From: Streptomyces sp. NBC_01717
GTDB taxonomy: Bacteria > Actinomycetota > Actinomycetes > Streptomycetales > Streptomycetaceae
Direction: 5' to 3'
DNA length: 64,000 nt
Assembly: GCF_036248255.1 (NCBI RefSeq)
Contig: NZ_CP109178.1
Span: 6,076,001 to 6,140,000, forward strand
Shown here: one piece after another, positions 1 through 64,000 of the stretch
Layout: every line of letters begins with the position of its first letter
Numbering within the stretch: the first letter of the stretch is position 1
Translations under genes and position numbers: made by a program
The notes under the pieces: model-generated
What the model was told of the DNA's origin: nothing
The model's input: the letters and a program-made list of their open reading frames with translations, nothing else
The model's database searches: none

Positions 1-386
1 GAGAACCATTGGTCGTGCACGGTCGGTTGAAGGTGCGCGAGGAGGAACGGGACGGGCAGCGCCGGACGTTCGTGGACATCGAGGCGCTGGCGGTCGGACA
101 CGATCTGACACGGGGGACGGCGGCGTTCCGGCGGGTGGTGCGGGGTGATCCGACGCTGACGGCCGGCCCGGGCAGGCGGGGCGGTCCGGCGGAGGAAGAG
201 GAAGAGGGGAAGTCCGGCGGGTTCGGGGGGCCGGTCGAACGGAGGGAGCCTGTTGTGCGGTCCGCGAAGCGGGCGCAGGGGGCGCAGGGGGACAGGGGGG
301 TACAGAGTGAGCGGGGCGCGCGGCGTGGGCAGCGTGGACAGACGGTGCGTCAGGAACAGATCCCAGAGCTGGCGTCGGCGCTGTGA
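1..386 (+). CDS. ssb: single-stranded DNA-binding protein, C-terminal part (5' truncated by window edge)
   Basis: The reading frame is open from the left edge (codons in phase with position 3) and ends at a TGA at 384-386. The visible start of the protein, VVHGRLKVREEERDGQRRT followed by VDIEA and IGHDLTRGT-like residues, matches the last strands of the bacterial SSB OB-fold, where single-stranded DNA is bound during replication and repair. The tail is Gly/Glu/Arg/Gln-rich and lacks the acidic DDDLPF-type tip that recruits partner proteins. This suggests the second, sporulation-linked SSB type of streptomycetes rather than the main replicative one (inference). The first half of the gene lies outside the window, so its start and promoter cannot be judged. 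Confidence 0.8.
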   Translation, partial: EPLVVHGRLKVREEERDGQRRTFVDIEALAVGHDLTRGTAAFRRVVRGDPTLTAGPGRRGGPAEEEEEGKSGGFGGPVERREPVVRSAKRAQGAQGDRGVQSERGARRGQRGQTVRQEQIPELASAL

Positions 387-422
387 CCGGGCCTGTGTGT
401 GCGGAAGTTGTCGGCGATAACG

Positions 423-437
423 ATTCCGAGTCGGAAT
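423..437. promoter_or_regulatory. 15-bp palindrome upstream of the surface-protein gene
   Basis: ATTCCGA-G-TCGGAAT is a perfect inverted repeat with a single central base. It lies about 140 bp before the GTG start at 578, inside the 191-bp gap after ssb. It could be a repressor or activator site. No regulator can be assigned from the sequence. Confidence 0.35.
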
Positions 438-577
438 GGTTGTACGACGGTATGACGGGGGAATACGCATCGCCGTTTCCTTAGGATCTCCCAGTACTCA
501 CAGGGCACTTGAGTCGGCTGGCGGGACAAACCCCACACGCGCACCAAGCGCGAGGATCCCGCCCGGAGGGGACATCC

Positions 578-2032
578 GTGTTTTCTGCTTCTTCAGCGAC
601 CGCTTCGGCATCCAGTGCGGGGACGAATCCCCCACGGAGACCGGGCATATCCCGGTTGGCCGCATCGGCGGTGGCATCCGGGCTCGTCATAGCCGCCGCT
701 CTCGTCGGCGCAGGCAGCGCGGCCGCCGACGAGGCGCCCCAGCACCAGGGCGGCGCGACCGCTGTCCTGGACGGGTTGAAGACCTACGACCGGGCCGTGC
801 TCCACACGGACGGCAAGAAGCAGGAGCTGGCCGCAGGGCTCTTCGAGATGACCGTCGACGGCGGCGGCAAGCTCAAGACGTACTGCATCGACATTCACAA
901 CCCCACCCAGGACCAGGCGAAGTACCTGGAGACCCCCTGGAACCAGACGTCGCTCGGCGCCAACAAGAACGCGGGCAGGATCCGCTGGATCCTGCAGCAC
1001 TCCTACCCGCAGATCGACGACCTCGCGGCGCTCGCCGAACAGGCCGGCACCGGGCCGCTGACCGAGCAGACCGCGGCGGCGGGCACCCAGGTCGCCATCT
1101 GGCGCTACTCGGACAACGCCGATGTCGACGCCTCCGACCAGCAGGCGGAGAAGCTCGCCGACTGGCTGGGAGAGCACGCCGAGGACGTCGCCGAGCCCAA
1201 GGCGTCCCTCGCCCTGGACCCGGCAGCGGTCTCCGGTCTGTCCGGTGAGCGGCTCGGGCCGGTCACCGTCCACACCGACGCCGGCCAGGTCTCGGTGACC
1301 CCGCCCGCCGACTCCGCCAGCGGCGTCAAGGTCACCGACAAGAGCGGCAAGCCCGTCACCGCCGCCGTCAACGGCGCCGAGCTCTACTTCGACGTCCCGG
1401 CGGGTGCCGCCGACGGCACCGCCTCGCTGACCGTGCAGGCCACCACCTCGGTGCCGGTCGGCCGGGCCTTCGCCGGGGTGACCAAGAGCCAGACCCAGAT
1501 CCTGGCCGGCTCCAGCGAGTCCACGGTCTCCGCGACCGCCACCGCGACCTGGGCCAAGAAGGGTGCAATCCCCGCGATCACCGCGAAGAAGAACTGCGCC
1601 AAGGGCGGCGTGGACGTCACCGCGAGCAACGAGGGCGACGAGCCGTTCACCTTCGAGCTGGCCGGTGCCGAGCACACCGTCGAGGCCGGACAGACCGAGA
1701 CGGTGACCGTCCCGGTCGCCGAGGACCAGGCGTACGACTTCACGATCACCGGTCCCGGCGGGTTCACCAAGACGTTCAAGGGCGTCCTGGACTGCAAGAC
1801 CACCGGCAGCGGTACCGGCGGCCTCGACACCCAGACCGCCGACCAGCCCGCCCCGGCCACGGCCGGCGGCAGCTCGACCGGGACCGGTGGCGACCTCGCC
1901 GAGACCGGCAGCTCCAACGCCACGCCGATCATCGCGGGCATCGCCATCGCACTCGTCGTCATCGGTGGCGGCGCGGTCTTCCTCCTCCGCAAGCGGAAGG
2001 CGCCGTCCGCGGGGCAGTCGACCGAGGGATGA
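578..2032 (+). CDS. secreted thioester-domain (TQXA) surface protein with LAETG sortase signal
   Basis: A cell-wall protein of 484 aa. The GTG at 578 is chosen because GGAGGGG precedes it at 565-571 and because a signal peptide follows about 15-20 residues later (ASGLVIAAALVGAGSAAADE). The N-terminal domain contains the Cys of TYCIDIHNPTQ and the Gln of GTQVAIWRY, the pair that forms an internal thioester in the TQXA/thioester-domain family of Gram-positive adhesins. One or two beta-rich repeats follow (DAGQVSVTPP region, then the NCAKGGVDVTASN region). The C-terminus has LAETG, a hydrophobic helix and an RKRK tail, which is the LAXTG signal read by class E sortases of streptomycetes. A perfect hairpin terminator follows at 2080. 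Ligand unknown. Confidence 0.85.
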   Translation: MFSASSATASASSAGTNPPRRPGISRLAASAVASGLVIAAALVGAGSAAADEAPQHQGGATAVLDGLKTYDRAVLHTDGKKQELAAGLFEMTVDGGGKLKTYCIDIHNPTQDQAKYLETPWNQTSLGANKNAGRIRWILQHSYPQIDDLAALAEQAGTGPLTEQTAAAGTQVAIWRYSDNADVDASDQQAEKLADWLGEHAEDVAEPKASLALDPAAVSGLSGERLGPVTVHTDAGQVSVTPPADSASGVKVTDKSGKPVTAAVNGAELYFDVPAGAADGTASLTVQATTSVPVGRAFAGVTKSQTQILAGSSESTVSATATATWAKKGAIPAITAKKNCAKGGVDVTASNEGDEPFTFELAGAEHTVEAGQTETVTVPVAEDQAYDFTITGPGGFTKTFKGVLDCKTTGSGTGGLDTQTADQPAPATAGGSSTGTGGDLAETGSSNATPIIAGIAIALVVIGGGAVFLLRKRKAPSAGQSTEG

Positions 2033-2079
2033 GCGGAACGTGACACCTGAGCGGCACATTGTCACGGTGTGCTGCTGAC

Positions 2080-2109
2080 AGCCCCGGTACGCCCACGCGT
2101 ACCGGGGCT
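2080..2109 (+). terminator. hairpin terminator after the LAETG protein gene
   Basis: Twelve-base perfect arms AGCCCCGGTACG / CGTACCGGGGCT with a 6-base loop, starting 48 bp after the stop codon. A short TTTC follows. Confidence 0.8.
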
Positions 2110-2190
2110 TTCGCGTAACAGAAGCCCCCCGGGCGCCGTCGCAGGTTGCCTAGGCCGTCCTACGTGACAAGGGTGGCCTGCTGCTCCGGC

Positions 2191-2216
2191 CAGGGCCTGA
2201 CCTCTGCCAGGCCCTG
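2191..2216 (-). terminator. possible hairpin terminator after the CU044_5270-family gene
   Basis: CAGGGCCTG / CAGGCCCTG arms of 9 bases with an 8-base loop, in the 233-bp gap (2110-2342) downstream of the leftward gene ending at 2343. The same gap holds three degenerate copies of a roughly 15-bp GCCCACGGCACCAC unit (2288-2330). I see no gene there. Confidence 0.4.
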
Positions 2217-2342
2217 CACCTCCTCCAACATCTCCTGGTCACCTGGACCGGCACCCGCCGCAGCTGCCGACAACCCACCCCATGGCAGCCCACGGCACCA
2301 CGCCCCACGGCACCACCGCCCACGACACCATCTGACAAAGCC

Positions 2343-3440
2343 CTACTGGTCCTGCGGCCGGACCCCGCCCTTGTTCACCACGGACCGCTTCAGTACGGCG
2401 TCGGCGCCGAGCAGGGCGCCCTTCTTGCCGATCTCCGTGTTCTTCGTCAGGAAGGTGCGCGAGCCCAGGAAGGAGAGCCCCTTCGGGTTGAAGACCCACT
2501 CCGAGCGGGTGGCGTGCCGGGTGTCCTCACGGGCGATGCCCACCCCGTGGCGGCCCAGCGCGTCCACCGCGTCCGGGGCCTCGGTCACCCCGGGGATCAG
2601 CGCCGCGGCCTTGTACAGCGCCGCGGCGGTCTCCGGCGGCAGCACGGTCTCTCCGATCAGGTACCCGATCTGCTCGAACACCGCCTGGGCGTGCTCCTGG
2701 CCCTCTTCCTTCGGGGTGAGTGCGGTGAGGTGCTCGAGCAGCTTCTGCGGGTCGGTGGGCAGGGCTGCCAGCCAGCGGTAGGTGGGCCGGGTCAGGCCCT
2801 CGCGGGTGCCGTCGGTGTCCCCGAACTCGGCGTTGATGGGGAGGGTGTCCCCGTCCTCGCGGATGTAGCCGAGCTTCTTCAGTGGGCCGGGCTTCTGGGC
2901 GTACCAGATCTCCCGTTCCTTCAGCGGTCCCGTCACCAGCTTCCCGCTGGTGAGGTCGCTGTCCTGGACCTGGCTGCGCACGTACACGAACTGGTCGTCG
3001 CCGACCGGTCCGGCGTCGCTCTTCGCCGCCGCGTCCGAGATCCGGTTCAGCACCAGGGCGACCGGCTGGGCGTTCCCGGCGCGCGCCGAGGCGTTGCCGC
3101 CCGCCTCTACCGCCTCCGGTCCGGCGGACGGGTCGTCGCCCCGCGCGGTGTAGCCCGCGATCAGCGCACCGGCCAGGGCCAGCGCCGTGACCGGGGCCAG
3201 GAAGGACGGGCGCAGGAGGCCCGGGCGGGCGGGGCGGTCGGCACGGGCCGCGCCCTCCCGGGCCCGGTCCTTGCCTCGGTTCTCGGAGCGGTCGGCGTCA
3301 TCGTCGATCAGGTTCATCAGGCGTTCCCTGTGGTGCTCGTGGCGGCCCGGCGGAAGGTCGAATCCGGTGGCGGGCGGCAGCAGCCGCGCCAGCTCGGCGC
3401 GCTCGTCCCGGCCGTCGTCGGTACCCGTCGTCGCGGTCAT
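2343..3440 (-). CDS. CU044_5270-family membrane protein, partner of the ECF sigma factor
   Basis: 365 aa, starting at the ATG (complement of 3438-3440) that overlaps the sigma-factor stop as ATGA, so the two are translationally coupled. Residues 1-75 are hydrophilic and cytoplasmic. Residues about 80-98 form one membrane helix (FLAPVTALALAGALIAG), and the rest (about 100-365) would be extracellular. This architecture, directly after an ECF sigma gene, is typical of the CU044_5270 family and suggests a role in controlling the sigma factor. There is no HxxxCxxC zinc motif, so it is not a classical ZAS anti-sigma factor. The regulatory role is inference from position. Confidence 0.75.
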   Translation of the reverse strand: MTATTGTDDGRDERAELARLLPPATGFDLPPGRHEHHRERLMNLIDDDADRSENRGKDRAREGAARADRPARPGLLRPSFLAPVTALALAGALIAGYTARGDDPSAGPEAVEAGGNASARAGNAQPVALVLNRISDAAAKSDAGPVGDDQFVYVRSQVQDSDLTSGKLVTGPLKEREIWYAQKPGPLKKLGYIREDGDTLPINAEFGDTDGTREGLTRPTYRWLAALPTDPQKLLEHLTALTPKEEGQEHAQAVFEQIGYLIGETVLPPETAAALYKAAALIPGVTEAPDAVDALGRHGVGIAREDTRHATRSEWVFNPKGLSFLGSRTFLTKNTEIGKKGALLGADAVLKRSVVNKGGVRPQDQ

Positions 3441-4183
3441 CGCGATCCCCCCTCGTTGGGCAGGGCGACGAATGCCGCCCTGCCTCCTACCTCTCCGCGA
3501 CCGGCCCCGGGTTCCTGCCCGGTTTCCCGCCGCCCCTCCGAAAGCCGGTCCTCCGCGAGCCGTTCGCCTGCCAGCGAGCGCAGCCGGGCCCGGGCCCGGG
3601 AGAGCCGGGAGCGTACGGTGCCGACCGGGACGTCCAGCGCGGCCGCCGCCTGGGTGTAGTCCAGCCCGGCCCACACGCAGAGCGCGAGCACCTCGCGCTC
3701 GGGCTGCCGGAGCCGGTCGAGCACCTCGCGTACGGCCGCCAGCTCGCGCTGGTGGTCCAGGCGTTCGGCGGAGGTCTCGGCGAAGTCCTCGGTCTCCTTC
3801 GGCTTCGGCTGCCGGGCCAGGAACGCGAGGCGGCGGCCGACCCCGCGCCGGTGGTTGCGCGCCCTGTTGGTGGCGATACCGAGGAGCCAGGGGCCCAGCG
3901 GACCGCCCTCCGGATCGACCTGGTCGCGGGTGCGCCAGGCGACGAGGAAGGTCTCCGACATGACGTCCTCGGCGGCCGAGAGGTCGCCGGTGAGGCGGCA
4001 GGCGTGCTGGTAGACGGTCCTGGCGTAACGGTCGTAGAGATCCGCGAAGGCCTCCCGGTCGCCCGTGCGGATCCGTTCCCGTACGCCGGGGTCTGCCGAT
4101 GCCCTCAGGTCGTCCGGGGCGGCCCGGTCGCCCGAGTCGCCCGGTGGTTGCGCCGGTCGTGCCGGCTGTTCGATGTGCTCCAC
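3437..4183 (-). CDS. ECF-family RNA polymerase sigma factor
   Basis: 248 aa with GTG start. Region 2 (about residues 44-115) has the usual GDREAFADLYDRYARTVYQHA core-binding helix and the -10 recognition stretch AAEDVMSETFLVAW. Region 4 (about 148-205) shows VLALCVWAGLDYTQAAAALDVPVGTVRSRLSRAR, the helix-turn-helix that reads the -35 element. It would direct RNA polymerase to a small regulon. The downstream coupled membrane gene is probably its signal partner. It is divergent from ettA across a 281-bp gap. The tail after residue 210 is a low-complexity extension. Confidence 0.9.
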   Translation of the reverse strand: MEHIEQPARPAQPPGDSGDRAAPDDLRASADPGVRERIRTGDREAFADLYDRYARTVYQHACRLTGDLSAAEDVMSETFLVAWRTRDQVDPEGGPLGPWLLGIATNRARNHRRGVGRRLAFLARQPKPKETEDFAETSAERLDHQRELAAVREVLDRLRQPEREVLALCVWAGLDYTQAAAALDVPVGTVRSRLSRARARLRSLAGERLAEDRLSEGRRETGQEPGAGRGEVGGRAAFVALPNEGGSR

Positions 4184-4390
4184 GCCCTGTACCTCTCCGC
4201 GACCCGCACCGGGTTCCCGTGGCCCGCGTCACAGGGGCGGGGGCCGGGTCCCGCCCGGTGGACGATCCTGCCAACCACCGCTCCGGCCGCCGAAACGGGG
4301 GCAGCGTCGACCAGCGACGACCGACAGCGACCGCCCCTCCGGGCTTGATCGTCCGTGCCGCCCTGATCAGGGGGGCTCCGAGGTTCCCGT

Positions 4391-4420
4391 TTCCGTCCTG
4401 GGGTGGACGTCAGGCAAGAT
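4391..4420 (+). promoter_or_regulatory. weak candidate vegetative promoter for ettA
   Basis: TTCCGT at 4391-4396, an 18-bp spacer, then CAAGAT at 4415-4420, 45 bp before the TTG start of ettA. The -35 match is poor, so this is only a suggestion. Confidence 0.25.
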
Positions 4421-4464
4421 GGGGTGTATCTGCCCACACCTCTATTGCTGCCGGACGGTTTCTC

Positions 4465-6129
<1,665 letters not shown>

Positions 6130-6134
6130 TCGTC

Positions 6135-6557
6135 TTGGCTCGTCACATCTACAGCTGCCCGCTGCGCTGGTCGGACATGGATGCCTTCGGCCACGTCAAC
6201 AACGTGGTCTTCCTCCGCTACCTGGAGGAGGCGCGCATCGACTTCATGTTCCGGCTGGCGCCGGGGGACGGCTCGCCGTCCTTCGCGGGCGGGTCCGTCG
6301 TGGCCCGGCACGAGATCGACTACGTGCGCCCGCTGGTCCACCGGCACGCGCCGGTGACCGTCGAGTCGTGGGTCACGAAGATAGGTGCCGCGTCGCTGAC
6401 GATCTGCTACGAGATCAAGGACCCGGACCAGGTGTACGTGCGGGCCTCGACCGTCGTCGTCCCGTACAACCTGGCCGAGGAGCGGCCGCGGCGGATCTCC
6501 GCGGAGGAGAAACACTTCCTCCAGGAGTTCCTGGCCGAGGAGCCCGCCGCCGCATGA
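6135..6557 (+). CDS. acyl-CoA thioesterase, 4HBT hotdog family (YbgC/FadM type)
   Basis: 140 aa, TTG start only 5 bp after ettA. The N-terminus has the motif RWSDMDAFGHVNNVVFLRYLEEAR (residues 11-34, shown in full in most 4HBT thioesterases), whose Asp and His/Asn positions form the active site. It should hydrolyse acyl-CoA esters in the cytosol; the acyl chain is unknown. The start has the same CTTGGCT context as ettA. The stop overlaps the next ATG as ATGA, so the three genes probably form one transcript. Confidence 0.85.
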   Translation: MARHIYSCPLRWSDMDAFGHVNNVVFLRYLEEARIDFMFRLAPGDGSPSFAGGSVVARHEIDYVRPLVHRHAPVTVESWVTKIGAASLTICYEIKDPDQVYVRASTVVVPYNLAEERPRRISAEEKHFLQEFLAEEPAAA

Positions 6558-7252
6558 CGGTTCCCGTGCAGTTGCTGGAGTTCGCGGACGCGAGGGAGGC
6601 GGCGGATCTTGCCGCCTTCCTCGGCCGGCTGCTCCACTACGACCGGGCGGCCGCCGTCCGGCTGCAGGCGGGCGGCGGTGCGCTGGCCGTGTTCGGCAGG
6701 CCGCCGTCGTTCGAGGTCCTCGCCATCCGGACGGCGCGGCTGCGCGGCACGCACGACTTCGACATCACCGTGTCCGCCGGTGAACTCCTCGAATCGCTCG
6801 ACATCGACGGCGGCACCCGCGAGGCACACGGTGCGGGCTCCCTGCCCGCGCCCGTCACCGGGCCGCCGTGGACCGGGGTCCTCCCGCCGCGCGGCGGCTG
6901 GTACGAGCAGCCGGGGCTGCCCGACCCCGTCTCCCTGCGCGTCGAGTTGAGCGCAGCGGTGGCGGAGTTCCGCTCCCGCGACGAAGCGCTGCCCGCGGAC
7001 CGCCGCACCAGGGCGGAACGGGACCTGATCGGCCGTGAGATCTGGTCGCGCACGGTCGGGAACACGGAACTCCCGCTGCGCGCCGTCCACGCCGCCCAGT
7101 CCCTCGGCTTCCTCCGCCCGGCCCCGGACTTCCCGGTCGCCCTGCTGGCGTCCGGCCCCTGGCTGCGGCTGCGCACCCCGTTCGGCTCGATCGCGCTGCG
7201 CGGTGCGGGCGGCGGCCTCGGCGACCTCGGGGTGTCGGTCGGCGTCCGCTGA
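6554..7252 (+). CDS. conserved hypothetical protein coupled to the thioesterase gene
   Basis: 232 aa starting at the ATG that overlaps the thioesterase stop by 4 bp. No signal peptide, membrane helix or catalytic motif is obvious. The middle is Pro/Gly-rich (about residues 90-125) and the C-terminal half is helical. The family is not recognised. Coupling to a 4HBT gene implies co-expression but not a function. Confidence 0.75.
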   Translation: MTVPVQLLEFADAREAADLAAFLGRLLHYDRAAAVRLQAGGGALAVFGRPPSFEVLAIRTARLRGTHDFDITVSAGELLESLDIDGGTREAHGAGSLPAPVTGPPWTGVLPPRGGWYEQPGLPDPVSLRVELSAAVAEFRSRDEALPADRRTRAERDLIGREIWSRTVGNTELPLRAVHAAQSLGFLRPAPDFPVALLASGPWLRLRTPFGSIALRGAGGGLGDLGVSVGVR

Positions 7253-7289
7253 CGCCGCGTCCCGAGCGGACCCGCGGGTGGGGCGCCCG

Positions 7290-8252
7290 CTATCCGCGCT
7301 GCTGGTCGTCCGGCCACACCCCGATGTGGTCCTGCTCCAGTTCCAGCATCACGCGGTGCTCCATCCCGAGCGTCTCCGTGTACTCGGCGGGCAGTTGCAG
7401 CCGCCCCGCGCGGTCGAGCATCGCGTACTCGCGGGCCACTTGGGACTCCTGGCCCGTCGCCGCGTCCACCTCCGTACGGCGCAGCACCTCGGACGACGTA
7501 CGGCCGTCGCGGATGGCGACCGTACGGCGGACCTCGCCCGCCACCGCCTGGTCGTGGGTGACGATCACGATCGTCGTGCCCAGCTCCTCGTTGGCCCGGC
7601 GGAACGCGGCGAAGACCTGCTCGCCCGTCGCCGAGTCCAGTTCGCCGGTAGGTTCGTCGGCGAGCAGCACCGAGGGATTGTTGGCGAGCGCGACCGCGAT
7701 CGCGACCCGCTGCTGCTGGCCGCCGGACATCTGCGGGGGCCGTCGGTCGCGGCAGTCCGCGACGTCCAGCATCTGCAGCAGCGACTCGGCGCGCGCGGCG
7801 CGTTCGCGGCTCCGGCCGCGGCCGCGCAGCTGCATGGGCAGCGTGACGTTCTGGACGGCGGTGAGATAGGGGAGCAGGTTGCGGGCCGTCTGCTGCCAGA
7901 CGAACCCGACGATGTCCCGGCGGTAGCGGAGCCGTTCCTTCGGGCCCATCGACAGCAGATCGCAGCCCGCGACCTTCGCCGACCCGGCCGTCGGTACGTC
8001 GAGGCCCGCCAGAATGTTCATCAGGGTCGACTTGCCGCTGCCGGACGCCCCGACGAGCGCCATCAACTCGCCCTCGGTGACCAGCAGATCGAGGCCCTGG
8101 AGGGCCTGCACCTCCACCCCGTCCGCGCTGAAGATGCGGACCAGCCGATCGCAGGCGATCAGCGCGTCGTGCCCGTACGAGGGCCGGTCGCGGCGGGCGG
8201 CGGCCCGCTGTTCGAGCTCCGCCAGAGTGGTCTCGGTCGTCGTCGACGTCAT
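7290..8252 (-). CDS. ABC transporter ATP-binding protein with an AbrB-like C-terminal tail
   Basis: 320 aa, a MacB/LolD-type ATPase that would power the two FtsX-type permeases encoded just upstream. Walker A is GASGSGKST (68-76). The signature MSGGQQQR, the Walker B VLLADEP and an H-loop HD are all present. The start (complement of 8250-8252) overlaps the permease stop as ATGA. The last roughly 47 residues (about 274-320: AMLDRAGRLQLPAEY, then GMEHRVMLELEQ and GVWP) follow the pattern of a SpoVT/AbrB swapped-hairpin element, which is not part of an ordinary ABC ATPase. Substrate unknown. Confidence 0.9.
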   Translation of the reverse strand: MTSTTTETTLAELEQRAAARRDRPSYGHDALIACDRLVRIFSADGVEVQALQGLDLLVTEGELMALVGASGSGKSTLMNILAGLDVPTAGSAKVAGCDLLSMGPKERLRYRRDIVGFVWQQTARNLLPYLTAVQNVTLPMQLRGRGRSRERAARAESLLQMLDVADCRDRRPPQMSGGQQQRVAIAVALANNPSVLLADEPTGELDSATGEQVFAAFRRANEELGTTIVIVTHDQAVAGEVRRTVAIRDGRTSSEVLRRTEVDAATGQESQVAREYAMLDRAGRLQLPAEYTETLGMEHRVMLELEQDHIGVWPDDQQRG

Positions 8253-11074
8253 CGGGTGTCTCCTGCCCTGAGTTCGGTGATCGATCCACGGCGCCCGGCC
8301 CACCAGGCCTGTACGGCTGCCACGGTGGCGGCGAGGGCGACCACGCCGAGCGCCGGCAGCGCCAGCGACCACGGGTCGGCCCGCAGCGGAGCGGTATCGA
8401 GTGCGTCGGATCCGGTGCCGCTGGACAGCGCCAGCTGTACCAGGTCGACGCCGGGTGCCAGCAGGGCGATCGTCGACCAGCCGACGAGCAGTCCGCCGAC
8501 GGCGGCCAGCAGTGCCTGTGGCATCGCCTCGAGGCCGAGGAGCCGCCGGCCCTGCCGGAGAGTTAGGCCCATCGTCCGCAACCGGGCCAGCAGTGCGGTG
8601 CGTTCAGGTGCGGTCTGCAGCAGCGACAGCAGTACGGCGAGCAGTGCGTAGCCCGCGCCGGCCGCGATCGCCGCCGCGTAGATCCGCTCGGCGCCGGACT
8701 GCATGGGGGTGTCGACGAACGCCGCGCGCTCCTCGGACCGCAGCTGTACGGAGAACGTCGAGCCCGCCCGGTGCGCGGCCGCGCGCAGTGCCTTCGCGTC
8801 CGGGGAGCCGCCCGTGACCAGCAGGGTGGTGGTCTGCCGGTGGGTGAGGGACGCGGCGTCGACGATCAGGAAGCCGGCGCTGTCGACCGCCGGTGTGCGC
8901 GTCACCGTTCCGACGACGCGCACCTTGAAGTCCCCGGCCTGCGAGTTGATGTCGCGCGGCCGTCCGCCGAGCCGCTCGGCCACGGCCGGTGAGGCGAGGA
9001 CGGGCAGCACCCGGTCCTTCGACGGCAGCGTGCCCTTCCTGGGCGCCGCGCCGGCGGCCTTCAGCCGGTCTGCGGAAAAGGGTCCGAAACCGGTTGCGCG
9101 CGCCAGCTTCGCGTACGTCCCCGGATCGACACCGACCAGCGTGGTGCCCTTCGCGTCCTCGATGCCGGCGTCGTTGGACGGCAGCGGTACGCCGTACTCG
9201 ATCTGGATCGGCGCCACGTCCTGTACACCGCCCGCCTTCCGTACGTCCCGGACCAGCCGGTCCGGCAGCGGCATCGCATCGCCCTCGCCGCTGATCCGGG
9301 CGTCCGCACCGGTGGCCCGCACCGCCGCATCGTCCCGGGCGTCCGCGACGCCCGCCAGCACCGAGCCGCCGAACGCCGCCGTCGTCAGCGCGACCAGCAG
9401 CGCCAACAGGGCCGGTGCGCCGCTCACCGACGCGCGCCCGGCACGGGCCAGGGCGAGGAAGCCGACCGCGCCGCGCAACCGCGCGACGGTGCGGGAGGCG
9501 AGCCGCAGCGGCAGCGGGTACAGGCGGGCGAGGAGCAGCGCCGCGATCAGTCCGACCAGCACCGGAGCGGCGCTGACCAGGAAGTCCGTACCGCCGCCCG
9601 CGGCCGTACCGCGGCGGCGCAGCGCGGCGACCGCGCCGACGGCCAGCACCAGCACGGTGAGTTCGGCAACCGTGCGCCGCCGCGACGGGCGGGCGGTCAT
9701 CATGTCGTCGCGGGCGCCGTGCAGCTGTGGTCTGCGGTGAAGGAGCGTCGTACCCAGCGGCAGGGCGACACAGACCAGGACGGCGACGGCGGCGGCCCCG
9801 ACGACCGCGGGCCACAGCCGGGCAGGGCCGACGGCGGCGACGGCGAGCAGAAGACCGAGTGCCGCCGCGGGCACCACCGTCACCGCGGTCTCCGCGAGCA
9901 GCCGTCCGCCTATGCCGCGCAACGATCCGCCTCGTGAGCGCATCAGGGCCAGTTCGCCGTGGCGGCGGGCGGCGAGCAGGCCGCCGGTCATCAGCAGCAC
10001 GACGGCGGCGACGGCGCCGATCCCGACGGCGGCGACCGTGACGACCGGACTGATCGCCGAACGCAACGCGTCGTACCGGTTGAGGACCACGTCCAGATCG
10101 GTCGTCAGTGTCGCCGCCGGTCCGGCCAGCGCACGGAGCTTCAGCAGCTCCGGGCCGCTCTCCAGAGAAGCCACCCGGGAACGGAGCCGGTCCACCTCGA
10201 GCGCGGTGAGCCGGGAGGCGTCCGGCGCGATCCGCCAGTACGGCTCGGGCGCACCGGTCGTGGAGAGCAGCGCGGGCGCCGCGTCCGGCGGCAGCAACAG
10301 GGCGGCTATCCAGTAGTAGAGCGGGGGACCCTTGGTGTTCGTCGGGACCAGCGCCGGGGTACGCAGCAGGCGCTCGAACGACCAGTAGGCGGCATCCGGA
10401 AGCTTCGGGGCGACTATGCCGGTGATCCGTACGGTCAGCGGCTCCTCGCCCCGGGTCGGTACCGCGATCGTCGAACCCACCTTGAGCCCCAGGGCCTTCG
10501 CGGTCCCTTCGGTGACCGCGGCCTCGACCTCCGTGGCGGTGGTGGTGACCTCGCCGTGGACGGTGGGCCAGGCGCCGTCGCGCAGCGTGGCGTGGGACGG
10601 CAGGGCCGAGGGGGTGGCGTACGTCAGCTTGGGATCGAGCCCATAGGGCCGGGGCAGCCATTTCTCCCCGGCGGCGATCGGCTCCGTCGTGCGGATGCCG
10701 TACGAGGACTGGAAGGCGTCGGCGCGCACCGGTTCGGGCAGCCCGGCCAGCACCTTGCGGTGGACCGCGCCGAGCGTCGCCTTGCGCACCGCGGCCGCGC
10801 GCTCCGCCTCTACTCCCAGGGCGGGCGGCGGAGCGGTCAGCTCCAGGACGCTGCGCCGGGGGTCCTCGACGACCAGGTCGTGGCGCAGCCCTTTGCTCTC
10901 GTACGTGTCGACGGCACGTGGGAACGCGGCGGCGAGGAACGCTGTGACCAGCACCAGCAACCCGAGCGCGCAGGCGGCCGCGGGCGCGGTACGCAGCCGG
11001 GTCCGGACCCACGGGGCACAGGCCGCGGCCCGGGCGACGCCTGCGGAACGGCCTCTGTCGGAACGTGAGCTCAT
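8249..11074 (-). CDS. FtsX-family ABC permease
   Basis: 941 aa integral membrane protein. One N-terminal helix (about residues 33-52) is followed by a large extracytoplasmic domain and a cluster of helices around residues 345-450. A second block with its own helices is near 490-570, another extracytoplasmic domain follows, and the last helices are near the C-terminus. This is the duplicated FtsX/MacB layout of type VII ABC systems, which transmit force rather than move solutes through the membrane. The stop overlaps the ATPase start. The gene follows the other permease after a single base. Likely cargo (lipoprotein, peptide or cell-wall enzyme) cannot be told. Confidence 0.85.
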   Translation of the reverse strand: MSSRSDRGRSAGVARAAACAPWVRTRLRTAPAAACALGLLVLVTAFLAAAFPRAVDTYESKGLRHDLVVEDPRRSVLELTAPPPALGVEAERAAAVRKATLGAVHRKVLAGLPEPVRADAFQSSYGIRTTEPIAAGEKWLPRPYGLDPKLTYATPSALPSHATLRDGAWPTVHGEVTTTATEVEAAVTEGTAKALGLKVGSTIAVPTRGEEPLTVRITGIVAPKLPDAAYWSFERLLRTPALVPTNTKGPPLYYWIAALLLPPDAAPALLSTTGAPEPYWRIAPDASRLTALEVDRLRSRVASLESGPELLKLRALAGPAATLTTDLDVVLNRYDALRSAISPVVTVAAVGIGAVAAVVLLMTGGLLAARRHGELALMRSRGGSLRGIGGRLLAETAVTVVPAAALGLLLAVAAVGPARLWPAVVGAAAVAVLVCVALPLGTTLLHRRPQLHGARDDMMTARPSRRRTVAELTVLVLAVGAVAALRRRGTAAGGGTDFLVSAAPVLVGLIAALLLARLYPLPLRLASRTVARLRGAVGFLALARAGRASVSGAPALLALLVALTTAAFGGSVLAGVADARDDAAVRATGADARISGEGDAMPLPDRLVRDVRKAGGVQDVAPIQIEYGVPLPSNDAGIEDAKGTTLVGVDPGTYAKLARATGFGPFSADRLKAAGAAPRKGTLPSKDRVLPVLASPAVAERLGGRPRDINSQAGDFKVRVVGTVTRTPAVDSAGFLIVDAASLTHRQTTTLLVTGGSPDAKALRAAAHRAGSTFSVQLRSEERAAFVDTPMQSGAERIYAAAIAAGAGYALLAVLLSLLQTAPERTALLARLRTMGLTLRQGRRLLGLEAMPQALLAAVGGLLVGWSTIALLAPGVDLVQLALSSGTGSDALDTAPLRADPWSLALPALGVVALAATVAAVQAWWAGRRGSITELRAGDTR

Positions 11075-11075
11075 G

Positions 11076-14000
11076 TCAGTTGTCCCCCTGGTGGCGCAAC
11101 GAAGTCACCGGGTCGGCGCGGCGCAGGGCGATCGCCGCCACGATCAGCAGCGGCAGCGCGGCGACGCCCGCCAGCAGTGCGGCGACCTGCCCGGCCGGCA
11201 GCTGCACCAGTACGGGCGGCACCGGCTGGGCGGCCTGCCCGGTCAGCACGATGAGTGGCACGACGGCCCTGGTCAGTACGGCCCCGAGCGCGAACCCGAC
11301 CAGCAGCGCGATGGCGATCAGCACGCCCTGCTCGGCGGCGATCATCCGGGCCGGCCCGCGGCGCGGTGCCCCCAGCGCCCGCAGCACGGCGAATTCGGCG
11401 GACCGTTCGCGCTGCGATCCGACAGCGCTCACCGCGAAGCCGACCGCTGCCAGCGCGGCGGCGACGACCGCCACAGCGAGCAGCGCGGACTGCGGCCCGG
11501 CGCCCAGCGGGTCGCCCAGCAGATCCCGGGCCACCTCGTCGCGGACGAGGACCTGCGCGGGGTCGGTGTCGGGCTGCGCACGGAGAGCGGCGGCGACCTT
11601 CCCGGCCTGGCCCGGGTCGGTGCTCAGCCACCATTCGGTGGCGGTGAGGACCGCGTCCGGGCGGTCTGCGAAGACCTGGCCGAGGGCCCTGAGGTCGAGC
11701 AGCAGCGCGCCGCCGTCCCGGAGCCGGGACGTCTCGGCGGCAGCGGCGGTGGCGACGCCCGGCCCGGTGGTGGGCAGCTGACGGGCCGTCCGCACGATCT
11801 TCACCCGGACCGTTTCGCCGGCCAGCGTGACATCGACTTCCTGCCCCGGCTTCGCCCCGGACGCCTTCAGATAGGCGTCGGTGGCGACCCCGCGGAGCGG
11901 CGGGGCCTCGGCGCGGGGCGCAGCGGCCCGCAGATTGAGGGTCGGCACCCCGTAGCCCGTGTCCTCGACCGAAACGGACCCGGTGTCGTATCGGAGCGTC
12001 AGCGGGTCCCGGTCGGAGGCGGTCGCGTGGACGGCGGCGCCCGGCTGCGTCTCGTTGAGCAGACTGGTGGTCAGGGCACCCTGCCAGTCGAACCCGGCCG
12101 GAACGGGGACCGGCCGCTCGGTGCCGTCCGCGGTCAGGGTCCGCAGCCGGCTCACGGTGAGCAGGTGCGTCTCGGCATGCTCGACGGGCTGCCTGCTGTC
12201 CAGCTCGAACCCGGTCACGGCCAGCTCACCGGCGGCCGCCACCGCGAGCGACAGGGGATGCGCCCGGCCGTCGGCCGGTACGGGGCCGACGAGCACCTGG
12301 TACGGCAGGCCGTAGCGGTCCTCCAGCTCCACGGTGACCAACGGGACCATGCCGGACGGCGACGCCCGGTGCGGTGCGGAGGGCACGGTGATCCGCAGGT
12401 CGAACCGGATCTCCCTGCTGCCCTTCGGCAGCAGCAGACCGGTCCGGGCGGTCTTCGGCGGTTCGAGCGCGCTGAGCAGCCGGTCCACCGGTTCGCCGGC
12501 GAGATCGTCGCGCATCAGCATCCGCTCGTCGGCGTGCGCGGTGTCCAGAGCGACCACATCCGCCGTGCGGTCGCCGGACAGATCCACCTTCGTACGGAAC
12601 GCGGGCGCCGCCTCCCGTACCCCCGGCAGCTGTGCGTACGCCCCGGCCTTCGCCGGATCGCCGTTGATTCCGCCGACCATGCGCACCGACGTGCCGGTCC
12701 TGAAGTCGGCCTGGTCGCCCTGCGAACGATCCCAGGAGGCGCTCTGCCCGATCGCCAGCATCCCCATCGCGGAAGCCAGGACCAGCAGCAGCACCGGTCC
12801 GGCGCCGCGCAGCGGACGGCGGCTGAACTGCCAGCCGGCCAGCGCGGTGGACAGCCCCCGACCGCCCGCCGCACGACGTTCCGCCAGCCTGGCCGCGGGC
12901 GGCAGCAGCCGCAGCGTCAGCACGGTGCCCGCGAGCAGCAGCAGCGCGGGTGCGGCGACGAGCAGCGGGTCGACGCCGAGATCGCCCTCCCGGTCACCGC
13001 TGAGCGCACCGCTGCCGGAGCTCCCGGTCTGCCGGTCGAGCTGCCAGTACGCCACCGCAGCGATCAGCAGCAGTCCGATGTCGGCGCCCGCGCGCACCGG
13101 CCCGGGCAGCGCGGCGGCCCGGGTGCGGCTGCGCGCCCCCGCGCTTGCGGCCAGCGCGGGGGCGACGACGGCCAGTGCACAGGCCAGCGCGACGGCGGCG
13201 GCCACCAGCCACACGGTGCCGGTCGCGCCCGCGTCGAGCCGCAGCCCGAGCCGGGTCAACTCACTGCGGTCCGCCAGCAGCCGGGTCAGCGGCCCGGCCA
13301 GCAGCGGGGCGATGACGGCGGCGGGCAGCGCCAGCAGCAGCGCCTCGATCGCGGCGAGCGAGGTGATCCGTCCGCGCGAACCGCCGCGGGCCCGCAGCAG
13401 TTCCGTCTCCCCGCCGCGCTCACTGCTCAGCAACCGGGCCACGAGCAGCAGCGCATAACCGGCGAGCAGCACCAGCTGCACGGCGACGATCATCAGGGTC
13501 GAACGGGACACCAGCAGCGCCCGGTCGATCTGGTCGAGGACGGTGGGCAGCGAGGTCTGCGCGAGGGCCCCGTCCTTGAACTCCGGGGAGGCGAGGAGCG
13601 CCTTCGGGCCCCTGGTCGATGCGGTGTGCAGCGCCTGGATGCGGTCCGTGGTGACGGTACGGAAGTCTGCGACGGCCAGCCACGACATCTCGCCCGAGCT
13701 GATCCGCCCGGAGTCGAGCACGGCGGGATCGGTGAGCAGCGGACCGTATGTGGTGAAGACGACCTTGCGGATGCCGCGCCCGCCGAGCTCGTCCAACTGC
13801 CAGTACGGGTCGGCCTGGTCGGCCGCCTTGTAGAGGCCGGTGATCAGGACCGGCAGCCTGGCGCCGTCGGCGAGCCGGTCGGTGAGCGTGAGTCGCGCGC
13901 CGGGCTTCAGCTTCAGGACATCGGCGGCGACGGAGGGCAGGGCCACCTCGACGGGGGCGCCGCTCCTCCCGCTCCCGGCGCCTGGCATGCGGCCGGCGGT

Positions 14001-14396
14001 GAGACGGACGCGGCTGCGGTCGAGCGAGGCGAACCGGGTGAGATCCGGATCGCCGCGCCGGGCCGCCGGAGCCTGCAGGCTGCGCGGCAGGGCGTACGGC
14101 CCCGAGGCCTTCAGCGTCCGTACGGTCACCGCCAGCCCGTCGAACGTCTCACGGGCGGCCTTGCGCGCGGTTGCGTCGGCCGCTTCCTGCTGCTCGCGCT
14201 CCACCTGCGCGGAGATGACGAGCGAGGCGGACGCGGCGGAACGGTGGGTGAGCGTGTGGCGCAGGGCCGCGTCGCCGATGGAGCCGGAGAAGGCGGTGAG
14301 TGCCGCCAGCACGGATGTGGTGAGCAGGACGGCCAGCACGGCTGCGGCGAGAAGGAGCCGATGCGCCCTCACCCGCAGAAAGACGAACCCCGTCAC
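11076..14396 (-). CDS. FtsX-family ABC permease, first gene of the operon
   Basis: 1106 aa, GTG start preceded by GAGGGGGCCAG. The N-terminal helix (LLLAAAVLAVLLTTSVLAALTA) and a large periplasmic-type domain come first, then FtsX helices, a central run of hydrophobic segments, a second extracytoplasmic domain and a C-terminal FtsX block with the SAEFAVLRALGAPRRG coupling region. It is probably the partner of the second permease, since the three genes are packed with 1-bp and 4-bp junctions. The 210-bp gap upstream (14397-14606) should hold the operon promoter. Confidence 0.85.
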   Translation of the reverse strand: MTGFVFLRVRAHRLLLAAAVLAVLLTTSVLAALTAFSGSIGDAALRHTLTHRSAASASLVISAQVEREQQEAADATARKAARETFDGLAVTVRTLKASGPYALPRSLQAPAARRGDPDLTRFASLDRSRVRLTAGRMPGAGSGRSGAPVEVALPSVAADVLKLKPGARLTLTDRLADGARLPVLITGLYKAADQADPYWQLDELGGRGIRKVVFTTYGPLLTDPAVLDSGRISSGEMSWLAVADFRTVTTDRIQALHTASTRGPKALLASPEFKDGALAQTSLPTVLDQIDRALLVSRSTLMIVAVQLVLLAGYALLLVARLLSSERGGETELLRARGGSRGRITSLAAIEALLLALPAAVIAPLLAGPLTRLLADRSELTRLGLRLDAGATGTVWLVAAAVALACALAVVAPALAASAGARSRTRAAALPGPVRAGADIGLLLIAAVAYWQLDRQTGSSGSGALSGDREGDLGVDPLLVAAPALLLLAGTVLTLRLLPPAARLAERRAAGGRGLSTALAGWQFSRRPLRGAGPVLLLVLASAMGMLAIGQSASWDRSQGDQADFRTGTSVRMVGGINGDPAKAGAYAQLPGVREAAPAFRTKVDLSGDRTADVVALDTAHADERMLMRDDLAGEPVDRLLSALEPPKTARTGLLLPKGSREIRFDLRITVPSAPHRASPSGMVPLVTVELEDRYGLPYQVLVGPVPADGRAHPLSLAVAAAGELAVTGFELDSRQPVEHAETHLLTVSRLRTLTADGTERPVPVPAGFDWQGALTTSLLNETQPGAAVHATASDRDPLTLRYDTGSVSVEDTGYGVPTLNLRAAAPRAEAPPLRGVATDAYLKASGAKPGQEVDVTLAGETVRVKIVRTARQLPTTGPGVATAAAAETSRLRDGGALLLDLRALGQVFADRPDAVLTATEWWLSTDPGQAGKVAAALRAQPDTDPAQVLVRDEVARDLLGDPLGAGPQSALLAVAVVAAALAAVGFAVSAVGSQRERSAEFAVLRALGAPRRGPARMIAAEQGVLIAIALLVGFALGAVLTRAVVPLIVLTGQAAQPVPPVLVQLPAGQVAALLAGVAALPLLIVAAIALRRADPVTSLRHQGDN

Positions 14397-14511
14397 CTGG
14401 CCCCCTCGACACTGTCACCCCGCACGCCCCCCGACGCTCCCAGGATGCTTTCAGAGCGCACCCACCTCTGGAAACCGCTTGCCCGTGCACCTTGATGGGA
14501 TCGTGACCGTT

Positions 14512-14533
14512 ATGCGGTGGCGGAGCACCGCAT
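14512..14533. terminator. hairpin between glbO and the FtsX operon
   Basis: Perfect 8-base arms ATGCGGTG / CACCGCAT around a 6-base loop, 74 bp after the leftward globin stop. It may end the globin transcript. As it also sits in the promoter region of the FtsX operon, an operator role is possible. Confidence 0.4.
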
Positions 14534-14606
14534 TCCGCACAGCACATGGGTATAAGAGGGGGAGAAAGGTACGGGACGGTAGAAAAGGGAGAACGGGGCT
14601 GGACCG

Positions 14607-15011
14607 TCAGCCCTCGGTGTTCACCATCGAGGCAGCGGCGTACGTGAGGTAGTCCCACAGCTGCCGCTCATGCTGCGGGGACAGCCCGAGCTCATCGAGA
14701 GCCACCCGCATCCGGCCCAGCCAGGCATCGTGCGCGGCCCGGTCCACCCGGAACGGGACGTGCCGCATCCGCAGCCGTGGGTGACCGCGCTGCTCGCTGT
14801 ACGTCCGGGGGCCACCCCAGTACTGGATCAGGAACAGCGTGAACCGCTCCTCGGCCGGCCCCAGATCCTCCTCCGGATACATCGGCCGCAGCAGCGGGTC
14901 CTCGGCAACCCCCTGGTAGAAGCGGTGGACCAGGCGCCGGAAGGTCTCCTCGCCGCCGACCTGCTCGTAGAAGGTCTGCTCCTGAAGCGTGTCGTGCGGA
15001 TTCTCTGTCAC
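14607..15011 (-). CDS. glbO: group II truncated haemoglobin (trHbO)
   Basis: 134 aa, GTG start. It matches the trHbO fold: FYQGV with the B10 Tyr (residue 32), PMYPEE with the CD1 Tyr (45), GGPRTYSEQRGHPRLRMRH with the proximal F8 His (84), and DAWL with the G8 Trp (97) diagnostic of group II. It binds haem and handles O2, NO or peroxide. The longer open frame upstream is antisense to the methyltransferase gene and is not counted. It is divergent from the methyltransferase gene across 111 bp that contain a 14-bp palindrome. Confidence 0.93.
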   Translation of the reverse strand: MTENPHDTLQEQTFYEQVGGEETFRRLVHRFYQGVAEDPLLRPMYPEEDLGPAEERFTLFLIQYWGGPRTYSEQRGHPRLRMRHVPFRVDRAAHDAWLGRMRVALDELGLSPQHERQLWDYLTYAAASMVNTEG

Positions 15012-15046
15012 CCGTCCATGGTCGCAGACGCACCGGCCGAGGACCT

Positions 15047-15060
15047 GGGTCCTAGGACCC
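15047..15060. promoter_or_regulatory. 14-bp perfect palindrome between divergent glbO and methyltransferase genes
   Basis: GGGTCCTAGGACCC reads the same on both strands and lies 36 bp from the glbO start and 63 bp from the methyltransferase start. Its central position between divergent genes fits an operator. No regulator is adjacent. Confidence 0.45.
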
Positions 15061-15122
15061 GGGCCCGGACAGCCGCTGTGCGCCTCGTCGCTTCCGGGGG
15101 GCGCGAGCGGGAGAGTGGAGGC

Positions 15123-16115
15123 ATGGGCCCATACCTGGATCAGTTCTCGGAGGCCGGCGCCGAGGCCCGGTGGGCGATGGTGCGGGAAATGGTCGCGCGC
15201 GGTGCGTTGAAGGACCCCGCCTGGCGTGCCGCGTTCGAGGAGGTGCCGCGCCATCTGTTCGTGCCGTACTACTTCGTTACCGGGACCGGCGGGCCCCAGC
15301 GGCTCTGGCGCGAGGACCCCGACCCGGCCCGGCGGGCCCGGTGGCTGCACGGGGCATACGCGGACGAGGCGCTGGCCACCCGGATCCGGGACGGTGAACT
15401 CGTCTCGTCGAGCAGTCAGCCGTCGCTGATGGCCCGGATGCTGGAGGAGCTGGAGATGACGGACGGCATGACCGTCCTGGAGATCGGTGCGGGCACCGGC
15501 TACAACGCCGCGCTGCTCGCCCACCGCCTCGGCGACGACGCGGTGACCACCATCGACCTCGATCCGGAGATCACGGAGTCGGCCCGCCGACATCTCGCGG
15601 CGGCCGGCCACCACCCGGCGGTGATCACCGGGGACGGGGCGCGGGGCTGCCCCGAGCGGGGCCCGTACGACCGGATCATCGCGACCTGCACCCTGCCGTC
15701 CGTACCGCAGGCATGGCTGGCGCAGTGCCGGCCGGGGGCGCGGATCCTGGCGCCGTTCGCCACCGGTCTGATCCTGCTGGGGGTGCGGGAGACTCCGCAC
15801 GGGAGGTGTGCCGAGGGGCGGTTCCTGTACACGCCCGCGTTCTTCGTGCCACTGCGCGGGGCGGTGCCGCCGGTGCGCCACCCGCACACCGCAGGACTGC
15901 CGAGGCGGGTGGCCGAGGACGAGTTGTTCCTGTTCATGCTGACGCTGACCGGGTCCACTCTCGACCCGCGCGAGGCCCTCTCCCTCTGGCAGCGGGAGGG
16001 GCGCCCCGAGCGGGCGAGGTTCGGCGTCACGGTCCGGGACGGGCGGCAGTGGGCCTGGCTGGACGACCCGGAGGGGCCGTACGCCTGGCCACTGCCCGCC
16101 GACCTCACGGACTGA
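15123..16115 (+). CDS. SAM-dependent methyltransferase, PCMT (L-isoaspartyl O-methyltransferase)-like
   Basis: 330 aa, ATG preceded by GAGTGGAG. The N-terminal part (VPRHLFVPYYF, residues 41-51, and SSSSQPSLMARML near 95-107) matches the substrate loop region of protein-L-isoaspartate methyltransferases. Motif I, VLEIGAGTGYN (118-128), and an acidic DLDPE follow. The C-terminal 110 residues are an extension seen in actinobacterial homologues. It may repair isoaspartyl damage, or methylate a peptide or small molecule; no RiPP precursor is seen nearby. It converges on the FHA gene with 9 bp between stops. Confidence 0.8.
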   Translation: MGPYLDQFSEAGAEARWAMVREMVARGALKDPAWRAAFEEVPRHLFVPYYFVTGTGGPQRLWREDPDPARRARWLHGAYADEALATRIRDGELVSSSSQPSLMARMLEELEMTDGMTVLEIGAGTGYNAALLAHRLGDDAVTTIDLDPEITESARRHLAAAGHHPAVITGDGARGCPERGPYDRIIATCTLPSVPQAWLAQCRPGARILAPFATGLILLGVRETPHGRCAEGRFLYTPAFFVPLRGAVPPVRHPHTAGLPRRVAEDELFLFMLTLTGSTLDPREALSLWQREGRPERARFGVTVRDGRQWAWLDDPEGPYAWPLPADLTD

Positions 16116-16124
16116 GCGTTCCGG

Positions 16125-17243
16125 TCAGCCGCGCCGGATGGTGATCGTCGTCCATGCCCCGACGTGCACCTGGTCGCCGTCCTGGAGCGGAACGGGGACG
16201 TAGGGCTGGATCGGGTCCTCGGCGCCGTTCAGCGTGGTGCCGTTCGTGGAGTTCTGGTCGACCACGGCCCAGCTTCCGTCGGGCTGCTGCACCAGCACCG
16301 CGTGCTGGTGCGAGACCCCCGGGTCCTCCGGCGGCACGGACAGATCGACATCGGGGGACTCGCCGGTGCTGTGCCGACGACGGCCGATGGTGACCTGGTT
16401 GCCGGTGAGTGGAAGGCGCTGCTCCGGGGAGTACGCGGGCAGGTTGAGCCCGGTCGCCTCGGGGCCGCTGCGCTGCATCATCGCCAGGAAGTACTCACGG
16501 TCCGGGGCGATGACCGCCGTCCAGTTCGCGGGAGCCTGGTTCGGGACCTGGCTCTGGAAGGGCGGCGGCTGCTGCTGCCTCGGTGCCTGCGGTGCCTGCG
16601 GTGCCTGGGGCTGCGAGGGCGGCGGCAGCATCCAGTCGTCACCGCCCGGCTGCTGGACCTGTGGCTGCGGCGGCGCGGTCTGCTGCTGGAAGGACGGCGG
16701 AGGCGGCGGACCCTGCCGCAGGAACGGGTTCGGCGGCTGCTGCGGACCCGGTCCAGGAGGACCCGGGTGGCTGCCGGGACCGGACAGCGGCTCGGCCGGA
16801 CGGTTCACCTGGGACGGCCGCGAGCTCTGGTATTCGAACGGATCGCGCTGCTGCGGCGGCGGAGGCGGAGGGCTTTGCTGCGCCTGGAAGCCGGGCGGCA
16901 GGTTCAGACCGGGCACCGGTCCGCCGGCACCCGGGCCACCTGGACCCCCGTGCTGCGGGGCCAGCGGGGTGTACGACGTCGCCGTGTTCGTGAGGAAGTT
17001 CCACCGGCACTCCTCGCAGAACGGCGCCATCGCCTCTCGCGGGGTGCGGCACTGCGGGCAGAGCTCCGCCTGCTGCGTCGCATCGGGGCCGGGGCCCTGC
17101 GGGTAGCCGTAACCGGGTGCGGGCGGCGGGGGAGGCGGCGGTGGGACTGCGCCCGCAGGCGCGCCCGCGCCGGCCATGCGATGGCCGCAGACCTCGCACC
17201 AGTCGTCGGAACCCGACTGGTGTCCGTTCGGGCAGGTCGGCAT
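16125..17243 (-). CDS. FHA-domain protein with two N-terminal zinc ribbons
   Basis: 372 aa, last gene of the PknG-type array. The start (complement of 17241-17243) follows GAGGGGGAAG; a longer in-frame start at 17336 has no such site. Ribbon 1 has C4, H8, C16, C19. Ribbon 2 has C62, C65, C76, C79. A 150-residue Pro/Gln-rich linker leads to a C-terminal FHA domain (about 265-372) with GRRR, SHQH and NSTNGTTLNG, the residues that hold phospho-threonine. It is therefore the likely reader of phosphorylation made by the linked kinase, comparable in role to GarA/OdhI but different in layout. Partner phosphosites are not known. Confidence 0.88.
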   Translation of the reverse strand: MPTCPNGHQSGSDDWCEVCGHRMAGAGAPAGAVPPPPPPPPAPGYGYPQGPGPDATQQAELCPQCRTPREAMAPFCEECRWNFLTNTATSYTPLAPQHGGPGGPGAGGPVPGLNLPPGFQAQQSPPPPPPQQRDPFEYQSSRPSQVNRPAEPLSGPGSHPGPPGPGPQQPPNPFLRQGPPPPPSFQQQTAPPQPQVQQPGGDDWMLPPPSQPQAPQAPQAPRQQQPPPFQSQVPNQAPANWTAVIAPDREYFLAMMQRSGPEATGLNLPAYSPEQRLPLTGNQVTIGRRRHSTGESPDVDLSVPPEDPGVSHQHAVLVQQPDGSWAVVDQNSTNGTTLNGAEDPIQPYVPVPLQDGDQVHVGAWTTITIRRG

Positions 17244-17340
17244 GTCGGCGCTTCCCCCTCTCCTCGTCCGGCCCCGGGGGCCGTCGTCTCTGTTGCTTCG
17301 CCAGGTCGCAGAGCCGGCCGGCTGCCGGTCGGCCATCAGG

Positions 17341-18702
17341 TCACTTCTTCACGCGGACGGTCTTGGTGGAGCGCGTTTCGAGGGTCATCTCGTCGGCCTC
17401 CGCCACCTTCGCCTTCAGTCGCACAGTACCTGTCGCCGCGTCCACGACGTCCACCACCTTCGAAAGCAGTTTCGCAGTGTCAGCGTTCCCGGAGGCCGAT
17501 GCCAGCTGCACCGCGCGGCCCAATTTCGCCGTCGCTCCGTCGAAATCTCCCGACTTGCGCGCATCGAGCCCCTGTTGGATGACTTGCGCCAGTTCCGCCT
17601 GGCCCGTGTAGTGCGCGACCTGCGGATTGATCGAGGTGGACGCCACCATGTCGTCGGTCCACACCGCCCGCACCAACCCGTGCGAAAGCGTCTGCGGAGC
17701 CGCCGTCCCCGACGGGTCGGGGAGGATCAACGAGACGCGGGCCGCGAGCATTTCCTGCCCGATCCCGGCCTCCGGCACCTGTACACACACGTGGTAGTCG
17801 CGGGACTCGTCGCCCCAGGACCCGGTCGGGTAGTCCCCGGCGCGCGGGCCCACCTCGGTGCGGCGGTCGGTCAGATCGGCGACCGTCGGCGCGACCTGCT
17901 TCACGAACTTGATCTCGACTCCGACGGGCGTCCAGAGCCGCAGCGCCACGTCCGCGACCTCCTTGCCCATCGCGTTCTCCATCATCTGCGTGAAGTCCGC
18001 GGCGAGCCCCGCCGGATCGGCGACGATGTCCACGGTTCCGAGCAGCGCGGAGGCTATGGCTGTGACTTCTTTCACCTCCCAGTCGGTGCCGACGCCGCGC
18101 GCGTCACAGGTGAAACGGCCCGCGCACGCCTCGAGCGCGTCCGCCAGGTCCTGGGGCGACTCGTGCTCGTTGCGGCCGTCGGTGAGCAGGATCCCGTGCC
18201 GGATGTCCACATCGGCGGCGCCGAGCAGCCGGTCGGCCAGCCGCAGCCAGGTGCCGATCGCCGTACCGCCGCCCGCACTGAGCCGACGAAGTGCCTCCTT
18301 CGCCTGGGCCCTGGTCTGTGCGTCGGCGGTGGCGAGGCGGCCGTTGCCCGGGTAGACCTCTTTGGCGACGTGCGTACCGCCGACCACGGCGAACGACGTA
18401 CCGTCGCGCAGGGTGTCGATGGCCGCGGCCGTCGCGTCGCGGGCGTTGCGCATCTTCGTCGGCGGATAGTCCATCGAACCGGAACAGTCCACCATGATCA
18501 CCACGGCGGCGTTCGGCCCCCGCCCCGGCACATGGACGGGCGAGGCGGTCGCACCGGTCAGCGGGACGCCACCGGTGGTGCCGCCACCGGTCGACGTGAC
18601 CGTGACGATCGCGTTGACGTCGCGGCCGCCCTCCGGCAGATATTCGTTCTGGTACACCTCGACGGAGAACTGCGGCACGTGGGACTTGGAGAAGTTGGCC
18701 AT
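17341..18702 (-). CDS. von Willebrand factor A-domain protein
   Basis: 453 aa. A roughly 60-residue N-terminal beta segment precedes a VWA domain whose metal site (MIDAS) is intact: D72-x-S74-x-S76, the Thr of GGGTAIGT and the Asp of LLTDGRN. A beta-rich region and a C-terminal helical segment (QQGLDARKSGDFDGATAKLG, TPR-like) follow. There is no signal peptide or membrane helix, so it should be cytoplasmic, probably a metal-dependent protein-binding hub. It lies between the FHA and PP2C genes (97 and 83 bp gaps) in the same direction. It lacks the zinc ribbons of its neighbours. Confidence 0.85.
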   Translation of the reverse strand: MANFSKSHVPQFSVEVYQNEYLPEGGRDVNAIVTVTSTGGGTTGGVPLTGATASPVHVPGRGPNAAVVIMVDCSGSMDYPPTKMRNARDATAAAIDTLRDGTSFAVVGGTHVAKEVYPGNGRLATADAQTRAQAKEALRRLSAGGGTAIGTWLRLADRLLGAADVDIRHGILLTDGRNEHESPQDLADALEACAGRFTCDARGVGTDWEVKEVTAIASALLGTVDIVADPAGLAADFTQMMENAMGKEVADVALRLWTPVGVEIKFVKQVAPTVADLTDRRTEVGPRAGDYPTGSWGDESRDYHVCVQVPEAGIGQEMLAARVSLILPDPSGTAAPQTLSHGLVRAVWTDDMVASTSINPQVAHYTGQAELAQVIQQGLDARKSGDFDGATAKLGRAVQLASASGNADTAKLLSKVVDVVDAATGTVRLKAKVAEADEMTLETRSTKTVRVKK

Positions 18703-18785
18703 CTGATCGGCTCCTGGCGAAGGTGGCAGAGCTGGCAAAGGTCGCAGTGCGCGAGCGGACGGGACGGAACCGGACTCAACAGGAC

Positions 18786-20219
18786 TCAAGCGGTGCTGTA
18801 GGCCGATCCTGCCCCTTGCGGAGGTACGGCGAACGGCAGCAGAGCCACTGTTACGTTGTCGTGGCCCCCACCGTCGAGCGCGTGACCCACCAGCACCTGG
18901 GCTCCGTGCAGCGGTCGTTCGTGCGCGTCCGGGGGGACGACGGCGGCCATTTCGGCGGCCGACTCCGCGTAGTTCCACAGCCCGTCCGTGCACACCACCA
19001 CCAGACCCGGCCGGTCCGGTTTGAACGAAGCGGTGTGCGGCTCCAGTTCGTACGCATCGGCGCCGAGCCAGCCCGTGATGGCGTGGGCGCGTTCGTCCGC
19101 GTACGCCTCGGCCTCGTTCATCAGGCCCGTCGCCACCATCTGCGCGGCCCAGGAGTCGTCCTCGGTGAGCCGGGCGGGCGGGGTGGTGCGGTCGTCCGGC
19201 ACCCAGTAGACGCGGCTGTCGCCGACCCAGCCGACGACCAGCAGGCCGCCCGCCATGACCGCGCCGACCAGCGTGCAGGCCGGGGCGTTCTGATGGTGGT
19301 GCGGATCGTGCTCCTGGGCCCGGCCGTCGTCGTGGGCCAGCGAGTTGACCGACTCGGCGGCGGCGACGATCGCCTCGTGCATCGCCTGCTGCGGGTGGGC
19401 GCCGCGCGGCAGCGACTCCAGCAGCGACTCGTTGGCGGCGATCGCGGCGGCGGCGGAGGCCTCGTCGGGGCGGCTCGCGGAGGAGACGCCGTCGCAGACG
19501 ATCGCGACGACGGCCGGTGAGCCGTCCGGCAGGGCGGTCGTCGACACCGCGAACGAGTCCTCGTTGCGGTGATGGCGCAGCCCCCGGTCGCTGACGGCGG
19601 CCACCGAACCGAGCTCCTGCTCCATGTGGTCGCGCTCGCGGGGCTGGGCGTGACCGCAGTTCTCGCAGTAGCCGTCGGGGTCGACATGACCGGCGCGGCA
19701 GGCGACGCACAGCTTGGTGCCGTCCGGCGGGGTGAGGGCCGGCTCCGGGAAGGCGGCGCCCGCGGAGGTACGGGGGTCGGGGGCGACGGGAGCCGCCAGC
19801 TCGAAGTCACCTGAGCCGGAGCCCGGGCCGGAGACCGAGGCGGCGCCTGAACCGGAGCCCGAGTCGGAGCTCAGCCCCGCGCCCGAGGCGTTCGGACGGT
19901 CGAAGCGGACCCCTGCGGGAGCATGAACCGGTGCACCGCCCGGCGCGGGCGGCTCGGACCGGCCGGTCACGGGGCCGGCCGACCACTCGACCGAACCCGA
20001 AGTCGCCGCGGTGGGCGCGCCCGGCCCGGAGGCCGCCGTGCCTCCCGGCGCACCGCCCTCCACGGGCGCGGCCATCGCGATCGTCGGGTGGTCCTCCGGC
20101 GGCGCCGGTACGACCGACAGGTCGTACCCGCACGCACCGCAGAACAGGTCGCCCGATTCCAGCGGCTCCTCGCAGTTCGGACACCTCGACAAGGCGGTCT
20201 CCTGGTGCATCTGCGACAT
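18786..20219 (-). CDS. PP2C-family Ser/Thr protein phosphatase with two zinc ribbons
   Basis: 477 aa; start MSQMHQ two bases after the pknG stop. Ribbon 1 is C13, C16, C27, C30 and ribbon 2 is C171, C174, C185, C188, separated by a Pro/Gly/Ser linker. The PP2C domain (about 203-470) keeps every metal-binding motif: RNEDSF (D221), VCDGVSS, VGDSRVY, VVCTDG and GHDNVTV. It should remove phosphate from Ser/Thr in an Mn/Mg-dependent reaction and probably reverses the linked kinase. Gene order and the shared ribbon layout argue that kinase and phosphatase act on one complex. Confidence 0.9.
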   Translation of the reverse strand: MSQMHQETALSRCPNCEEPLESGDLFCGACGYDLSVVPAPPEDHPTIAMAAPVEGGAPGGTAASGPGAPTAATSGSVEWSAGPVTGRSEPPAPGGAPVHAPAGVRFDRPNASGAGLSSDSGSGSGAASVSGPGSGSGDFELAAPVAPDPRTSAGAAFPEPALTPPDGTKLCVACRAGHVDPDGYCENCGHAQPRERDHMEQELGSVAAVSDRGLRHHRNEDSFAVSTTALPDGSPAVVAIVCDGVSSASRPDEASAAAAIAANESLLESLPRGAHPQQAMHEAIVAAAESVNSLAHDDGRAQEHDPHHHQNAPACTLVGAVMAGGLLVVGWVGDSRVYWVPDDRTTPPARLTEDDSWAAQMVATGLMNEAEAYADERAHAITGWLGADAYELEPHTASFKPDRPGLVVVCTDGLWNYAESAAEMAAVVPPDAHERPLHGAQVLVGHALDGGGHDNVTVALLPFAVPPQGAGSAYSTA

Positions 20220-20221
20220 CT

Positions 20222-22975
20222 TCACACCCACGTCCGGGGGCGGAAGCGGTTGGCCCGCTCCACCAGTTCGATCCTCTCGTCGCCACGCTGCGCAAGCCGG
20301 GCGAGCATCCGGTACGAACGCTCAAGACCGAAACGCAGCCCGCGTTCGTCCACCTCGCTGCCGAGCAGCATCCTCGGTCCGGCAGGAGCTCGGTACTGCG
20401 GGGAGTCCGGCCGGTCCATGGGGCTTCCGGAGAGTACCCAGTCCAGCGCCGTCCCCAGCACCTCGGTCGACAACTGCTCACGGCGCACCGCGTCCAGTCC
20501 GAAACTCTGCAGCCCGGACACCTGGTCGGCGGCGGCCGTCAGATCGGCGATCAGCGGCTCGTGCGGGGCCCGTTCACGCAGCCGGGCCCGTACGGCGGCG
20601 ACCCGGGCGGCCGTGTAGTGGATCGAGGCCTCGGGCACGGACTCCAGCGTCCGTACGGCCCCGGCCCGGTCCCCGGCCGCCATCTGCACCCGGGCCAGGC
20701 CGAACGCGGCGCTGACGAAGCTCGGGTCCGTCGTCCACACCAGGCGGTAGTACTCGGCGGCGTTGTCCAGCTGGCCGAGGACCTCCGCACAGATGCCCAG
20801 CGCCAGCTTGGGAGCGGGCTCACCGGGGAACGCGTCGTAGACCGCGTCGAACGACAGCGCGGCGGTCTCGTTGTCACCCGTCACCAGCGAGGCGATCCCG
20901 CGGTACCAGACGACCCGCCAGTCGTCCGGGTACTGCGCCTCCAGACCGGTCAAGGTCTGCCCGGCGGCGCCCAGTTCGTTCATCTCCAGGCGGGCGCGCA
21001 GTTCCCGAAGTCTGGTCTCCAGCGAGGCGGCGGGTACGGCCTGCAATGCGGCAATCAGTTCGGCGGGTGCGGATGCCATCAGTCCGGCGAGGAAGCCCGC
21101 ATTGGGGTCGCTCGCGTCCACCCGCGGTACGGGCAGCGCGAGCGAGGTGGCCCGCGCGTCGAGCCCGGCCAGCCGTGGCACGCCCGGAGCGGAGGTCCCC
21201 GGCAGCGCGCCGGGGACGACCGGTGCGGGAGCGACCCGGGGCGCCGGAATGGCCGCCTGCGTCTGTGCGTACGGGGCAGGGGTGCCGTTGCCGCCCCGTA
21301 CGTGCGTGGCGGACGCCGGCAGCGGTGCGGCCCCCTGAGCCGACTGCCCGGGAACGAACGGCGACGCACCGGGCGCCACATGCCCGACCGTCGCCGGCGG
21401 GGCCACCGGAACCCCGCCGAACGCCGCAACCGGACTCCGGTCCCTCCCCCTGCGCCGCCCGGTCGGCTCCGTCCGTACCCCGAGCCGCGAGACATCGTCC
21501 GTCAGCTCGGCGAACAACTGCGTGTCCGTGACCCGTAGTTCCGTGCCGAACAGCGTCGAGAGCGCCGGTCGCGGCCGCCCCGTCTGCAGCGCCACGACCT
21601 CCCGCAACACCCCCGTCAGCTGCTCGGCCATCTCCGATGCCGAGGCGAACCGTCTCGCCGGATCCGGATCCGTGGCCCGCACCAGCAGCCGGTAGAACGA
21701 CTCGTACGTCCGGAACACCTCGATGTTGTCCGGGTCCGGCAGCGAGTCCACGAAGACGTTCGTGTAGCCCTGGAAGTCGAAGGTGAGCACCGCGAGCGTC
21801 CGCGCGACCGTGTACAGGTCGGAGGCGACCGACGGGCCGACCTCCGCGACCTCCGGCGCCTGATAGCCCACCGTGCCGTAGATGGCCGACTCCTCGTCGT
21901 CCATCCTGCGCACCGCACCCATGTCGATCAGCTTGAGCTGGTCCTCGGTCTGGATCGCGTTGTCGACCTTGAAGTCGCAGTACAGCAGGTTGCGGCTGTG
22001 CAGATGGCCGAGCGCCTCCAGCGCCTCGATGCCGTAGGCGCAGGCCTGCTCGACCGGCAGCGGATCCCGCTTCCCGGAGGGGGTACGGCGCTCGTTCGCG
22101 ATCTCCTTGAGCGCCTTGCCGCCGACGTACTCCATCACGATGTAGCCGTCGAGCGAGCCGGTGCGCTGGTCGAGATGCTCGACGAAGTTGTAGATCCGGA
22201 CGATGTTGGAGTGCTCGATCTCGGCGAGGAAGCGGCGCTCCGAGATCGCGGCCGCCATCGCGTCCTGGTCGCCGGTGTCCAGCAGGCCCTTGAGGACCAC
22301 CCAACGGTCCGAGACCGCACGGTCCACCGCGAGATAGACCCAGCCGAGCCCGCCGTGCGCCAGACAGCCCGCCACCTCGTACTGGCCGTGCACGATGTCG
22401 CCGCCGTGCAGCTTCGGTACGAAGGAGTACGGGTGGCCGCACTTGGTGCAGAACCCCTCGGTCCGGCCCGGCCGTTCACCACGGGACCGGCCCACCGGGG
22501 CCCCGCAGTCGGAGCGCGAACAGAACCGTTTCCGCTCCGGCACCTCCGGGTTCTCCATCACCGCTGAGCGCGGGTCGGGGCGCGGCACGTCCGGCACCTG
22601 CACCAGACCCGCTCCCAGCCGGTTGCGCCCGGACGCCCCCGTCGACGTACCGGAGGAGCGCACCGACACCGAGCGGGACGTGGCGCTGCCCGACAGGGAG
22701 CGCGACAGCCGCCCCGACACCGAACGCCGCGAGGTCGACGAGCGGGCCGAGGAGCGCGCGGAGGCCCGGGACGACGCCCGCGAACCGCTCCGCGCCGAGC
22801 TGCTGTTGCTGCCCTTGCCGCTCGCACCGCCGGCCGCGATGCCGGTGGGCGGCGAGCTCAACATCCCCGTCGGCGAGACGACCGGAGCCAGACCGCAGGT
22901 GTCGCAGTACAGCTCACCGCCGCCCATGTCCTCGTAATTGCCCTCGCACGAGGGGCGCTGGCACTGCGTACTCAT
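20222..22975 (-). CDS. pknG: PknG-type serine/threonine protein kinase
   Basis: 917 aa. Residues 1-30 form a zinc ribbon (C5, C10, C24, C27). Residues about 55-118 are a Ser/Arg-rich linker. A second rubredoxin-like ribbon follows (C152, C157, C176, C179). The kinase domain (about 198-460) has the glycine loop near AHGGLGWVYLA, the Lys of VVLKG (229), catalytic Asp334 in YCDFKVDN and a DMG motif (Asp351). As in mycobacterial PknG, the HRD arginine is absent. The C-terminal roughly 300 residues are helical TPR-like repeats. The start overlaps a 24-codon ORF as ATGA and has GGGGGAC upstream. It is probably controlled by the GlnH/GlnX pair upstream, as in Mycobacterium. Confidence 0.92.
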   Translation of the reverse strand: MSTQCQRPSCEGNYEDMGGGELYCDTCGLAPVVSPTGMLSSPPTGIAAGGASGKGSNSSSARSGSRASSRASARSSARSSTSRRSVSGRLSRSLSGSATSRSVSVRSSGTSTGASGRNRLGAGLVQVPDVPRPDPRSAVMENPEVPERKRFCSRSDCGAPVGRSRGERPGRTEGFCTKCGHPYSFVPKLHGGDIVHGQYEVAGCLAHGGLGWVYLAVDRAVSDRWVVLKGLLDTGDQDAMAAAISERRFLAEIEHSNIVRIYNFVEHLDQRTGSLDGYIVMEYVGGKALKEIANERRTPSGKRDPLPVEQACAYGIEALEALGHLHSRNLLYCDFKVDNAIQTEDQLKLIDMGAVRRMDDEESAIYGTVGYQAPEVAEVGPSVASDLYTVARTLAVLTFDFQGYTNVFVDSLPDPDNIEVFRTYESFYRLLVRATDPDPARRFASASEMAEQLTGVLREVVALQTGRPRPALSTLFGTELRVTDTQLFAELTDDVSRLGVRTEPTGRRRGRDRSPVAAFGGVPVAPPATVGHVAPGASPFVPGQSAQGAAPLPASATHVRGGNGTPAPYAQTQAAIPAPRVAPAPVVPGALPGTSAPGVPRLAGLDARATSLALPVPRVDASDPNAGFLAGLMASAPAELIAALQAVPAASLETRLRELRARLEMNELGAAGQTLTGLEAQYPDDWRVVWYRGIASLVTGDNETAALSFDAVYDAFPGEPAPKLALGICAEVLGQLDNAAEYYRLVWTTDPSFVSAAFGLARVQMAAGDRAGAVRTLESVPEASIHYTAARVAAVRARLRERAPHEPLIADLTAAADQVSGLQSFGLDAVRREQLSTEVLGTALDWVLSGSPMDRPDSPQYRAPAGPRMLLGSEVDERGLRFGLERSYRMLARLAQRGDERIELVERANRFRPRTWV

Positions 22976-23046
22976 GGTCTGTCCCCCTGTTCGCCCCGCC
23001 GCAGCAGCGGCCCGTTCGCCCTGCCCGTACTCGTACGCCTGCTCAT
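22972..23046 (-). CDS. 24-residue basic small ORF between the coiled-coil gene and pknG
   Basis: The ORF encodes MSRRTSTGRANGPLLRR plus seven more residues, ending in DRP. Its ATG overlaps the stop of the upstream gene (ATGA), and GGAGGA stands 6 bases before it. Its own TGA overlaps the pknG ATG (ATGA), so ribosomes could pass through all three frames. It has 5 Arg and no recognisable domain. It could be a functional small protein or only a coupling leader for pknG. The ribosome site and the exact junctions are seen; translation is inferred. Confidence 0.5.
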   Translation of the reverse strand: MSRRTSTGRANGPLLRRGEQGDRP

Positions 23047-24368
23047 CGGCGGTCCTCCGGTGCGAACGGCCGGCGCGGGTTCAGCAGCTCCGCCACCGCC
23101 TCCTGGTACCGCAGCACCGCCTGCGCGGCGACCCGCAGATCGCACGGCGCGCTCCACAGCATGCGGCGCGCCGCGTCGTACCGCTCGATCAGTACCGGGT
23201 CCTCCGCCAGGCCGTGCCGGGCGACCTTCGCCTTGTACGCGTCCAGCCGGCCGCGCAACTCCGCCCGGACCGCCAGCGGCGCGGTGACCGCGGTCAGCGA
23301 CTCGCGGGCGCGCAGCAGTTCGTCCTCGGCCTCCCGCTCCAGAGACTCCAGCAGCGGTGAGAGCCGGTGCCACTGGGCGTGCCTGCGGTACTCCGACGCG
23401 GCGGCCAGCCGCTCCTGGAGGGCCGTCGGCGGGCCACTGACCGCGGGCACCTCGGAGGCGGCGATCTTCGCCAGCACCTCGCCGCGCGCCGAGCGGGCCT
23501 CGGCCAGCGTGCGGTCCGCGCGGGAGAGCACGTCGCGCAACTGGACGAGGCGCTGCTCGGCGTCCTGCCGGACCGCAAGGACCGCCTCGATCTCGCGACG
23601 CACGTCGTCCAGGGCACGGGCCGCCCGGTCGTAGCGCGCGGTGTCCGGACGGCCGCCGCCGGGCGCCGCGCTGCCGGGGCCCGGCAGCCAGAACGCCAGC
23701 GGATCGGAGATCACCTGCACCCGCAGAGTGGTCAGCTCATGGGTGATCGACTCCAGGTCGTCGCCCGCCGGATGCTCTCCGGGCCGTACGCCGACGGAGT
23801 GCGCAAGCGAACGCGTACGGCGCAGCTCGGCGGCGAGCAGATCTATCCGGGCGGGCAGCGCGGACCAGACGGAGTCGGAGGCGACGACCATGTCCAGCGA
23901 GCGTGCGTACAGATCGTTCATCCGGGCGACCAGCTCCTCGAGCGAGAACCGCTCGGAGAGCTTGGCCGGGCCGGTGATGGACGGGTCGGCCCGGGTGGCG
24001 GTGGACGCCATCGTGACGCTCTGGCCGCGCAGCAGTTCGGTCAGCGCCAGCAGGTCGTCATGGTTGGGGGAGCGCCGCCTGGCCCGGATCTCACGGGCCT
24101 GCTCGATCGCTGCGGCGTAGGCGTCGAAATACCCCCACAGCAGCGTGATCGACTGCTCGGTGGTGGCCCAGCGCTCCTTGGTGACACCGGTCAGGTCGGC
24201 GCCCTCCAGGAGCCGGCGGCCGGCATGGTCCTGCAGGGCGAGGAGCGAGGTCTCGATCGCCTCGTGCTCCGCACCGAGCCGGGCCAGCGCACGGTCCGCC
24301 TCGTCCCGGTCCAGGACCGGGCCGGGGGGCTTCCCCGCATAGCCGGGGAAGGGGCCCGCGACGCCCAT
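23043..24368 (-). CDS. helical coiled-coil protein of the PknG cassette, unknown function
   Basis: 441 aa, ATG preceded by AGAGGTG. Nearly all of the sequence is charged helix: ALARLGAEHEAIETSLLAL near the N-terminus, a Ser/Thr/Pro break around 115-140, and long heptad-like stretches from about 290 to 420 (DVRREIEAVLAVRQDAEQ and onward). There is no signal peptide, membrane segment or catalytic motif. Its position between the glnH-like gene and pknG suggests a structural or adaptor part of the kinase complex. I do not recognise the family. A strong hairpin sits in the 50-bp gap before it. Confidence 0.75.
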   Translation of the reverse strand: MGVAGPFPGYAGKPPGPVLDRDEADRALARLGAEHEAIETSLLALQDHAGRRLLEGADLTGVTKERWATTEQSITLLWGYFDAYAAAIEQAREIRARRRSPNHDDLLALTELLRGQSVTMASTATRADPSITGPAKLSERFSLEELVARMNDLYARSLDMVVASDSVWSALPARIDLLAAELRRTRSLAHSVGVRPGEHPAGDDLESITHELTTLRVQVISDPLAFWLPGPGSAAPGGGRPDTARYDRAARALDDVRREIEAVLAVRQDAEQRLVQLRDVLSRADRTLAEARSARGEVLAKIAASEVPAVSGPPTALQERLAAASEYRRHAQWHRLSPLLESLEREAEDELLRARESLTAVTAPLAVRAELRGRLDAYKAKVARHGLAEDPVLIERYDAARRMLWSAPCDLRVAAQAVLRYQEAVAELLNPRRPFAPEDRR

Positions 24369-24387
24369 CGATCACCTCTCTGCTCTC

Positions 24388-24410
24388 CCTGCCGGGCCGG
24401 GCCCGGCAGG
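24388..24410 (-). terminator. intercistronic hairpin between glnH-like and coiled-coil genes
   Basis: CCTGCCGGGC / GCCCGGCAGG, 10-base perfect arms with a CGG loop, 8 bp after the glnH-like stop and inside the apparent operon. It could be a partial terminator or an RNA-processing/stability site that separates expression of the sensor genes from the kinase genes. Confidence 0.45.
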
Positions 24411-24418
24411 ATCAAGGA

Positions 24419-25450
24419 CTAGTTGCTCCGGTACTTGGGCGCAGGCGGCGCCGATATCCCGGGCAGTCCGCTCGCCAGCCACTTCCGGTACGACACCATC
24501 CAGGGGCTGTCCTCGCCCCCCTTGCGGTAGTCGACCAGCACCTGATTGACCCGGGCCACCAGGTCGTCCGCTCCGTGCTTCGTGGCCACGCCGTAGTACT
24601 CGGTGGTGAACGGCTTGTCGCCCTTGAGGACGACGGCCGGGTCCTGGGCGGCCTGGCCCGCCGCCAGCGCGTTGTCGGTGACCACCGCGTCGACCTCGCC
24701 CAACTGCAGCCGGACCAGGCAGTCCAACTGGTTGGGGACGGTGAGCTGGTCCTCGTCCGCCTCGGTGCCGTCGTGCAGGTCCTTGAACTTGGCGCCGAAC
24801 GACTGCTTCTCCAGTGCCTCGTACGCGGTGGAACCCTCCGCGGTGCAGACCCGCTTGCCGGCCAGGGACTTGTCGTACCCCGTGATCGGCGAGTCCTTCG
24901 GCGCGAGGACCTGCTGACCGGCCTGGAAGTAGGCCGTGGAGAACGAGACCTGGTCCAGTCGGCTGCAGTTGATCGTCATCGTCCGGACGACGACGTCGAC
25001 CTTGTCGTTCTCCAGGGCGGCGATGCGCTGGTTGGTGGGGATGGCACGGAAGATCACCTTGTCCGGGTCGCCCAGGATGTTCTGTGCGATGGCCCGCACC
25101 AGATCGATGTCGAACCCTTCGAGCTTCCCGGTCTCCGGGTTGCGGTAGCCCCAGCGGAAGCTGTTCTGGTCGACGCCGGCGATCAGCTTCCCGCGCTCCT
25201 TGATCTTCTCGATGCCCGGCCCGTCGTCGCTCGACGGCTGCAGGCTCGCCTCCGGGTCCGTGCAGTCGTCGGCGCTGGCCGGCACCGCCGTGGCCGTACC
25301 CGGCCCGGAGACACCGATGCCGAACGGCCCGGAGCCGCCGTGCGAGAGCGGCAGCAGGGTGAGCGACGCCGTGACCGCGCAGGCCACGGCCATCCCCGTC
25401 ACCCCGCCCCAGCCGCGCAGCCTGCCCCGGGTGGAAATGGTCCTGGTCAT
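24419..25450 (-). CDS. glnH: GlnH-like amino-acid-binding protein (SBP_bac_3 family), membrane-anchored
   Basis: 343 aa; ATG chosen over the in-frame GTG 15 bp upstream because AGAGGGGG lies between them. The N-terminus has one hydrophobic helix (about 17-37). The Cys there (MAVACAV) does not sit in a good lipobox, so a helix anchor or cleaved signal is more likely than a lipoprotein. The two-lobed periplasmic-binding fold starts with IKERGKLIAGVDQNSFRWGY and continues with GFDIDLVRAIAQ. No permease or ATPase gene is adjacent, so it is probably a sensor. This matches the mycobacterial glnX-glnH-pknG order, where GlnH senses amino acids. Confidence 0.83.
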   Translation of the reverse strand: MTRTISTRGRLRGWGGVTGMAVACAVTASLTLLPLSHGGSGPFGIGVSGPGTATAVPASADDCTDPEASLQPSSDDGPGIEKIKERGKLIAGVDQNSFRWGYRNPETGKLEGFDIDLVRAIAQNILGDPDKVIFRAIPTNQRIAALENDKVDVVVRTMTINCSRLDQVSFSTAYFQAGQQVLAPKDSPITGYDKSLAGKRVCTAEGSTAYEALEKQSFGAKFKDLHDGTEADEDQLTVPNQLDCLVRLQLGEVDAVVTDNALAAGQAAQDPAVVLKGDKPFTTEYYGVATKHGADDLVARVNQVLVDYRKGGEDSPWMVSYRKWLASGLPGISAPPAPKYRSN

Positions 25451-25461
25451 CGTTCCCCCTC

Positions 25462-26856
25462 TCACCGGTACTCCGACAGTCTGCGGTTGACCCCGACGAT
25501 CGCGGCGACCGCGGCCAGTACGGCGAGAGCCGCCGCCCCGATCGGCAGCCCGCCCAGCGCCCCGCGCCCGTCCTCGGCGGCCCGGGTGAACTCGCCCTGC
25601 TCATGGGCGAGTGCCTTCTCCAGCGCCTCGTCCACCCGGTTGAAGGACTCCCCCGTGGAGTTCCTGGGCCCGATGATCTGCTTCAGGGCGCCCTCGTAGT
25701 CGCCGTTGTCGTCGGTCGTGCGGGCGGTCCGGTGGCGGCCCTGCCACTCGGAGACACCGCTGATGGCATCCGCCACCGGCCCGCTCCCCTGGGAGTCGTC
25801 GGCGAGCTTCCTGGCCGTCCCCAGCTCTTCGCGGAGGGCCTTCATGCCCGTGGTGTAGTCGGTCTGGTACTTGTCGTTCTTGCCGTCCGCCGTCAGCACG
25901 GCGCCGCGGGCGACGAGGGTGAGGTTCTCATTGGCGCGCGCCTTCAGTGAGTTGATCCGCGCGTGATTGAGCACATCGAGGGACTGCTGCCCGTGCACAT
26001 TGGCGTCCTGCAGTTCGGACCGCGCGACCGTGTGCCCCACGCCCAGCCACAGCAGCAGCACCGTCGACGCGGCGGTTGCGGCGAGCAGCCCGTGGTTGAA
26101 GACCCGGTTCGTCCTGCGGTAGTTGCGCCGCTGCGCCCAGAACAGCGCACCCAGCGCCACGACACCGAGGCCCAGCGAGAGGAACGGCCACGCTCTCGCG
26201 GAGTCGTTGTCCTGGTCGAGCCGGCCGGTCTCGGCCGTGTACAGCCGCTCGGCGGCCGGCAGCAGCTCGGTGGACATCTTCTGGTTCGCGTACCGGAGAT
26301 AGGCGCCGCCCAGAGGCAGCCCCTGCCGGTTGTTGGCGCGGGCACGCTCGATCAGGCCGGTGTACCGGGGGAGTTCTTCGTTGAGCTTGGTGATCTCCTG
26401 GCCCGACGGCGACGACGCGTCCGTGGTGGACGCCGCCTTCACGAGCAGCCTGGAAGCGTCCTTGATGTCCTTCTCGTACCGCTCGTGGACATCGCGCGGC
26501 TCCTGCGCCCCCGCGAGGAATCCGCTTGCCGCCGCAGTGTCCGCATCGGCCAGCGAACGGTAGATGTTCGCCGCCTCGGCGCTCAGTGGCTGGCTGCGGC
26601 TCACCACGTCGTCGGTGGCGGCCGCCCGGCCGGAGATCTCGAACGCCGTCACGGCCCCGAACGCGATGACGAGTACGGCCAGCGCGGCCCCGATGATCTG
26701 GAGCCTGCCCGGTTCGGTCGTCGCCGCGGCCCTCAGCCGCGCCGTCGACCCGGACCAGGCGCTGCGACGCGGCGCGGGTACCGACGCAGGTACGGGCGCG
26801 GGCGGTTGGGCCGACGCGTGCTCCGGCGCCGTGCGCACATTCGGCGGGTATGTCAC
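25462..26856 (-). CDS. glnX: GlnX-like four-helix membrane sensor protein
   Basis: 464 aa; the GTG (complement of 26854-26856) follows GGGGGAGGTCAC. The longer frame upstream lacks a ribosome site. Predicted helices are at about 53-72, 224-241, 255-275 and 435-456. Between helices 1 and 2, and again between 3 and 4, lie extracytoplasmic four-helix-bundle-like domains of about 150 residues each. The cytoplasmic N-terminus (about 50 residues) is Pro/Ala-rich. In mycobacteria the equivalent protein passes the GlnH signal to PknG. First gene of the array; a 325-bp non-coding gap follows upstream. Confidence 0.8.
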   Translation of the reverse strand: MTYPPNVRTAPEHASAQPPAPVPASVPAPRRSAWSGSTARLRAAATTEPGRLQIIGAALAVLVIAFGAVTAFEISGRAAATDDVVSRSQPLSAEAANIYRSLADADTAAASGFLAGAQEPRDVHERYEKDIKDASRLLVKAASTTDASSPSGQEITKLNEELPRYTGLIERARANNRQGLPLGGAYLRYANQKMSTELLPAAERLYTAETGRLDQDNDSARAWPFLSLGLGVVALGALFWAQRRNYRRTNRVFNHGLLAATAASTVLLLWLGVGHTVARSELQDANVHGQQSLDVLNHARINSLKARANENLTLVARGAVLTADGKNDKYQTDYTTGMKALREELGTARKLADDSQGSGPVADAISGVSEWQGRHRTARTTDDNGDYEGALKQIIGPRNSTGESFNRVDEALEKALAHEQGEFTRAAEDGRGALGGLPIGAAALAVLAAVAAIVGVNRRLSEYR

Positions 26857-27181
26857 GTGACCTCCCCCTCGGTCGCTGACGGTGGCCCGCCCCCCGGCCG
26901 ATCGGAGGACTGGTGCCCGGCCAGAAGTATGGCCGCAGGGACTGACATCCACACCAGGAACACCTGGATCCTGCACCGGGCCACGGATGCACACGCATTC
27001 GATCAAGGACGGCGCCGTCGATCAAGACGATCGGCGGAGCAGTCCCCGAAGCGGACCGATCTCCCCATCCATGAACACGTTCGGGACAACTGATCGGTTC
27101 CCGTACGCAAGGGGCGTCCTGCAGCACAATGGCCACAGGACGCCCGTCCGCGTTCGAGATGTTCCCGATGTTCCCGGTGCG
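26857..27181. other. 325-bp non-coding gap between the glnX-like gene and csnK
   Basis: This gap should contain the promoter of the PknG array, reading left, but I find no convincing -10/-35 pair. Its right end holds the csn terminator hairpin (27112-27145). No small ORF with a ribosome site is seen. Confidence 0.6.
27112..27145 (-). terminator. hairpin terminator of the csn operon
   Basis: GGGCGTCCTG / CAGGACGCCC, 10-base perfect arms with a 14-base loop, 37 bp downstream of the csnK stop. Confidence 0.7.
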
Positions 27182-28159
27182 TCAGCCGTACTGCGCACGG
27201 AGCCGGTTGTGCACCTCCGGCGCCGCCCCCGTCCGGTCCAGGCCCAGCAGTCCGGCGCCCAGCACCGGCGGCTCCGCCACCACCCGGATCACCGCCTTCG
27301 GGGCGCGTACCGCGAGGAGTTCGGCGATCGCGTCGTCCAACTGCGGGTGACGGGCCGCCAGCACGCTGCCGCCCAGCACCACCGGTGCCTCCTCGTCCAG
27401 CAGCCCGAGGCGGGTCAGCGCGACCGCCGCCATCGCGACGACCTCCTCCGCGAGCCGGTGCACCAGAGCACGCGCCACCGGGTCCCCGGCGGCACCGGTC
27501 GCGAACAGCACCGGCGTCAGCTCGTGCCGGCGCTCGAGCTCGATGTGTCCCAGGTGCACCGCCTCGATCAGCGCGTACATCGAGTCGAGCCCGAAGTGGG
27601 CGGGGAGTGTGCGGGCCAGCTCCGTCGGCTCCCCGCGCCCGTCCTCGGACCGCGAGGCGAACCACATGGCCTCCTCGGCGAGACCCGAACCGCCGCCCCA
27701 GTCGCCGGAGATCCGGCCGATCGCGGGGAAGCGGGCGGTCCGCCCGTCCGGCACCATGCCGACACAGTTGATCCCCGCGCCGCAGACGACGGCCACGCCC
27801 CGGGGCTCGTCGACACCCGCGCGCAGGATCGCGAAGGTGTCATTGCGGACCTCGACCGTGCCGCCCCAGCCACGGTCCCGCAGCGCCTCGGCCAACTCCC
27901 GTTCCTCGACCGGGAGATCGGCATTGGCGAGACAGGCCGACACATGGCCGACGGAGTCGACGGGGCCGGCGCTCTCACGCGCTTTCGCCAGCGCGTCGTC
28001 GAGCGTCGCGCCGAGGACGTCCACTGCCGCCGCGACGGAGACGGCCTGCGGCTGGAAACCGCCCCCGCGCGCCGTGCTCAGCACCGTTCCATCCGGTCCG
28101 ATCAGTGCCACATCGGTCTTGCTGTTCCCCGCGTCGATGGCGAGGACGGCGGCGTTCAC
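27182..28159 (-). CDS. csnK: BadF/BadG-type sugar kinase (N-acetylglucosamine/glucosamine kinase-like), CsnK
   Basis: 325 aa. The GTG start overlaps the csnH stop as GTGA. The phosphate-1 loop is AIDAGNSKTDVAL (8-20). CGAGINCVG and the GDWGGGSGLAEEAMW stretch typical of the eukaryotic-like GlcNAc kinase branch follow. It would phosphorylate amino sugar released in the cytosol using ATP. It is the last gene of the six-gene cluster, in the csnR-E-F-G-H-K order known in Streptomyces coelicolor/lividans. Whether the substrate is glucosamine or GlcNAc cannot be read from sequence. Confidence 0.82.
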   Translation of the reverse strand: MNAAVLAIDAGNSKTDVALIGPDGTVLSTARGGGFQPQAVSVAAAVDVLGATLDDALAKARESAGPVDSVGHVSACLANADLPVEERELAEALRDRGWGGTVEVRNDTFAILRAGVDEPRGVAVVCGAGINCVGMVPDGRTARFPAIGRISGDWGGGSGLAEEAMWFASRSEDGRGEPTELARTLPAHFGLDSMYALIEAVHLGHIELERRHELTPVLFATGAAGDPVARALVHRLAEEVVAMAAVALTRLGLLDEEAPVVLGGSVLAARHPQLDDAIAELLAVRAPKAVIRVVAEPPVLGAGLLGLDRTGAAPEVHNRLRAQYG

Positions 28160-29421
28160 GCCCACGCGAGGTGCTCCCGGTTGTGTGCGATCAGCTTGTC
28201 GGTGAGTGCCTCGGCGTACTCGAACTGGCCGATCAGGGGGTGGGCGAGGAGTGCCTTGAAGACCCGGTCCCGGCCGCCGCGCAGGGCGGCTTCCAGGGCG
28301 AGGTCCTCGTACGCCGTCACGTGGGAGATCAGGCCGGCGTACAGCGGGTCCAGCTCGGGTACGGCGAGTGGTGTGGCGCCGGTGCCGTCGACGCGGGCCT
28401 GTACCTCGATCACGGCGTCGTCGGGCAGGAACGGCAGCGTCCCCTTGTTGTAGGTGTTGACCACCTGCACCGCGGAGCCGCCGGAGCCCAGCAGTGAGGA
28501 CGCCAGGTCCACGGCCGCCTCGGAGTAGAACGCGCCGCCGCGTCTGGCGAGCAGCGCGGGCTTCTCGTCCAGTGCCGGGTCGCCGTACAGGGCGAGGAGT
28601 TCCTTCTCCATCGCGGCTACCTCGGCCGCGCGGGACGGCTTGGTGCCGAGCTCGCGTACGACCTCGTCGTGTGCGTAGAAGTACCGCAGGTAGTAGGAGG
28701 GGACGACGCCGAGCCGGTCGACGATCGCGCGGGGCATGTGCAGATCGTCGGCGATCGTGTCGCCGTGCTCGGCGAGCAGCTTCGGCAGCAGGTTCTCGCC
28801 GTCCGGGCCGCCGAGCCGGACCCCGAGTTCCCACGTCAGGTGGTTGAGCCCGACGTGGTCGAGGTGCACTTCGCCGGGGGTGACGTCGAGCAGTGCGGCG
28901 AACTTGCGCTGGAAGCCGATCGCCACGTTGCACAGGCCGACGGCCTTGTGGCCGGCTTGGAGCAGGGCCCGGGTCACGATGCCGACCGGGTTGGTGAAGT
29001 CGATGATCCAGGCGTCGGGGTTGGTGCGGCGGACGCGTTCGGCGATGTCGAGGACGACGGGGACGGTGCGCAGGGCTTTGGCGAGGCCGCCGGCTCCGGT
29101 GGTCTCCTGGCCGATGCAGCCGCACTCCAGGGGCCAGGTCTCGTCCTGGTTGCGGGCGGCCTGGCCGCCGACGCGCAGCTGGAGCAGGACCGCGTCGGCG
29201 TCGGCGACGCCCGCGTCGATGTCCGAGGTGGTGACGATGCGGCCCGGGTGGCCCTGCTTGGCGAAGATCCGGCGGGCGAGGCCGCCGACGAGTTCGAGGC
29301 GGTCGGCCGCCGGGTCGACGAGCACCAGCTCCTCGACGGGGAGTGTGTCCCGCAGCCGGGCGAAGCCGTCGATCAGTTCAGGTGTGTAGGTGGACCCGCC
29401 ACCAACTACTGCGAGCTTCAT
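28156..29421 (-). CDS. csnH: glycoside hydrolase family 4 protein (6-phospho-beta-glucosidase-like), CsnH
   Basis: 421 aa, starting one base after the csnG stop. The N-terminal Rossmann motif VVGGGSTYTPEL (5-16) binds NAD. DFTNPVG (Asn144), CNVAIG (Cys164) and GLNHLTW (His194) are the Mn-binding and catalytic landmarks of GH4, an oxidative NAD/Mn-dependent glycosidase family working in the cytosol. In this cluster it likely splits imported glucosamine oligosaccharides. The family name 6-phospho-beta-glucosidase is inherited from relatives and may not describe its substrate, since the importer is ABC rather than PTS. Confidence 0.87.
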   Translation of the reverse strand: MKLAVVGGGSTYTPELIDGFARLRDTLPVEELVLVDPAADRLELVGGLARRIFAKQGHPGRIVTTSDIDAGVADADAVLLQLRVGGQAARNQDETWPLECGCIGQETTGAGGLAKALRTVPVVLDIAERVRRTNPDAWIIDFTNPVGIVTRALLQAGHKAVGLCNVAIGFQRKFAALLDVTPGEVHLDHVGLNHLTWELGVRLGGPDGENLLPKLLAEHGDTIADDLHMPRAIVDRLGVVPSYYLRYFYAHDEVVRELGTKPSRAAEVAAMEKELLALYGDPALDEKPALLARRGGAFYSEAAVDLASSLLGSGGSAVQVVNTYNKGTLPFLPDDAVIEVQARVDGTGATPLAVPELDPLYAGLISHVTAYEDLALEAALRGGRDRVFKALLAHPLIGQFEYAEALTDKLIAHNREHLAWA

Positions 29422-29422
29422 G

Positions 29423-30334
29423 TCAGCCCTTCACTCCGGTCAGTGTGACGCCCTCGACGAAAGCCTTCTGAGCGAAGAAGAAGACGAGGATCACGGGGGC
29501 CATGACCAGTGCGGTCGCGGCCATGGTCAGGTTCCAGTCGGTGTGGTGTGCGCCCTTGAAGGACTCCAGTCCGTAACTGAGCGTCCAGGCGGCCGGGTTC
29601 TCGGAGGCGTAGATCTGCGGCCCGAAGTAGTCGTTCCAGGCGTAGAAGAACTGGAACAGCGCGACGGCGGCGATGCCCGGCCTGGCCATCGGCACCACGA
29701 CCTTCAGCAGGGTGCGCAGTTCGCCGCAGCCGTCGACCTTCGCCGCGTCGAGGTACTCGTTCGGGATGGTCAGCAGGAACTGCCTCAGCAGGAAGATGGA
29801 GAACGCGTCACCGAAGGCCATCGGGATGATCAGCGGCCAGAGCGTCCCGGACATGTCCAACTGCTTCGCCCAGAACAGGTACATCGGGATGACGACGACC
29901 TGCGGCGGCAGCATCATCATCGAGATGACGAGCATCAGCGACAGCTGCCGGCCGCGGAAGCGGAATTTGGCGAGCGCGTAGGCCACGGGCAGCGACGACA
30001 CGACCGTGAGGACGGTGCCGAGCCCCGCGTACAGCAGGGTGTTCTTCCACCAGGTCAGGAAGCCCGGGGTGTCGAACACCCTCCGGTAGTTGCTCCACTC
30101 GAAGGGGTGCGGCCACAGATCGCGGGTCAGCGCCTGCTGGTCGCTCATCAGCGAGGTGAGGAACAGGAAGACGAACGGCAGCACGAAGAAGAGCGCGGCC
30201 GCGACGCCGAGCGTGTGCACGGCGATCCAGTTCAGCAGCGCCTTGCGGCGTGCGACGCGCTCGGCCGGGGTGACCGGCCCGGCGGACGGGTCGGCGGCCT
30301 TGAAGGTGTCGAGAGCCTGCGCCACGTCACTCAC
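29423..30334 (-). CDS. csnG: carbohydrate ABC transporter permease (MalG type), CsnG
   Basis: 303 aa, GTG start overlapping the csnF stop by 8 bp. Six membrane helices are expected, the first at about 39-60 (HTLGVAAALFFVLPFVFLFL). The cytoplasmic coupling loop is present as EYLDAAKVDGCGELRTLLKV, the EAA motif that contacts the ATPase. No ATPase gene is in the cluster; in streptomycetes the shared MsiK ATPase normally serves such CUT1 importers (known for the family, not visible here). Confidence 0.9.
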   Translation of the reverse strand: MSDVAQALDTFKAADPSAGPVTPAERVARRKALLNWIAVHTLGVAAALFFVLPFVFLFLTSLMSDQQALTRDLWPHPFEWSNYRRVFDTPGFLTWWKNTLLYAGLGTVLTVVSSLPVAYALAKFRFRGRQLSLMLVISMMMLPPQVVVIPMYLFWAKQLDMSGTLWPLIIPMAFGDAFSIFLLRQFLLTIPNEYLDAAKVDGCGELRTLLKVVVPMARPGIAAVALFQFFYAWNDYFGPQIYASENPAAWTLSYGLESFKGAHHTDWNLTMAATALVMAPVILVFFFAQKAFVEGVTLTGVKG

Positions 30335-31295
30335 CTGCCTGGATCAGCCCGCTGCGGCGCCGCATCAGCAGTGCGGTGAACGCCATGGCGAGTACGAACA
30401 GAACGAGCGCGACCACACAGGCGGACCCGTAGTCGAAACGCTGGAAGCCGAGGTTGTAGACGAGCTGCGGAAGCGTCAGTGTCGACTTGTCGGGATAGCC
30501 CGGTTCGAACTGCTGCCCTGATCCGCCCATCACACCCGAGGCGACCTTCCCCGCCACGAGTGGCTGGGTGTAGTACTGCATCGTCTGGATGATCCCGGTG
30601 ACCACGGCGAACATCACGATCGGCGAGATGTTCGGCAGCGTGACGAAGCGGAACCGCTGGAACGAGGTCGCCCCGTCCAGCTCCGCCGCCTCGTACTGCT
30701 CCTTCGGTACGTCGAGCAGCGCGGCCATGAAGATCACCATCAGGTCGCCCACCCCCCACACCGCGAGCGCGGTCAGGGCCGGCTTGGACCAGGCGGCGTC
30801 GGTGAACCAGCCCGGCGTGGGCAGCCCCAGATCGCCGAGGATCGAATTGACCGGCCCCGTACCCGGGTTGAGCAGGAAGACGAAGCCCAGGGTCGCCGCG
30901 ACCGGCGGAGCCAGATACGGCAGGTAGAACAGGGTGCGGAAGACACCGGTACCCGTCTTGATCCTGGTGATCAGCAGGCCGACGCCGAGACCGAAGACGA
31001 CCCGGCAGCTGACCATCACCACGACCAGCCAGAGGGTGTTGCGCAGGGCGGGCCAGAACAGCGGGTAGTCGTTGAAGACGTACGACCAGTTCTTCAGCCC
31101 GTTGAACTCCGGTGCTGCGAAACCGTCGTAGTGGGTGAAGGAGAAATAGAGCGTGGAGATCAGCGGGTAGGCGAAGAAGACGCAGAACCCGATCAGCCAC
31201 GGCGACATGAAGGCCGCCGTCCGCAGTGCCGCTTTTCTGCGCTTCGCGACAAGGGTCGCCGTGCGGCGCTTCGAACGGAGTGTGTACGTGGTCAT
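30327..31295 (-). CDS. csnF: carbohydrate ABC transporter permease (MalF type), CsnF
   Basis: 322 aa with a basic N-terminus (YTLRSKRRTATLVAKRRK) and six predicted helices starting at about 30-50. The EAA coupling loop reads EQYEAAELDGATSFQRFRFV. It forms a heterodimer channel with CsnG and starts 7 bp after the csnE stop, so binding protein and permeases are co-transcribed. Confidence 0.9.
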   Translation of the reverse strand: MTTYTLRSKRRTATLVAKRRKAALRTAAFMSPWLIGFCVFFAYPLISTLYFSFTHYDGFAAPEFNGLKNWSYVFNDYPLFWPALRNTLWLVVVMVSCRVVFGLGVGLLITRIKTGTGVFRTLFYLPYLAPPVAATLGFVFLLNPGTGPVNSILGDLGLPTPGWFTDAAWSKPALTALAVWGVGDLMVIFMAALLDVPKEQYEAAELDGATSFQRFRFVTLPNISPIVMFAVVTGIIQTMQYYTQPLVAGKVASGVMGGSGQQFEPGYPDKSTLTLPQLVYNLGFQRFDYGSACVVALVLFVLAMAFTALLMRRRSGLIQAGE

Positions 31296-31302
31296 CGCGG
31301 TG

Positions 31303-32640
31303 CTACTTCGCCTGTGCGATGGCTGCGTCGATCTCCTTGGCGGTCTTCTCCAGACCCGCCTTGATGTCCGTCTGCTTGCCCTTCTCGATGTCGAATCCGA
31401 GGTTCTGCAGGGACACCAGGTACGCGCCGCCGTTCACCGAGGGCGGGGTGGTGGTGCTGTCGGGGTTCGCGGCGATGTCCAGGAAGGTCTTGAACCGCGG
31501 GTCGTACTTCAGCTTCGGCGACTTCAGGGCTGCCATCGTCGACGGCACATTGTGAATGGCGTTGGCGAAGGCGACCACCGCGTCGGTGTCGGTCGTCATG
31601 AACTTCACCAGCTCCCACGCCGCGTTCTGCTGGGTGGAGGTGGACGCGATACCGGCGATGGTGCCGGTCAGGTAGCCCTTGCCGTACGTGTCGGCCTCGT
31701 CGTCGGCGACGGGCATCGGGGCCACCCCGATCTCGAACTTCGGCTTGGTGTCCTCGGCCATGCCGAGCCGCCACTCACCGTCCAGCTGCATGGCCACCTG
31801 GCCGGTGTGGAACGGGTGCTTGGCGCCCCACTCGTCACCGAACGAGGTGCGGTACTTCTCCAGCTTCGCGTAGCCGCCCAGGTCGTCGACCAGCTTCTTC
31901 TGCGTGGTGAGCATGGACGCGAAGGCCGGGTCCTCGGCGATGTTCGACTTGCCGTCTGCGTCGAAGTACGTCGGGTTCCAGCCGCCGAGGTAGTGCTCGG
32001 TCGTCGACTCGTAGCCGTGGTAGTTCGGCATGAAGCCGAGCTGCTCGTACGAGTCGCCCTTGCTCTTCGTCAGCTTCTTGGCGTCCTCGGCCAGTTCCGA
32101 CCAGGTCTTCGGCGGAGCGGTGATCCCGGCGGCCTTGAACGCGTCCTTGTTGTAGTACAGCCCGTACGCGTCACCGAGCAGCGGCAGCGTGCAGCGCACC
32201 CCGTCGTACTGGGTGTACTCGTTCATCGCCTTCGGGAACGTCTTGTCGGGGTCGATCCCGTCCTTCTTGAGGAAGGAGTTCAGATCGACGAAGGCCTTGG
32301 ACGAGCAGAACTTGCCCACATTGTTCGTGGTGAACGAGGAGACCACGTCGGGGGCCTTCGAACCGCCCGCCCGCAGAGCCTGGTTGATCTTGTCGTCGGT
32401 CATGTTGCCGACGACCTTCACATGGATGTTCGGGTGCGCCTTCTCGAAGGCGTCGACGGTGGCCTGAATGGCCTTGACCTCACCCGGGGCACTCCAGCCG
32501 TGCCAGAAGTTGATGGTCGTCTCCTTGGACGGATCATCACTGGCGCCGTTGCTGCTCTGACCGGTACAGGCAGAGGCGAAGAGGGATATCGCGGCGGTCG
32601 CGGCGAGCGCGACGGCCGTCTTCCGGCGGTTTCCGGACAT
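31303..32640 (-). CDS. csnE: extracellular sugar-binding lipoprotein, CsnE
   Basis: 445 aa. The signal peptide ends in a lipobox LFASAC with the acylated Cys at 25, then the Ser/Asp-rich spacer of exported lipoproteins. The mature part is an SBP_bac_1 fold beginning TTINFWHGWSAPGEVKAIQ. It captures the oligosaccharide outside the membrane and passes it to CsnF/CsnG. The 101 bp between csnR and csnE hold no clear terminator, so the operon probably starts at csnR. Confidence 0.9.
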   Translation of the reverse strand: MSGNRRKTAVALAATAAISLFASACTGQSSNGASDDPSKETTINFWHGWSAPGEVKAIQATVDAFEKAHPNIHVKVVGNMTDDKINQALRAGGSKAPDVVSSFTTNNVGKFCSSKAFVDLNSFLKKDGIDPDKTFPKAMNEYTQYDGVRCTLPLLGDAYGLYYNKDAFKAAGITAPPKTWSELAEDAKKLTKSKGDSYEQLGFMPNYHGYESTTEHYLGGWNPTYFDADGKSNIAEDPAFASMLTTQKKLVDDLGGYAKLEKYRTSFGDEWGAKHPFHTGQVAMQLDGEWRLGMAEDTKPKFEIGVAPMPVADDEADTYGKGYLTGTIAGIASTSTQQNAAWELVKFMTTDTDAVVAFANAIHNVPSTMAALKSPKLKYDPRFKTFLDIAANPDSTTTPPSVNGGAYLVSLQNLGFDIEKGKQTDIKAGLEKTAKEIDAAIAQAK

Positions 32641-32741
32641 GGCAGTGTCTCCCGATGGGTTGGGGCGGGGAAGAGGCTGGGACTGCGAACGTGCGGGTCT
32701 GTGAAGGTGCGGGTCCGCGTGCGGACGGCCGCGGCAGGGGA

Positions 32742-33965
32742 TCAGCGTGAGGTGTCGAAGACTTCGTCACGGGTCGTGGCGAGGGCGCTCTCCAGCGCTC
32801 CGCGCAGTACGGGCCGCTGGGTCACGGCGCCGGTGATCAGCCGGGGCCGGGAGGCCGCCAGCTCGGCGAGTTCCGCCTGCACCCGCTCGCGCAACGGTTC
32901 GCCACCGACCGTTATCAACTCGCCGGAGAGCACCACGAGTTCGGGGTCGAGTACGGCGATCATGGAGGCCAGTCCGGTCGCGAGCCCGGTGGCGAACAGA
33001 TCGAGGAGGCGGGGGTACGGGCCGTCCTCGCCGCGCTCCGCGGCCTCGGCGGCCCGGGCGATCAGGCCGGCCGCGACCTCATGGTGGGTGCCGTCCGCGC
33101 GGCTCAGCTCGTCGTCTATGCCGAGCTGCCCGGCCAGCCGGGACAGTACCTGCGCGCCCGCCAGTTCCTGGAAGCCGCCCGAGTTCGCCTTGGTGACCTG
33201 GCGGACCAGCGGGGCGCCGGGCACCGGCAGGAAGCCGACCTCACCGGCGCCGCCGGTGAAGCCGCGGTGCAGCCGTCCGTTGATGACGAGGGCGGCGCCG
33301 AGCCCCTCCTCGTTCCACAGCAGGACGAAGTCGTCGTGTCCACGGGCCGCCCCGAGCCGCTGCTCGGCCACGGCGACGAGGTTCACATCGTTCTCGTACT
33401 CGACCGGCATCGGCAGGAACGCGGCCAGCTCGTCGAGCAGTGTGGGGGAATGCCAGCCGGGCAGGTGGGAGGCGTACCGCAGCCGTCCGGTGCCGGGGTC
33501 GAAGGCGCCCGGTGTGCCGATGACCACCCGGTGCACCTCGGCGCGGGTGAGCCCGGCGTCCTTGACCGCGCCGTCCAGCGCCTCGGTCACCTGCCGCACC
33601 ACGCTGTCGGCGCGCCGGCCGGGGGTGCGCAGCTCGAACTCACCGACCGTCTCACCGGTCACATCGGCGACGGCGGCGACGATCCGCTGGGCGTTCACAT
33701 CGAGTCCGGCGACATGGGCAGCCCGGGCGTTCACCGCGTACAGCTGGGCGTTGGGTCCCGGGCGTCCCGCGACGGTGCCGGTGGCGACGACCAGACCGGC
33801 CGCCTCCAGTCGGGCCAGCAGCTGCGAGGCGGTGGGCTTGGAGAGGCCCGTCAGCTTGCCGATCCTGGTCCGGGAGAGGGGGCCGTGCTCCAGCAGCAGG
33901 TCGAGGGCGGCCCGGTCGTTCATGGCCCGCAGGACGCGGGGGGTACCCGGTGTTGTTCCGGCCAT
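32742..33965 (-). CDS. csnR: ROK-family transcriptional repressor, CsnR
   Basis: 407 aa. The ATG at complement 33963-33965 is chosen because GAGGGCAGG precedes it; longer frames run through the operator. The N-terminal winged helix (LLEHGPLSRTRIGKLTGLSKPTASQLLARLEAAG, residues about 24-57, here given in part) binds DNA. The C-terminal ROK sugar-sensing domain has the GTPGAFDPGTG and GGAGEVGFLPV motifs, but its zinc-binding Cys cluster is missing. A palindrome 18 bp upstream of the start matches ROK operators. The neighbours fit the csn locus, where CsnR represses until chito-oligosaccharide is present. Confidence 0.85.
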   Translation of the reverse strand: MAGTTPGTPRVLRAMNDRAALDLLLEHGPLSRTRIGKLTGLSKPTASQLLARLEAAGLVVATGTVAGRPGPNAQLYAVNARAAHVAGLDVNAQRIVAAVADVTGETVGEFELRTPGRRADSVVRQVTEALDGAVKDAGLTRAEVHRVVIGTPGAFDPGTGRLRYASHLPGWHSPTLLDELAAFLPMPVEYENDVNLVAVAEQRLGAARGHDDFVLLWNEEGLGAALVINGRLHRGFTGGAGEVGFLPVPGAPLVRQVTKANSGGFQELAGAQVLSRLAGQLGIDDELSRADGTHHEVAAGLIARAAEAAERGEDGPYPRLLDLFATGLATGLASMIAVLDPELVVLSGELITVGGEPLRERVQAELAELAASRPRLITGAVTQRPVLRGALESALATTRDEVFDTSR

Positions 33966-33982
33966 GAGCACCTGCCCTCTGT

Positions 33983-33997
33983 TAGGAAACTTTCCTA
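33983..33997. promoter_or_regulatory. ROK operator palindrome upstream of csnR
   Basis: TAGGAAA-C-TTTCCTA is a perfect inverted repeat with a single-base centre, 18 bp before the csnR start. It agrees with the AGGAAA-N-TTTCCT operator known for csnA/csnR in Streptomyces, so CsnR is expected to repress its own operon here. I found no second copy in the window. Confidence 0.75.
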
Positions 33998-34103
33998 TTC
34001 GGTGAGAGGACGGTATGGCGCACGTCACCAGCCCGTCAATGGGCAGGGCTCCGCTGGCAACCAAAGCGTTACCTGGGGGGCCGGTCAAGGCGCTTTCACG
34101 CCG

Positions 34104-34148
34104 AAGGGCGCCCGGCGTGGCTCCTTGCGGGCCGGGCCGGACGCCCTT
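34104..34148 (-). terminator. hairpin terminator after the MscS gene
   Basis: Arms AAGGGCGCCCGG (34104-34115) and CCGGACGCCCTT (34137-34148) pair at 11 of 12 positions around a 21-base loop, just 12 bp after the leftward stop at 34161. Confidence 0.6.
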
Positions 34149-34160
34149 GGATCCGGGGTT

Positions 34161-35228
34161 CTACTTGCCCGGGCTCGACGGCGGGGTGATCGGCGACGTG
34201 GCCAGCGACTGCGGCGACGTCGTCGACGAGTACGCCGACGGGGCAGCCATTGCGGCCGTCGGGTCCGCCGCCGACGCCTCGTCCGGCTGTGCCGGTACGC
34301 CGCCGACCATCCGGATGCCCGCCTCGTCGAAGGCCCCCTTGATCCGCCAGCGCAGCTCGCGCTCCACGCCCAGGGACTTGCCCGGCATCGTCTTCGCCGT
34401 CACCCGGACCGTCATCGAGTCGAGGAGCACGGAGTCCAGGCCGAGGACCTCCACCGGACCCCACAGGCGCTCGTTCCACGGGTCCTCCTTGGCCATCCGC
34501 GCGGCCGCCTCGGTGATCACCGTGCGTACCCGGTCGAGATCCTCCGTGGGGCGCACCTGCACGTCGAGCCCGGCGGTCGACCAGCCCTGGCTGAGGTTGC
34601 CGATCCTCTTCACCTCGCCGTTGCGGACGTACCAGATCTCGCCATTGTCACCGCGCAGCTTGGTGACCCGCAGCCCGACCTCGATGACCTCGCCGGAGGC
34701 GACACCCGCGTCGATGGTGTCGCCGACGCCGTACTGGTCCTCCAGGATCATGAAGACGCCGGAGAGGAAGTCGGTGACGAGGTTGCGCGCGCCGAAGCCG
34801 AGCGCCACGCCGGCGACACCGGCGGAGGCGAGCAGCGGGGCCAGATCGATCTGGAACGCCCCCAGGATCATCAGGGCGGCCGTACCGAGGATCAGGAACG
34901 AGGCGACCGACCGGAGTACGGACCCGATGGCCTCGGAGCGCTGACGGCGACGTTCCGCATTGACCAGCAGCCCGCCGAGCGCGGTGCCCTCGACGGCCTG
35001 GGCGCTGCGGTTCATCCGCTCGATGAGCTTGCTGAGAGCACGACGGATCGCGATGCGCAACACGATCGCGATCGCCGCGATGAGAAGGATGCGAAGACCG
35101 GTGTTCAGCCAGGTGGACCAGTTCTCCTCCACCCAGCCCGCGGCATCGCCCGCCTGCTTGGCGGCTTCGTCCAGCGAGCCGCCCGGCTCGGGCGACGGGG
35201 CAGCGGCCAGCAGCGCTGACAGAGACAC
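34161..35228 (-). CDS. mscS: small-conductance mechanosensitive channel (MscS family)
   Basis: 355 aa, GTG start after GGAGGTTCCGCC. Three membrane helices are predicted at about 42-61, 104-124 and 130-160. The pore helix 3 and its continuation read GVAGVALGFGARNLVTDFLSG, the Gly/Ala packing pattern of MscS. The cytoplasmic vestibule domain follows (GDTIDAGVASGEVIEVGLRV). The C-terminal 45 residues are Ser/Thr/Pro-rich and disordered. It releases solutes under osmotic downshock in the cell membrane. It stands alone between csnR and a 364-bp gap. Confidence 0.9.
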   Translation of the reverse strand: MSLSALLAAAPSPEPGGSLDEAAKQAGDAAGWVEENWSTWLNTGLRILLIAAIAIVLRIAIRRALSKLIERMNRSAQAVEGTALGGLLVNAERRRQRSEAIGSVLRSVASFLILGTAALMILGAFQIDLAPLLASAGVAGVALGFGARNLVTDFLSGVFMILEDQYGVGDTIDAGVASGEVIEVGLRVTKLRGDNGEIWYVRNGEVKRIGNLSQGWSTAGLDVQVRPTEDLDRVRTVITEAAARMAKEDPWNERLWGPVEVLGLDSVLLDSMTVRVTAKTMPGKSLGVERELRWRIKGAFDEAGIRMVGGVPAQPDEASAADPTAAMAAPSAYSSTTSPQSLATSPITPPSSPGK

Positions 35229-35592
35229 GGCGGAACCTCCAAATGGGCGAGGGCTGACCAACCACACTAACGGGGCATCCGGAGTGCTCCGTTGCCGTGA
35301 CGGAGGGGAGAGACCCGTTTGGACCGGGGATACAGAAGGTGTGGGGGCCGGAGCCGAATCAGGGCGCCGGGCCGGGTGTGGCCGATCGCACACCGGGCCG
35401 GAGCCGCCGCGGCGGCGGCCCCGAACCGCCTGATCCGGGGTCTTCGGGGGGTGCGCGCGACAGCGGGCCGGGGAAAATCCTTCCGGCCCGTTACTCGCAC
35501 GTGGTGGCGCTTCCACCAGGCAGGAGGAGAGACTGAGATCGGATCGTCCCGGCGCGAGCCACGCGCCGCCGGCGTACAAGGAGGCATCAACC
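35229..35592. other. 364-bp gap between divergent mscS and the HNH nuclease gene
   Basis: This is a promoter region for both genes. A hairpin CGGGCCGG / CCGGCCCG (35464-35490, 11-base loop) lies about 100 bp before the HNH start and may be in its 5' leader. No credible ORF or further motif is seen. Confidence 0.5.
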
Positions 35593-36129
35593 GTGCCGCA
35601 TGTCCTGGTTCTCAATGCGTCGTACGAGCCGCTCGGCGTCGTACCGCTCCGCCGCGCGCTCGTCCTCGTCCTCGAGAACAAGGCCATCTGCCTCGAGGAG
35701 TCCGGCGCCTTCATGCACAGTGCCACCCGTGCTGTACCGGCACCCAGCGTCGTCCGCCTGAAGCGGTTCGTACGGGTCCCCTACCGGGGGCCCGTTCCAC
35801 TCACCCGCCGGGCGCTCTTCGCCAGGGACGGCGGCCGCTGCATGTACTGCGGCGCCGCCGCGACCAGCGTCGACCATGTCATTCCACGCAGCCGTGGTGG
35901 CCAGCACGCCTGGGACAACGTGGTGGCGGCCTGCCGCCGCTGCAACCACGTCAAGGCCGACCGCCATCTGCCGGAGCTCGGCTGGCGGCTGCACCAACAG
36001 CCCGCGCCGCCGACCGGTCTCGCGTGGCGCATCATCGGGACGGGGCACAGGGACCCGCGATGGCTGCCGTACCTGCAACCGTTCGGCGCGGACGACGCAA
36101 TGGCCCGGATCGATGGCATTTCAGCCTGA
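35593..36129 (+). CDS. HNH endonuclease-family protein
   Basis: 178 aa, GTG start with AAGGAGG upstream. The N-terminal 75 residues (VLVLNASYEPLGVVPLRRAL) are the conserved cap of the actinobacterial and cyanobacterial HNH family. The zinc-finger HNH core is CMYCG (C83, C86), VDHVIP (H95), the Asn of WDNVV and CRRCN (C114, C117). It probably nicks or cleaves nucleic acid in the cytosol. There is no methyltransferase partner or phage context, so a restriction role is not supported. It faces the leftward ABC permease gene with 53 bp between the stops. Confidence 0.85.
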   Translation: MPHVLVLNASYEPLGVVPLRRALVLVLENKAICLEESGAFMHSATRAVPAPSVVRLKRFVRVPYRGPVPLTRRALFARDGGRCMYCGAAATSVDHVIPRSRGGQHAWDNVVAACRRCNHVKADRHLPELGWRLHQQPAPPTGLAWRIIGTGHRDPRWLPYLQPFGADDAMARIDGISA

Positions 36130-36182
36130 CGATCCGGGCTTCTGCGTCTCCAGAGGGGTGCGGATCCGCGGAGCGCCACGCG

Positions 36183-37523
36183 CTACGTGAACCGCAGCTC
36201 CGCGGGGTGCGCCGCGCGCCGCAGCAGCGGCAGCGATGTCGCCGCGGCCAGCAGGCATGCGGCGTACACCACCACAGGTACGAGCAGCGGGAGCATCGAG
36301 GGCACGGAGCCGGGTGCAGCGAGGGCGGCGTACGCGAGGTGGACCGCCATGCCCCCGATGCCTGCGAGCAGGACCGCGGGGGCCAGTGGGAGCGCGGTCT
36401 CCAGGAGGAGAGTCCTGGCCAGCACCGCGTGCGGTACTCCGGCCGCGGCCTGGGCGGCGAGTCCTCTACGGCGAGTGGCAAGGGACTCGGCGGTGCCCAC
36501 GGCGAGGCCGAAGAGGCTGATGACCAGGGCCACCAGGACGGCGGCCCCGGCGAGGTCGATACCGGTGGTGTAGAAATCGAGGTCGTCCGCCGAGTAGTCG
36601 CCCCCGCGCAACCCGGCGAGCAGCACTTCCCGTACCCCCACGAAGGCCACGCCGACGACGGTCACCAGCAGCAGTGCGGCATGGGTACGCGCGGCGGCCC
36701 ACGGGTCGTCCCTGAGGCGGCCCGCGGCGATCAGTACCGCGGGACTTTTCGCACGGACCGTCAGCCGTCGGCCCATGAAGGCGGCCGAGGCCCCGGCCGC
36801 CCAGACCGCACCGGCTCCGGTGAGGAACACCACGGCGAACACCAGCAGCGGGAACGACGCCGCGTCGAGGCCGCTGCCCTGGAGGACGAGGAGGAAAGCC
36901 GCCGCGGCGATCAGCACCGTCGGAATCAGGAGCGCGAGCAGCGTCCGGTGCCCGCGCTCCGGCCGTACCCGGCGTACCCAGCCGAGCGGCGAGGCGACGA
37001 CGCGGCGCAGTGCGAGCGCGCTCACCAGTGCGGCGACCACCGGCACGACGACAACGACCACCACGAAAGCCGCCCAGGCCGACGGGGGCGGTGTGTGGCC
37101 GGAGCCGGTGAGGACTGCGGCGAAGACGGCGAATCCGCCGACCGATCCCGCCAGACACGCCAACGCGGACTCCAGTGCGGAGATGCGCCGCACCTGCGCG
37201 GGTGACGCCCCGGCGAGCCGCAGCCCGGCCATCCGCCGGTCGCGGTGCACGGCGCCGATGCGGGCGCACTGGCCGAGGAAACCGAGCACTGGGACGAGCA
37301 GGAGCAGCAGCGTGACCACCACACCGGCGCGCTGGCCGGGCTGGTTCAGCAGGCCGTGCCCGTACGGGATGGAGACCTGCCCCGAGACAGCGGCGACTGC
37401 GATCGCCGCGAGGGCGAAGCCCGTGGCGAGCAGGGCGCCCACCGCGGTGAGCGAGATCCGCCACCACTCACGGCGGTCGGAGCCGCGCGTCAGGATCCAG
37501 GCGATGCGGGCGTCAGCCTTCAT
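36183..37523 (-). CDS. FtsX-type ABC permease of the PadR-linked exporter
   Basis: 446 aa. Hydrophobic helices are predicted near 26-48, 66-84, 115-170, 195-245, 300-325, 345-365 and 395-440, more than in a minimal FtsX protein. Two weak FtsX modules are recognisable: MAGLRLAGASPAQVRRISA after the first block and RRRGLAAQAAAGVPHAVLA in the second. The start overlaps the ATPase 3' end by 11 bp. With the ATPase it would form an exporter or resistance pump controlled by the PadR regulator. Substrate unknown. Confidence 0.83.
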   Translation of the reverse strand: MKADARIAWILTRGSDRREWWRISLTAVGALLATGFALAAIAVAAVSGQVSIPYGHGLLNQPGQRAGVVVTLLLLLVPVLGFLGQCARIGAVHRDRRMAGLRLAGASPAQVRRISALESALACLAGSVGGFAVFAAVLTGSGHTPPPSAWAAFVVVVVVVPVVAALVSALALRRVVASPLGWVRRVRPERGHRTLLALLIPTVLIAAAAFLLVLQGSGLDAASFPLLVFAVVFLTGAGAVWAAGASAAFMGRRLTVRAKSPAVLIAAGRLRDDPWAAARTHAALLLVTVVGVAFVGVREVLLAGLRGGDYSADDLDFYTTGIDLAGAAVLVALVISLFGLAVGTAESLATRRRGLAAQAAAGVPHAVLARTLLLETALPLAPAVLLAGIGGMAVHLAYAALAAPGSVPSMLPLLVPVVVYAACLLAAATSLPLLRRAAHPAELRFT

Positions 37524-38256
37524 GGTGAGCGACCTCCTGGGCGGTGAACTGCGCCGTGCCGGAGTGGACGGCCCCGTCCCGCAGCCACACCTCCCGGTCC
37601 GCGTACGCCGCGATCTGTGCGTCATGTGTGATCAACAGCACCGCGGTGCCGGACTCGCGGGCGGCGTGCACCAGAGCGGTCATCACCTGCTCCCCGGCGA
37701 GCGAGTCGAGCGCGCCGGTCGGCTCGTCCGCGAAGACGGCCTTCGGCCCCGTCACCAACGCCCGTGCCAGTGCGACCCGTTGACTCTGGCCGCCACTCAG
37801 CTCGCCCGGCCGCAGACAGGCCTGTTCGCGCACGCCGAAGCGCTCCAGCCACTCGTCCGCCCGACTCTGCGCCTCGGCGCGTGCGGTCCCCGCGAGCAGC
37901 AGGGGCAGCGCCACGTTGTCGAGCGCGGTGAGCTCGGGGATCAGCTGCCCGAACTGGAACACCACGCCGAAGTCGGTTCGCCGCAGCTCGCTGAGGCGCG
38001 CCTCCGGCATCCGGTCGAGCCGCTCCTGTCCGTACGAGACCGAACCCTCGTCGGGACGGACGATCCCGGCCAGGCAGTGCAGCAGCGTGGACTTTCCGCT
38101 GCCGCTGGCGCCGGTGACGGCGAGAATCTCACCTGCGTGGAGGTCGACCGACGCGCCGCGCAGCGCCTGGGCGGCTCTCCCGTACGACTTCTTCAGGCCT
38201 GTGGCCGTGAGCAGGGGCGCTGTCGCCCGGGAGGGCTGCTCGGGTTGCGTACTCAT
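37513..38256 (-). CDS. ABC transporter ATP-binding protein (MacB/LolD type)
   Basis: 247 aa. Walker A GASGSGKST (49-57), the signature LSGGQSQR, the Walker B KAVFADEP and the H-loop THD are all intact. The start overlaps the padR stop as ATGA. It energises the downstream permease. Unlike the ATPase at 7290, it has no AbrB-like tail. Confidence 0.92.
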   Translation of the reverse strand: MSTQPEQPSRATAPLLTATGLKKSYGRAAQALRGASVDLHAGEILAVTGASGSGKSTLLHCLAGIVRPDEGSVSYGQERLDRMPEARLSELRRTDFGVVFQFGQLIPELTALDNVALPLLLAGTARAEAQSRADEWLERFGVREQACLRPGELSGGQSQRVALARALVTGPKAVFADEPTGALDSLAGEQVMTALVHAARESGTAVLLITHDAQIAAYADREVWLRDGAVHSGTAQFTAQEVAHHEG

Positions 38257-38813
38257 GCTGTGTCGACCTCCGCGGTCAGGGTGGCGAGACGGGTCGCTGT
38301 GGTGGTCATCCACCGCACGTCGGCGTCCAGATGGGCGAGGGCGTAGTCGGCGGAGAGCACCGTGCTGAGGTCGGTGCCCGGCGTTGTCTTGAGTTCGGTC
38401 AGTTCGCGCATGCGCGCCATGTGGGCGGCACGCTGGGCCTGGAGGTACGCGGCTGCGTCGGACGTGCGGTCACCGCCACCGGCGGCAGCCGCGACCAGGA
38501 TCGAGACGACGACCTTGGCGAAGATCTCGTTCGTCACGAAAGGCGCCGGCGGGGTGACCTCGTCGGCCCACCTGGCGAGTTCGCGTGACCCTTCGGCCGT
38601 GGAGCGGTAGAGGGTGCGCTCGGGGCCACCGTCGGAATCGGTGCCTTCGACGGCGGCCAGACCGTCACGCACCAGGCGTTGCAGGGTGGTGTAGACCTGC
38701 CCGTAGGCCAGTGGGCGGGCCTGCGGGAAGCGTTCGTCGTACCGCCGTTTGAGGTCGTAGCCGTGTCTGGAACCTCCGGCGAGCAGTCCCAGAAGGACAT
38801 GGCGGGTGCTCAT
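38253..38813 (-). CDS. PadR-family transcriptional regulator
   Basis: 186 aa, start MSTRHVLLGLLAGGSRHGYDLKRR. The N-terminal winged helix (about 1-90) carries the PadR pattern HGYDL...YTTLQRLVRDGL. The C-terminal half is the Vir_act_alpha_C-type dimer helix. It probably represses the coupled ABC exporter until a ligand binds. No Shine-Dalgarno is seen before the ATG, and a promoter lies only 8 bp upstream, so the mRNA may be leaderless. An operator-like repeat covers that promoter. Confidence 0.9.
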   Translation of the reverse strand: MSTRHVLLGLLAGGSRHGYDLKRRYDERFPQARPLAYGQVYTTLQRLVRDGLAAVEGTDSDGGPERTLYRSTAEGSRELARWADEVTPPAPFVTNEIFAKVVVSILVAAAAGGGDRTSDAAAYLQAQRAAHMARMRELTELKTTPGTDLSTVLSADYALAHLDADVRWMTTTATRLATLTAEVDTA

Positions 38814-38820
38814 GAGGCGG

Positions 38821-38850
38821 ACTATATACTCGGTATATGTACTGAGTGAA
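38821..38850 (-). promoter_or_regulatory. promoter and operator of the padR-ABC operon
   Basis: On the minus strand TTCACT, an 18-bp spacer and TATAGT end 8 bp before the padR ATG. The same stretch contains the perfect repeat ATATAC-TCG-GTATAT (38824-38838) and a wider 20-bp repeat matching at 16 positions (38828-38847), as expected for a PadR site that blocks its own promoter. Confidence 0.55.
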
Positions 38851-38926
38851 TACTTGACGGTGGGCAACTACCGCAGGAGTGGTGAACCACTCGTGTTTCA
38901 GGGGAGTTCGTGCCGGACGCGTGCGG

Positions 38927-41920
38927 CTACTCCGCGACGGCGTACGCCTCCACCGACCAGAGCGAGTAGCCGAACTCGGTGCCCCGGCCGTCGCCCTGAA
39001 TCCTGAGGAAACGGGTGTCCTTCGCGTCCATCCGGACGGACTCGCGGCCGCCCTTGCCGTCCCGGACGGTCGCCGCCGTACGCCAGGTGCGGCCGTCCGC
39101 GGAGACCTGAACGCGGTAGCGGGAGGCGTACGCGTCCTGCCACTGCAGCACCACCTGGCCGATCCTGGCGGGCTCCGCCAGCTCCGCCTGCCACCAGGCG
39201 CCGTCCTCGGCCGGGGACGACCAGCGGGTGGTGGGATCGCCGTCGGAGGCGGCCGTGGCCGGGAAGTCCGGGGTCTCGTCGCCGGACGAGGAGGCGGTGG
39301 CGGTGCGGACCAGGTCGGGGCCGGCGGTGCGCGGGTAGGCCCGGACGGTGAGGGTGCTCTCCTCGCCACCGAATCTGAAGGGCACCTCGTACTCGCCGGC
39401 CGGGGTGTTCGCCGGGACCGTGATCTCCACCGGGACGTCGGTACGGGACCCGCGCGGCACCGTCGTCCGACCGGGGACGGACACCTTGATGCCCTTCGGG
39501 GCCTTCGCGGTGAGTGCGCCGCGCACCGCGGTGGGGCGGCGGGCGGCGAGCCGTGCCTGGACCCGCTGCGGCCTGCCGCCGATCTCCGCGTCGGTCTCGC
39601 CGCGTACGAGATCGAGCCAGGCGGCGGGTTCGTCGCCGAACCACGGCACGAGGGCGCGTACCCGGGGGGCTTCGGGTGCGGTGACGGTTCCGGAGACGAT
39701 CGGCGGCAGCGTGCCCGCGCTCGCGCCCGGGGCCGTCGCCAAGGAGCCCGTGGGCCAGATCAGCCGGATCGCGTCGGTTCTGAGGCCCTCGGCCGCGGTC
39801 TGGGTCCAGCCGGTCCGCGACACCGGGCCGAGGCTGCGCCAGCCCTCGCCCGGCACATGGGCCTGCAGCGTCGCGTCCGCCCCCACCCCGGGAACGGTCA
39901 TCGCGGTCACGGCCTCCATCGGGCGCGCGCGTTTCAGCCGGACCGTATAGCTGCCCGGGGCCTCGGTCACCGTTCCGGCGTCCCGGTCCGCGCCGGTCCA
40001 CGCGTCGGCCTCCTTGCGCACCCGGTCCAGGAACGGATCGAGGACACCCTTGCCGACCGTCGCGCCGCTCGCCCCGGTGGCCTTCTGCAGCGGCTCCAGC
40101 GCCAGCGACGCCTTCCATGCGGCCGCGCCGTCGCCGCGCGCCTGGGCCTGCAGCAGATCGACGGCGAGCTCGCCCGCCCGGCCGTACCGGGCCAACTGCT
40201 CGGTCCACGGCCTTACTTCGTCGTCGAGTCGCCCGTCCGCCGGGCCCTTCAGCCGCTGCGGTGCCTCGCGCATCACCGTGAACGCGGCCCGCAGCTCGCG
40301 CGCCGCGTCCGCCTGTGCCGTCGCGTTCGTCGTCGTACGGGACTTCCAGAACGCGGCCAGAAGCGGCTGCAGATACGCCGACTCGTCGCCGCCCAGCACG
40401 GACGTCGCACTGTTCCGGGCCAGCGCACGCAGCGCCTCCCGGGCCCCCGCGTCATCGCCCGCCAGATCGTCGATCGCCGCCTGCCAGGACTCCTGCGGCA
40501 GGTAACCCTTCGGGTTCCAGGCGAAGTCGGCCGCGGTGAACAGCGGGATGCGGGACGCGGACGGCTGCTCCATCGCATTGGCGAGCAGCGCCGCCGAGCC
40601 CATCGCGACCGCAGGGTCCCGGCCGGTGTACGGGCCGAGGAAGATACGGTCCTGCGCGTAGTCGTTGACCGGGTAGTTGTCCATCGTGACGAGCGGATGC
40701 CGGAACGTGGCGCGCGCACCGGCCAGTTCCCGGCCGGTGATGGTCCTCGGTACGACGCCGACCCCGGTCCAGGCGATCTGCACCCGGTCGTCCAGCTCCT
40801 TGGCGAGCGCGGTCCGGTAGTCCGTGGCCCCGTCCTGGTAGAACTCCGTCGGCATCACCGACAGCGGCTCCGAGCCCGGATGCCGCTGCGCGAGGTGCCG
40901 GGCGACCTCGCTGGCGACCCGCGCCTGCGCCCTCGCCGCCGCCTCCGGGCCGCTGCCGAACGTGGCGGCGTCGTTGTCGCAGTGCCATTCGCTGTAGCTG
41001 ACGTCCTGGAACTGGAGCTGGAAGACGCGCACGCCCAGCGCCCACATCGCGTCGATCTTCCGGGTCAGCGCCTTCACATCGCCGTCGGAGGACATGCACA
41101 TGGCCTGGCCGGGGGCGACCGCCCAGCCGAGGGTCACGTGCCGGGCGCGGGCCCGTTCGGCCAGCGCCCGGAAGTCGGCGCGCCGCTCGGCAGGGTACGG
41201 ATCGCGCCAGCGGGCCTGCCGGTACGGGTCGTCGCCCGCCGCGTAGAGGTACCGGTTCTGCTTCGTACGCCCCATGAAGTCGATCTGCGCGAGCCGCTCC
41301 TCGCGCGTCCACGGCTGCCCGTAGAACCCCTCGGTCATTCCGCGTACGGCGGTGCCCGGCCAGTCCCGCACGGAGACCCCGGCGACGCTCCCGTTCCGGA
41401 CCAGCTGGCGCAGCGTCTGCACGGCGTGGAACAGGCCGTCGTCGCCGACACCGTCCAGGGCGACGGTGGAGCGGCCCGCGACCGTGCCGACCGCGATCCG
41501 GTAGCCGCCGGACGGCAGATCGGCGCGCTCGGGGGCGCGCAGCGTGCGCAGGGCGTCCTGCGCGCCGTCGCCGCCGAGCCGGATGACCGGCCCGCGTCCC
41601 GGCAGCGCCTCGTGCACGGTCCGCACGCCCGCGTCGCGCAGCACCTGCCTGGCGGCGTCGACGGCGTACGGATCGGCGTGCGCGCCGGCGACGAGGGTCA
41701 CCTCGGTGGAGAGCGGTACGGCCGTCCCGGCCGCCTTGATGGTCTGTGGCCGCGGCCACACGGTGGGCAGCGCGTCCTCGTCGGTACGGTCGGGTGTGGT
41801 GACGGCGGGGGAGCCGGGGTCCGACGGCGCCGCGAAGGCGGCCGGGGTCCCGGTGGAGAGCAGTCCGCCGAGCACGGCGACAGCGACGGCCGTCGCGTGC
41901 TTTCTGTGCCTGAGCCGCAT
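38927..41920 (-). CDS. secreted GH84-like beta-N-acetylglucosaminidase with C-terminal F5/8C domain
   Basis: 997 aa; the ATG follows GGGAGTACGGC. A signal peptide (about 1-31, ending AAFAA) is followed by a GH20/84-type N-terminal domain (about 50-185). The NAGidase catalytic barrel starts DWPGTAVRGMTEGFYGQPW (GFYG at 198-201). At the catalytic site, where GH84 enzymes have Asp-Asp, the sequence reads FQDVSYSEW (Gln305-Asp306). A helical middle and a putative immunoglobulin-like domain lead to a C-terminal discoidin/F5/8C carbohydrate-binding domain (about 870-997). It is exported and may act on GlcNAc glycans; activity is uncertain because of the Asp-to-Gln change. Confidence 0.82.
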   Translation of the reverse strand: MRLRHRKHATAVAVAVLGGLLSTGTPAAFAAPSDPGSPAVTTPDRTDEDALPTVWPRPQTIKAAGTAVPLSTEVTLVAGAHADPYAVDAARQVLRDAGVRTVHEALPGRGPVIRLGGDGAQDALRTLRAPERADLPSGGYRIAVGTVAGRSTVALDGVGDDGLFHAVQTLRQLVRNGSVAGVSVRDWPGTAVRGMTEGFYGQPWTREERLAQIDFMGRTKQNRYLYAAGDDPYRQARWRDPYPAERRADFRALAERARARHVTLGWAVAPGQAMCMSSDGDVKALTRKIDAMWALGVRVFQLQFQDVSYSEWHCDNDAATFGSGPEAAARAQARVASEVARHLAQRHPGSEPLSVMPTEFYQDGATDYRTALAKELDDRVQIAWTGVGVVPRTITGRELAGARATFRHPLVTMDNYPVNDYAQDRIFLGPYTGRDPAVAMGSAALLANAMEQPSASRIPLFTAADFAWNPKGYLPQESWQAAIDDLAGDDAGAREALRALARNSATSVLGGDESAYLQPLLAAFWKSRTTTNATAQADAARELRAAFTVMREAPQRLKGPADGRLDDEVRPWTEQLARYGRAGELAVDLLQAQARGDGAAAWKASLALEPLQKATGASGATVGKGVLDPFLDRVRKEADAWTGADRDAGTVTEAPGSYTVRLKRARPMEAVTAMTVPGVGADATLQAHVPGEGWRSLGPVSRTGWTQTAAEGLRTDAIRLIWPTGSLATAPGASAGTLPPIVSGTVTAPEAPRVRALVPWFGDEPAAWLDLVRGETDAEIGGRPQRVQARLAARRPTAVRGALTAKAPKGIKVSVPGRTTVPRGSRTDVPVEITVPANTPAGEYEVPFRFGGEESTLTVRAYPRTAGPDLVRTATASSSGDETPDFPATAASDGDPTTRWSSPAEDGAWWQAELAEPARIGQVVLQWQDAYASRYRVQVSADGRTWRTAATVRDGKGGRESVRMDAKDTRFLRIQGDGRGTEFGYSLWSVEAYAVAE

Positions 41921-42231
41921 GCCGTACTCCCTCGCTCCCACCGATGGGCTCCGAGCCCACCACCCCACGCGCGAGGGTGTCAATGTGTGTGGCCGTTGTG
42001 CCGTATTTGCCCGTTGTGGCGGATGGGGCGGGGTGTCGGGGGCGAACGGCGGGGCCGCAGCAGAGACGGCGTCGAATGGCCGAATACGGCGGACAACTTG
42101 CGGGTAACTGGCCGCTGGGGAACGGAATGTGACCCGGAGCACGTTGAAGTCGTTGTCGTAACGCCTATGTCTGCGGCTGCGTCCGCTGGGTAGGCCTGCT
42201 GTGTCCAGTTCTCCACGGCCAGGAGGCCGCC
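41921..42231. other. 311-bp gap between the divergent GH84-like gene and the malQ leader ORF
   Basis: The gap must carry promoters for both directions. The only hint is TTGAAG at 42144-42149 on the plus strand, with a poor -10 near 42166. No inverted repeat or ORF with a ribosome site stands out. Confidence 0.5.
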
Positions 42232-42462
42232 ATGCCCGCTGCCGCGCAGCTTCTGCTCTCCGCCCTGTCCAAACAGGTGCCGGGCCCCGGACCGTTGACC
42301 GGTGAGCCCGCGTTCGCCGACGCCATACCCCTGACGAGCGAGCCGCCGCTCGCCGATGCCGCACCCCTGACCAGCGAGCCGCCGCTCGCCGTCATCGCCC
42401 CACTGACCAGCGAGCCGACCGCCCCCGGCGCTGCGCGGGGCACGGAGTCCCCAGGAGTCTGA
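42232..42462 (+). CDS. small repetitive ORF coupled to malQ
   Basis: 76 aa. CCAGGAGG stands 6 bases before the ATG, a strong ribosome site. Residues 21-68 are four 12-residue repeats of the form PLTSEPPLADAA (first copy PLTGEPAFADAI, last PLTSEPTAPGAA), encoded by four 36-bp units (42292-42435). Its TGA is followed at once by the malQ ATG, so malQ translation probably depends on it. The N-terminus is weakly hydrophobic (AAAQLLLSAL) but is not a clear signal peptide. The family is not recognised. It may be a leader or a small disordered protein. Confidence 0.55.
   Translation: MPAAAQLLLSALSKQVPGPGPLTGEPAFADAIPLTSEPPLADAAPLTSEPPLAVIAPLTSEPTAPGAARGTESPGV
42292..42435 (+). repeat. four 36-bp tandem coding repeats
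   Basis: The units share CTGACnAGCGAGCC and keep the reading frame of the small ORF before malQ. The two middle units are nearly identical over 27 bases; the outer two are degenerate, which indicates expansion by slippage or unequal crossing-over. Confidence 0.75.
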
Positions 42463-44772
42463 ATGGGCTTGTCCCGGCTCGCCGCACTGCACGGCGTCGC
42501 CACCTCCTACGCGCCGTCCGCGGATGTCACGGTGTCAGTTCCCGACGACACGGTCGTCGCCGTGCTCGCCGCGCTCGGCGTGGACGCCGCCACCCCTGAA
42601 GCGGTGCGGGAATCGCTTGCCGCCGCCGAGGCGGTGGCCGCCTCCCGGCTGCTCCCGCCCACCCTGGTGGTGTGGTCGGGGGAGCCGCTGCCGGCCGCCC
42701 TGACCGCCCTGCGGCCCGGCACGACGCTGGAGATCGAGCCCGAGGACGCCGCCGGTTCGTCCCCCACGCCGCGGATGCGGGTGCCGAGCGGACGACCGGA
42801 TCCGGCCGTTTCGGCGACGGCCGGCACGGTCGTCGGTGCTGCCGCCGACCCGGTCTCCGCCCGAGCCTTCGACGCGGCCGCCCTTGGGGCGGCGCCTCCT
42901 GGGACGGCCCCCGTCGGGACGGCTGTCGGAACCGGCAAACCCGGTTCCGCTCCCGGTGCACCCGCCCCGACCCCCGCCTGGTGGACCGAACCCCCGCTCG
43001 GGGTGCACCGGTTGACCGCCCGTGCCCAGGACGGCCGCACCATGACCACCACCCTGATCGTGGCCCCGGCCCGGGTGCCCCAGCCGCCACGGCGCACCCA
43101 CGGCTTCCTCGTCCAGCTCTACTCCCTGCTCTCCGGCCGCTCCTGGGGCATGGGCGACCTCGGTGACCTCGCCGATCTCGCCGCCTGGTCGGGGCGGACC
43201 CTCGGCGCCGGGTTCGTACAGGTGAACCCGCTGCACGCCGCCGTGCCGGGCACACCCACCGACCCGTCGCCGTACCGTCCGTCCTCGCGCCGCTTCCCCG
43301 ACCCCGTCCATCTGCATGTCGAGTCGATCCCGGAGTACGGGCACGTACCGGACCGGGCGGCCCTCGACGACCTGCGGCAGAGCGCTGAAACACTGAGCGA
43401 CACCGTCTTGAACAAGGGCGCGCTGATCGACCGGGACGCCGTCTGGGAGCTCAAGCGTCAGGCTCTCGAACTCGTACGGGAGGTGCCGCTGACCCCGGGC
43501 CGGCGCGCCGCGTACTGCGACTTCCTCGCCGCCCAGGGGCAGGCCCTGGAGGACCACGCCCTGTGGTGCGCCCTCGCGGAGGTGCACGGCTCGGACTGGC
43601 ACGCCTGGCCGTCCGCACTGCGCGACCCCCGCTCCCCGCAGGTCGCCCGCGCGCGTGCCGAACTGCTCGACCGGGTGGACTTCCACTGCCGGCTCGCCTG
43701 GCTGACCGACGACCAGCTCGCCGCGGCCCAGAGCGTCGCGAGGGACGCCGGGATGGCCGTCGGCATCGTCCACGACCTCGCCGTCGGCGTGCACCCCGGC
43801 GGCGCCGACGCCTGGGCCCAGCAGGACGCCTTCGCGCACGGCATGTCGGTCGGCGCGCCCCCGGACGCCTTCAACGCGCGCGGTCAGGACTGGGGGCTGC
43901 CCCCGTGGCGCCCCGACGTCCTCGCCGCGTCCGGCTACGCCCCGTACCGGGGGCTGCTGCGCGGCCTGCTCGCCCACGCCGGCGCCCTGCGCATCGATCA
44001 CGTCATGGGCCTGTTCCGGCTCTGGTGGGTCCCCGAGGGAAGACCGCCCACCGAGGGCACGTACGTCAGCCATGACGCCGAGGCGATGCTCGCCGTCCTC
44101 GTCCTGGAGGCGCACCGGGCCGGTGCGGTCGTCATAGGGGAGGACCTCGGCACGGTCGAACCGGGCGTACGCGAGTCGCTCGCCCGGCGCGGAGTGCTCG
44201 GCACCTCCGTGCTCTGGTTCGAGCGCGACTGGACGGGCACCGGCCGCCCGCTGCCCCCGGAGCGCTGGCGGGAAGGTTGCCTCGCCACCGCCACGACCCA
44301 CGACCTGCCGTCCACCGCCGCCCGGCTGACCGGCGACCATGTGACACTCCGCCACCGCCTGGGACTGCTCACCCACACCCTGGAGCAGGAACAGGCCGAG
44401 GACGCCACCGACACCGCCACGTGGCTCGGCCTGCTCGCCCGGCTCGGCTTGCTGCCGGAGGGCGAGGGCGACGAGGAGGGGGCGGTCCGCGCCGTCCACC
44501 GCTTCCTGCTGCGCACCCCTGCCCGCATGGTCGGCGTCTGGCTCCCGGACACGGTCGGCGACCGCCGGCCGCAGAATCTGCCCGGCACCTGGGACCAGTA
44601 CCCCAACTGGCGGCTGCCCGTCGCGGATGCGGAAGGTCACCCGGTCACTCTGGAGGAGCTGGCGTCGTCGCCGCGTCTGCACCATCTGATGGAGGTACTG
44701 AAGCCGGTGGACGGACACCCGAAAGAACAGTCGAAGCCTCGTACGGCACCCCCGGGCGCGCGCCGCTCCTAG
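42463..44772 (+). CDS. malQ: 4-alpha-glucanotransferase (amylomaltase, GH77)
   Basis: 769 aa. GH77 enzyme that moves alpha-1,4-glucan chains between maltodextrins in the cytosol, used in maltose/glycogen metabolism. The catalytic residues are Asp512 in LRIDHVMGL (nucleophile), Glu560 in VIGEDLGTVE (acid/base) and Asp614 in TTHDLPS. An actinobacterial N-terminal domain of about 200 residues precedes the barrel and ends in an Ala/Pro/Gly-rich linker (about 105-175). The start directly abuts the preceding small ORF and is served by CCAGGAGT within its last codons. Confidence 0.95.
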   Translation: MGLSRLAALHGVATSYAPSADVTVSVPDDTVVAVLAALGVDAATPEAVRESLAAAEAVAASRLLPPTLVVWSGEPLPAALTALRPGTTLEIEPEDAAGSSPTPRMRVPSGRPDPAVSATAGTVVGAAADPVSARAFDAAALGAAPPGTAPVGTAVGTGKPGSAPGAPAPTPAWWTEPPLGVHRLTARAQDGRTMTTTLIVAPARVPQPPRRTHGFLVQLYSLLSGRSWGMGDLGDLADLAAWSGRTLGAGFVQVNPLHAAVPGTPTDPSPYRPSSRRFPDPVHLHVESIPEYGHVPDRAALDDLRQSAETLSDTVLNKGALIDRDAVWELKRQALELVREVPLTPGRRAAYCDFLAAQGQALEDHALWCALAEVHGSDWHAWPSALRDPRSPQVARARAELLDRVDFHCRLAWLTDDQLAAAQSVARDAGMAVGIVHDLAVGVHPGGADAWAQQDAFAHGMSVGAPPDAFNARGQDWGLPPWRPDVLAASGYAPYRGLLRGLLAHAGALRIDHVMGLFRLWWVPEGRPPTEGTYVSHDAEAMLAVLVLEAHRAGAVVIGEDLGTVEPGVRESLARRGVLGTSVLWFERDWTGTGRPLPPERWREGCLATATTHDLPSTAARLTGDHVTLRHRLGLLTHTLEQEQAEDATDTATWLGLLARLGLLPEGEGDEEGAVRAVHRFLLRTPARMVGVWLPDTVGDRRPQNLPGTWDQYPNWRLPVADAEGHPVTLEELASSPRLHHLMEVLKPVDGHPKEQSKPRTAPPGARRS

Positions 44773-44792
44773 ACGTTCGCTACGTTTGCACC

Positions 44793-45023
44793 GTGGACAA
44801 GAAGAACGCAATGCGCGCCGGCGCCGTGGCGGCCGGTACGACGCTGATGATGCTGCTCATGTCGTCCCCCGCGCTTGCGCTGACCCGTGACGACGGTGAC
44901 GACCCGGGCCCCGGCCTGAGCGTGATGGACACGATCGGCCTCTACGTCGTGGCACCCATCGCCCTGTTCGTGATCATCGTGGGCCTGGTCATGCTCCTGG
45001 ACAAGTCCAAGAAGCAGGCCTGA
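44793..45023 (+). CDS. small single-pass membrane protein
   Basis: 76 aa, GTG start, 20 bp after malQ. A signal-like N-terminal segment (AGAVAAGTTLMMLLMSSPALA) is followed by an acidic DDGDDPGPG stretch, one membrane helix (YVVAPIALFVIIVGLVMLL) and a basic DKSKKQA tail. No Shine-Dalgarno is clear, and the ATG six codons downstream could be the true start. It is conserved in type with other streptomycete small membrane proteins; function unknown. Confidence 0.7.
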   Translation: MDKKNAMRAGAVAAGTTLMMLLMSSPALALTRDDGDDPGPGLSVMDTIGLYVVAPIALFVIIVGLVMLLDKSKKQA

Positions 45024-45073
45024 CCCTCCCGCTGCGCGGCGCCGGGCCCGCGTAGTTCCACCAGCGCTTTTTT

Positions 45074-45112
45074 CAGGGCGCCCGAAGTGCGTGAGCACTT
45101 CGAGGCGCCCTG
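45074..45112 (+). terminator. hairpin terminator after the small membrane protein gene
   Basis: CAGGGCGCCCGAAGTGC and GCACTTCGAGGCGCCCTG pair over 17 bases with one bulged base and a GTGA loop. There is no U-tract, which is common in this genus. Confidence 0.7.
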
Positions 45113-45167
45113 CTCCGCGTTCCGCTGCCGGACGGGCGGGGCCTGCCTCGGCGGCTAATGTGCGGAC

Positions 45168-46088
45168 ATGACCGAGTGGGACATCAAGAAGCTCAGGATC
45201 CTGCGCGTGCTGAGCGAGCGCGGGACCGTCACGGCAACGGCCGAGGCGCTGCTGATGACCCCCTCGGCGGTGTCCCAGCAGCTCTCCAACCTGGCCAAGC
45301 AGCTCGGCGTGCCCCTGCTGGAGGCCCAGGGCCGCCGGGTCCGGCTCACCGACGCCGCACATCTCGTACTCCGCCACGCCGAAGCGGTCTTCGCCCAACT
45401 GGAACGCGCCGAAGCGGAGTTGACGGGGTATCTGCGGGGCGAGGCGGGGGAGGTGCGGGTCGGTGCCTTCTCGACGGCCGTGCCCGCCCTCGTCGTACCG
45501 GCGGTCCGGCTCCTGCGCGCCGACGACCGGCCCGGACCGTCCGTGCGGGTACGGGAGGCGGAGGCCGCGGAGGCGTACGAACTCCTGTCGGCCGGCGACG
45601 TCGATCTCGCGCTCTCCCTCGCCGCGCACGCACCGACCGCCCACGACCCGCGCTTCACTCTCCTCCCTCTGCTCGCCGACCCGCTCGATGTCGCCCTCCC
45701 CGCCGGACACCGGCTGGCCGACGCCCCCGGGTTGCGGCTGGCCGACCTCGCCGCCGAGCCGTGGATCTTCGGCGGTTCGGGCCCGTGGTCGGAGATCACC
45801 ACGGCCGCGTGCGAGGCCGCCGGGTTCGTGCCGGAGCAGGCGCACAGCGCCTCCGGGTGGACCGCGATCCTCGCCATGGTCGAAGCGGGCATGGGTGTCG
45901 CACTGATCCCGCGGATGGCGTCGGCGGAGCGCCGTACGGGTGTGGTGATGCGTGTTCTGGAGGCGGACCTGCCCCGGCGCCATGTGGTCGCCGCCGTACG
46001 GCAGGGCGCGGAGGGCGGGCCGGCGGTGGCCCGGGTCCTGTCCGCGCTTCAGCAGGTCAGTGCGGCCCGCGAGGAACCATTTAACTGA
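45168..46088 (+). CDS. LysR-family transcriptional regulator
   Basis: 306 aa. The N-terminal winged helix-turn-helix (about 3-60) contains ILRVLSERGTVTATAEALLMTPSAVSQQLSNLAKQ. The effector-binding domain (about 90-295) is of periplasmic-binding type with a typical GVALIPRMA near the end. It stands alone between a terminator and the allantoicase gene, 65 bp downstream in the same direction. A link to purine-ureide metabolism is possible from position only; no LysR T-N11-A site is certain. Confidence 0.88.
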   Translation: MTEWDIKKLRILRVLSERGTVTATAEALLMTPSAVSQQLSNLAKQLGVPLLEAQGRRVRLTDAAHLVLRHAEAVFAQLERAEAELTGYLRGEAGEVRVGAFSTAVPALVVPAVRLLRADDRPGPSVRVREAEAAEAYELLSAGDVDLALSLAAHAPTAHDPRFTLLPLLADPLDVALPAGHRLADAPGLRLADLAAEPWIFGGSGPWSEITTAACEAAGFVPEQAHSASGWTAILAMVEAGMGVALIPRMASAERRTGVVMRVLEADLPRRHVVAAVRQGAEGGPAVARVLSALQQVSAAREEPFN

Positions 46089-46153
46089 ACTGAAAGAATT
46101 GTACGAAAACTTTCGATGGACCTGATGGGTCATTCGGTACCACAGTTCCGTAC

Positions 46154-47305
46154 ATGACCTCCGACGTGAACGAGAACCCTGCCGAGGACAACGACCCCCA
46201 CGCCAATGACGCGGCCCCGTACGGCGGCGGCGACCCGTACGCCGACTACCGCGCCGGCGACTTCCCCTTCACCGACCTGGTGGACCTCGCCGACCGCCGC
46301 CTGGGCGCGGGCGTGGTGGCCGCGAACGACGAGTTCTTCGCCGAGCGCGAGAACCTCCTGAACCGCGAACGCGCCGTGTTCGACCCCGAGCGCTTCGGGC
46401 ACAAGGGCAAGATCATGGACGGCTGGGAGACCCGGCGCCGCCGCGGCACCGACGCCGCACACCCCTTCCCGGCCCCCGAGGACCACGACTGGGCCCTCGT
46501 CCGGCTCGGTGCCCCCGGCATCATCCGCGGCATCGTCGTCGACACCGCCCACTTCCGCGGCAACTACCCGCAGCGCGTCTCGGTGCAGGCGACATCGGTC
46601 GAGGGCTCACCCAGTCCCTCGGAGTCGGAGCTCCTTGCCGACGACGTGAAGTGGGAGGAGATCGTCCCGCCCACCGCCGTACGCGGCCACGCCGCCAACG
46701 GCTTCGAGATCACCGGCGGCCGCCGCTACACCCACATCCGCCTCTGCCAGCACCCCGACGGCGGCGTCGCCCGCCTCCGCGTCCACGGCGAAGTGGTCCC
46801 CGACCCCGCCTGGCTGGCGACCCTCGGCACGATCGACCTGATCGCGGTCCTCAACGGCGGCGCGTACGAGGACGCCTCGGACCGCTTCTACTCCTCACCG
46901 ACCCAGATCATCCTGCCCGGCACCTCCCGCAAGATGGACGACGGCTGGGAGAACCGCCGCCGCCGTGTCCGCGACACGAACGACTGGGTCCGCTTCCGCC
47001 TGGTCGCCCAGGGGGCGGTCCGCGCGGTCGAGATCGACACAGCCTGCCTCAAGGGCAATGCGGCCGGCTGGATCGCCCTCCAGGGCCGCAACGGCGAGAC
47101 GGGTGAATGGTTCGAGATCATCCCCCGCACCAAGCTCCAGCCCGACACCCTCCACCGCTTCCCGCTGCACGCCCGGGCGGTGGTCACCCACGTCCGCCTC
47201 GACGCCTTCCCGGACGGCGGAGTGGCCCGCATGCGCCTGCACGGCACACTCACGGAACGGGGCGCCGCCGAACTGGCCGACCGCTACGAGGAGTCGGGCG
47301 TGTAA
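46154..47305 (+). CDS. alc: allantoicase
   Basis: 383 aa. Allantoicase hydrolyses allantoate to ureidoglycolate and urea in purine degradation. The protein is two tandem jelly-roll repeats, as in the family: GKIMDGWETRRRRGTDAAHP in the first and RKMDDGWENRRRRVRDTNDW in the second. Each is followed by HIRL/HVRL...PDGGVARLRVHG-type strands. The ATG at 46154 gives an acidic N-terminal tail of about 35 residues; no strong Shine-Dalgarno is seen. Allantoinase (allB) is not in the window. A strong terminator follows. Confidence 0.93.
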   Translation: MTSDVNENPAEDNDPHANDAAPYGGGDPYADYRAGDFPFTDLVDLADRRLGAGVVAANDEFFAERENLLNRERAVFDPERFGHKGKIMDGWETRRRRGTDAAHPFPAPEDHDWALVRLGAPGIIRGIVVDTAHFRGNYPQRVSVQATSVEGSPSPSESELLADDVKWEEIVPPTAVRGHAANGFEITGGRRYTHIRLCQHPDGGVARLRVHGEVVPDPAWLATLGTIDLIAVLNGGAYEDASDRFYSSPTQIILPGTSRKMDDGWENRRRRVRDTNDWVRFRLVAQGAVRAVEIDTACLKGNAAGWIALQGRNGETGEWFEIIPRTKLQPDTLHRFPLHARAVVTHVRLDAFPDGGVARMRLHGTLTERGAAELADRYEESGV

Positions 47306-47342
47306 TCCCTGTTGCCGCCGCCCGGCGAACAGCCGCGGAACA

Positions 47343-47380
47343 GGAGTGCCCCGGACCGTGCGGACGGTCCGGGGCACTCC
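47343..47380. terminator. bidirectional terminator between alc and pepN
   Basis: Seventeen-base perfect arms GGAGTGCCCCGGACCGT / ACGGTCCGGGGCACTCC with a GCGG loop, between two converging genes. Confidence 0.9.
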
Positions 47381-47398
47381 TCCGCACGTGGGCAGAGG

Positions 47399-49975
47399 CT
47401 ACGCGGTTGCCGCGGCCGCGTCCGCAGCCTGGGCCTTCAGCGCGCGCTCCACGCCTGCCCGCGACTCGGAGACCAGCCGGCGCAGCGCCGCGCTCGGCTC
47501 CGCCGAGTCCAGCCAGGCGTCCGTCGCGTCCAGGGTCTCCTGCGAGACCTGGAGCGCCGGGTAGAGGCCGACGGCGATCTGCTGGGCCATCTCGTGGCTC
47601 CGCGAGTCCCAGACGTCCTTCACCGCTGCGAAGAACTTCTCGGTGTACGGGGCCAGCAGTTCGCGCTGGTCGGTCTGGACGAAGCCGCCGATGACCGCCT
47701 CCTGGAGGGAGTTCGGGAGCTTGTCGGACTCGACGACGGAGGCCCAGGCCTCCGCCTTCGCCTCGGCCGACGGGCGCGCCGCGCGGGCCGTCGCAGCGTG
47801 ACGCTCGCCCGCGGCCGTCTTGTCGCGCTCGTACTCGGCGGCGATCTCGTCCTCGTCCAGCAGGCCGACCGCGGCCAGCCGCTCCACGAACGCCCAGCGC
47901 AGCTCGGTGTCGACGACGAGGCCCTCGACCGCCTCCGCGCCGTCCAGCAGCGCCCGGAGCAGGTCCAGCTGGACGGGGGTGCGGGCCGTCGCCGCGAAGG
48001 CGCGGGCCCAGGCCAGCTGGTGGTCGCCGGCCGGCTCCGCGGCGCGCAGGTGCGCGAGCGTCGCCTCCGTCCACTGGGTCAGGCCCGCCTCGCGGAACTC
48101 CGGCGCCGCGTACAGGTCCAGGGCCAGCTTCACCTGGCGGTGCAGCGACTGGACGACGCCGATGTCCGACTCCTTGCCGATGCCGGACAGGACGAGCGAG
48201 AGGTAGTCGCGCGTCGCCAGTTCGCCGTCGCGGGTCATGTCCCAGGCGGATGCCCAGCACAGGGCGCGCGGCAGCGACTCGGTGAAGTCGCCGAGGTGCT
48301 CGGTGACGACCCGCAGCGACTCCTCGTCGAGCCGGACCTTCGCGTACGACAGGTCGTCGTCGTTGAGCAGGATGACCGCCGGACGGGCGGTGCCCGCCGG
48401 GAACGGGACCTCGGTGCGCTCGCCGTCGACGTCCAGCTCGATCCGGTTCGTGCGGACCAGCTTTCCGTCCCCGTCGAGGTCGTAGCAGCCGATCGCGATC
48501 CGGTGCGGGCGCAGCGTCGGTTCGCCCTTGGCGCCGGCGGGCAGCGCCGGGGCCTCCTGGAGGACGGTGAACGAGGTGACGTGACCGTTCCCGTCGGTGG
48601 TGACCTCCGGGCGCAGGATGTTGATGCCGGCCGTCTCCAGCCACGCCTTCGACCAGGTCTTCAGGTCGCGGCCGGAGGTCTCCTCCAGTGCGCCCAGCAG
48701 GTCGGACAGGCGGGTGTTCCCGAACGCGTGCGCCTTGAAGTACGCCTGGACGCCCTTGAAGAACTCGTCCATGCCGACGTACGCCACGAGCTGCTTCAGG
48801 ACCGAGGCGCCCTTGGCGTACGTGATGCCGTCGAAGTTGACCAGGACATCGTCCAGGTCACGGATGTCCGCCATGATCGGGTGCGTCGACGGCAGCTGGT
48901 CCTGGCGGTACGCCCACGTCTTCATGGAGTTGGCGAACGTCGTCCAGGAGTGCGGCCACTTCGAGCCCTCCGCGTACGCCTGGCAGGCGATCGACGTGTA
49001 CGTGGCGAACGACTCGTTCAGCCACAGGTCGTTCCACCACTCCATGGTGACGAGGTCGCCGAACCACATGTGGGCCAGCTCGTGCAGGATCGTCTCGGCC
49101 CGGGTCTCGTACGCCGCGTCCGTCACCTTCGAACGGAACACGTACTGGTCGCGGATGGTGACCGCGCCCGCGTTCTCCATCGCGCCCGCGTTGAACTCCG
49201 GGACGAACAGCTGGTCGTACTTGGCGAACGGGTACGCGTAGTCGAACTTCTCCTGGAACCAGTCGAAGCCCTGCCGCGTGACGTCGAAGATCGCGTCCGC
49301 GTCGAGGAACTCGGCGAGCGACGGGCGGCAGTAGATGCCGAGCGGAACGGACTGGCCGTCCTTCTCGTAGCTGCTGTGCACCGCGTGGTACGGACCGACG
49401 ATCAGGGCCGTGATGTACGTCGAGATGCGCGGCGTCGGCTCGAAGACCCAGACGTCGTCCTTGGGCTCCGGCGTGGGGGAGTTCGAGATGACCGTCCAGC
49501 CCGCCGGCGCCTTCACGGTGAACTGGAAGGTCGCCTTCAGATCAGGCTGTTCGAAGCTCGCGAAGACCCGGCGCGCGTCCGGGACCTCGAACTGCGTGTA
49601 CAGGTACGCCTGCTGGTCGACCTGGTCGACGAACCGGTGCAGACCCTCGCCGGTGTTGGTGTAGGCGCAGTCCGCGACCACCCGCAGCACGTTGGAGCCC
49701 GCGTGCAGGTGCGGCAGCGCGATCCGCGAGTCGCGGAAGACGGCGGCGACGTCCAGGGTCTTGCCGTTGAGCTCGACCTCGTGCACGGCCGGGGCGACCA
49801 GGTCGATGAAGGTCTCCGCACCGGCTTCGGCGGAGTCGAAGCGGACAGTGGTCACGGACCGGTAGGTGCCGCCCTCCTGCGCTCCGGAGAGGTCGAGATC
49901 GATCTCGTACGCGTCCACGGTCAGCAGGCGCGCCCGCTCCTGTGCCTCTTCGCGGGTCAGATTCGTGCCAGGCAC
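47399..49975 (-). CDS. pepN: aminopeptidase N (M1 family), copy 1
   Basis: 858 aa, GTG start after AAGGAGAT. The longer in-frame ATG at 50011 has no site, and VPGTNLTREEAQERARLL is the usual N-terminus. This zinc metallopeptidase removes N-terminal residues from peptides in the cytosol. GAMEN is at 264-268, HELAH at 298-302 with the third zinc ligand Glu321, and the ERAP1-type C-terminal helical domain fills about 530-850. A close paralogue lies at 56727-59348. It is divergent from the MazEF-like pair. Confidence 0.95.
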   Translation of the reverse strand: MPGTNLTREEAQERARLLTVDAYEIDLDLSGAQEGGTYRSVTTVRFDSAEAGAETFIDLVAPAVHEVELNGKTLDVAAVFRDSRIALPHLHAGSNVLRVVADCAYTNTGEGLHRFVDQVDQQAYLYTQFEVPDARRVFASFEQPDLKATFQFTVKAPAGWTVISNSPTPEPKDDVWVFEPTPRISTYITALIVGPYHAVHSSYEKDGQSVPLGIYCRPSLAEFLDADAIFDVTRQGFDWFQEKFDYAYPFAKYDQLFVPEFNAGAMENAGAVTIRDQYVFRSKVTDAAYETRAETILHELAHMWFGDLVTMEWWNDLWLNESFATYTSIACQAYAEGSKWPHSWTTFANSMKTWAYRQDQLPSTHPIMADIRDLDDVLVNFDGITYAKGASVLKQLVAYVGMDEFFKGVQAYFKAHAFGNTRLSDLLGALEETSGRDLKTWSKAWLETAGINILRPEVTTDGNGHVTSFTVLQEAPALPAGAKGEPTLRPHRIAIGCYDLDGDGKLVRTNRIELDVDGERTEVPFPAGTARPAVILLNDDDLSYAKVRLDEESLRVVTEHLGDFTESLPRALCWASAWDMTRDGELATRDYLSLVLSGIGKESDIGVVQSLHRQVKLALDLYAAPEFREAGLTQWTEATLAHLRAAEPAGDHQLAWARAFAATARTPVQLDLLRALLDGAEAVEGLVVDTELRWAFVERLAAVGLLDEDEIAAEYERDKTAAGERHAATARAARPSAEAKAEAWASVVESDKLPNSLQEAVIGGFVQTDQRELLAPYTEKFFAAVKDVWDSRSHEMAQQIAVGLYPALQVSQETLDATDAWLDSAEPSAALRRLVSESRAGVERALKAQAADAAAATA

Positions 49976-50056
49976 GCGGTCATCTCCTTCGATGGTGACG
50001 TTTCCGGTCATCCTTCCACGTCGATCGCCGGGAGAAGCGGAGTAGCCACTGTTTGC

Positions 50057-50068
50057 CTACTGCGGTAG
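50057..50068. promoter_or_regulatory. imperfect inverted repeat upstream of the antitoxin gene
   Basis: CTAC-TGCG-GTAG ends 10 bp before the antitoxin ATG. Ribbon-helix-helix antitoxins usually bind such short repeats over their own promoter. The repeat is short, so confidence is low. Confidence 0.35.
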
Positions 50069-50078
50069 CATTGGTGGT

Positions 50079-50303
50079 ATGAAGATCAGTGTGAGCTTGC
50101 CGCAGGAGGATGTCGCCTTCGTCGACGAGTACGCCATGAAGACCGACGCGGACTCCCGGTCCGCCGTGATACACGCCGCCATCGAGCTGCTGCGTGTCGC
50201 CGGACTCGAGGCGGAGTACACGGAAGCGTTCGAGGAGTGGGACGCGAGCGAGGACGCCGCGCTCTGGGACCGTACGGTGGGGGACGGAATCGCCGATGCG
50301 TAG
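50079..50303 (+). CDS. ribbon-helix-helix antitoxin (MazE-like)
   Basis: 74 aa. MKISVSLPQEDVAFVDEYA followed by SRSAVIHAAIELLR is the strand-helix-helix pattern of RHH DNA-binding proteins. The acidic C-terminal half (about 45-74) is the disordered part that would wrap and block the toxin. The stop overlaps the toxin start by 8 bp. It probably also represses the pair. Confidence 0.85.
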   Translation: MKISVSLPQEDVAFVDEYAMKTDADSRSAVIHAAIELLRVAGLEAEYTEAFEEWDASEDAALWDRTVGDGIADA

Positions 50304-50643
50304 AGGCGATATCCATCTGGTCGATCTGGAGCCGTCCAGGGGCAGTGAGGCCAACAAGGTCAGACCGGCCGTGATCGTGTCCAACAACGCGGCGAACCAG
50401 TCGGCGGAGCTCAGCGGGCGAGGTGTGATCACCGTGGTGCCGGTGACGTCGAACATCGCGCGTGTTCTCACGTTCCAGGTCCTTCTCAGGGCTGACGAGA
50501 GCCGTCTGCTGAAGGACTCGAAGGTCCAGTGCGAGCAGGTCCGTGCAGTCTCTCCGGACCGTGTCCTGAAACGGATCGGCACCGTCCCGCGCCCGCGCAT
50601 GGCCGAGATCGACGCCGCCCTGCGACGTCACCTCGCCCTCTGA
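50296..50643 (+). CDS. mazF: MazF/PemK-family endoribonuclease toxin
   Basis: 115 aa. MRRGDIHLVDLEPSRGSEANK followed by RPAVIVSNN is the MazF fold start, with the conserved RPAVIVSNN beta strand and the Arg used in catalysis. VITVVPVTSNI and LLKDSKVQCEQVR complete the barrel. It would cut mRNA at specific short sequences unless bound by the antitoxin. The pair sits between pepN and asd with no sign of mobility nearby. Confidence 0.88.
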   Translation: MRRGDIHLVDLEPSRGSEANKVRPAVIVSNNAANQSAELSGRGVITVVPVTSNIARVLTFQVLLRADESRLLKDSKVQCEQVRAVSPDRVLKRIGTVPRPRMAEIDAALRRHLAL

Positions 50644-50689
50644 CACATGCGGACGCCGGAGCCCGCACACGCTCTCCGGCGCATGCGAA

Positions 50690-50720
50690 AGGGCGGCCAC
50701 CGAGCACCGGTGGCCGCCCT
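50690..50720. terminator. bidirectional terminator between mazF and asd
   Basis: AGGGCGGCCACCG / CGGTGGCCGCCCT, 13-base perfect arms with a 5-base loop, between converging genes. A second, bulged hairpin (50646-50686) lies just before it. Confidence 0.88.
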
Positions 50721-50739
50721 CTCACGTGCTTTGCGGGTG

Positions 50740-51930
<1,191 letters not shown>

Positions 51931-51953
51931 TTACCGACAACGCATCCGGGTCG

Positions 51954-54900
51954 TTACGGCGTGACCTTCTCGATCACGACGCTGCCGGTGCCCGCCGCGG
52001 TACCGCGGCTGTTCACCAGCTGCACCTCGCCGAAGAACTGGCGTCCCTCGGGAGCCGCACCGCCGACCACGACGTCCGCGCCGACCTGCGCCGAAGCGCC
52101 GCTGGCCAGGTTCACGGCCTTCGACTCGTCGACCTTGAGCGTGCCGAGCGACGGGGAGTAGTACACGTCACGGTAGTCGTACGTGGTGGTGCCGGCCGGA
52201 ACCGAGTAACCGTCCACGACGATCGTGTACGTACCGGCGGCGGGGGCGGCCAGACTGACCGATTCCTCCGCACCCGCGCTCGTGGACGAACCGACCTCGG
52301 TGCCGTCCGCGTCGAGCACGTACAGGTCGATGTCGGCGTTGGCGTCCGAGGTGCCGCCGACGGCGACGTCCAGCTTCTCGACGCCCTCACCGATGGTGAC
52401 CGTGGTGACCTGCTGGTCGCCCGTCTTGATCGACGGGGTGGCAACCTTGGCCGAGCCCAGCGAGCCGCCCTTGAGCTTGCCCGCCAGGTCGCCCGCGGAG
52501 TTGGTGACGGTCCAGTTCACCGCGGTCGGCGTGCCGACCTTCGCCTCGGGCAGCGTCTGCACGGCCGGGTCGAAGGACGCGCCGAGCAGGCTGACATCCA
52601 GCTTGAACGGGTTGTCCAGCAGCGGCGACGTACGCCGTGCCTCGACCTCGATCTCCCAGACACCGGCCTGCGGGTCGGCGTACGAGCGCACGTCGGGGCG
52701 GCAGGTGTTGGTCGGGTTGTCGTAGTTCGGGTAGCAGAACGGCGTGCCGCTGTCCTCCACCGCCACCCCGTACGGGTGGATGGAGATGAAGCGGGTCTGG
52801 CTGCCCGAGCGCAGCGCGCTCATCGCGACCTCAAGAGTCTTGGCGCCCTCCGGCACGTTCACGAAGTACGACGTGGTGCCGTTGCGCTGCACCGAGCCGG
52901 ACGCAGCGAACGCGTAGGCGGGCTTCACCAGGTCCTTGGCGACGACGACCGTGGCGAGGATCTGCTGGTCCACACCGGAGGTCTTCGCGTCATCGACCTG
53001 CAGGATCGCGCTGTGCACGCCCGCGCTGCCCGGCTTCGCCTGGACCTTGACGGTCACCGGCTTGCCCAGCGGCAGCGAGACGGTGCTGCTGCCGGTCAGC
53101 GTGAAGGTGCCGTCGTTGTTCTTCCAGGACAGCTTGTGCGCGACGGCCTTGTCCGGGCCCGTGGTGCGGGTGACCGTGACGTCGTACGACTTCTTCTGGC
53201 CGGCCTTCAGGCCGCCCTCGCGGTCGTACAGGCCGGTGCCGAAGCCGGGGGTCTTCAGCGCGAAGTCGATCGCCGTGTCGACCGGGGCCTTCACGGAGTA
53301 CTCGTGCGCCGGGGAACCCTGCTTCTCGATCTGCTTCCAGGCGCCCACGATGTTGATCAGGCCGGAACCCTGGGCGTGCGCGGGCACACCCTGGATATGG
53401 GTCGCGGTGCTGGTCAGCGCGGTACGCAGGTCGGCCGGGGGCAGCTCGATGTGCTTCTGCTTCGCGGCGGACAGCAGCAGCGCGGTCGCACCGGCGGCCT
53501 GCGGCGAGGACATCGAGGTGCCCTGCAGCATGGAGTAACCGGCCGGAAGCGAGTAGCCCGCCTCCTTGACCGGGCCGCCGGGCAGCCAGGTCTGGGTGGT
53601 GTTGATGGAGGCGCCGGGCGCGGTCAGGATCGGCGCGAAGCCGCCGTCCTCACGCGGACCACGGGACGAGAACGGCAGCATGTCGTACTTCTTGGTGACA
53701 TTGGAGCCGTAGTTCGCGGCCCAGGTCTCCTTGGAGATGGACGCGCCGACGGAGATGACGTGGTCGGCGAGGCCGGGGTCACCGATGGTGTTCACACCCG
53801 GGCCGTCGTTGCCGGCCGAGATGACCAGCTGGACGCCGTAGGTGTCGATGAGCCGCTTGTACAGCACGGCGCGGGCGTTGTTGCCGTCGTTGAGCGGCGG
53901 CAGGCCGCCGATCGACATGTTGACGACATCGACACCGCGGTTCACGACGAGGTCGGTCATGCCCTCCATGAGCGCGATGTTGGTGCAGCCGCCGGACCAG
54001 GTGCAGGCGCGCGAGGAGACGATCTTCGCGCCGGGCGCGGCGCCGTTCATCTTGCCGCCGAAGAGCCCGTTGGCGGAGGTGATGCCGGCGACGTGGGTGC
54101 CGTGCTCGCTCTCGATGACACCGATGTTGACGTAGTCGGCCTTGTCGCCGGCCGCGTTGTACACGACGTCCTTGCGCGTCTCGACGACGAACGGGATGCG
54201 CTCGACGACCTGGGTCCGCGGGTCGTCCGTGCCGAAGTAGGAGACCTGGTGCTTCTCCTTGTACGGCTTCATGACGGCGTCGTCGGAGAAGTTGGCGTCG
54301 TTGTTCAGGTCGACACGGGTGGTGCCGGTGACCGGGTCGTAGAGCACGGCCCAGGTGTCGGTGGTGTCGCCGTCCCGGTTCAGGTCTCCGGCCATGTCGC
54401 CGCCCTTGGTGGCGGCCTCGGAGAAGAGCTGGATCTTGTACGAGCCGGCCGGTGCCGAGTAGGTGCGGCCACCGATCGTGAAGACGGGGCCGGTCACCGA
54501 GGCGGTCATCCGCAGCCAGGTACCGTCGCCGTCGCTGACCGGGTCGGTCGCCGTCACCCAGTCGACGATCTTGCGCTCGCCGGTGGTGGTCTTCTGCAGC
54601 GCCGGGTGACCGAGGTCGACACCCGAGTCCAGGATGCCGATGGTCACGCCGCGGCCGTCGGCCTTCGGGTGCTGCTGGACGAAGTCGACCGCGCCCGTCT
54701 CGAAGGACGGGTTGTACGGGTTCTTCGCCGGCGTCTTCTTGCCGGGCGCCGGGTAGGTGCCCGTGGTCTGCGTCTTCGCCCCGGCGGCCCGGTCGCCCGC
54801 GGGCGTCGGGTCGTCGAGCATGATCTCCTGCTTGAGATCGATGCCGTAGACGGACGTCAGCTTCGAGGCCGCCTTGATGGTCGCCTCGGCGGTCGCGGTC

Positions 54901-55247
54901 GGGACGGTCGCGCGTACGTAGCCGAGCTTGTCGTACGTACGACCCAGCACGGACCCCTTCACGGCGTCCAACTGCGCGGCGACCTGCTCGGTCGCACCGG
55001 GCGTGGTGGCGACCATCATGGTGACGTTCTTCTCGCCCTTGGCCTTCGCCTTGGTCAAGAGGTCGGCGTCGGCAGCGCCGAGCTTGTCGCTCGTGGCGGC
55101 CGCCTTCACCGGGGTGTCGGCCGGGTCGTCGGCGGCGAAGACCGGGGCCGCGCCGGAAGCGGCCAGTGCGGCCACCAGACCGGCAGCGGCCGCGACTCGG
55201 GCCACGCGTCTCGCCCCGGATATGGAGCTGGGGGATTCGGAGGTCAT
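51954..55247 (-). CDS. secreted S8 subtilisin-family protease, TPPII-like
   Basis: 1097 aa; ATG at complement 55245-55247 with AGGG upstream. Signal peptide about 1-39 (APVFAAD). The catalytic triad is Asp207 (GILDSGVD), His382 (EHGTHVAG) and Ser578 (GTSMSSP), with the oxyanion Asn480 in SAGNDG. About 175 residues separate Asp and His, compared with about 32 in subtilisin. Such an insertion is the mark of tripeptidyl-peptidase II-like S8 enzymes. The C-terminal roughly 450 residues are beta-rich, including a PPC-like domain near the end. It acts outside the cell on proteins or peptides. It stands alone with a strong terminator. Confidence 0.9.
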   Translation of the reverse strand: MTSESPSSISGARRVARVAAAAGLVAALAASGAAPVFAADDPADTPVKAAATSDKLGAADADLLTKAKAKGEKNVTMMVATTPGATEQVAAQLDAVKGSVLGRTYDKLGYVRATVPTATAEATIKAASKLTSVYGIDLKQEIMLDDPTPAGDRAAGAKTQTTGTYPAPGKKTPAKNPYNPSFETGAVDFVQQHPKADGRGVTIGILDSGVDLGHPALQKTTTGERKIVDWVTATDPVSDGDGTWLRMTASVTGPVFTIGGRTYSAPAGSYKIQLFSEAATKGGDMAGDLNRDGDTTDTWAVLYDPVTGTTRVDLNNDANFSDDAVMKPYKEKHQVSYFGTDDPRTQVVERIPFVVETRKDVVYNAAGDKADYVNIGVIESEHGTHVAGITSANGLFGGKMNGAAPGAKIVSSRACTWSGGCTNIALMEGMTDLVVNRGVDVVNMSIGGLPPLNDGNNARAVLYKRLIDTYGVQLVISAGNDGPGVNTIGDPGLADHVISVGASISKETWAANYGSNVTKKYDMLPFSSRGPREDGGFAPILTAPGASINTTQTWLPGGPVKEAGYSLPAGYSMLQGTSMSSPQAAGATALLLSAAKQKHIELPPADLRTALTSTATHIQGVPAHAQGSGLINIVGAWKQIEKQGSPAHEYSVKAPVDTAIDFALKTPGFGTGLYDREGGLKAGQKKSYDVTVTRTTGPDKAVAHKLSWKNNDGTFTLTGSSTVSLPLGKPVTVKVQAKPGSAGVHSAILQVDDAKTSGVDQQILATVVVAKDLVKPAYAFAASGSVQRNGTTSYFVNVPEGAKTLEVAMSALRSGSQTRFISIHPYGVAVEDSGTPFCYPNYDNPTNTCRPDVRSYADPQAGVWEIEVEARRTSPLLDNPFKLDVSLLGASFDPAVQTLPEAKVGTPTAVNWTVTNSAGDLAGKLKGGSLGSAKVATPSIKTGDQQVTTVTIGEGVEKLDVAVGGTSDANADIDLYVLDADGTEVGSSTSAGAEESVSLAAPAAGTYTIVVDGYSVPAGTTTYDYRDVYYSPSLGTLKVDESKAVNLASGASAQVGADVVVGGAAPEGRQFFGEVQLVNSRGTAAGTGSVVIEKVTP

Positions 55248-55421
55248 CAGCATCCCTGTATGTGAAAGAGAAAGTCCGGAATTCGGTACCGGATGACCGC
55301 TCAGCCTTTCGCAAATGACCTGGGTTTGTGGAGGGTTGAGGGAGGCGAGATGCGGTCATGGCGTACTCCCGCCACTGGGGCTGATGCGTCATGAGGGACG
55401 AAAGGGTCGATAACTGCCCTG

Positions 55422-56477
55422 TCACCGGGGAAGGATGACCACATAAGCGGCGGGTTCGCGGTCGGCCGCCGCCATCAGCGCGGTACGCACCACGGTCGCC
55501 TGCTGCTCAGCCGCGACGCGCAGCTTCCTCGGCGTGACGTGGACGACGGTGACCCCGAGCCGTTCCAGATGCTCCCGCTCGGCGGCGCAGCCGGACCAGT
55601 CGGCGTCGTGCCCTTCCGGGCTCCGGTCGCCGTCGAGCGTGCTGTGCAGGGGTGCGCGGCTGTCGAGTTCGACAGCAACGGCCTGGTCGGGCCAGTAGGC
55701 GTCCACCCCACCGAGGTGGGGGCCGCCGGGCAGCCGCAGGTCCACGTTCCAGAGCGGCTCCGGCAGGTCATAGGTCCGCACCATGTCGTACAGCCGCCTC
55801 TCCGCCAGCGCCCGCCCCTCGGCGAGCAGCGAGTCGACGGCGTTCACGATGTGGGGCCGGTCCAGCAACTTGCTGCGGCTCAGCTCGCTCACGACCGCGC
55901 CGGGTTCGCAGTGTCCGCCGCGGACCGCCTCGGTGAGCAGCAGCCGTACGGCGTCAGTGTCCCCGAGGCCGGTGACCGCATCCGCGAGTGCCCGTGCCAC
56001 GGGGGCCACCGGCAGGCCGGCGAGTTGCTCGGGGCGGGGCAGTTCGGTCGTTCGCACCACGTGCACGTACCGGACGGACCGCAGCCGCCGGGTGCGCGGC
56101 ACCAGCACGTCGATCCGGTCGAGCGAACTCGTCGGCGGTACGAGAGAGAACCCGTGGAGGGCGAGCGCGGCCCGGCCGGTGACCATGGCCTCGCCGTAGC
56201 CGGTCGCCGGCGCCGCGCCGCCCTGCGCGGGGACGGTACGTCGTCGCCCGACGTACAGCAGGGCGGACCGCAGCCGCTCCTCGCCGGTGGGCGGACCCGG
56301 GTGCAGCACATACACACCGGGCAACGGCTGCTGCCACGGACCACCGGCCCGGCACTGCGCGGCAGCGCGCGCGGGGGACACGCCGAGTGTCTTCAACTGC
56401 TCGACGGACAGCACGCGTTGCCGTTCGCCGACGGGGTGGCGGAAGTGACAGGGGGAGAGAGGGGTGTTCTGGGTCAT
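55422..56477 (-). CDS. nuclease-fold (PD-(D/E)XK/DUF559-like) hypothetical protein
   Basis: 351 aa, ATG start. The N-terminal part (RVLSVEQLKTLGVSPARAAAQCRAG, then PWQQPLPGVYVLHPG) matches the helix-turn-helix-like domain seen in AbiEi-type antitoxin and related proteins. The C-terminal part contains GGVDAYWPDQAVAVELDS, a strand-turn-strand with Asp and Glu-x-Asp in the pattern of a restriction-endonuclease fold, then a His/Arg-rich strand (TVVHVTPRKLR). No toxin or methylase partner is next to it. Function not known; DNA processing is inference. Confidence 0.7.
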   Translation of the reverse strand: MTQNTPLSPCHFRHPVGERQRVLSVEQLKTLGVSPARAAAQCRAGGPWQQPLPGVYVLHPGPPTGEERLRSALLYVGRRRTVPAQGGAAPATGYGEAMVTGRAALALHGFSLVPPTSSLDRIDVLVPRTRRLRSVRYVHVVRTTELPRPEQLAGLPVAPVARALADAVTGLGDTDAVRLLLTEAVRGGHCEPGAVVSELSRSKLLDRPHIVNAVDSLLAEGRALAERRLYDMVRTYDLPEPLWNVDLRLPGGPHLGGVDAYWPDQAVAVELDSRAPLHSTLDGDRSPEGHDADWSGCAAEREHLERLGVTVVHVTPRKLRVAAEQQATVVRTALMAAADREPAAYVVILPR

Positions 56478-56652
56478 GCTCCGGGGTATGCCGCAGGCCG
56501 CGGTGCGGCTAACCCCTGTTACACGCCCGTCGACAATTCAGGACAACGGCGTCCTAAAGTACGAACGTTCGACAACCGAAAAGGGTGATCCCGTCGGGGA
56601 TTGTGCGTCCCGTCAGCCCACGCGGGCCACTCCGGCCCGCTGCCGACCCCGG

Positions 56653-56686
56653 CGCCGGACGGGCCGAAAATCAAGCCCGTCCGGCG
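56653..56686 (-). terminator. hairpin terminator after the second pepN gene
   Basis: CGCCGGACGGGC / GCCCGTCCGGCG, 12-base perfect arms with a 10-base A-rich loop, 41 bp after the leftward stop. A 12-bp palindrome also abuts the stop codon (56715-56726). Confidence 0.8.
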
Positions 56687-56726
56687 GCTGGGGACAACAC
56701 CGCCGTGCTCGCCCCGGGGCGCCCCG

Positions 56727-59348
56727 TCAGAGGCCGGCCGCCGCCCCCGTGTCACACGCCTGCGCCCGCAAGGCCCGCGCCAGATCGTCCCGCGCCTCCA
56801 GCACCAGCCGACGCAACGCCGGCGCCGCATCCCCATGCGCCTCCAGCCAGGCATCCGCCGCCGCCAGCGTCGCCGGGTCGTCCTGCAGCGCCGGGAACAG
56901 CCCCCTCACCACGGACATCCCGATCTGGATCGACCGCTCGGCCCACACCCGTTCGATCGCATCGAAGTACCGGGCTGCGTACGGCGCCAGCAACTCCCGC
57001 TGCGACGACTGCCCGAATCCCGCGATCGTCGCCTCCACCAGCGCGTTGGACAGCGCGTCCGACTCCACCACGGCCGCCCACGCCTGCGCCTTGACCGCCG
57101 CCGACGGCCGCGAGGCCAGGCACCGCACCTGGTGCCGCTTGCCGGACGCCGTGTCGTCCCGGCCCAGTTCGGCATCGATCACCGGCTCGTCGGCGACCCC
57201 GTGTGCGGCCAGCGCGGACAGGAACGCCCACCGCAGCTCCTGGTCGACCTCCAGCCCGTCGATCCGCGCGGACTCCCCCAGCAGTGAGGACAGCAGCTGG
57301 AAGTCCGATTCCGAGTCCGCGACCGTCGCGAAGAACCGCGCCCACGCCAGCTGGTGCTCGCTCCCCGGCTCGGCGATCCGCAGCTCCCGCAGCGCACCCT
57401 CGGCCAGCGCCCGTCCGCCCTCCTCACGCCACCCCGGGGCGGCGTAGTGGACGAGCGCGGTCCGGGTCCAGGCGTGCAGCATCTGCAGGACACCGATGTC
57501 GGACTCCTGGCCGGAGAAGGCCAGCACGAGCGAGATGAAGTCCTGGGCCGGCATCAGCCCGTCCCGCGTCAGGTTCCACAGCGCGGACCAGCACAGCGCC
57601 CGCGCCAGCGGGTCGGTGATGTCCCCGAGGTGCGCGCGCAGGGTGGCGAGGGACGCCTCGTCGAAGCGGACCTTGCAGTACGTGAGGTCGTCGTCGTTGA
57701 CGAGGATCAGCTCGGGCCGCTCGACACCGGTCAGCGCGGCGACCACCGTGCGCGGCCCCGCCACATCCACCTCGGCGCGCGCGTACCGGACCAGGTCGCC
57801 GCGGGTCGTGCGGCGGTACAGGCCGACCGCGACCCGGTGCGGCCGCAACTCGGGGTGCGAGTCGACGGCCTCCTGGAGGACCGCCAGCTCGGTGATCCGG
57901 TCCGCCGCGCCGTACGTCACCACCGGCGTCAGCGAGTTGACGCCGGCCGTCTGCAGCCACGACCGCGACCAGGTGACCATGTCCCGCCCGGACGTCTCGG
58001 CCAGCACCGACAGCAGGTCGCCCAGCTGCGTGTTGCCGTACGCATGCTTCTTGAAGTAGCGCCGGGCCCCCTCCAGGAACGCGTCCCGTCCCGCGTACGC
58101 CACCAGCTGCTTCAGCACCGACGCACCCTTGGCGTACGTGATGCCGTCGAAGTTCAGCTTGGCGTCCTCCAGGTCACGGATGTCGGCCGTGATCGGGTGC
58201 GTGGACGGCAGCTGGTCGGCGCGGTACGCCCAGGACTTGCGGTTGTTGGCGAAGGTGATCCAGCCCTCCTTGAAGCGGGTCGACTCCACCATCGCGAAGA
58301 CGCCCATGAAGTCGGCGAACGACTCCTTCAGCCACAGGTCGTCCCACCACTGCATGGTGACGAGGTCGCCGAACCACATGTGCGCCATCTCGTGCAGAAT
58401 GACGTTGGCGCGGCTCTCGTACGACGCCTGTGTCACCTTGCCGCGGAAGATGTACTCCTCGCGGAACGTGACACAGCCCGGGTTCTCCATCGCGCCGAGG
58501 TTGTACTCGGGTACGAACGCCTGGTCGTACTTCCCGAACGGGTACGGGTAGTCGAAGTTGTCGTGGAAGAAGTCCAGGCCCTGCTTGGTGACGAGGAAGA
58601 TGTCGTCCGCGTCGAAGTGCCGGGCGAGCCCCTTGCGGCAGAGCGCGCCGAGCGGGATGTCCAGCGTCGTGCCGTCGTCGAAGGTACGGCTGTACGAGTC
58701 GGTCACATGGTGGTACGGACCGGCGACGACCGCCGTGATGTACGTCGAGATCGGCTTCGTCTCGGCGAACCGCCAGACCCCGCCGTCCCGGGACTCCTCG
58801 GCCCCGTTGCTCCAGACCGTCCACCCCTCGGGCGCCGTCACCTCGAAGCGGAAGGGGGCCTTCAGGTCGGGCTGCTCGAAGTTCGCGAAGACACGCCGCG
58901 CGTCGGCCGGCTCGTACTGCGTGTAGAGGTAGACCTCGCCGTCCTCCGGGTCGACGAACCGGTGCATGCCCTCGCCGGTCCGGCTGTACGCGCACTGCGC
59001 GTCGACCACCAGGACGTTGTCGCCCTCCGGCAGACCGTCCAGCGTCACCCGCGTCCCGTCGAAGACGACGGCGGGGTCGAGCGCCTGCCCGTTCAGGGTC
59101 ACCGAGGTCACGCTCGGCGCCAGCAGATCCGCGAACGTCGACGCCCCCGCCCGCGCGGAGCGGAACCGGATCGTGGTCACCGAGCGGAAGGTCCGGGGAT
59201 CGACGGCCGGCCGGTCCCCGCCGTCCCCGCCGCCGCTCTCGGGATCACCGATCGCGGACCGCAGGTCGAGCACGACGTCGTATCCGTCGACGGTCAGCAG
59301 CTCGGCCCGCTCGTGGGCTTCGTCGCGGGACAGGTTTTGACCGGGCAC
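56727..59348 (-). CDS. pepN: aminopeptidase N (M1 family), copy 2
   Basis: 873 aa; GTG start after AAGGAGTG. VPGQNLSRDEAHERAELL parallels the start of copy 1. GAMEN is at 285-289, HEMAH at 319-323 and the third ligand Glu342. Against copy 1 it carries an extra Gly/Asp-rich loop near residues 33-52, and LGAMENPG replaces AGAMENAG. Both copies keep all catalytic residues, so both should be active, perhaps with different peptide preference or timing. Divergent from the nitroreductase-family gene across 131 bp. Confidence 0.94.
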   Translation of the reverse strand: MPGQNLSRDEAHERAELLTVDGYDVVLDLRSAIGDPESGGGDGGDRPAVDPRTFRSVTTIRFRSARAGASTFADLLAPSVTSVTLNGQALDPAVVFDGTRVTLDGLPEGDNVLVVDAQCAYSRTGEGMHRFVDPEDGEVYLYTQYEPADARRVFANFEQPDLKAPFRFEVTAPEGWTVWSNGAEESRDGGVWRFAETKPISTYITAVVAGPYHHVTDSYSRTFDDGTTLDIPLGALCRKGLARHFDADDIFLVTKQGLDFFHDNFDYPYPFGKYDQAFVPEYNLGAMENPGCVTFREEYIFRGKVTQASYESRANVILHEMAHMWFGDLVTMQWWDDLWLKESFADFMGVFAMVESTRFKEGWITFANNRKSWAYRADQLPSTHPITADIRDLEDAKLNFDGITYAKGASVLKQLVAYAGRDAFLEGARRYFKKHAYGNTQLGDLLSVLAETSGRDMVTWSRSWLQTAGVNSLTPVVTYGAADRITELAVLQEAVDSHPELRPHRVAVGLYRRTTRGDLVRYARAEVDVAGPRTVVAALTGVERPELILVNDDDLTYCKVRFDEASLATLRAHLGDITDPLARALCWSALWNLTRDGLMPAQDFISLVLAFSGQESDIGVLQMLHAWTRTALVHYAAPGWREEGGRALAEGALRELRIAEPGSEHQLAWARFFATVADSESDFQLLSSLLGESARIDGLEVDQELRWAFLSALAAHGVADEPVIDAELGRDDTASGKRHQVRCLASRPSAAVKAQAWAAVVESDALSNALVEATIAGFGQSSQRELLAPYAARYFDAIERVWAERSIQIGMSVVRGLFPALQDDPATLAAADAWLEAHGDAAPALRRLVLEARDDLARALRAQACDTGAAAGL

Positions 59349-59479
59349 TGGTGCACTCCTTTGTGTCACGTTCGAACAGTTTGATCCTCCCATGTGCCTC
59401 GCGGCCCGGGCGCGCGGGAATGGCAGGGCCGTTCAGCGGTGTTCTCGCGCACAGGTGCGATCGCCTCTTGAGGAGAGAC

Positions 59480-60130
59480 ATGTCTGAGAACGCCACGGTG
59501 AACGGCAAGACGCCCGCCGATTTCTGGTTCGACCCGCTCTGTCCCTGGGCGTGGATGACCTCCCGCTGGATGCTGGAGGTGGAGAAGGTCCGTGACGTCG
59601 AGGTCCGCTGGCATGTGATGAGCCTTGCCGTCCTCAACGAGAACAGGCTCGACGAGCTGCCCGAGGAGTACCGCGACATGCTCGAGACCAAGGCCTGGGG
59701 CCCGGTCCGCGTCGTCGTCGCCGCCCAGCAGAAGCACGGCGACGACATCGTCGGCCCGCTGTACACCGCGCTCGGCACCCGCTTCCACAACCAGGGCGAG
59801 GGCCCCACCCGTGAGGCGATCGTGGCGGCGCTCGAAGAGGTCGGTCTGCCGGCCGAGCTCGCGGAGTACGCCGACTCGGACACGTACGACGCGGAGCTGC
59901 GCGCCTCCCACCAGGAGGGCATCGACAAGGTCGGCCAGGACGTCGGCACGCCGGTCATCGCCGTGCCGGGCTCCGACGGCGAGCAGATCGCCTTCTTCGG
60001 CCCGGTCGTCACCCCCGCCCCGAAGGGCGAGGACGCGGCGAAGCTGTGGGACGGCACGCTGCTGGTGGCGTCGATCCCCGGCTTCTACGAGATCAAGCGG
60101 ACCCGGACGCAGGGCCCGATCTTCGACTGA
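59480..60130 (+). CDS. DsbA-like mycothiol-dependent nitroreductase (Rv2466c family), monothiol variant
   Basis: 216 aa, ATG after AGGAGAG. The fold is a thioredoxin domain with a helical insertion (DSBA/FrnE type). The active site is DPLCPWAWMTSRW: Cys21 is present, but the second Cys of the CPWC motif described for mycobacterial Rv2466c is Ala24. GTPVIAVPG supplies the cis-Pro loop. It would use mycothiol as reductant, and a single Cys is enough for a monothiol mechanism. Cytosolic. A strong terminator follows. Confidence 0.88.
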   Translation: MSENATVNGKTPADFWFDPLCPWAWMTSRWMLEVEKVRDVEVRWHVMSLAVLNENRLDELPEEYRDMLETKAWGPVRVVVAAQQKHGDDIVGPLYTALGTRFHNQGEGPTREAIVAALEEVGLPAELAEYADSDTYDAELRASHQEGIDKVGQDVGTPVIAVPGSDGEQIAFFGPVVTPAPKGEDAAKLWDGTLLVASIPGFYEIKRTRTQGPIFD

Positions 60131-60140
60131 CGTACCCACC

Positions 60141-60175
60141 GGTGCGGGTTCCGGCCATGGTCCGGAACCCGCACC
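60141..60175 (+). terminator. hairpin terminator after the nitroreductase-family gene
   Basis: GGTGCGGGTTCCGG / CCGGAACCCGCACC, 14-base perfect arms with a 7-base loop, 11 bp after the stop. The 203 bp from there to the leftward NmrA gene hold nothing I can identify. Confidence 0.88.
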
Positions 60176-60378
60176 GTGGTGCGTCATGCGTACAGCTGGG
60201 TGGGCTTCGGCAGCCGCCCGGCCACCCGGTGCAGCATCCGGACGGGTCCGGCAATCGACTCCGAAGGTGCAACAGCCGGGCGGTTAGGCGGAGTTCGTGG
60301 CAGTCCGCCCTCCGGGCCGTGATCGGCCACGCCGTGGCGCTCGATCTCGAGGCCGGCGAAGTTCGCCGCGCACCGGTC

Positions 60379-61197
60379 TCACCGGAAGGAGTCCGCGGCG
60401 CGTGCGGCCCAGTCGGCGAAGGTGCGCGGCGCGCGGCCGAGGATCCGCTCGACGTCGGGGCTGACCTTCTGCTCCGCCGCCAGCGGCTCGCCGAGGATGC
60501 CGAGCGTGCCCTCCACCACCGGCGCGGGCATGAACTGCAGCATCTGCGCGCGGGCCTCCTCGCGGGTCTGCTCGACGAACCGCACCGGAGTGCCCAGCGC
60601 GTCGCCGATCGCCTCGGCCCGTTCCCGCTGAGTGACCGTCGCGGGACCGGTCAGTTCGTACGTACGGCCCGCGTGGCCGGCCTCGCGCAGGACCACGGCC
60701 GCGACCTCGGCGACATCCGCCGGGTCGACGGTGGGCAGCCCGACGTCGCCGAAGGGTGCGGCAACTGTGCGCTGCCTACGGATCGACTCGGCCCACGCGA
60801 AGGTGTTGGAGTTCAGGCCGCCGGACCGCAGGACCGTCCATGCGAGGCCCGGCCGGCGGACGGCGTCCTCGAACGCCCCCGGGTGACGGTAGGCCTCCGG
60901 CCGCGTCCCGACGCCCAAGGAGGAGAGCAGGACGACGCGGCGCACACCGCCGGCCGCCGCGATGTCGAGAATGTCCTGCGGGTCGTCGCCCGCGACGAGC
61001 AGGAACAGCGCGTCGGCGCCGTCCAGTGCGGTGCGCAGGCTCTCCGGATCGGCGAGATCGGCCTGCTGGTGCCGTACGCCGTCGGGCAGATGCGCCGGAG
61101 GCCGCCGGGAGACGGCCGTCACCTGCTCACCGGCCGAGGCAAGGATCCGTACGAGTTCCCGTCCGACGTTTCCGGTCGCGCCCGTTGCAACGATCAC
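60379..61197 (-). CDS. NAD(P)H-binding NmrA-like oxidoreductase
   Basis: 272 aa, GTG start. The N-terminus VIVATGATGNVGRELVRIL is the GxxGxxG nucleotide-binding loop of atypical short-chain dehydrogenases of the NmrA/QOR2 type. No YxxxK catalytic pair is obvious, so it may be a quinone or NAD(P)H-redox protein rather than a standard dehydrogenase. It is divergent from the TetR gene, and both promoters lie within 79 bp bearing two related inverted repeats. It is therefore the probable TetR target. Confidence 0.87.
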   Translation of the reverse strand: MIVATGATGNVGRELVRILASAGEQVTAVSRRPPAHLPDGVRHQQADLADPESLRTALDGADALFLLVAGDDPQDILDIAAAGGVRRVVLLSSLGVGTRPEAYRHPGAFEDAVRRPGLAWTVLRSGGLNSNTFAWAESIRRQRTVAAPFGDVGLPTVDPADVAEVAAVVLREAGHAGRTYELTGPATVTQRERAEAIGDALGTPVRFVEQTREEARAQMLQFMPAPVVEGTLGILGEPLAAEQKVSPDVERILGRAPRTFADWAARAADSFR

Positions 61198-61212
61198 GAG
61201 ATCCCCTGTGTT

Positions 61213-61228
61213 AGTTAGTTAACTGACT
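61213..61228. promoter_or_regulatory. TetR operator 1, upstream of the NmrA-like gene
   Basis: AGTTAGTTAACTGACT is a near-perfect 16-bp inverted repeat (14 of 16 positions), located 16 bp before the NmrA-like GTG. Confidence 0.6.
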
Positions 61229-61263
61229 TAGATGCGACGATAGCCGGTCTCCCGGCGCGCGTC

Positions 61264-61286
61264 TATAGTTAGTCAGGTGACTCACT
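61264..61286 (+). promoter_or_regulatory. -10 element and TetR operator 2 over the tetR start codon
   Basis: TATAGT (61264-61269) lies 7 bp before the GTG start, with no Shine-Dalgarno between, so the message is probably leaderless. AGTCA-GG-TGACT (61271-61282) is a perfect repeat that overlaps the start codon and resembles operator 1. Confidence 0.55.
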
Positions 61287-61855
61287 CAAAAGGTGTCCGG
61301 CAGCCGCCGGGCAAGCGCGAAAGGCTGGCGGCCGCCGCGGCCCGGGTTCTTCACGAGCAAGGCGTCGAACAGACCACGATCGCCGACATCGCACGAGCGG
61401 CCGACGTCCCGTTGGGTAACGTGTACTACTACTTCAAGACCAAGGATCAGCTCGTCGAGGCGGCGATCGACGCGCATGCGCAGAGTCTGAGGTCGATGAT
61501 CGGCGTGCTCGACGAGCTTCCCGCGCCCCAGGACCGGTTGAAGGCACTCCTGAACGGCTGGATCGAACAGCGTGAGCTCACGGCTCGGTACGGCTGTCCG
61601 ACCGGGACCATGGCTTCGGAACTCGACAAGCGCGCCGACGGCCTCGACCAGTCGGTCGCCAAGGTCATCCAGGTGCTGCTCGACTGGGTCGAGCAGCAGT
61701 TCCAGGCGATGGGACGCGGCGACTCCCGTGAACTCGCGGTCGCTCTGATCGCCGCCTACCAGGGGATCTCGCTGCTCACCAACACCTTCCGGGACCCCGA
61801 CCTGATGGCCGCCGAAGGGCGCCGGCTGGAACGCTGGATCGACTCGCTCGGCTGA
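61277..61855 (+). CDS. TetR-family transcriptional regulator
   Basis: 192 aa, GTG start. The helix-turn-helix TIADIARAADVPLGNVYYYF (residues about 34-53) is typical of the YxxF class that senses small electrophiles or quinones. The C-terminal ligand domain ends in an SLLTNTFRDP helix. It probably represses itself and the divergent NmrA-like gene through the two operators. The stop is 6 bp from the converging MOSC gene. Confidence 0.93.
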   Translation: MTHSKGVRQPPGKRERLAAAAARVLHEQGVEQTTIADIARAADVPLGNVYYYFKTKDQLVEAAIDAHAQSLRSMIGVLDELPAPQDRLKALLNGWIEQRELTARYGCPTGTMASELDKRADGLDQSVAKVIQVLLDWVEQQFQAMGRGDSRELAVALIAAYQGISLLTNTFRDPDLMAAEGRRLERWIDSLG

Positions 61856-61861
61856 CGGGGT

Positions 61862-62701
61862 TCACGCGTCGAGCCGGCTCGTGATCTCGACCGCGTCGCC
61901 GACGGCCACCACACCCTCGCGGACCACCGCGTTCTTCACGCCGAAACTGACCTTGTTGCCGTAGTCGGGTTCGCGGCGGTACGTCGCCAGGGTCCGGACC
62001 GGCTCCGGGCCCGCCCGGCGGCCCGTCGACTGGTCCACCAGCGGGACGTTGCATCGCATCGCCCTCACGGAGTAGGCGAGTTCGGCCGATCCGATGGTCA
62101 TCCGGCGTACCCGGTCCTCGAAGTGCGGCTCGTCGTCACCGGACAGGACGATGTTCGGACGGAAGCGGTCCATCGGTACGCCGGCCGCGTCGCCGCGGGC
62201 CTCGATGCGGGCGTTGAGGCCGGCCAGCGACGCGGTGGAGGCGACCAGCACCGCATGGGCGTCGGCGAAGGCGACCTTGCCGGGGGTCTCGCCCCAGCCG
62301 TCGCGGTCGAAGCCGGGTGCCACCCGTACCAGCCGGGACTTCGCACCGAGCGCCTCCGAGAACCACTCGGCGACCGCGTCCCCCTGGTCGCACGCCTCGC
62401 CGAGCGGACGGTCGAACATGCTGACCGCGCAGCGCGGGCCGTCCGGGTCGACGGTCAGCTCCAGGGCCTCCAGGCCCGGCACGGCGAGGGCCAACATGGC
62501 GCCGCCGTCCAGGACTTCGGCTTTGATCGCAGCCATCGCGGGGTGTGTCCGCTGACTGCGGAACGCGCCGTCCTCGGCGTCCACCACCATGAACGTGCGG
62601 TCGTGCACGAGACCGGTCCCGGTGATCTCCGCCCGGTCGACCGGAACCGCGCCGCAACCCTTGACGGGGTAGTACGCCAGTCCCTGAACGGTGATGGTCA
62701 T
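61862..62701 (-). CDS. MOSC-domain molybdenum-cofactor protein (YcbX/mARC type)
   Basis: 279 aa. The N-terminal MOSC_N barrel (about 1-115) begins MTITVQGLAYYPVKGC. The MOSC domain has DRFRPNIVL (178-186) and RCNVPLVDQSTG with Cys217, the molybdenum ligand of mARC/YcbX proteins. These reduce N-hydroxylated compounds using electrons from a ferredoxin or reductase; no C-terminal 2Fe-2S domain is present here, unlike YcbX. The start overlaps the acetyltransferase stop by 4 bp, so the two are coupled. Confidence 0.87.
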   Translation of the reverse strand: MTITVQGLAYYPVKGCGAVPVDRAEITGTGLVHDRTFMVVDAEDGAFRSQRTHPAMAAIKAEVLDGGAMLALAVPGLEALELTVDPDGPRCAVSMFDRPLGEACDQGDAVAEWFSEALGAKSRLVRVAPGFDRDGWGETPGKVAFADAHAVLVASTASLAGLNARIEARGDAAGVPMDRFRPNIVLSGDDEPHFEDRVRRMTIGSAELAYSVRAMRCNVPLVDQSTGRRAGPEPVRTLATYRREPDYGNKVSFGVKNAVVREGVVAVGDAVEITSRLDA

Positions 62702-63357
62702 GACGTCCCCTCCTGGGCAGCCGCTTCGAGTGCTTCGACGCTGCCGGACATGATCGTGCGGATGTGCCGGGTGATGAGCTCGATGGGCCAGTCCCACCAC
62801 GCGACGGCGAGGAGCCGGGCGACGGTCTCGTCGTCGTGGCGGGTGCGGATCAGCCGCGCCGGGTTGCCGCCGACGATGCCGTAGTCCGGGACGTCGCCGA
62901 CGACGACCGCCCCGGCACCGATGACGGCGCCGTGCCCGATCCGTACGCCCGGCAGGACCATCGATCCGTACCCGAACCAGACGTCGTTGCCGACGACGGT
63001 GTCGCCCCGGTTCGGCAGCCCGGTCAGCAGGTCGAAGTGGTCGGCCCAGGAGCCGCCCATCGTGGGGAACGGGAACGTGGAGGGGCCGTCCATACGGTGG
63101 TTGGCGCCGTTCATGAGGAACCGCACCCCGGTCCCGAGCGCGCAGAACTTTCCGATGACGAGCTTCTCCGGGCCGTAGTGGTACAGCACGTTGCGGGTTT
63201 CGAACGCGGTCGCGTCATCGGGGTCGTCGTAGTACGAGTAGGCGCCTACCTCGATCAGTTCCGATGTCACCAGGGGCTTCAGCTGGACCACGCGGGGCTG
63301 TCCGGGCATGGGGCGCACAGCGGTGGGGTCGGCGGGGGCGGCGGGGACCGGACTCAT
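62698..63357 (-). CDS. xenobiotic acetyltransferase, left-handed beta-helix (CatB/Vat family)
   Basis: 219 aa; start MSPVPAAPADPTAVRPM. Hexapeptide repeats build the left-handed beta helix: VIGKFCALGTGVRF, TVVGNDVWFGYGSMVLPG and HGAVIGAGAVVVGDVP. The NGANHRMDG stretch carries the catalytic His used by chloramphenicol and streptogramin acetyltransferases. It transfers acetyl from acetyl-CoA to a hydroxyl. The natural substrate is not shown, and many chromosomal members do not confer resistance. Translated together with the MOSC gene. Confidence 0.85.
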   Translation of the reverse strand: MSPVPAAPADPTAVRPMPGQPRVVQLKPLVTSELIEVGAYSYYDDPDDATAFETRNVLYHYGPEKLVIGKFCALGTGVRFLMNGANHRMDGPSTFPFPTMGGSWADHFDLLTGLPNRGDTVVGNDVWFGYGSMVLPGVRIGHGAVIGAGAVVVGDVPDYGIVGGNPARLIRTRHDDETVARLLAVAWWDWPIELITRHIRTIMSGSVEALEAAAQEGTS

Positions 63358-63405
63358 GGCGCCATCATCGCATTCACCCCGAAGAGCACACGTTTCCTGG
63401 GAGGC

Positions 63406-63423
63406 TCGCTCTATACCGAGCGA
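63406..63423. promoter_or_regulatory. short inverted repeat upstream of the acetyltransferase gene
   Basis: TCGCTC-TATACC-GAGCGA, 49 bp before the start on the minus strand. A -10-like TATAGA is inside the repeat on that strand. Weak evidence. Confidence 0.25.
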
Positions 63424-63552
63424 TGCCATGACGCCGGCGCAAGGTGCGCGGCGGGCGCCGGTTGACCAAGCGGTCGCAGCCGGGCCGCCGGGCGCCACCG
63501 CGGTACGGACCGTCGATGCCAAGGGGCACGACGGGCCGACGGCCACTGCTCG

Positions 63553-64000
63553 TCAGCGACGGGCCATGGGTCTCGCCGGTAGCGGGCGCCAGCGGGCGGC
63601 GACGTCGCGCATGACCAGGACGCTGTCCAGGGTCGCGGTGCCGGGCGGGAAGCGGTCCGGGTCGTCGAAGAAGGACGACCGCGCGGATCGGATCCGCCCG
63701 GCTGCCACCTGCCACGCGTCCGTTTCCAGCTCCATGGCGTCGAGACGGCGGCCCGAAGCCGCTGGCGACAGGCCCCTGTTCCCGGCGCGGAAGAAGTCCG
63801 ATGCCTCCTGGAGATCGGTGAAGAGTTCACTGCCGCGCAGTTCGTCGGTGACCTCGGCCGTGACGTCGACCCGGATCTCGCCGTCCCGGGTGGCGAGAGC
63901 GACCCGTACCTCGTCGGGCGTCTCGTGCACCGTGAAGTCGGCGCGGCCGTGCTCACCGGGAAAAACCCGCCCGCCCGCCCAGGAGTTGATCCGTGAGCCG
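63553..64000 (-). CDS. hypothetical protein, 5' end beyond the right window edge
   Basis: The frame is open to the edge, and at least 149 residues are visible. The region upstream of the possible GTG at 63930 also reads as protein (SRINSWAGGRVFPGEHGRAD), so the gene most likely begins outside the window. The visible part alternates strands and acidic helices (VTDELRGSELFTDLQEASDFFRAG is one helix-strand region, given in part) with no catalytic motif, signal or membrane segment. The family is not recognised. Confidence 0.6.
   Translation of the reverse strand, partial: GSRINSWAGGRVFPGEHGRADFTVHETPDEVRVALATRDGEIRVDVTAEVTDELRGSELFTDLQEASDFFRAGNRGLSPAASGRRLDAMELETDAWQVAAGRIRSARSSFFDDPDRFPPGTATLDSVLVMRDVAARWRPLPARPMARR

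Follow-up and report, generated by a model that had tools for sequence, protein, structure and literature searches.

A seven-gene PknG operon in Streptomyces and other actinobacteria, read as a probable long form of the GlnX-GlnH-PknG signalling system

Described relatives of the locus

Among bacterial Ser/Thr kinases, PknG has been studied intensively. GarA, which shares with OdhI an N-terminal ETTS phospho-motif, is the known output of the short, mycobacterial-type GlnX-GlnH-PknG operons. In the PpkA-PppA-Fha threonine pathway of type VI secretion, a kinase, a PP2C phosphatase and an FHA reader are encoded in one locus, and the TerY-P triads of tellurite-resistance loci consist of a vWA protein, a PP2C phosphatase and a kinase, the TerY-type vWA carrying a TerY_C domain. 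In Mycobacterium and Corynebacterium, one gene run of the GlnX-GlnH-PknG system encodes a sensor, a binder and a kinase that contains rubredoxin and TPR domains (PMC6069109, PMC9769921, PMC8546545), with PknG reported to be under GlnH-GlnX control (PMC6069109, PMC9769921). For actinobacterial GAP1-N2 conflict systems, an association of zinc-ribbon kinases with PP2C and with stand-alone vWA genes has also been described (PMC7159879).

The stretch of DNA analysed here (the window) comprises 64,000 nucleotides from the 10.2 Mb genome of Streptomyces sp. NBC_01717. It contains seven genes in one tight minus-strand run, encoding GlnX, GlnH, a helical or coiled-coil protein (CC), PknG, a PP2C phosphatase, a VWA protein and an FHA protein, and, apart from a 24-codon ORF, neighbouring genes overlap by a few bases or are separated by gaps of <100 bp. 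The leftward run put forward in the original prediction was thus recovered in place on the minus strand, with families assigned by Pfam and NCBIfam. In our reading, to which we give a probability of roughly 0.55, the cluster represents the PknG operon in its long form and constitutes a self-contained nutrient phospho-signalling module in which zinc ribbons have two roles. Relative to the mycobacterial GlnX-GlnH-PknG system, which shares the sensor, binder and kinase, the long form adds CC, PP2C, VWA and FHA as well as an N-terminal ribbon on the kinase. The window set differs from the GAP1-N2 systems in that its kinase is PknG, accompanied by GlnX, GlnH and an FHA gene, and from the PpkA-PppA-Fha pathway in that its kinase belongs to a different family. 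TerY-P triads unite the same three protein classes, and TelA lies beside some long operons; however, the window set has PknG-specific domains and lacks TerY_C, which was not found among the window proteins with Pfam at E 0.1. A description of the whole gene set as a unit was not found in the open-licence full-text literature, in agreement with the expectation that the set had not been described as such.

The sensor pair, the kinase and their partners

The GlnX-family transmembrane sensor or relay that adjoins the PknG system (464 aa; 25462..26856, minus strand, as for all coordinates below) scores 497.6 bits under NCBIfam NF058618 (cut-off 250) and 198.4 under the narrower equivalog NF041460 (cut-off 780). 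Its gene has a 4-bp overlap with that of the GlnH-like amino-acid binding protein (348 aa; 24419..25465; Pfam SBP_bac_3, 2.5e-24), which, among solved structures, comes closest to the GlnH lipoprotein 6h2t/6h1u (2.1e-50). Specificity residues were taken from PMC6069109, and their positions were transferred via alignment to the solved GlnH. The general amino-acid contacts of GlnH are conserved, as are the positions of Arg147, Arg169 and Asp250 in the window protein, and those of Arg147 and Thr162 are kept, but Gln stands at the position of Trp232, through which mycobacterial GlnH touches the side chain of its ligand (PMC6069109). Of 110 long-operon loci, 82 have Gln, His, Tyr or Phe at this position and six have Trp, compared with Trp in 26 of 47 short-operon loci. 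The specificity for Asp/Glu that the same source predicts for PknG-linked GlnH proteins (PMC6069109) may fail for long operons.

The PknG-type Ser/Thr kinase (917 aa; 20222..22975) matches PknG_rubred (PF16919), Pkinase (PF00069) and PknG_TPR (PF16918) over cut-off, i.e. it has the rubredoxin, kinase and TPR regions, and its best solved relative is PDB 2pzi (2.3e-167); among the best 80 named loci, the nearest kinase is from a Streptomyces (73% identity). The kinase Lys, the catalytic Asp, Lys and Asn and the metal Asp are invariant across 112 long loci (112/112), and the catalytic Lys and Asp and the metal-binding Asp are visible in the window kinase too. The PP2C phosphatase (477 aa; 18786..20219, with an alternative GTG start possible at 20231) matches PP2C_2 (2.3e-14) plus Zn_ribbon_3 and Zn_Ribbon_1 over cut-off, DZR falling just under it, and has PstP-type phosphatases as its best solved relatives. 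Its acidic residues are kept in 104-110 of the 112 long loci, exceptions being mostly gaps, and its Arg in 94. The FHA protein (403 aa; 16125..17336; FHA 1.2e-15) finds FHA domains among solved structures, with GarA among the weaker matches; among the 112 long loci, 111-112 retain its Gly, Arg, Ser and Asn, and 106 retain its His. Within the FHA gene, an internal ATG at 17243, directly before the first ribbon, is a plausible start. The VWA protein (453 aa; 17341..18702; VWA_3 + VWA_3_C) has a solved relative, 4fx5 (1.1e-176), presumably from Catenulispora, and an intact MIDAS whose residues (D72, S74, S76, T147 and D175) are invariant in the 42 rows of an alignment. The key residues of kinase, phosphatase and FHA protein are thus conserved, as the predicted write-erase-read module would need, and the preservation of the catalytic, phospho-reading and MIDAS residues is as expected of such a module, judged at the level of sequence.

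For CC (441 aa; 23043..24368), no Pfam or NCBIfam family passed its cut-off; the sole family match, a weak one to Myosin_tail_1, fits a coiled coil, and solved structures gave weak matches only, to coiled-coil and helical proteins. In a 38-row alignment, conservation is seen in a C-terminal block around R368-R374 and P408-L411, and in 52 of 89 genomes the full set of six partners lies beside CC. The 24-codon ORF between CC and pknG (22972..23046, from the ORF listing), which the original prediction had counted as a member of the set, is a real ORF with ATGA overlaps at either end, yet nothing evidently alike was seen among the relatives listed. A bridging mini-ORF occurs in eight of 55 listed loci (window included), with no evident similarity as judged by eye, and CC and pknG overlap directly by 4 bp in 20; another 18 of the 55 are uninformative on this point, since their kinase start is not placed or clearly misplaced. 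The ORF was rejected as an extra component and is judged to be a spacer.

Distribution of long and short operons

PknG_TPR (E <= 1e-15) was detected in 98 of 296 genomes forming an even sample of the class. Surroundings were examined in 88 of these, the other ten being genomes of family f3, and in one genome of another class. Family identities follow the nearest named kinases, f1 likely being Streptomyces, f7 Nocardioides, f84 Actinomadura/Nocardiopsis and f108 Pseudonocardiaceae, and very high PknG_TPR scores, together with the nearest named kinases, mark f3 as Mycobacteriaceae-like. All seven genes lie within <=20 kb in 52 of the 89 genomes, bearing out the predicted conservation of the neighbourhood once the 24-codon ORF is excluded, and PP2C, VWA and FHA accompany PknG within the same distance in 57, with some of the remaining genomes cut by contig ends. 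The seven-gene set spans eight family codes (f1, f3, f7, f41, f78, f84, f85 and f104) and two classes. Among the best 80 named loci, PP2C, VWA and FHA are with PknG in 57 and all seven genes in 55, the long-form loci falling under 27 genus or higher labels; these loci are not a fair sample, having been selected as the top-scoring matches to an alignment headed by a long-operon kinase, and they may share species with the sampled genomes.

The VWA family (E <= 1e-50) was matched in 65 of the 296 class genomes, 64 of which also have PknG_TPR (Fisher p = 2e-38, with kinship ignored), and the lone VWA genome without PknG represents a partial match of 155 positions. Some VWA copies are far from PknG, e.g. 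in genomes G327 and G503, and 34 of the 98 PknG genomes have no VWA match at that threshold (23 in f3, seven in f84, three in f85 and one in f93). It is conceivable, though improbable in our estimation, that the genes are no more than co-regulated, PknG signalling to GarA as in mycobacteria and PP2C, VWA and FHA serving another path. The absence of the extra genes from short operons would fit such an arrangement, as would a GarA ortholog with ETTS elsewhere in the genome (see below) and the f84 layout, where CC-PknG-PP2C-VWA-FHA form one block with GlnX-GlnH downstream of it. However, in the f84 and Actinomadura loci PknG still adjoins PP2C-VWA-FHA despite the moved sensor block, and the presence of PknG in 64 of the 65 genomes with this VWA family likewise counts against co-regulation alone.

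Mostly GlnX-GlnH-PknG alone is found in Mycobacteriaceae-like and Pseudonocardiaceae-like genomes. The long form was seen in one of 14 f3 genomes examined, and that genome also has a short form. Among the best 80 named loci, those of Prauserella, Thermocrispum, Herbihabitans and eight Amycolatopsis are short, and those of one Amycolatopsis MAG and Kibdelosporangium banguiense are long. On a kinase tree of 118 of the 166 loci with complete flanks, which is unrooted and in which several long branches meet, short loci lie among long ones and six label changes are needed. This suggests that the short form is a repeated reduction of the long one, a suggestion drawn from distribution on an unrooted tree, on which gain and loss are not separated.

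A TelA gene plus a small protein precedes the GlnX-GlnH pair in 30 of 201 loci, and a CbxX-like AAA+ ATPase does so in 29 of 201. With the zinc-ribbon kinases, PP2C and stand-alone vWA genes of the GAP1-N2 systems in mind, these neighbours could point to a kinase-PP2C-vWA system for stress or conflict and not to a metabolic sensor. We regard that as the least probable of the alternatives, given that the conserved GlnX-GlnH pair and the TPR/rubredoxin architecture of PknG point to nutrient sensing and that the single TelA detected in this genome lies >2 Mb from the cluster.

Zinc ribbons, the FHA reader and a possible mechanism

Two four-ligand ribbon motifs, putatively metal-binding, stand ahead of the functional domain in each of PknG, PP2C and the FHA protein. 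In the kinase they are the N-terminal ribbon (KN; residues 5-27, 22895..22963) and the rubredoxin-type ribbon (residues 152-179, 22439..22522; PknG_rubred 3.2e-33); in PP2C, ribbon 1 (residues 13-30, 20130..20183; Zn_ribbon_3 over cut-off) and ribbon 2 (residues 171-188, 19656..19709; motif and spacing across loci); and in the FHA protein, ribbon 1 (C-x3-H / C-x2-C; residues 35-50, 17187..17234) and ribbon 2 (residues 93-110, 17007..17060), which is followed by a segment with frequent Thr. Composition-preserving shuffles of the pre-domain stretches reached two ribbons in 1, 1 and 0 of 20,000 cases (PknG, PP2C and FHA, respectively), so that the double ribbons originally noticed in these three proteins are present far above chance (<=1/20,000 shuffles), and the same pattern gave no ribbon motif in the window VWA or CC. 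Among the 112 long loci, at least two ribbons occur in 99 kinases and exactly two in 101 PP2C and 98 FHA proteins. The one shared layout that had also been proposed did not hold up. The last ribbon Cys stands 12 residues ahead of the kinase model in 107 of the 112 long loci and 17-20 residues ahead of the PP2C model in 98, whereas in the FHA proteins the distance ranges from 33 to 474 residues across the 112; the layouts are therefore not equivalent.

Only the first kinase ribbon is extra, since the second is the known PknG rubredoxin domain, which is reported to affect kinase activity (PMC8546545, PMC6069109). Ribbon and operon form were compared in 166 of 199 loci, those with sufficient flanking sequence. 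Of 108 loci with PP2C, VWA and FHA all present, 99 have the extra ribbon, as do 14 of 17 partial loci and four of 41 loci without the three genes, one of these four (L160) looking like a mis-assigned rubredoxin ribbon. Nine long loci lack it, seven of them from family f85. No KN was detected in the f3 kinases examined from short operons, and genome G552 has both forms, with the extra ribbon on its long-form kinase and none on its short-form kinase (two of its three PknG matches). Independent pairs on the tree numbered nine when restricted to supported ones, with means of 2.1 in agreement, 0.1 in disagreement and 6.8 without difference, and a sign test of the coupling on these nine was not significant. 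Across loci, the extra kinase ribbon tracks the long form, the independent changes being too few to prove coupling.

The original prediction saw in the ribbons a means by which kinase, phosphatase and FHA protein would all dock on one scaffold, either VWA or CC, which we hold to be unlikely. In its favour are the association of the distal kinase ribbon with the long operon and a joint degeneration in five f85 loci (L117, L118, L125, L131 and L133), where the kinase N-ribbon is without its fourth Cys and PP2C ribbon 2 and FHA ribbon 1 are gone, the other ribbons remaining. However, two sister f85 loci, L120 and L126, combine a degenerate kinase ribbon with intact PP2C and FHA ribbons, and strict co-loss, being confined to one clade with these two counter-examples, was rejected. 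The near-fixed spacing of the proximal ribbons in kinase and PP2C is, moreover, more like that of intramolecular modules, and VWA itself is ribbon-bearing in five Streptomyces-type paralog pairs.

The cluster FHA protein had been likened to GarA, the target of mycobacterial PknG, and here the prediction failed. It scores 22.5 bits against the OdhI model, and one of the 112 FHA proteins from long-operon clusters carries a [DE]TTS motif. L182, an FHA gene elsewhere in the window genome, reaches 189.1 bits (cut-off 200) and has the ETTS motif; by score and motif together, the score alone being just under cut-off, L182 is taken as the GarA ortholog, encoded outside the cluster. The genome thus supplies the GarA/OdhI substrate of a GlnX-GlnH-PknG system, and the long-form FHA protein, unlike the mycobacterial output, is not GarA. 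In the cluster FHA proteins, a Thr six residues past the second ribbon (78 of 107) is a candidate phospho-site. GarA was matched in 285 of the 296 class genomes, and among the matches listed, by alignment reach rather than Cys by Cys, the query's ribbon end is reached also in families without a PknG match. Among 24 named genomes (19 long-operon and five short), only the matches of Kribbella and Nocardioides reach that end; in 20 further genomes the ribbon region is reached in open frame by two (f95 and f97), and two f3 matches reach it only across stop codons. A GarA ribbon as a code shared with the long operon was rejected, as the ribbon end is reached in many genomes without a PknG match, which indicates that such ribbons are not specific to the long-operon module.

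For the long form as a nutrient phospho-signalling module, we propose the following working scheme. By homology, GlnH would bind an amino acid on the outer side of the membrane, with GlnX relaying the signal to PknG, which would write on threonines; the PP2C protein would erase the marks and the FHA protein would read phospho-threonine in trans, with the MIDAS-bearing VWA and the helical CC probably serving as adaptors that hold the set together. The proximal ribbons of kinase and phosphatase may be metal- or redox-responsive gates within their own proteins, a role likened to that reported for the PknG rubredoxin domain because of their near-fixed spacing to the catalytic domain, and the distal ribbons, on low-complexity linkers, may be tethers or docking points for the long-operon partners. 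Short operons, without the extra genes and mostly without the distal kinase ribbon, would pass their output through GarA encoded elsewhere. A bolder version, which we offer tentatively and as distinctly less probable than the main reading, holds the long form to be the fuller PknG design, i.e. an amino-acid sensor coupled to a kinase-phosphatase-reader complex assembled on a MIDAS/helical hub via ribbon tails, with TelA and an AAA+ ATPase added in some lineages. The mycobacterial operon would then be a pared-down remnant whose output passes to GarA.

The long-form PknG operon is widespread, and the mycobacterial three-gene version looks like a trimmed relative of it. To our knowledge, the mycobacterial PknG operon has no dedicated phosphatase or reader, and the conserved eraser, reader and adaptor genes that lie beside PknG in many actinobacteria are concrete candidates. 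The roles of the rubredoxin and N-terminal regions become testable in harmless Streptomyces, and, judging by the distribution, the mycobacterial operon may be one reduced version of a larger module.

Genes around the long PknG operon

In the window, the operon is flanked by a convergent PCMT-like methyltransferase gene (14670-16115), whose product scores 273 bits against TIGR04188, below the cut-off of 380, as sub-threshold kin of the methyltransferases of ATP-grasp peptide maturases, and, on the upstream side, by genes for a BadF/N-acetylglucosamine-kinase-like protein and a family 4 glycosidase (27182-29421; Pfam and NCBIfam). Elsewhere, TelA and a protein of about 180 aa are encoded 5' of the GlnX-GlnH pair in 30 of the 201 loci, as is a CbxX-like AAA+ ATPase in 29. 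This block, found in Nocardioides, Kribbella, Cellulomonas, Kineosporia and relatives (L137:1168-4602; also L202, L225, L243 and others), was assigned by Pfam in L137 and by similarity in the remaining loci; the ~180-aa protein of L137 had no Pfam match. Together with the long PknG operon, these three genes form a ten-gene unit in those lineages.

Ribbons beyond the operon

The GarA/OdhI ortholog of the window genome (L182; C1:7663960-7664487, plus strand) has an N-terminal zinc ribbon, a region covered, among the matches listed, by matches from many families; those of Cellulomonas, Terrabacter and Paractinoplanes stop short of it, and the 11 tested genomes of the Mycobacteriaceae-like family f3 gave no open-frame match to it. 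In five Streptomyces-type genomes (L170-L174), a distant PknG-like kinase adjoins a VWA protein with its own ribbon; L171 and L173 also have a neighbour judged by eye to be trypsin-like.

The GlnH ligand position

The window GlnH (24419-25465) has Gln at the position of mycobacterial Trp232, and the residue differs between lineages, a sequence variation hinting that the ligands sensed may differ as well.
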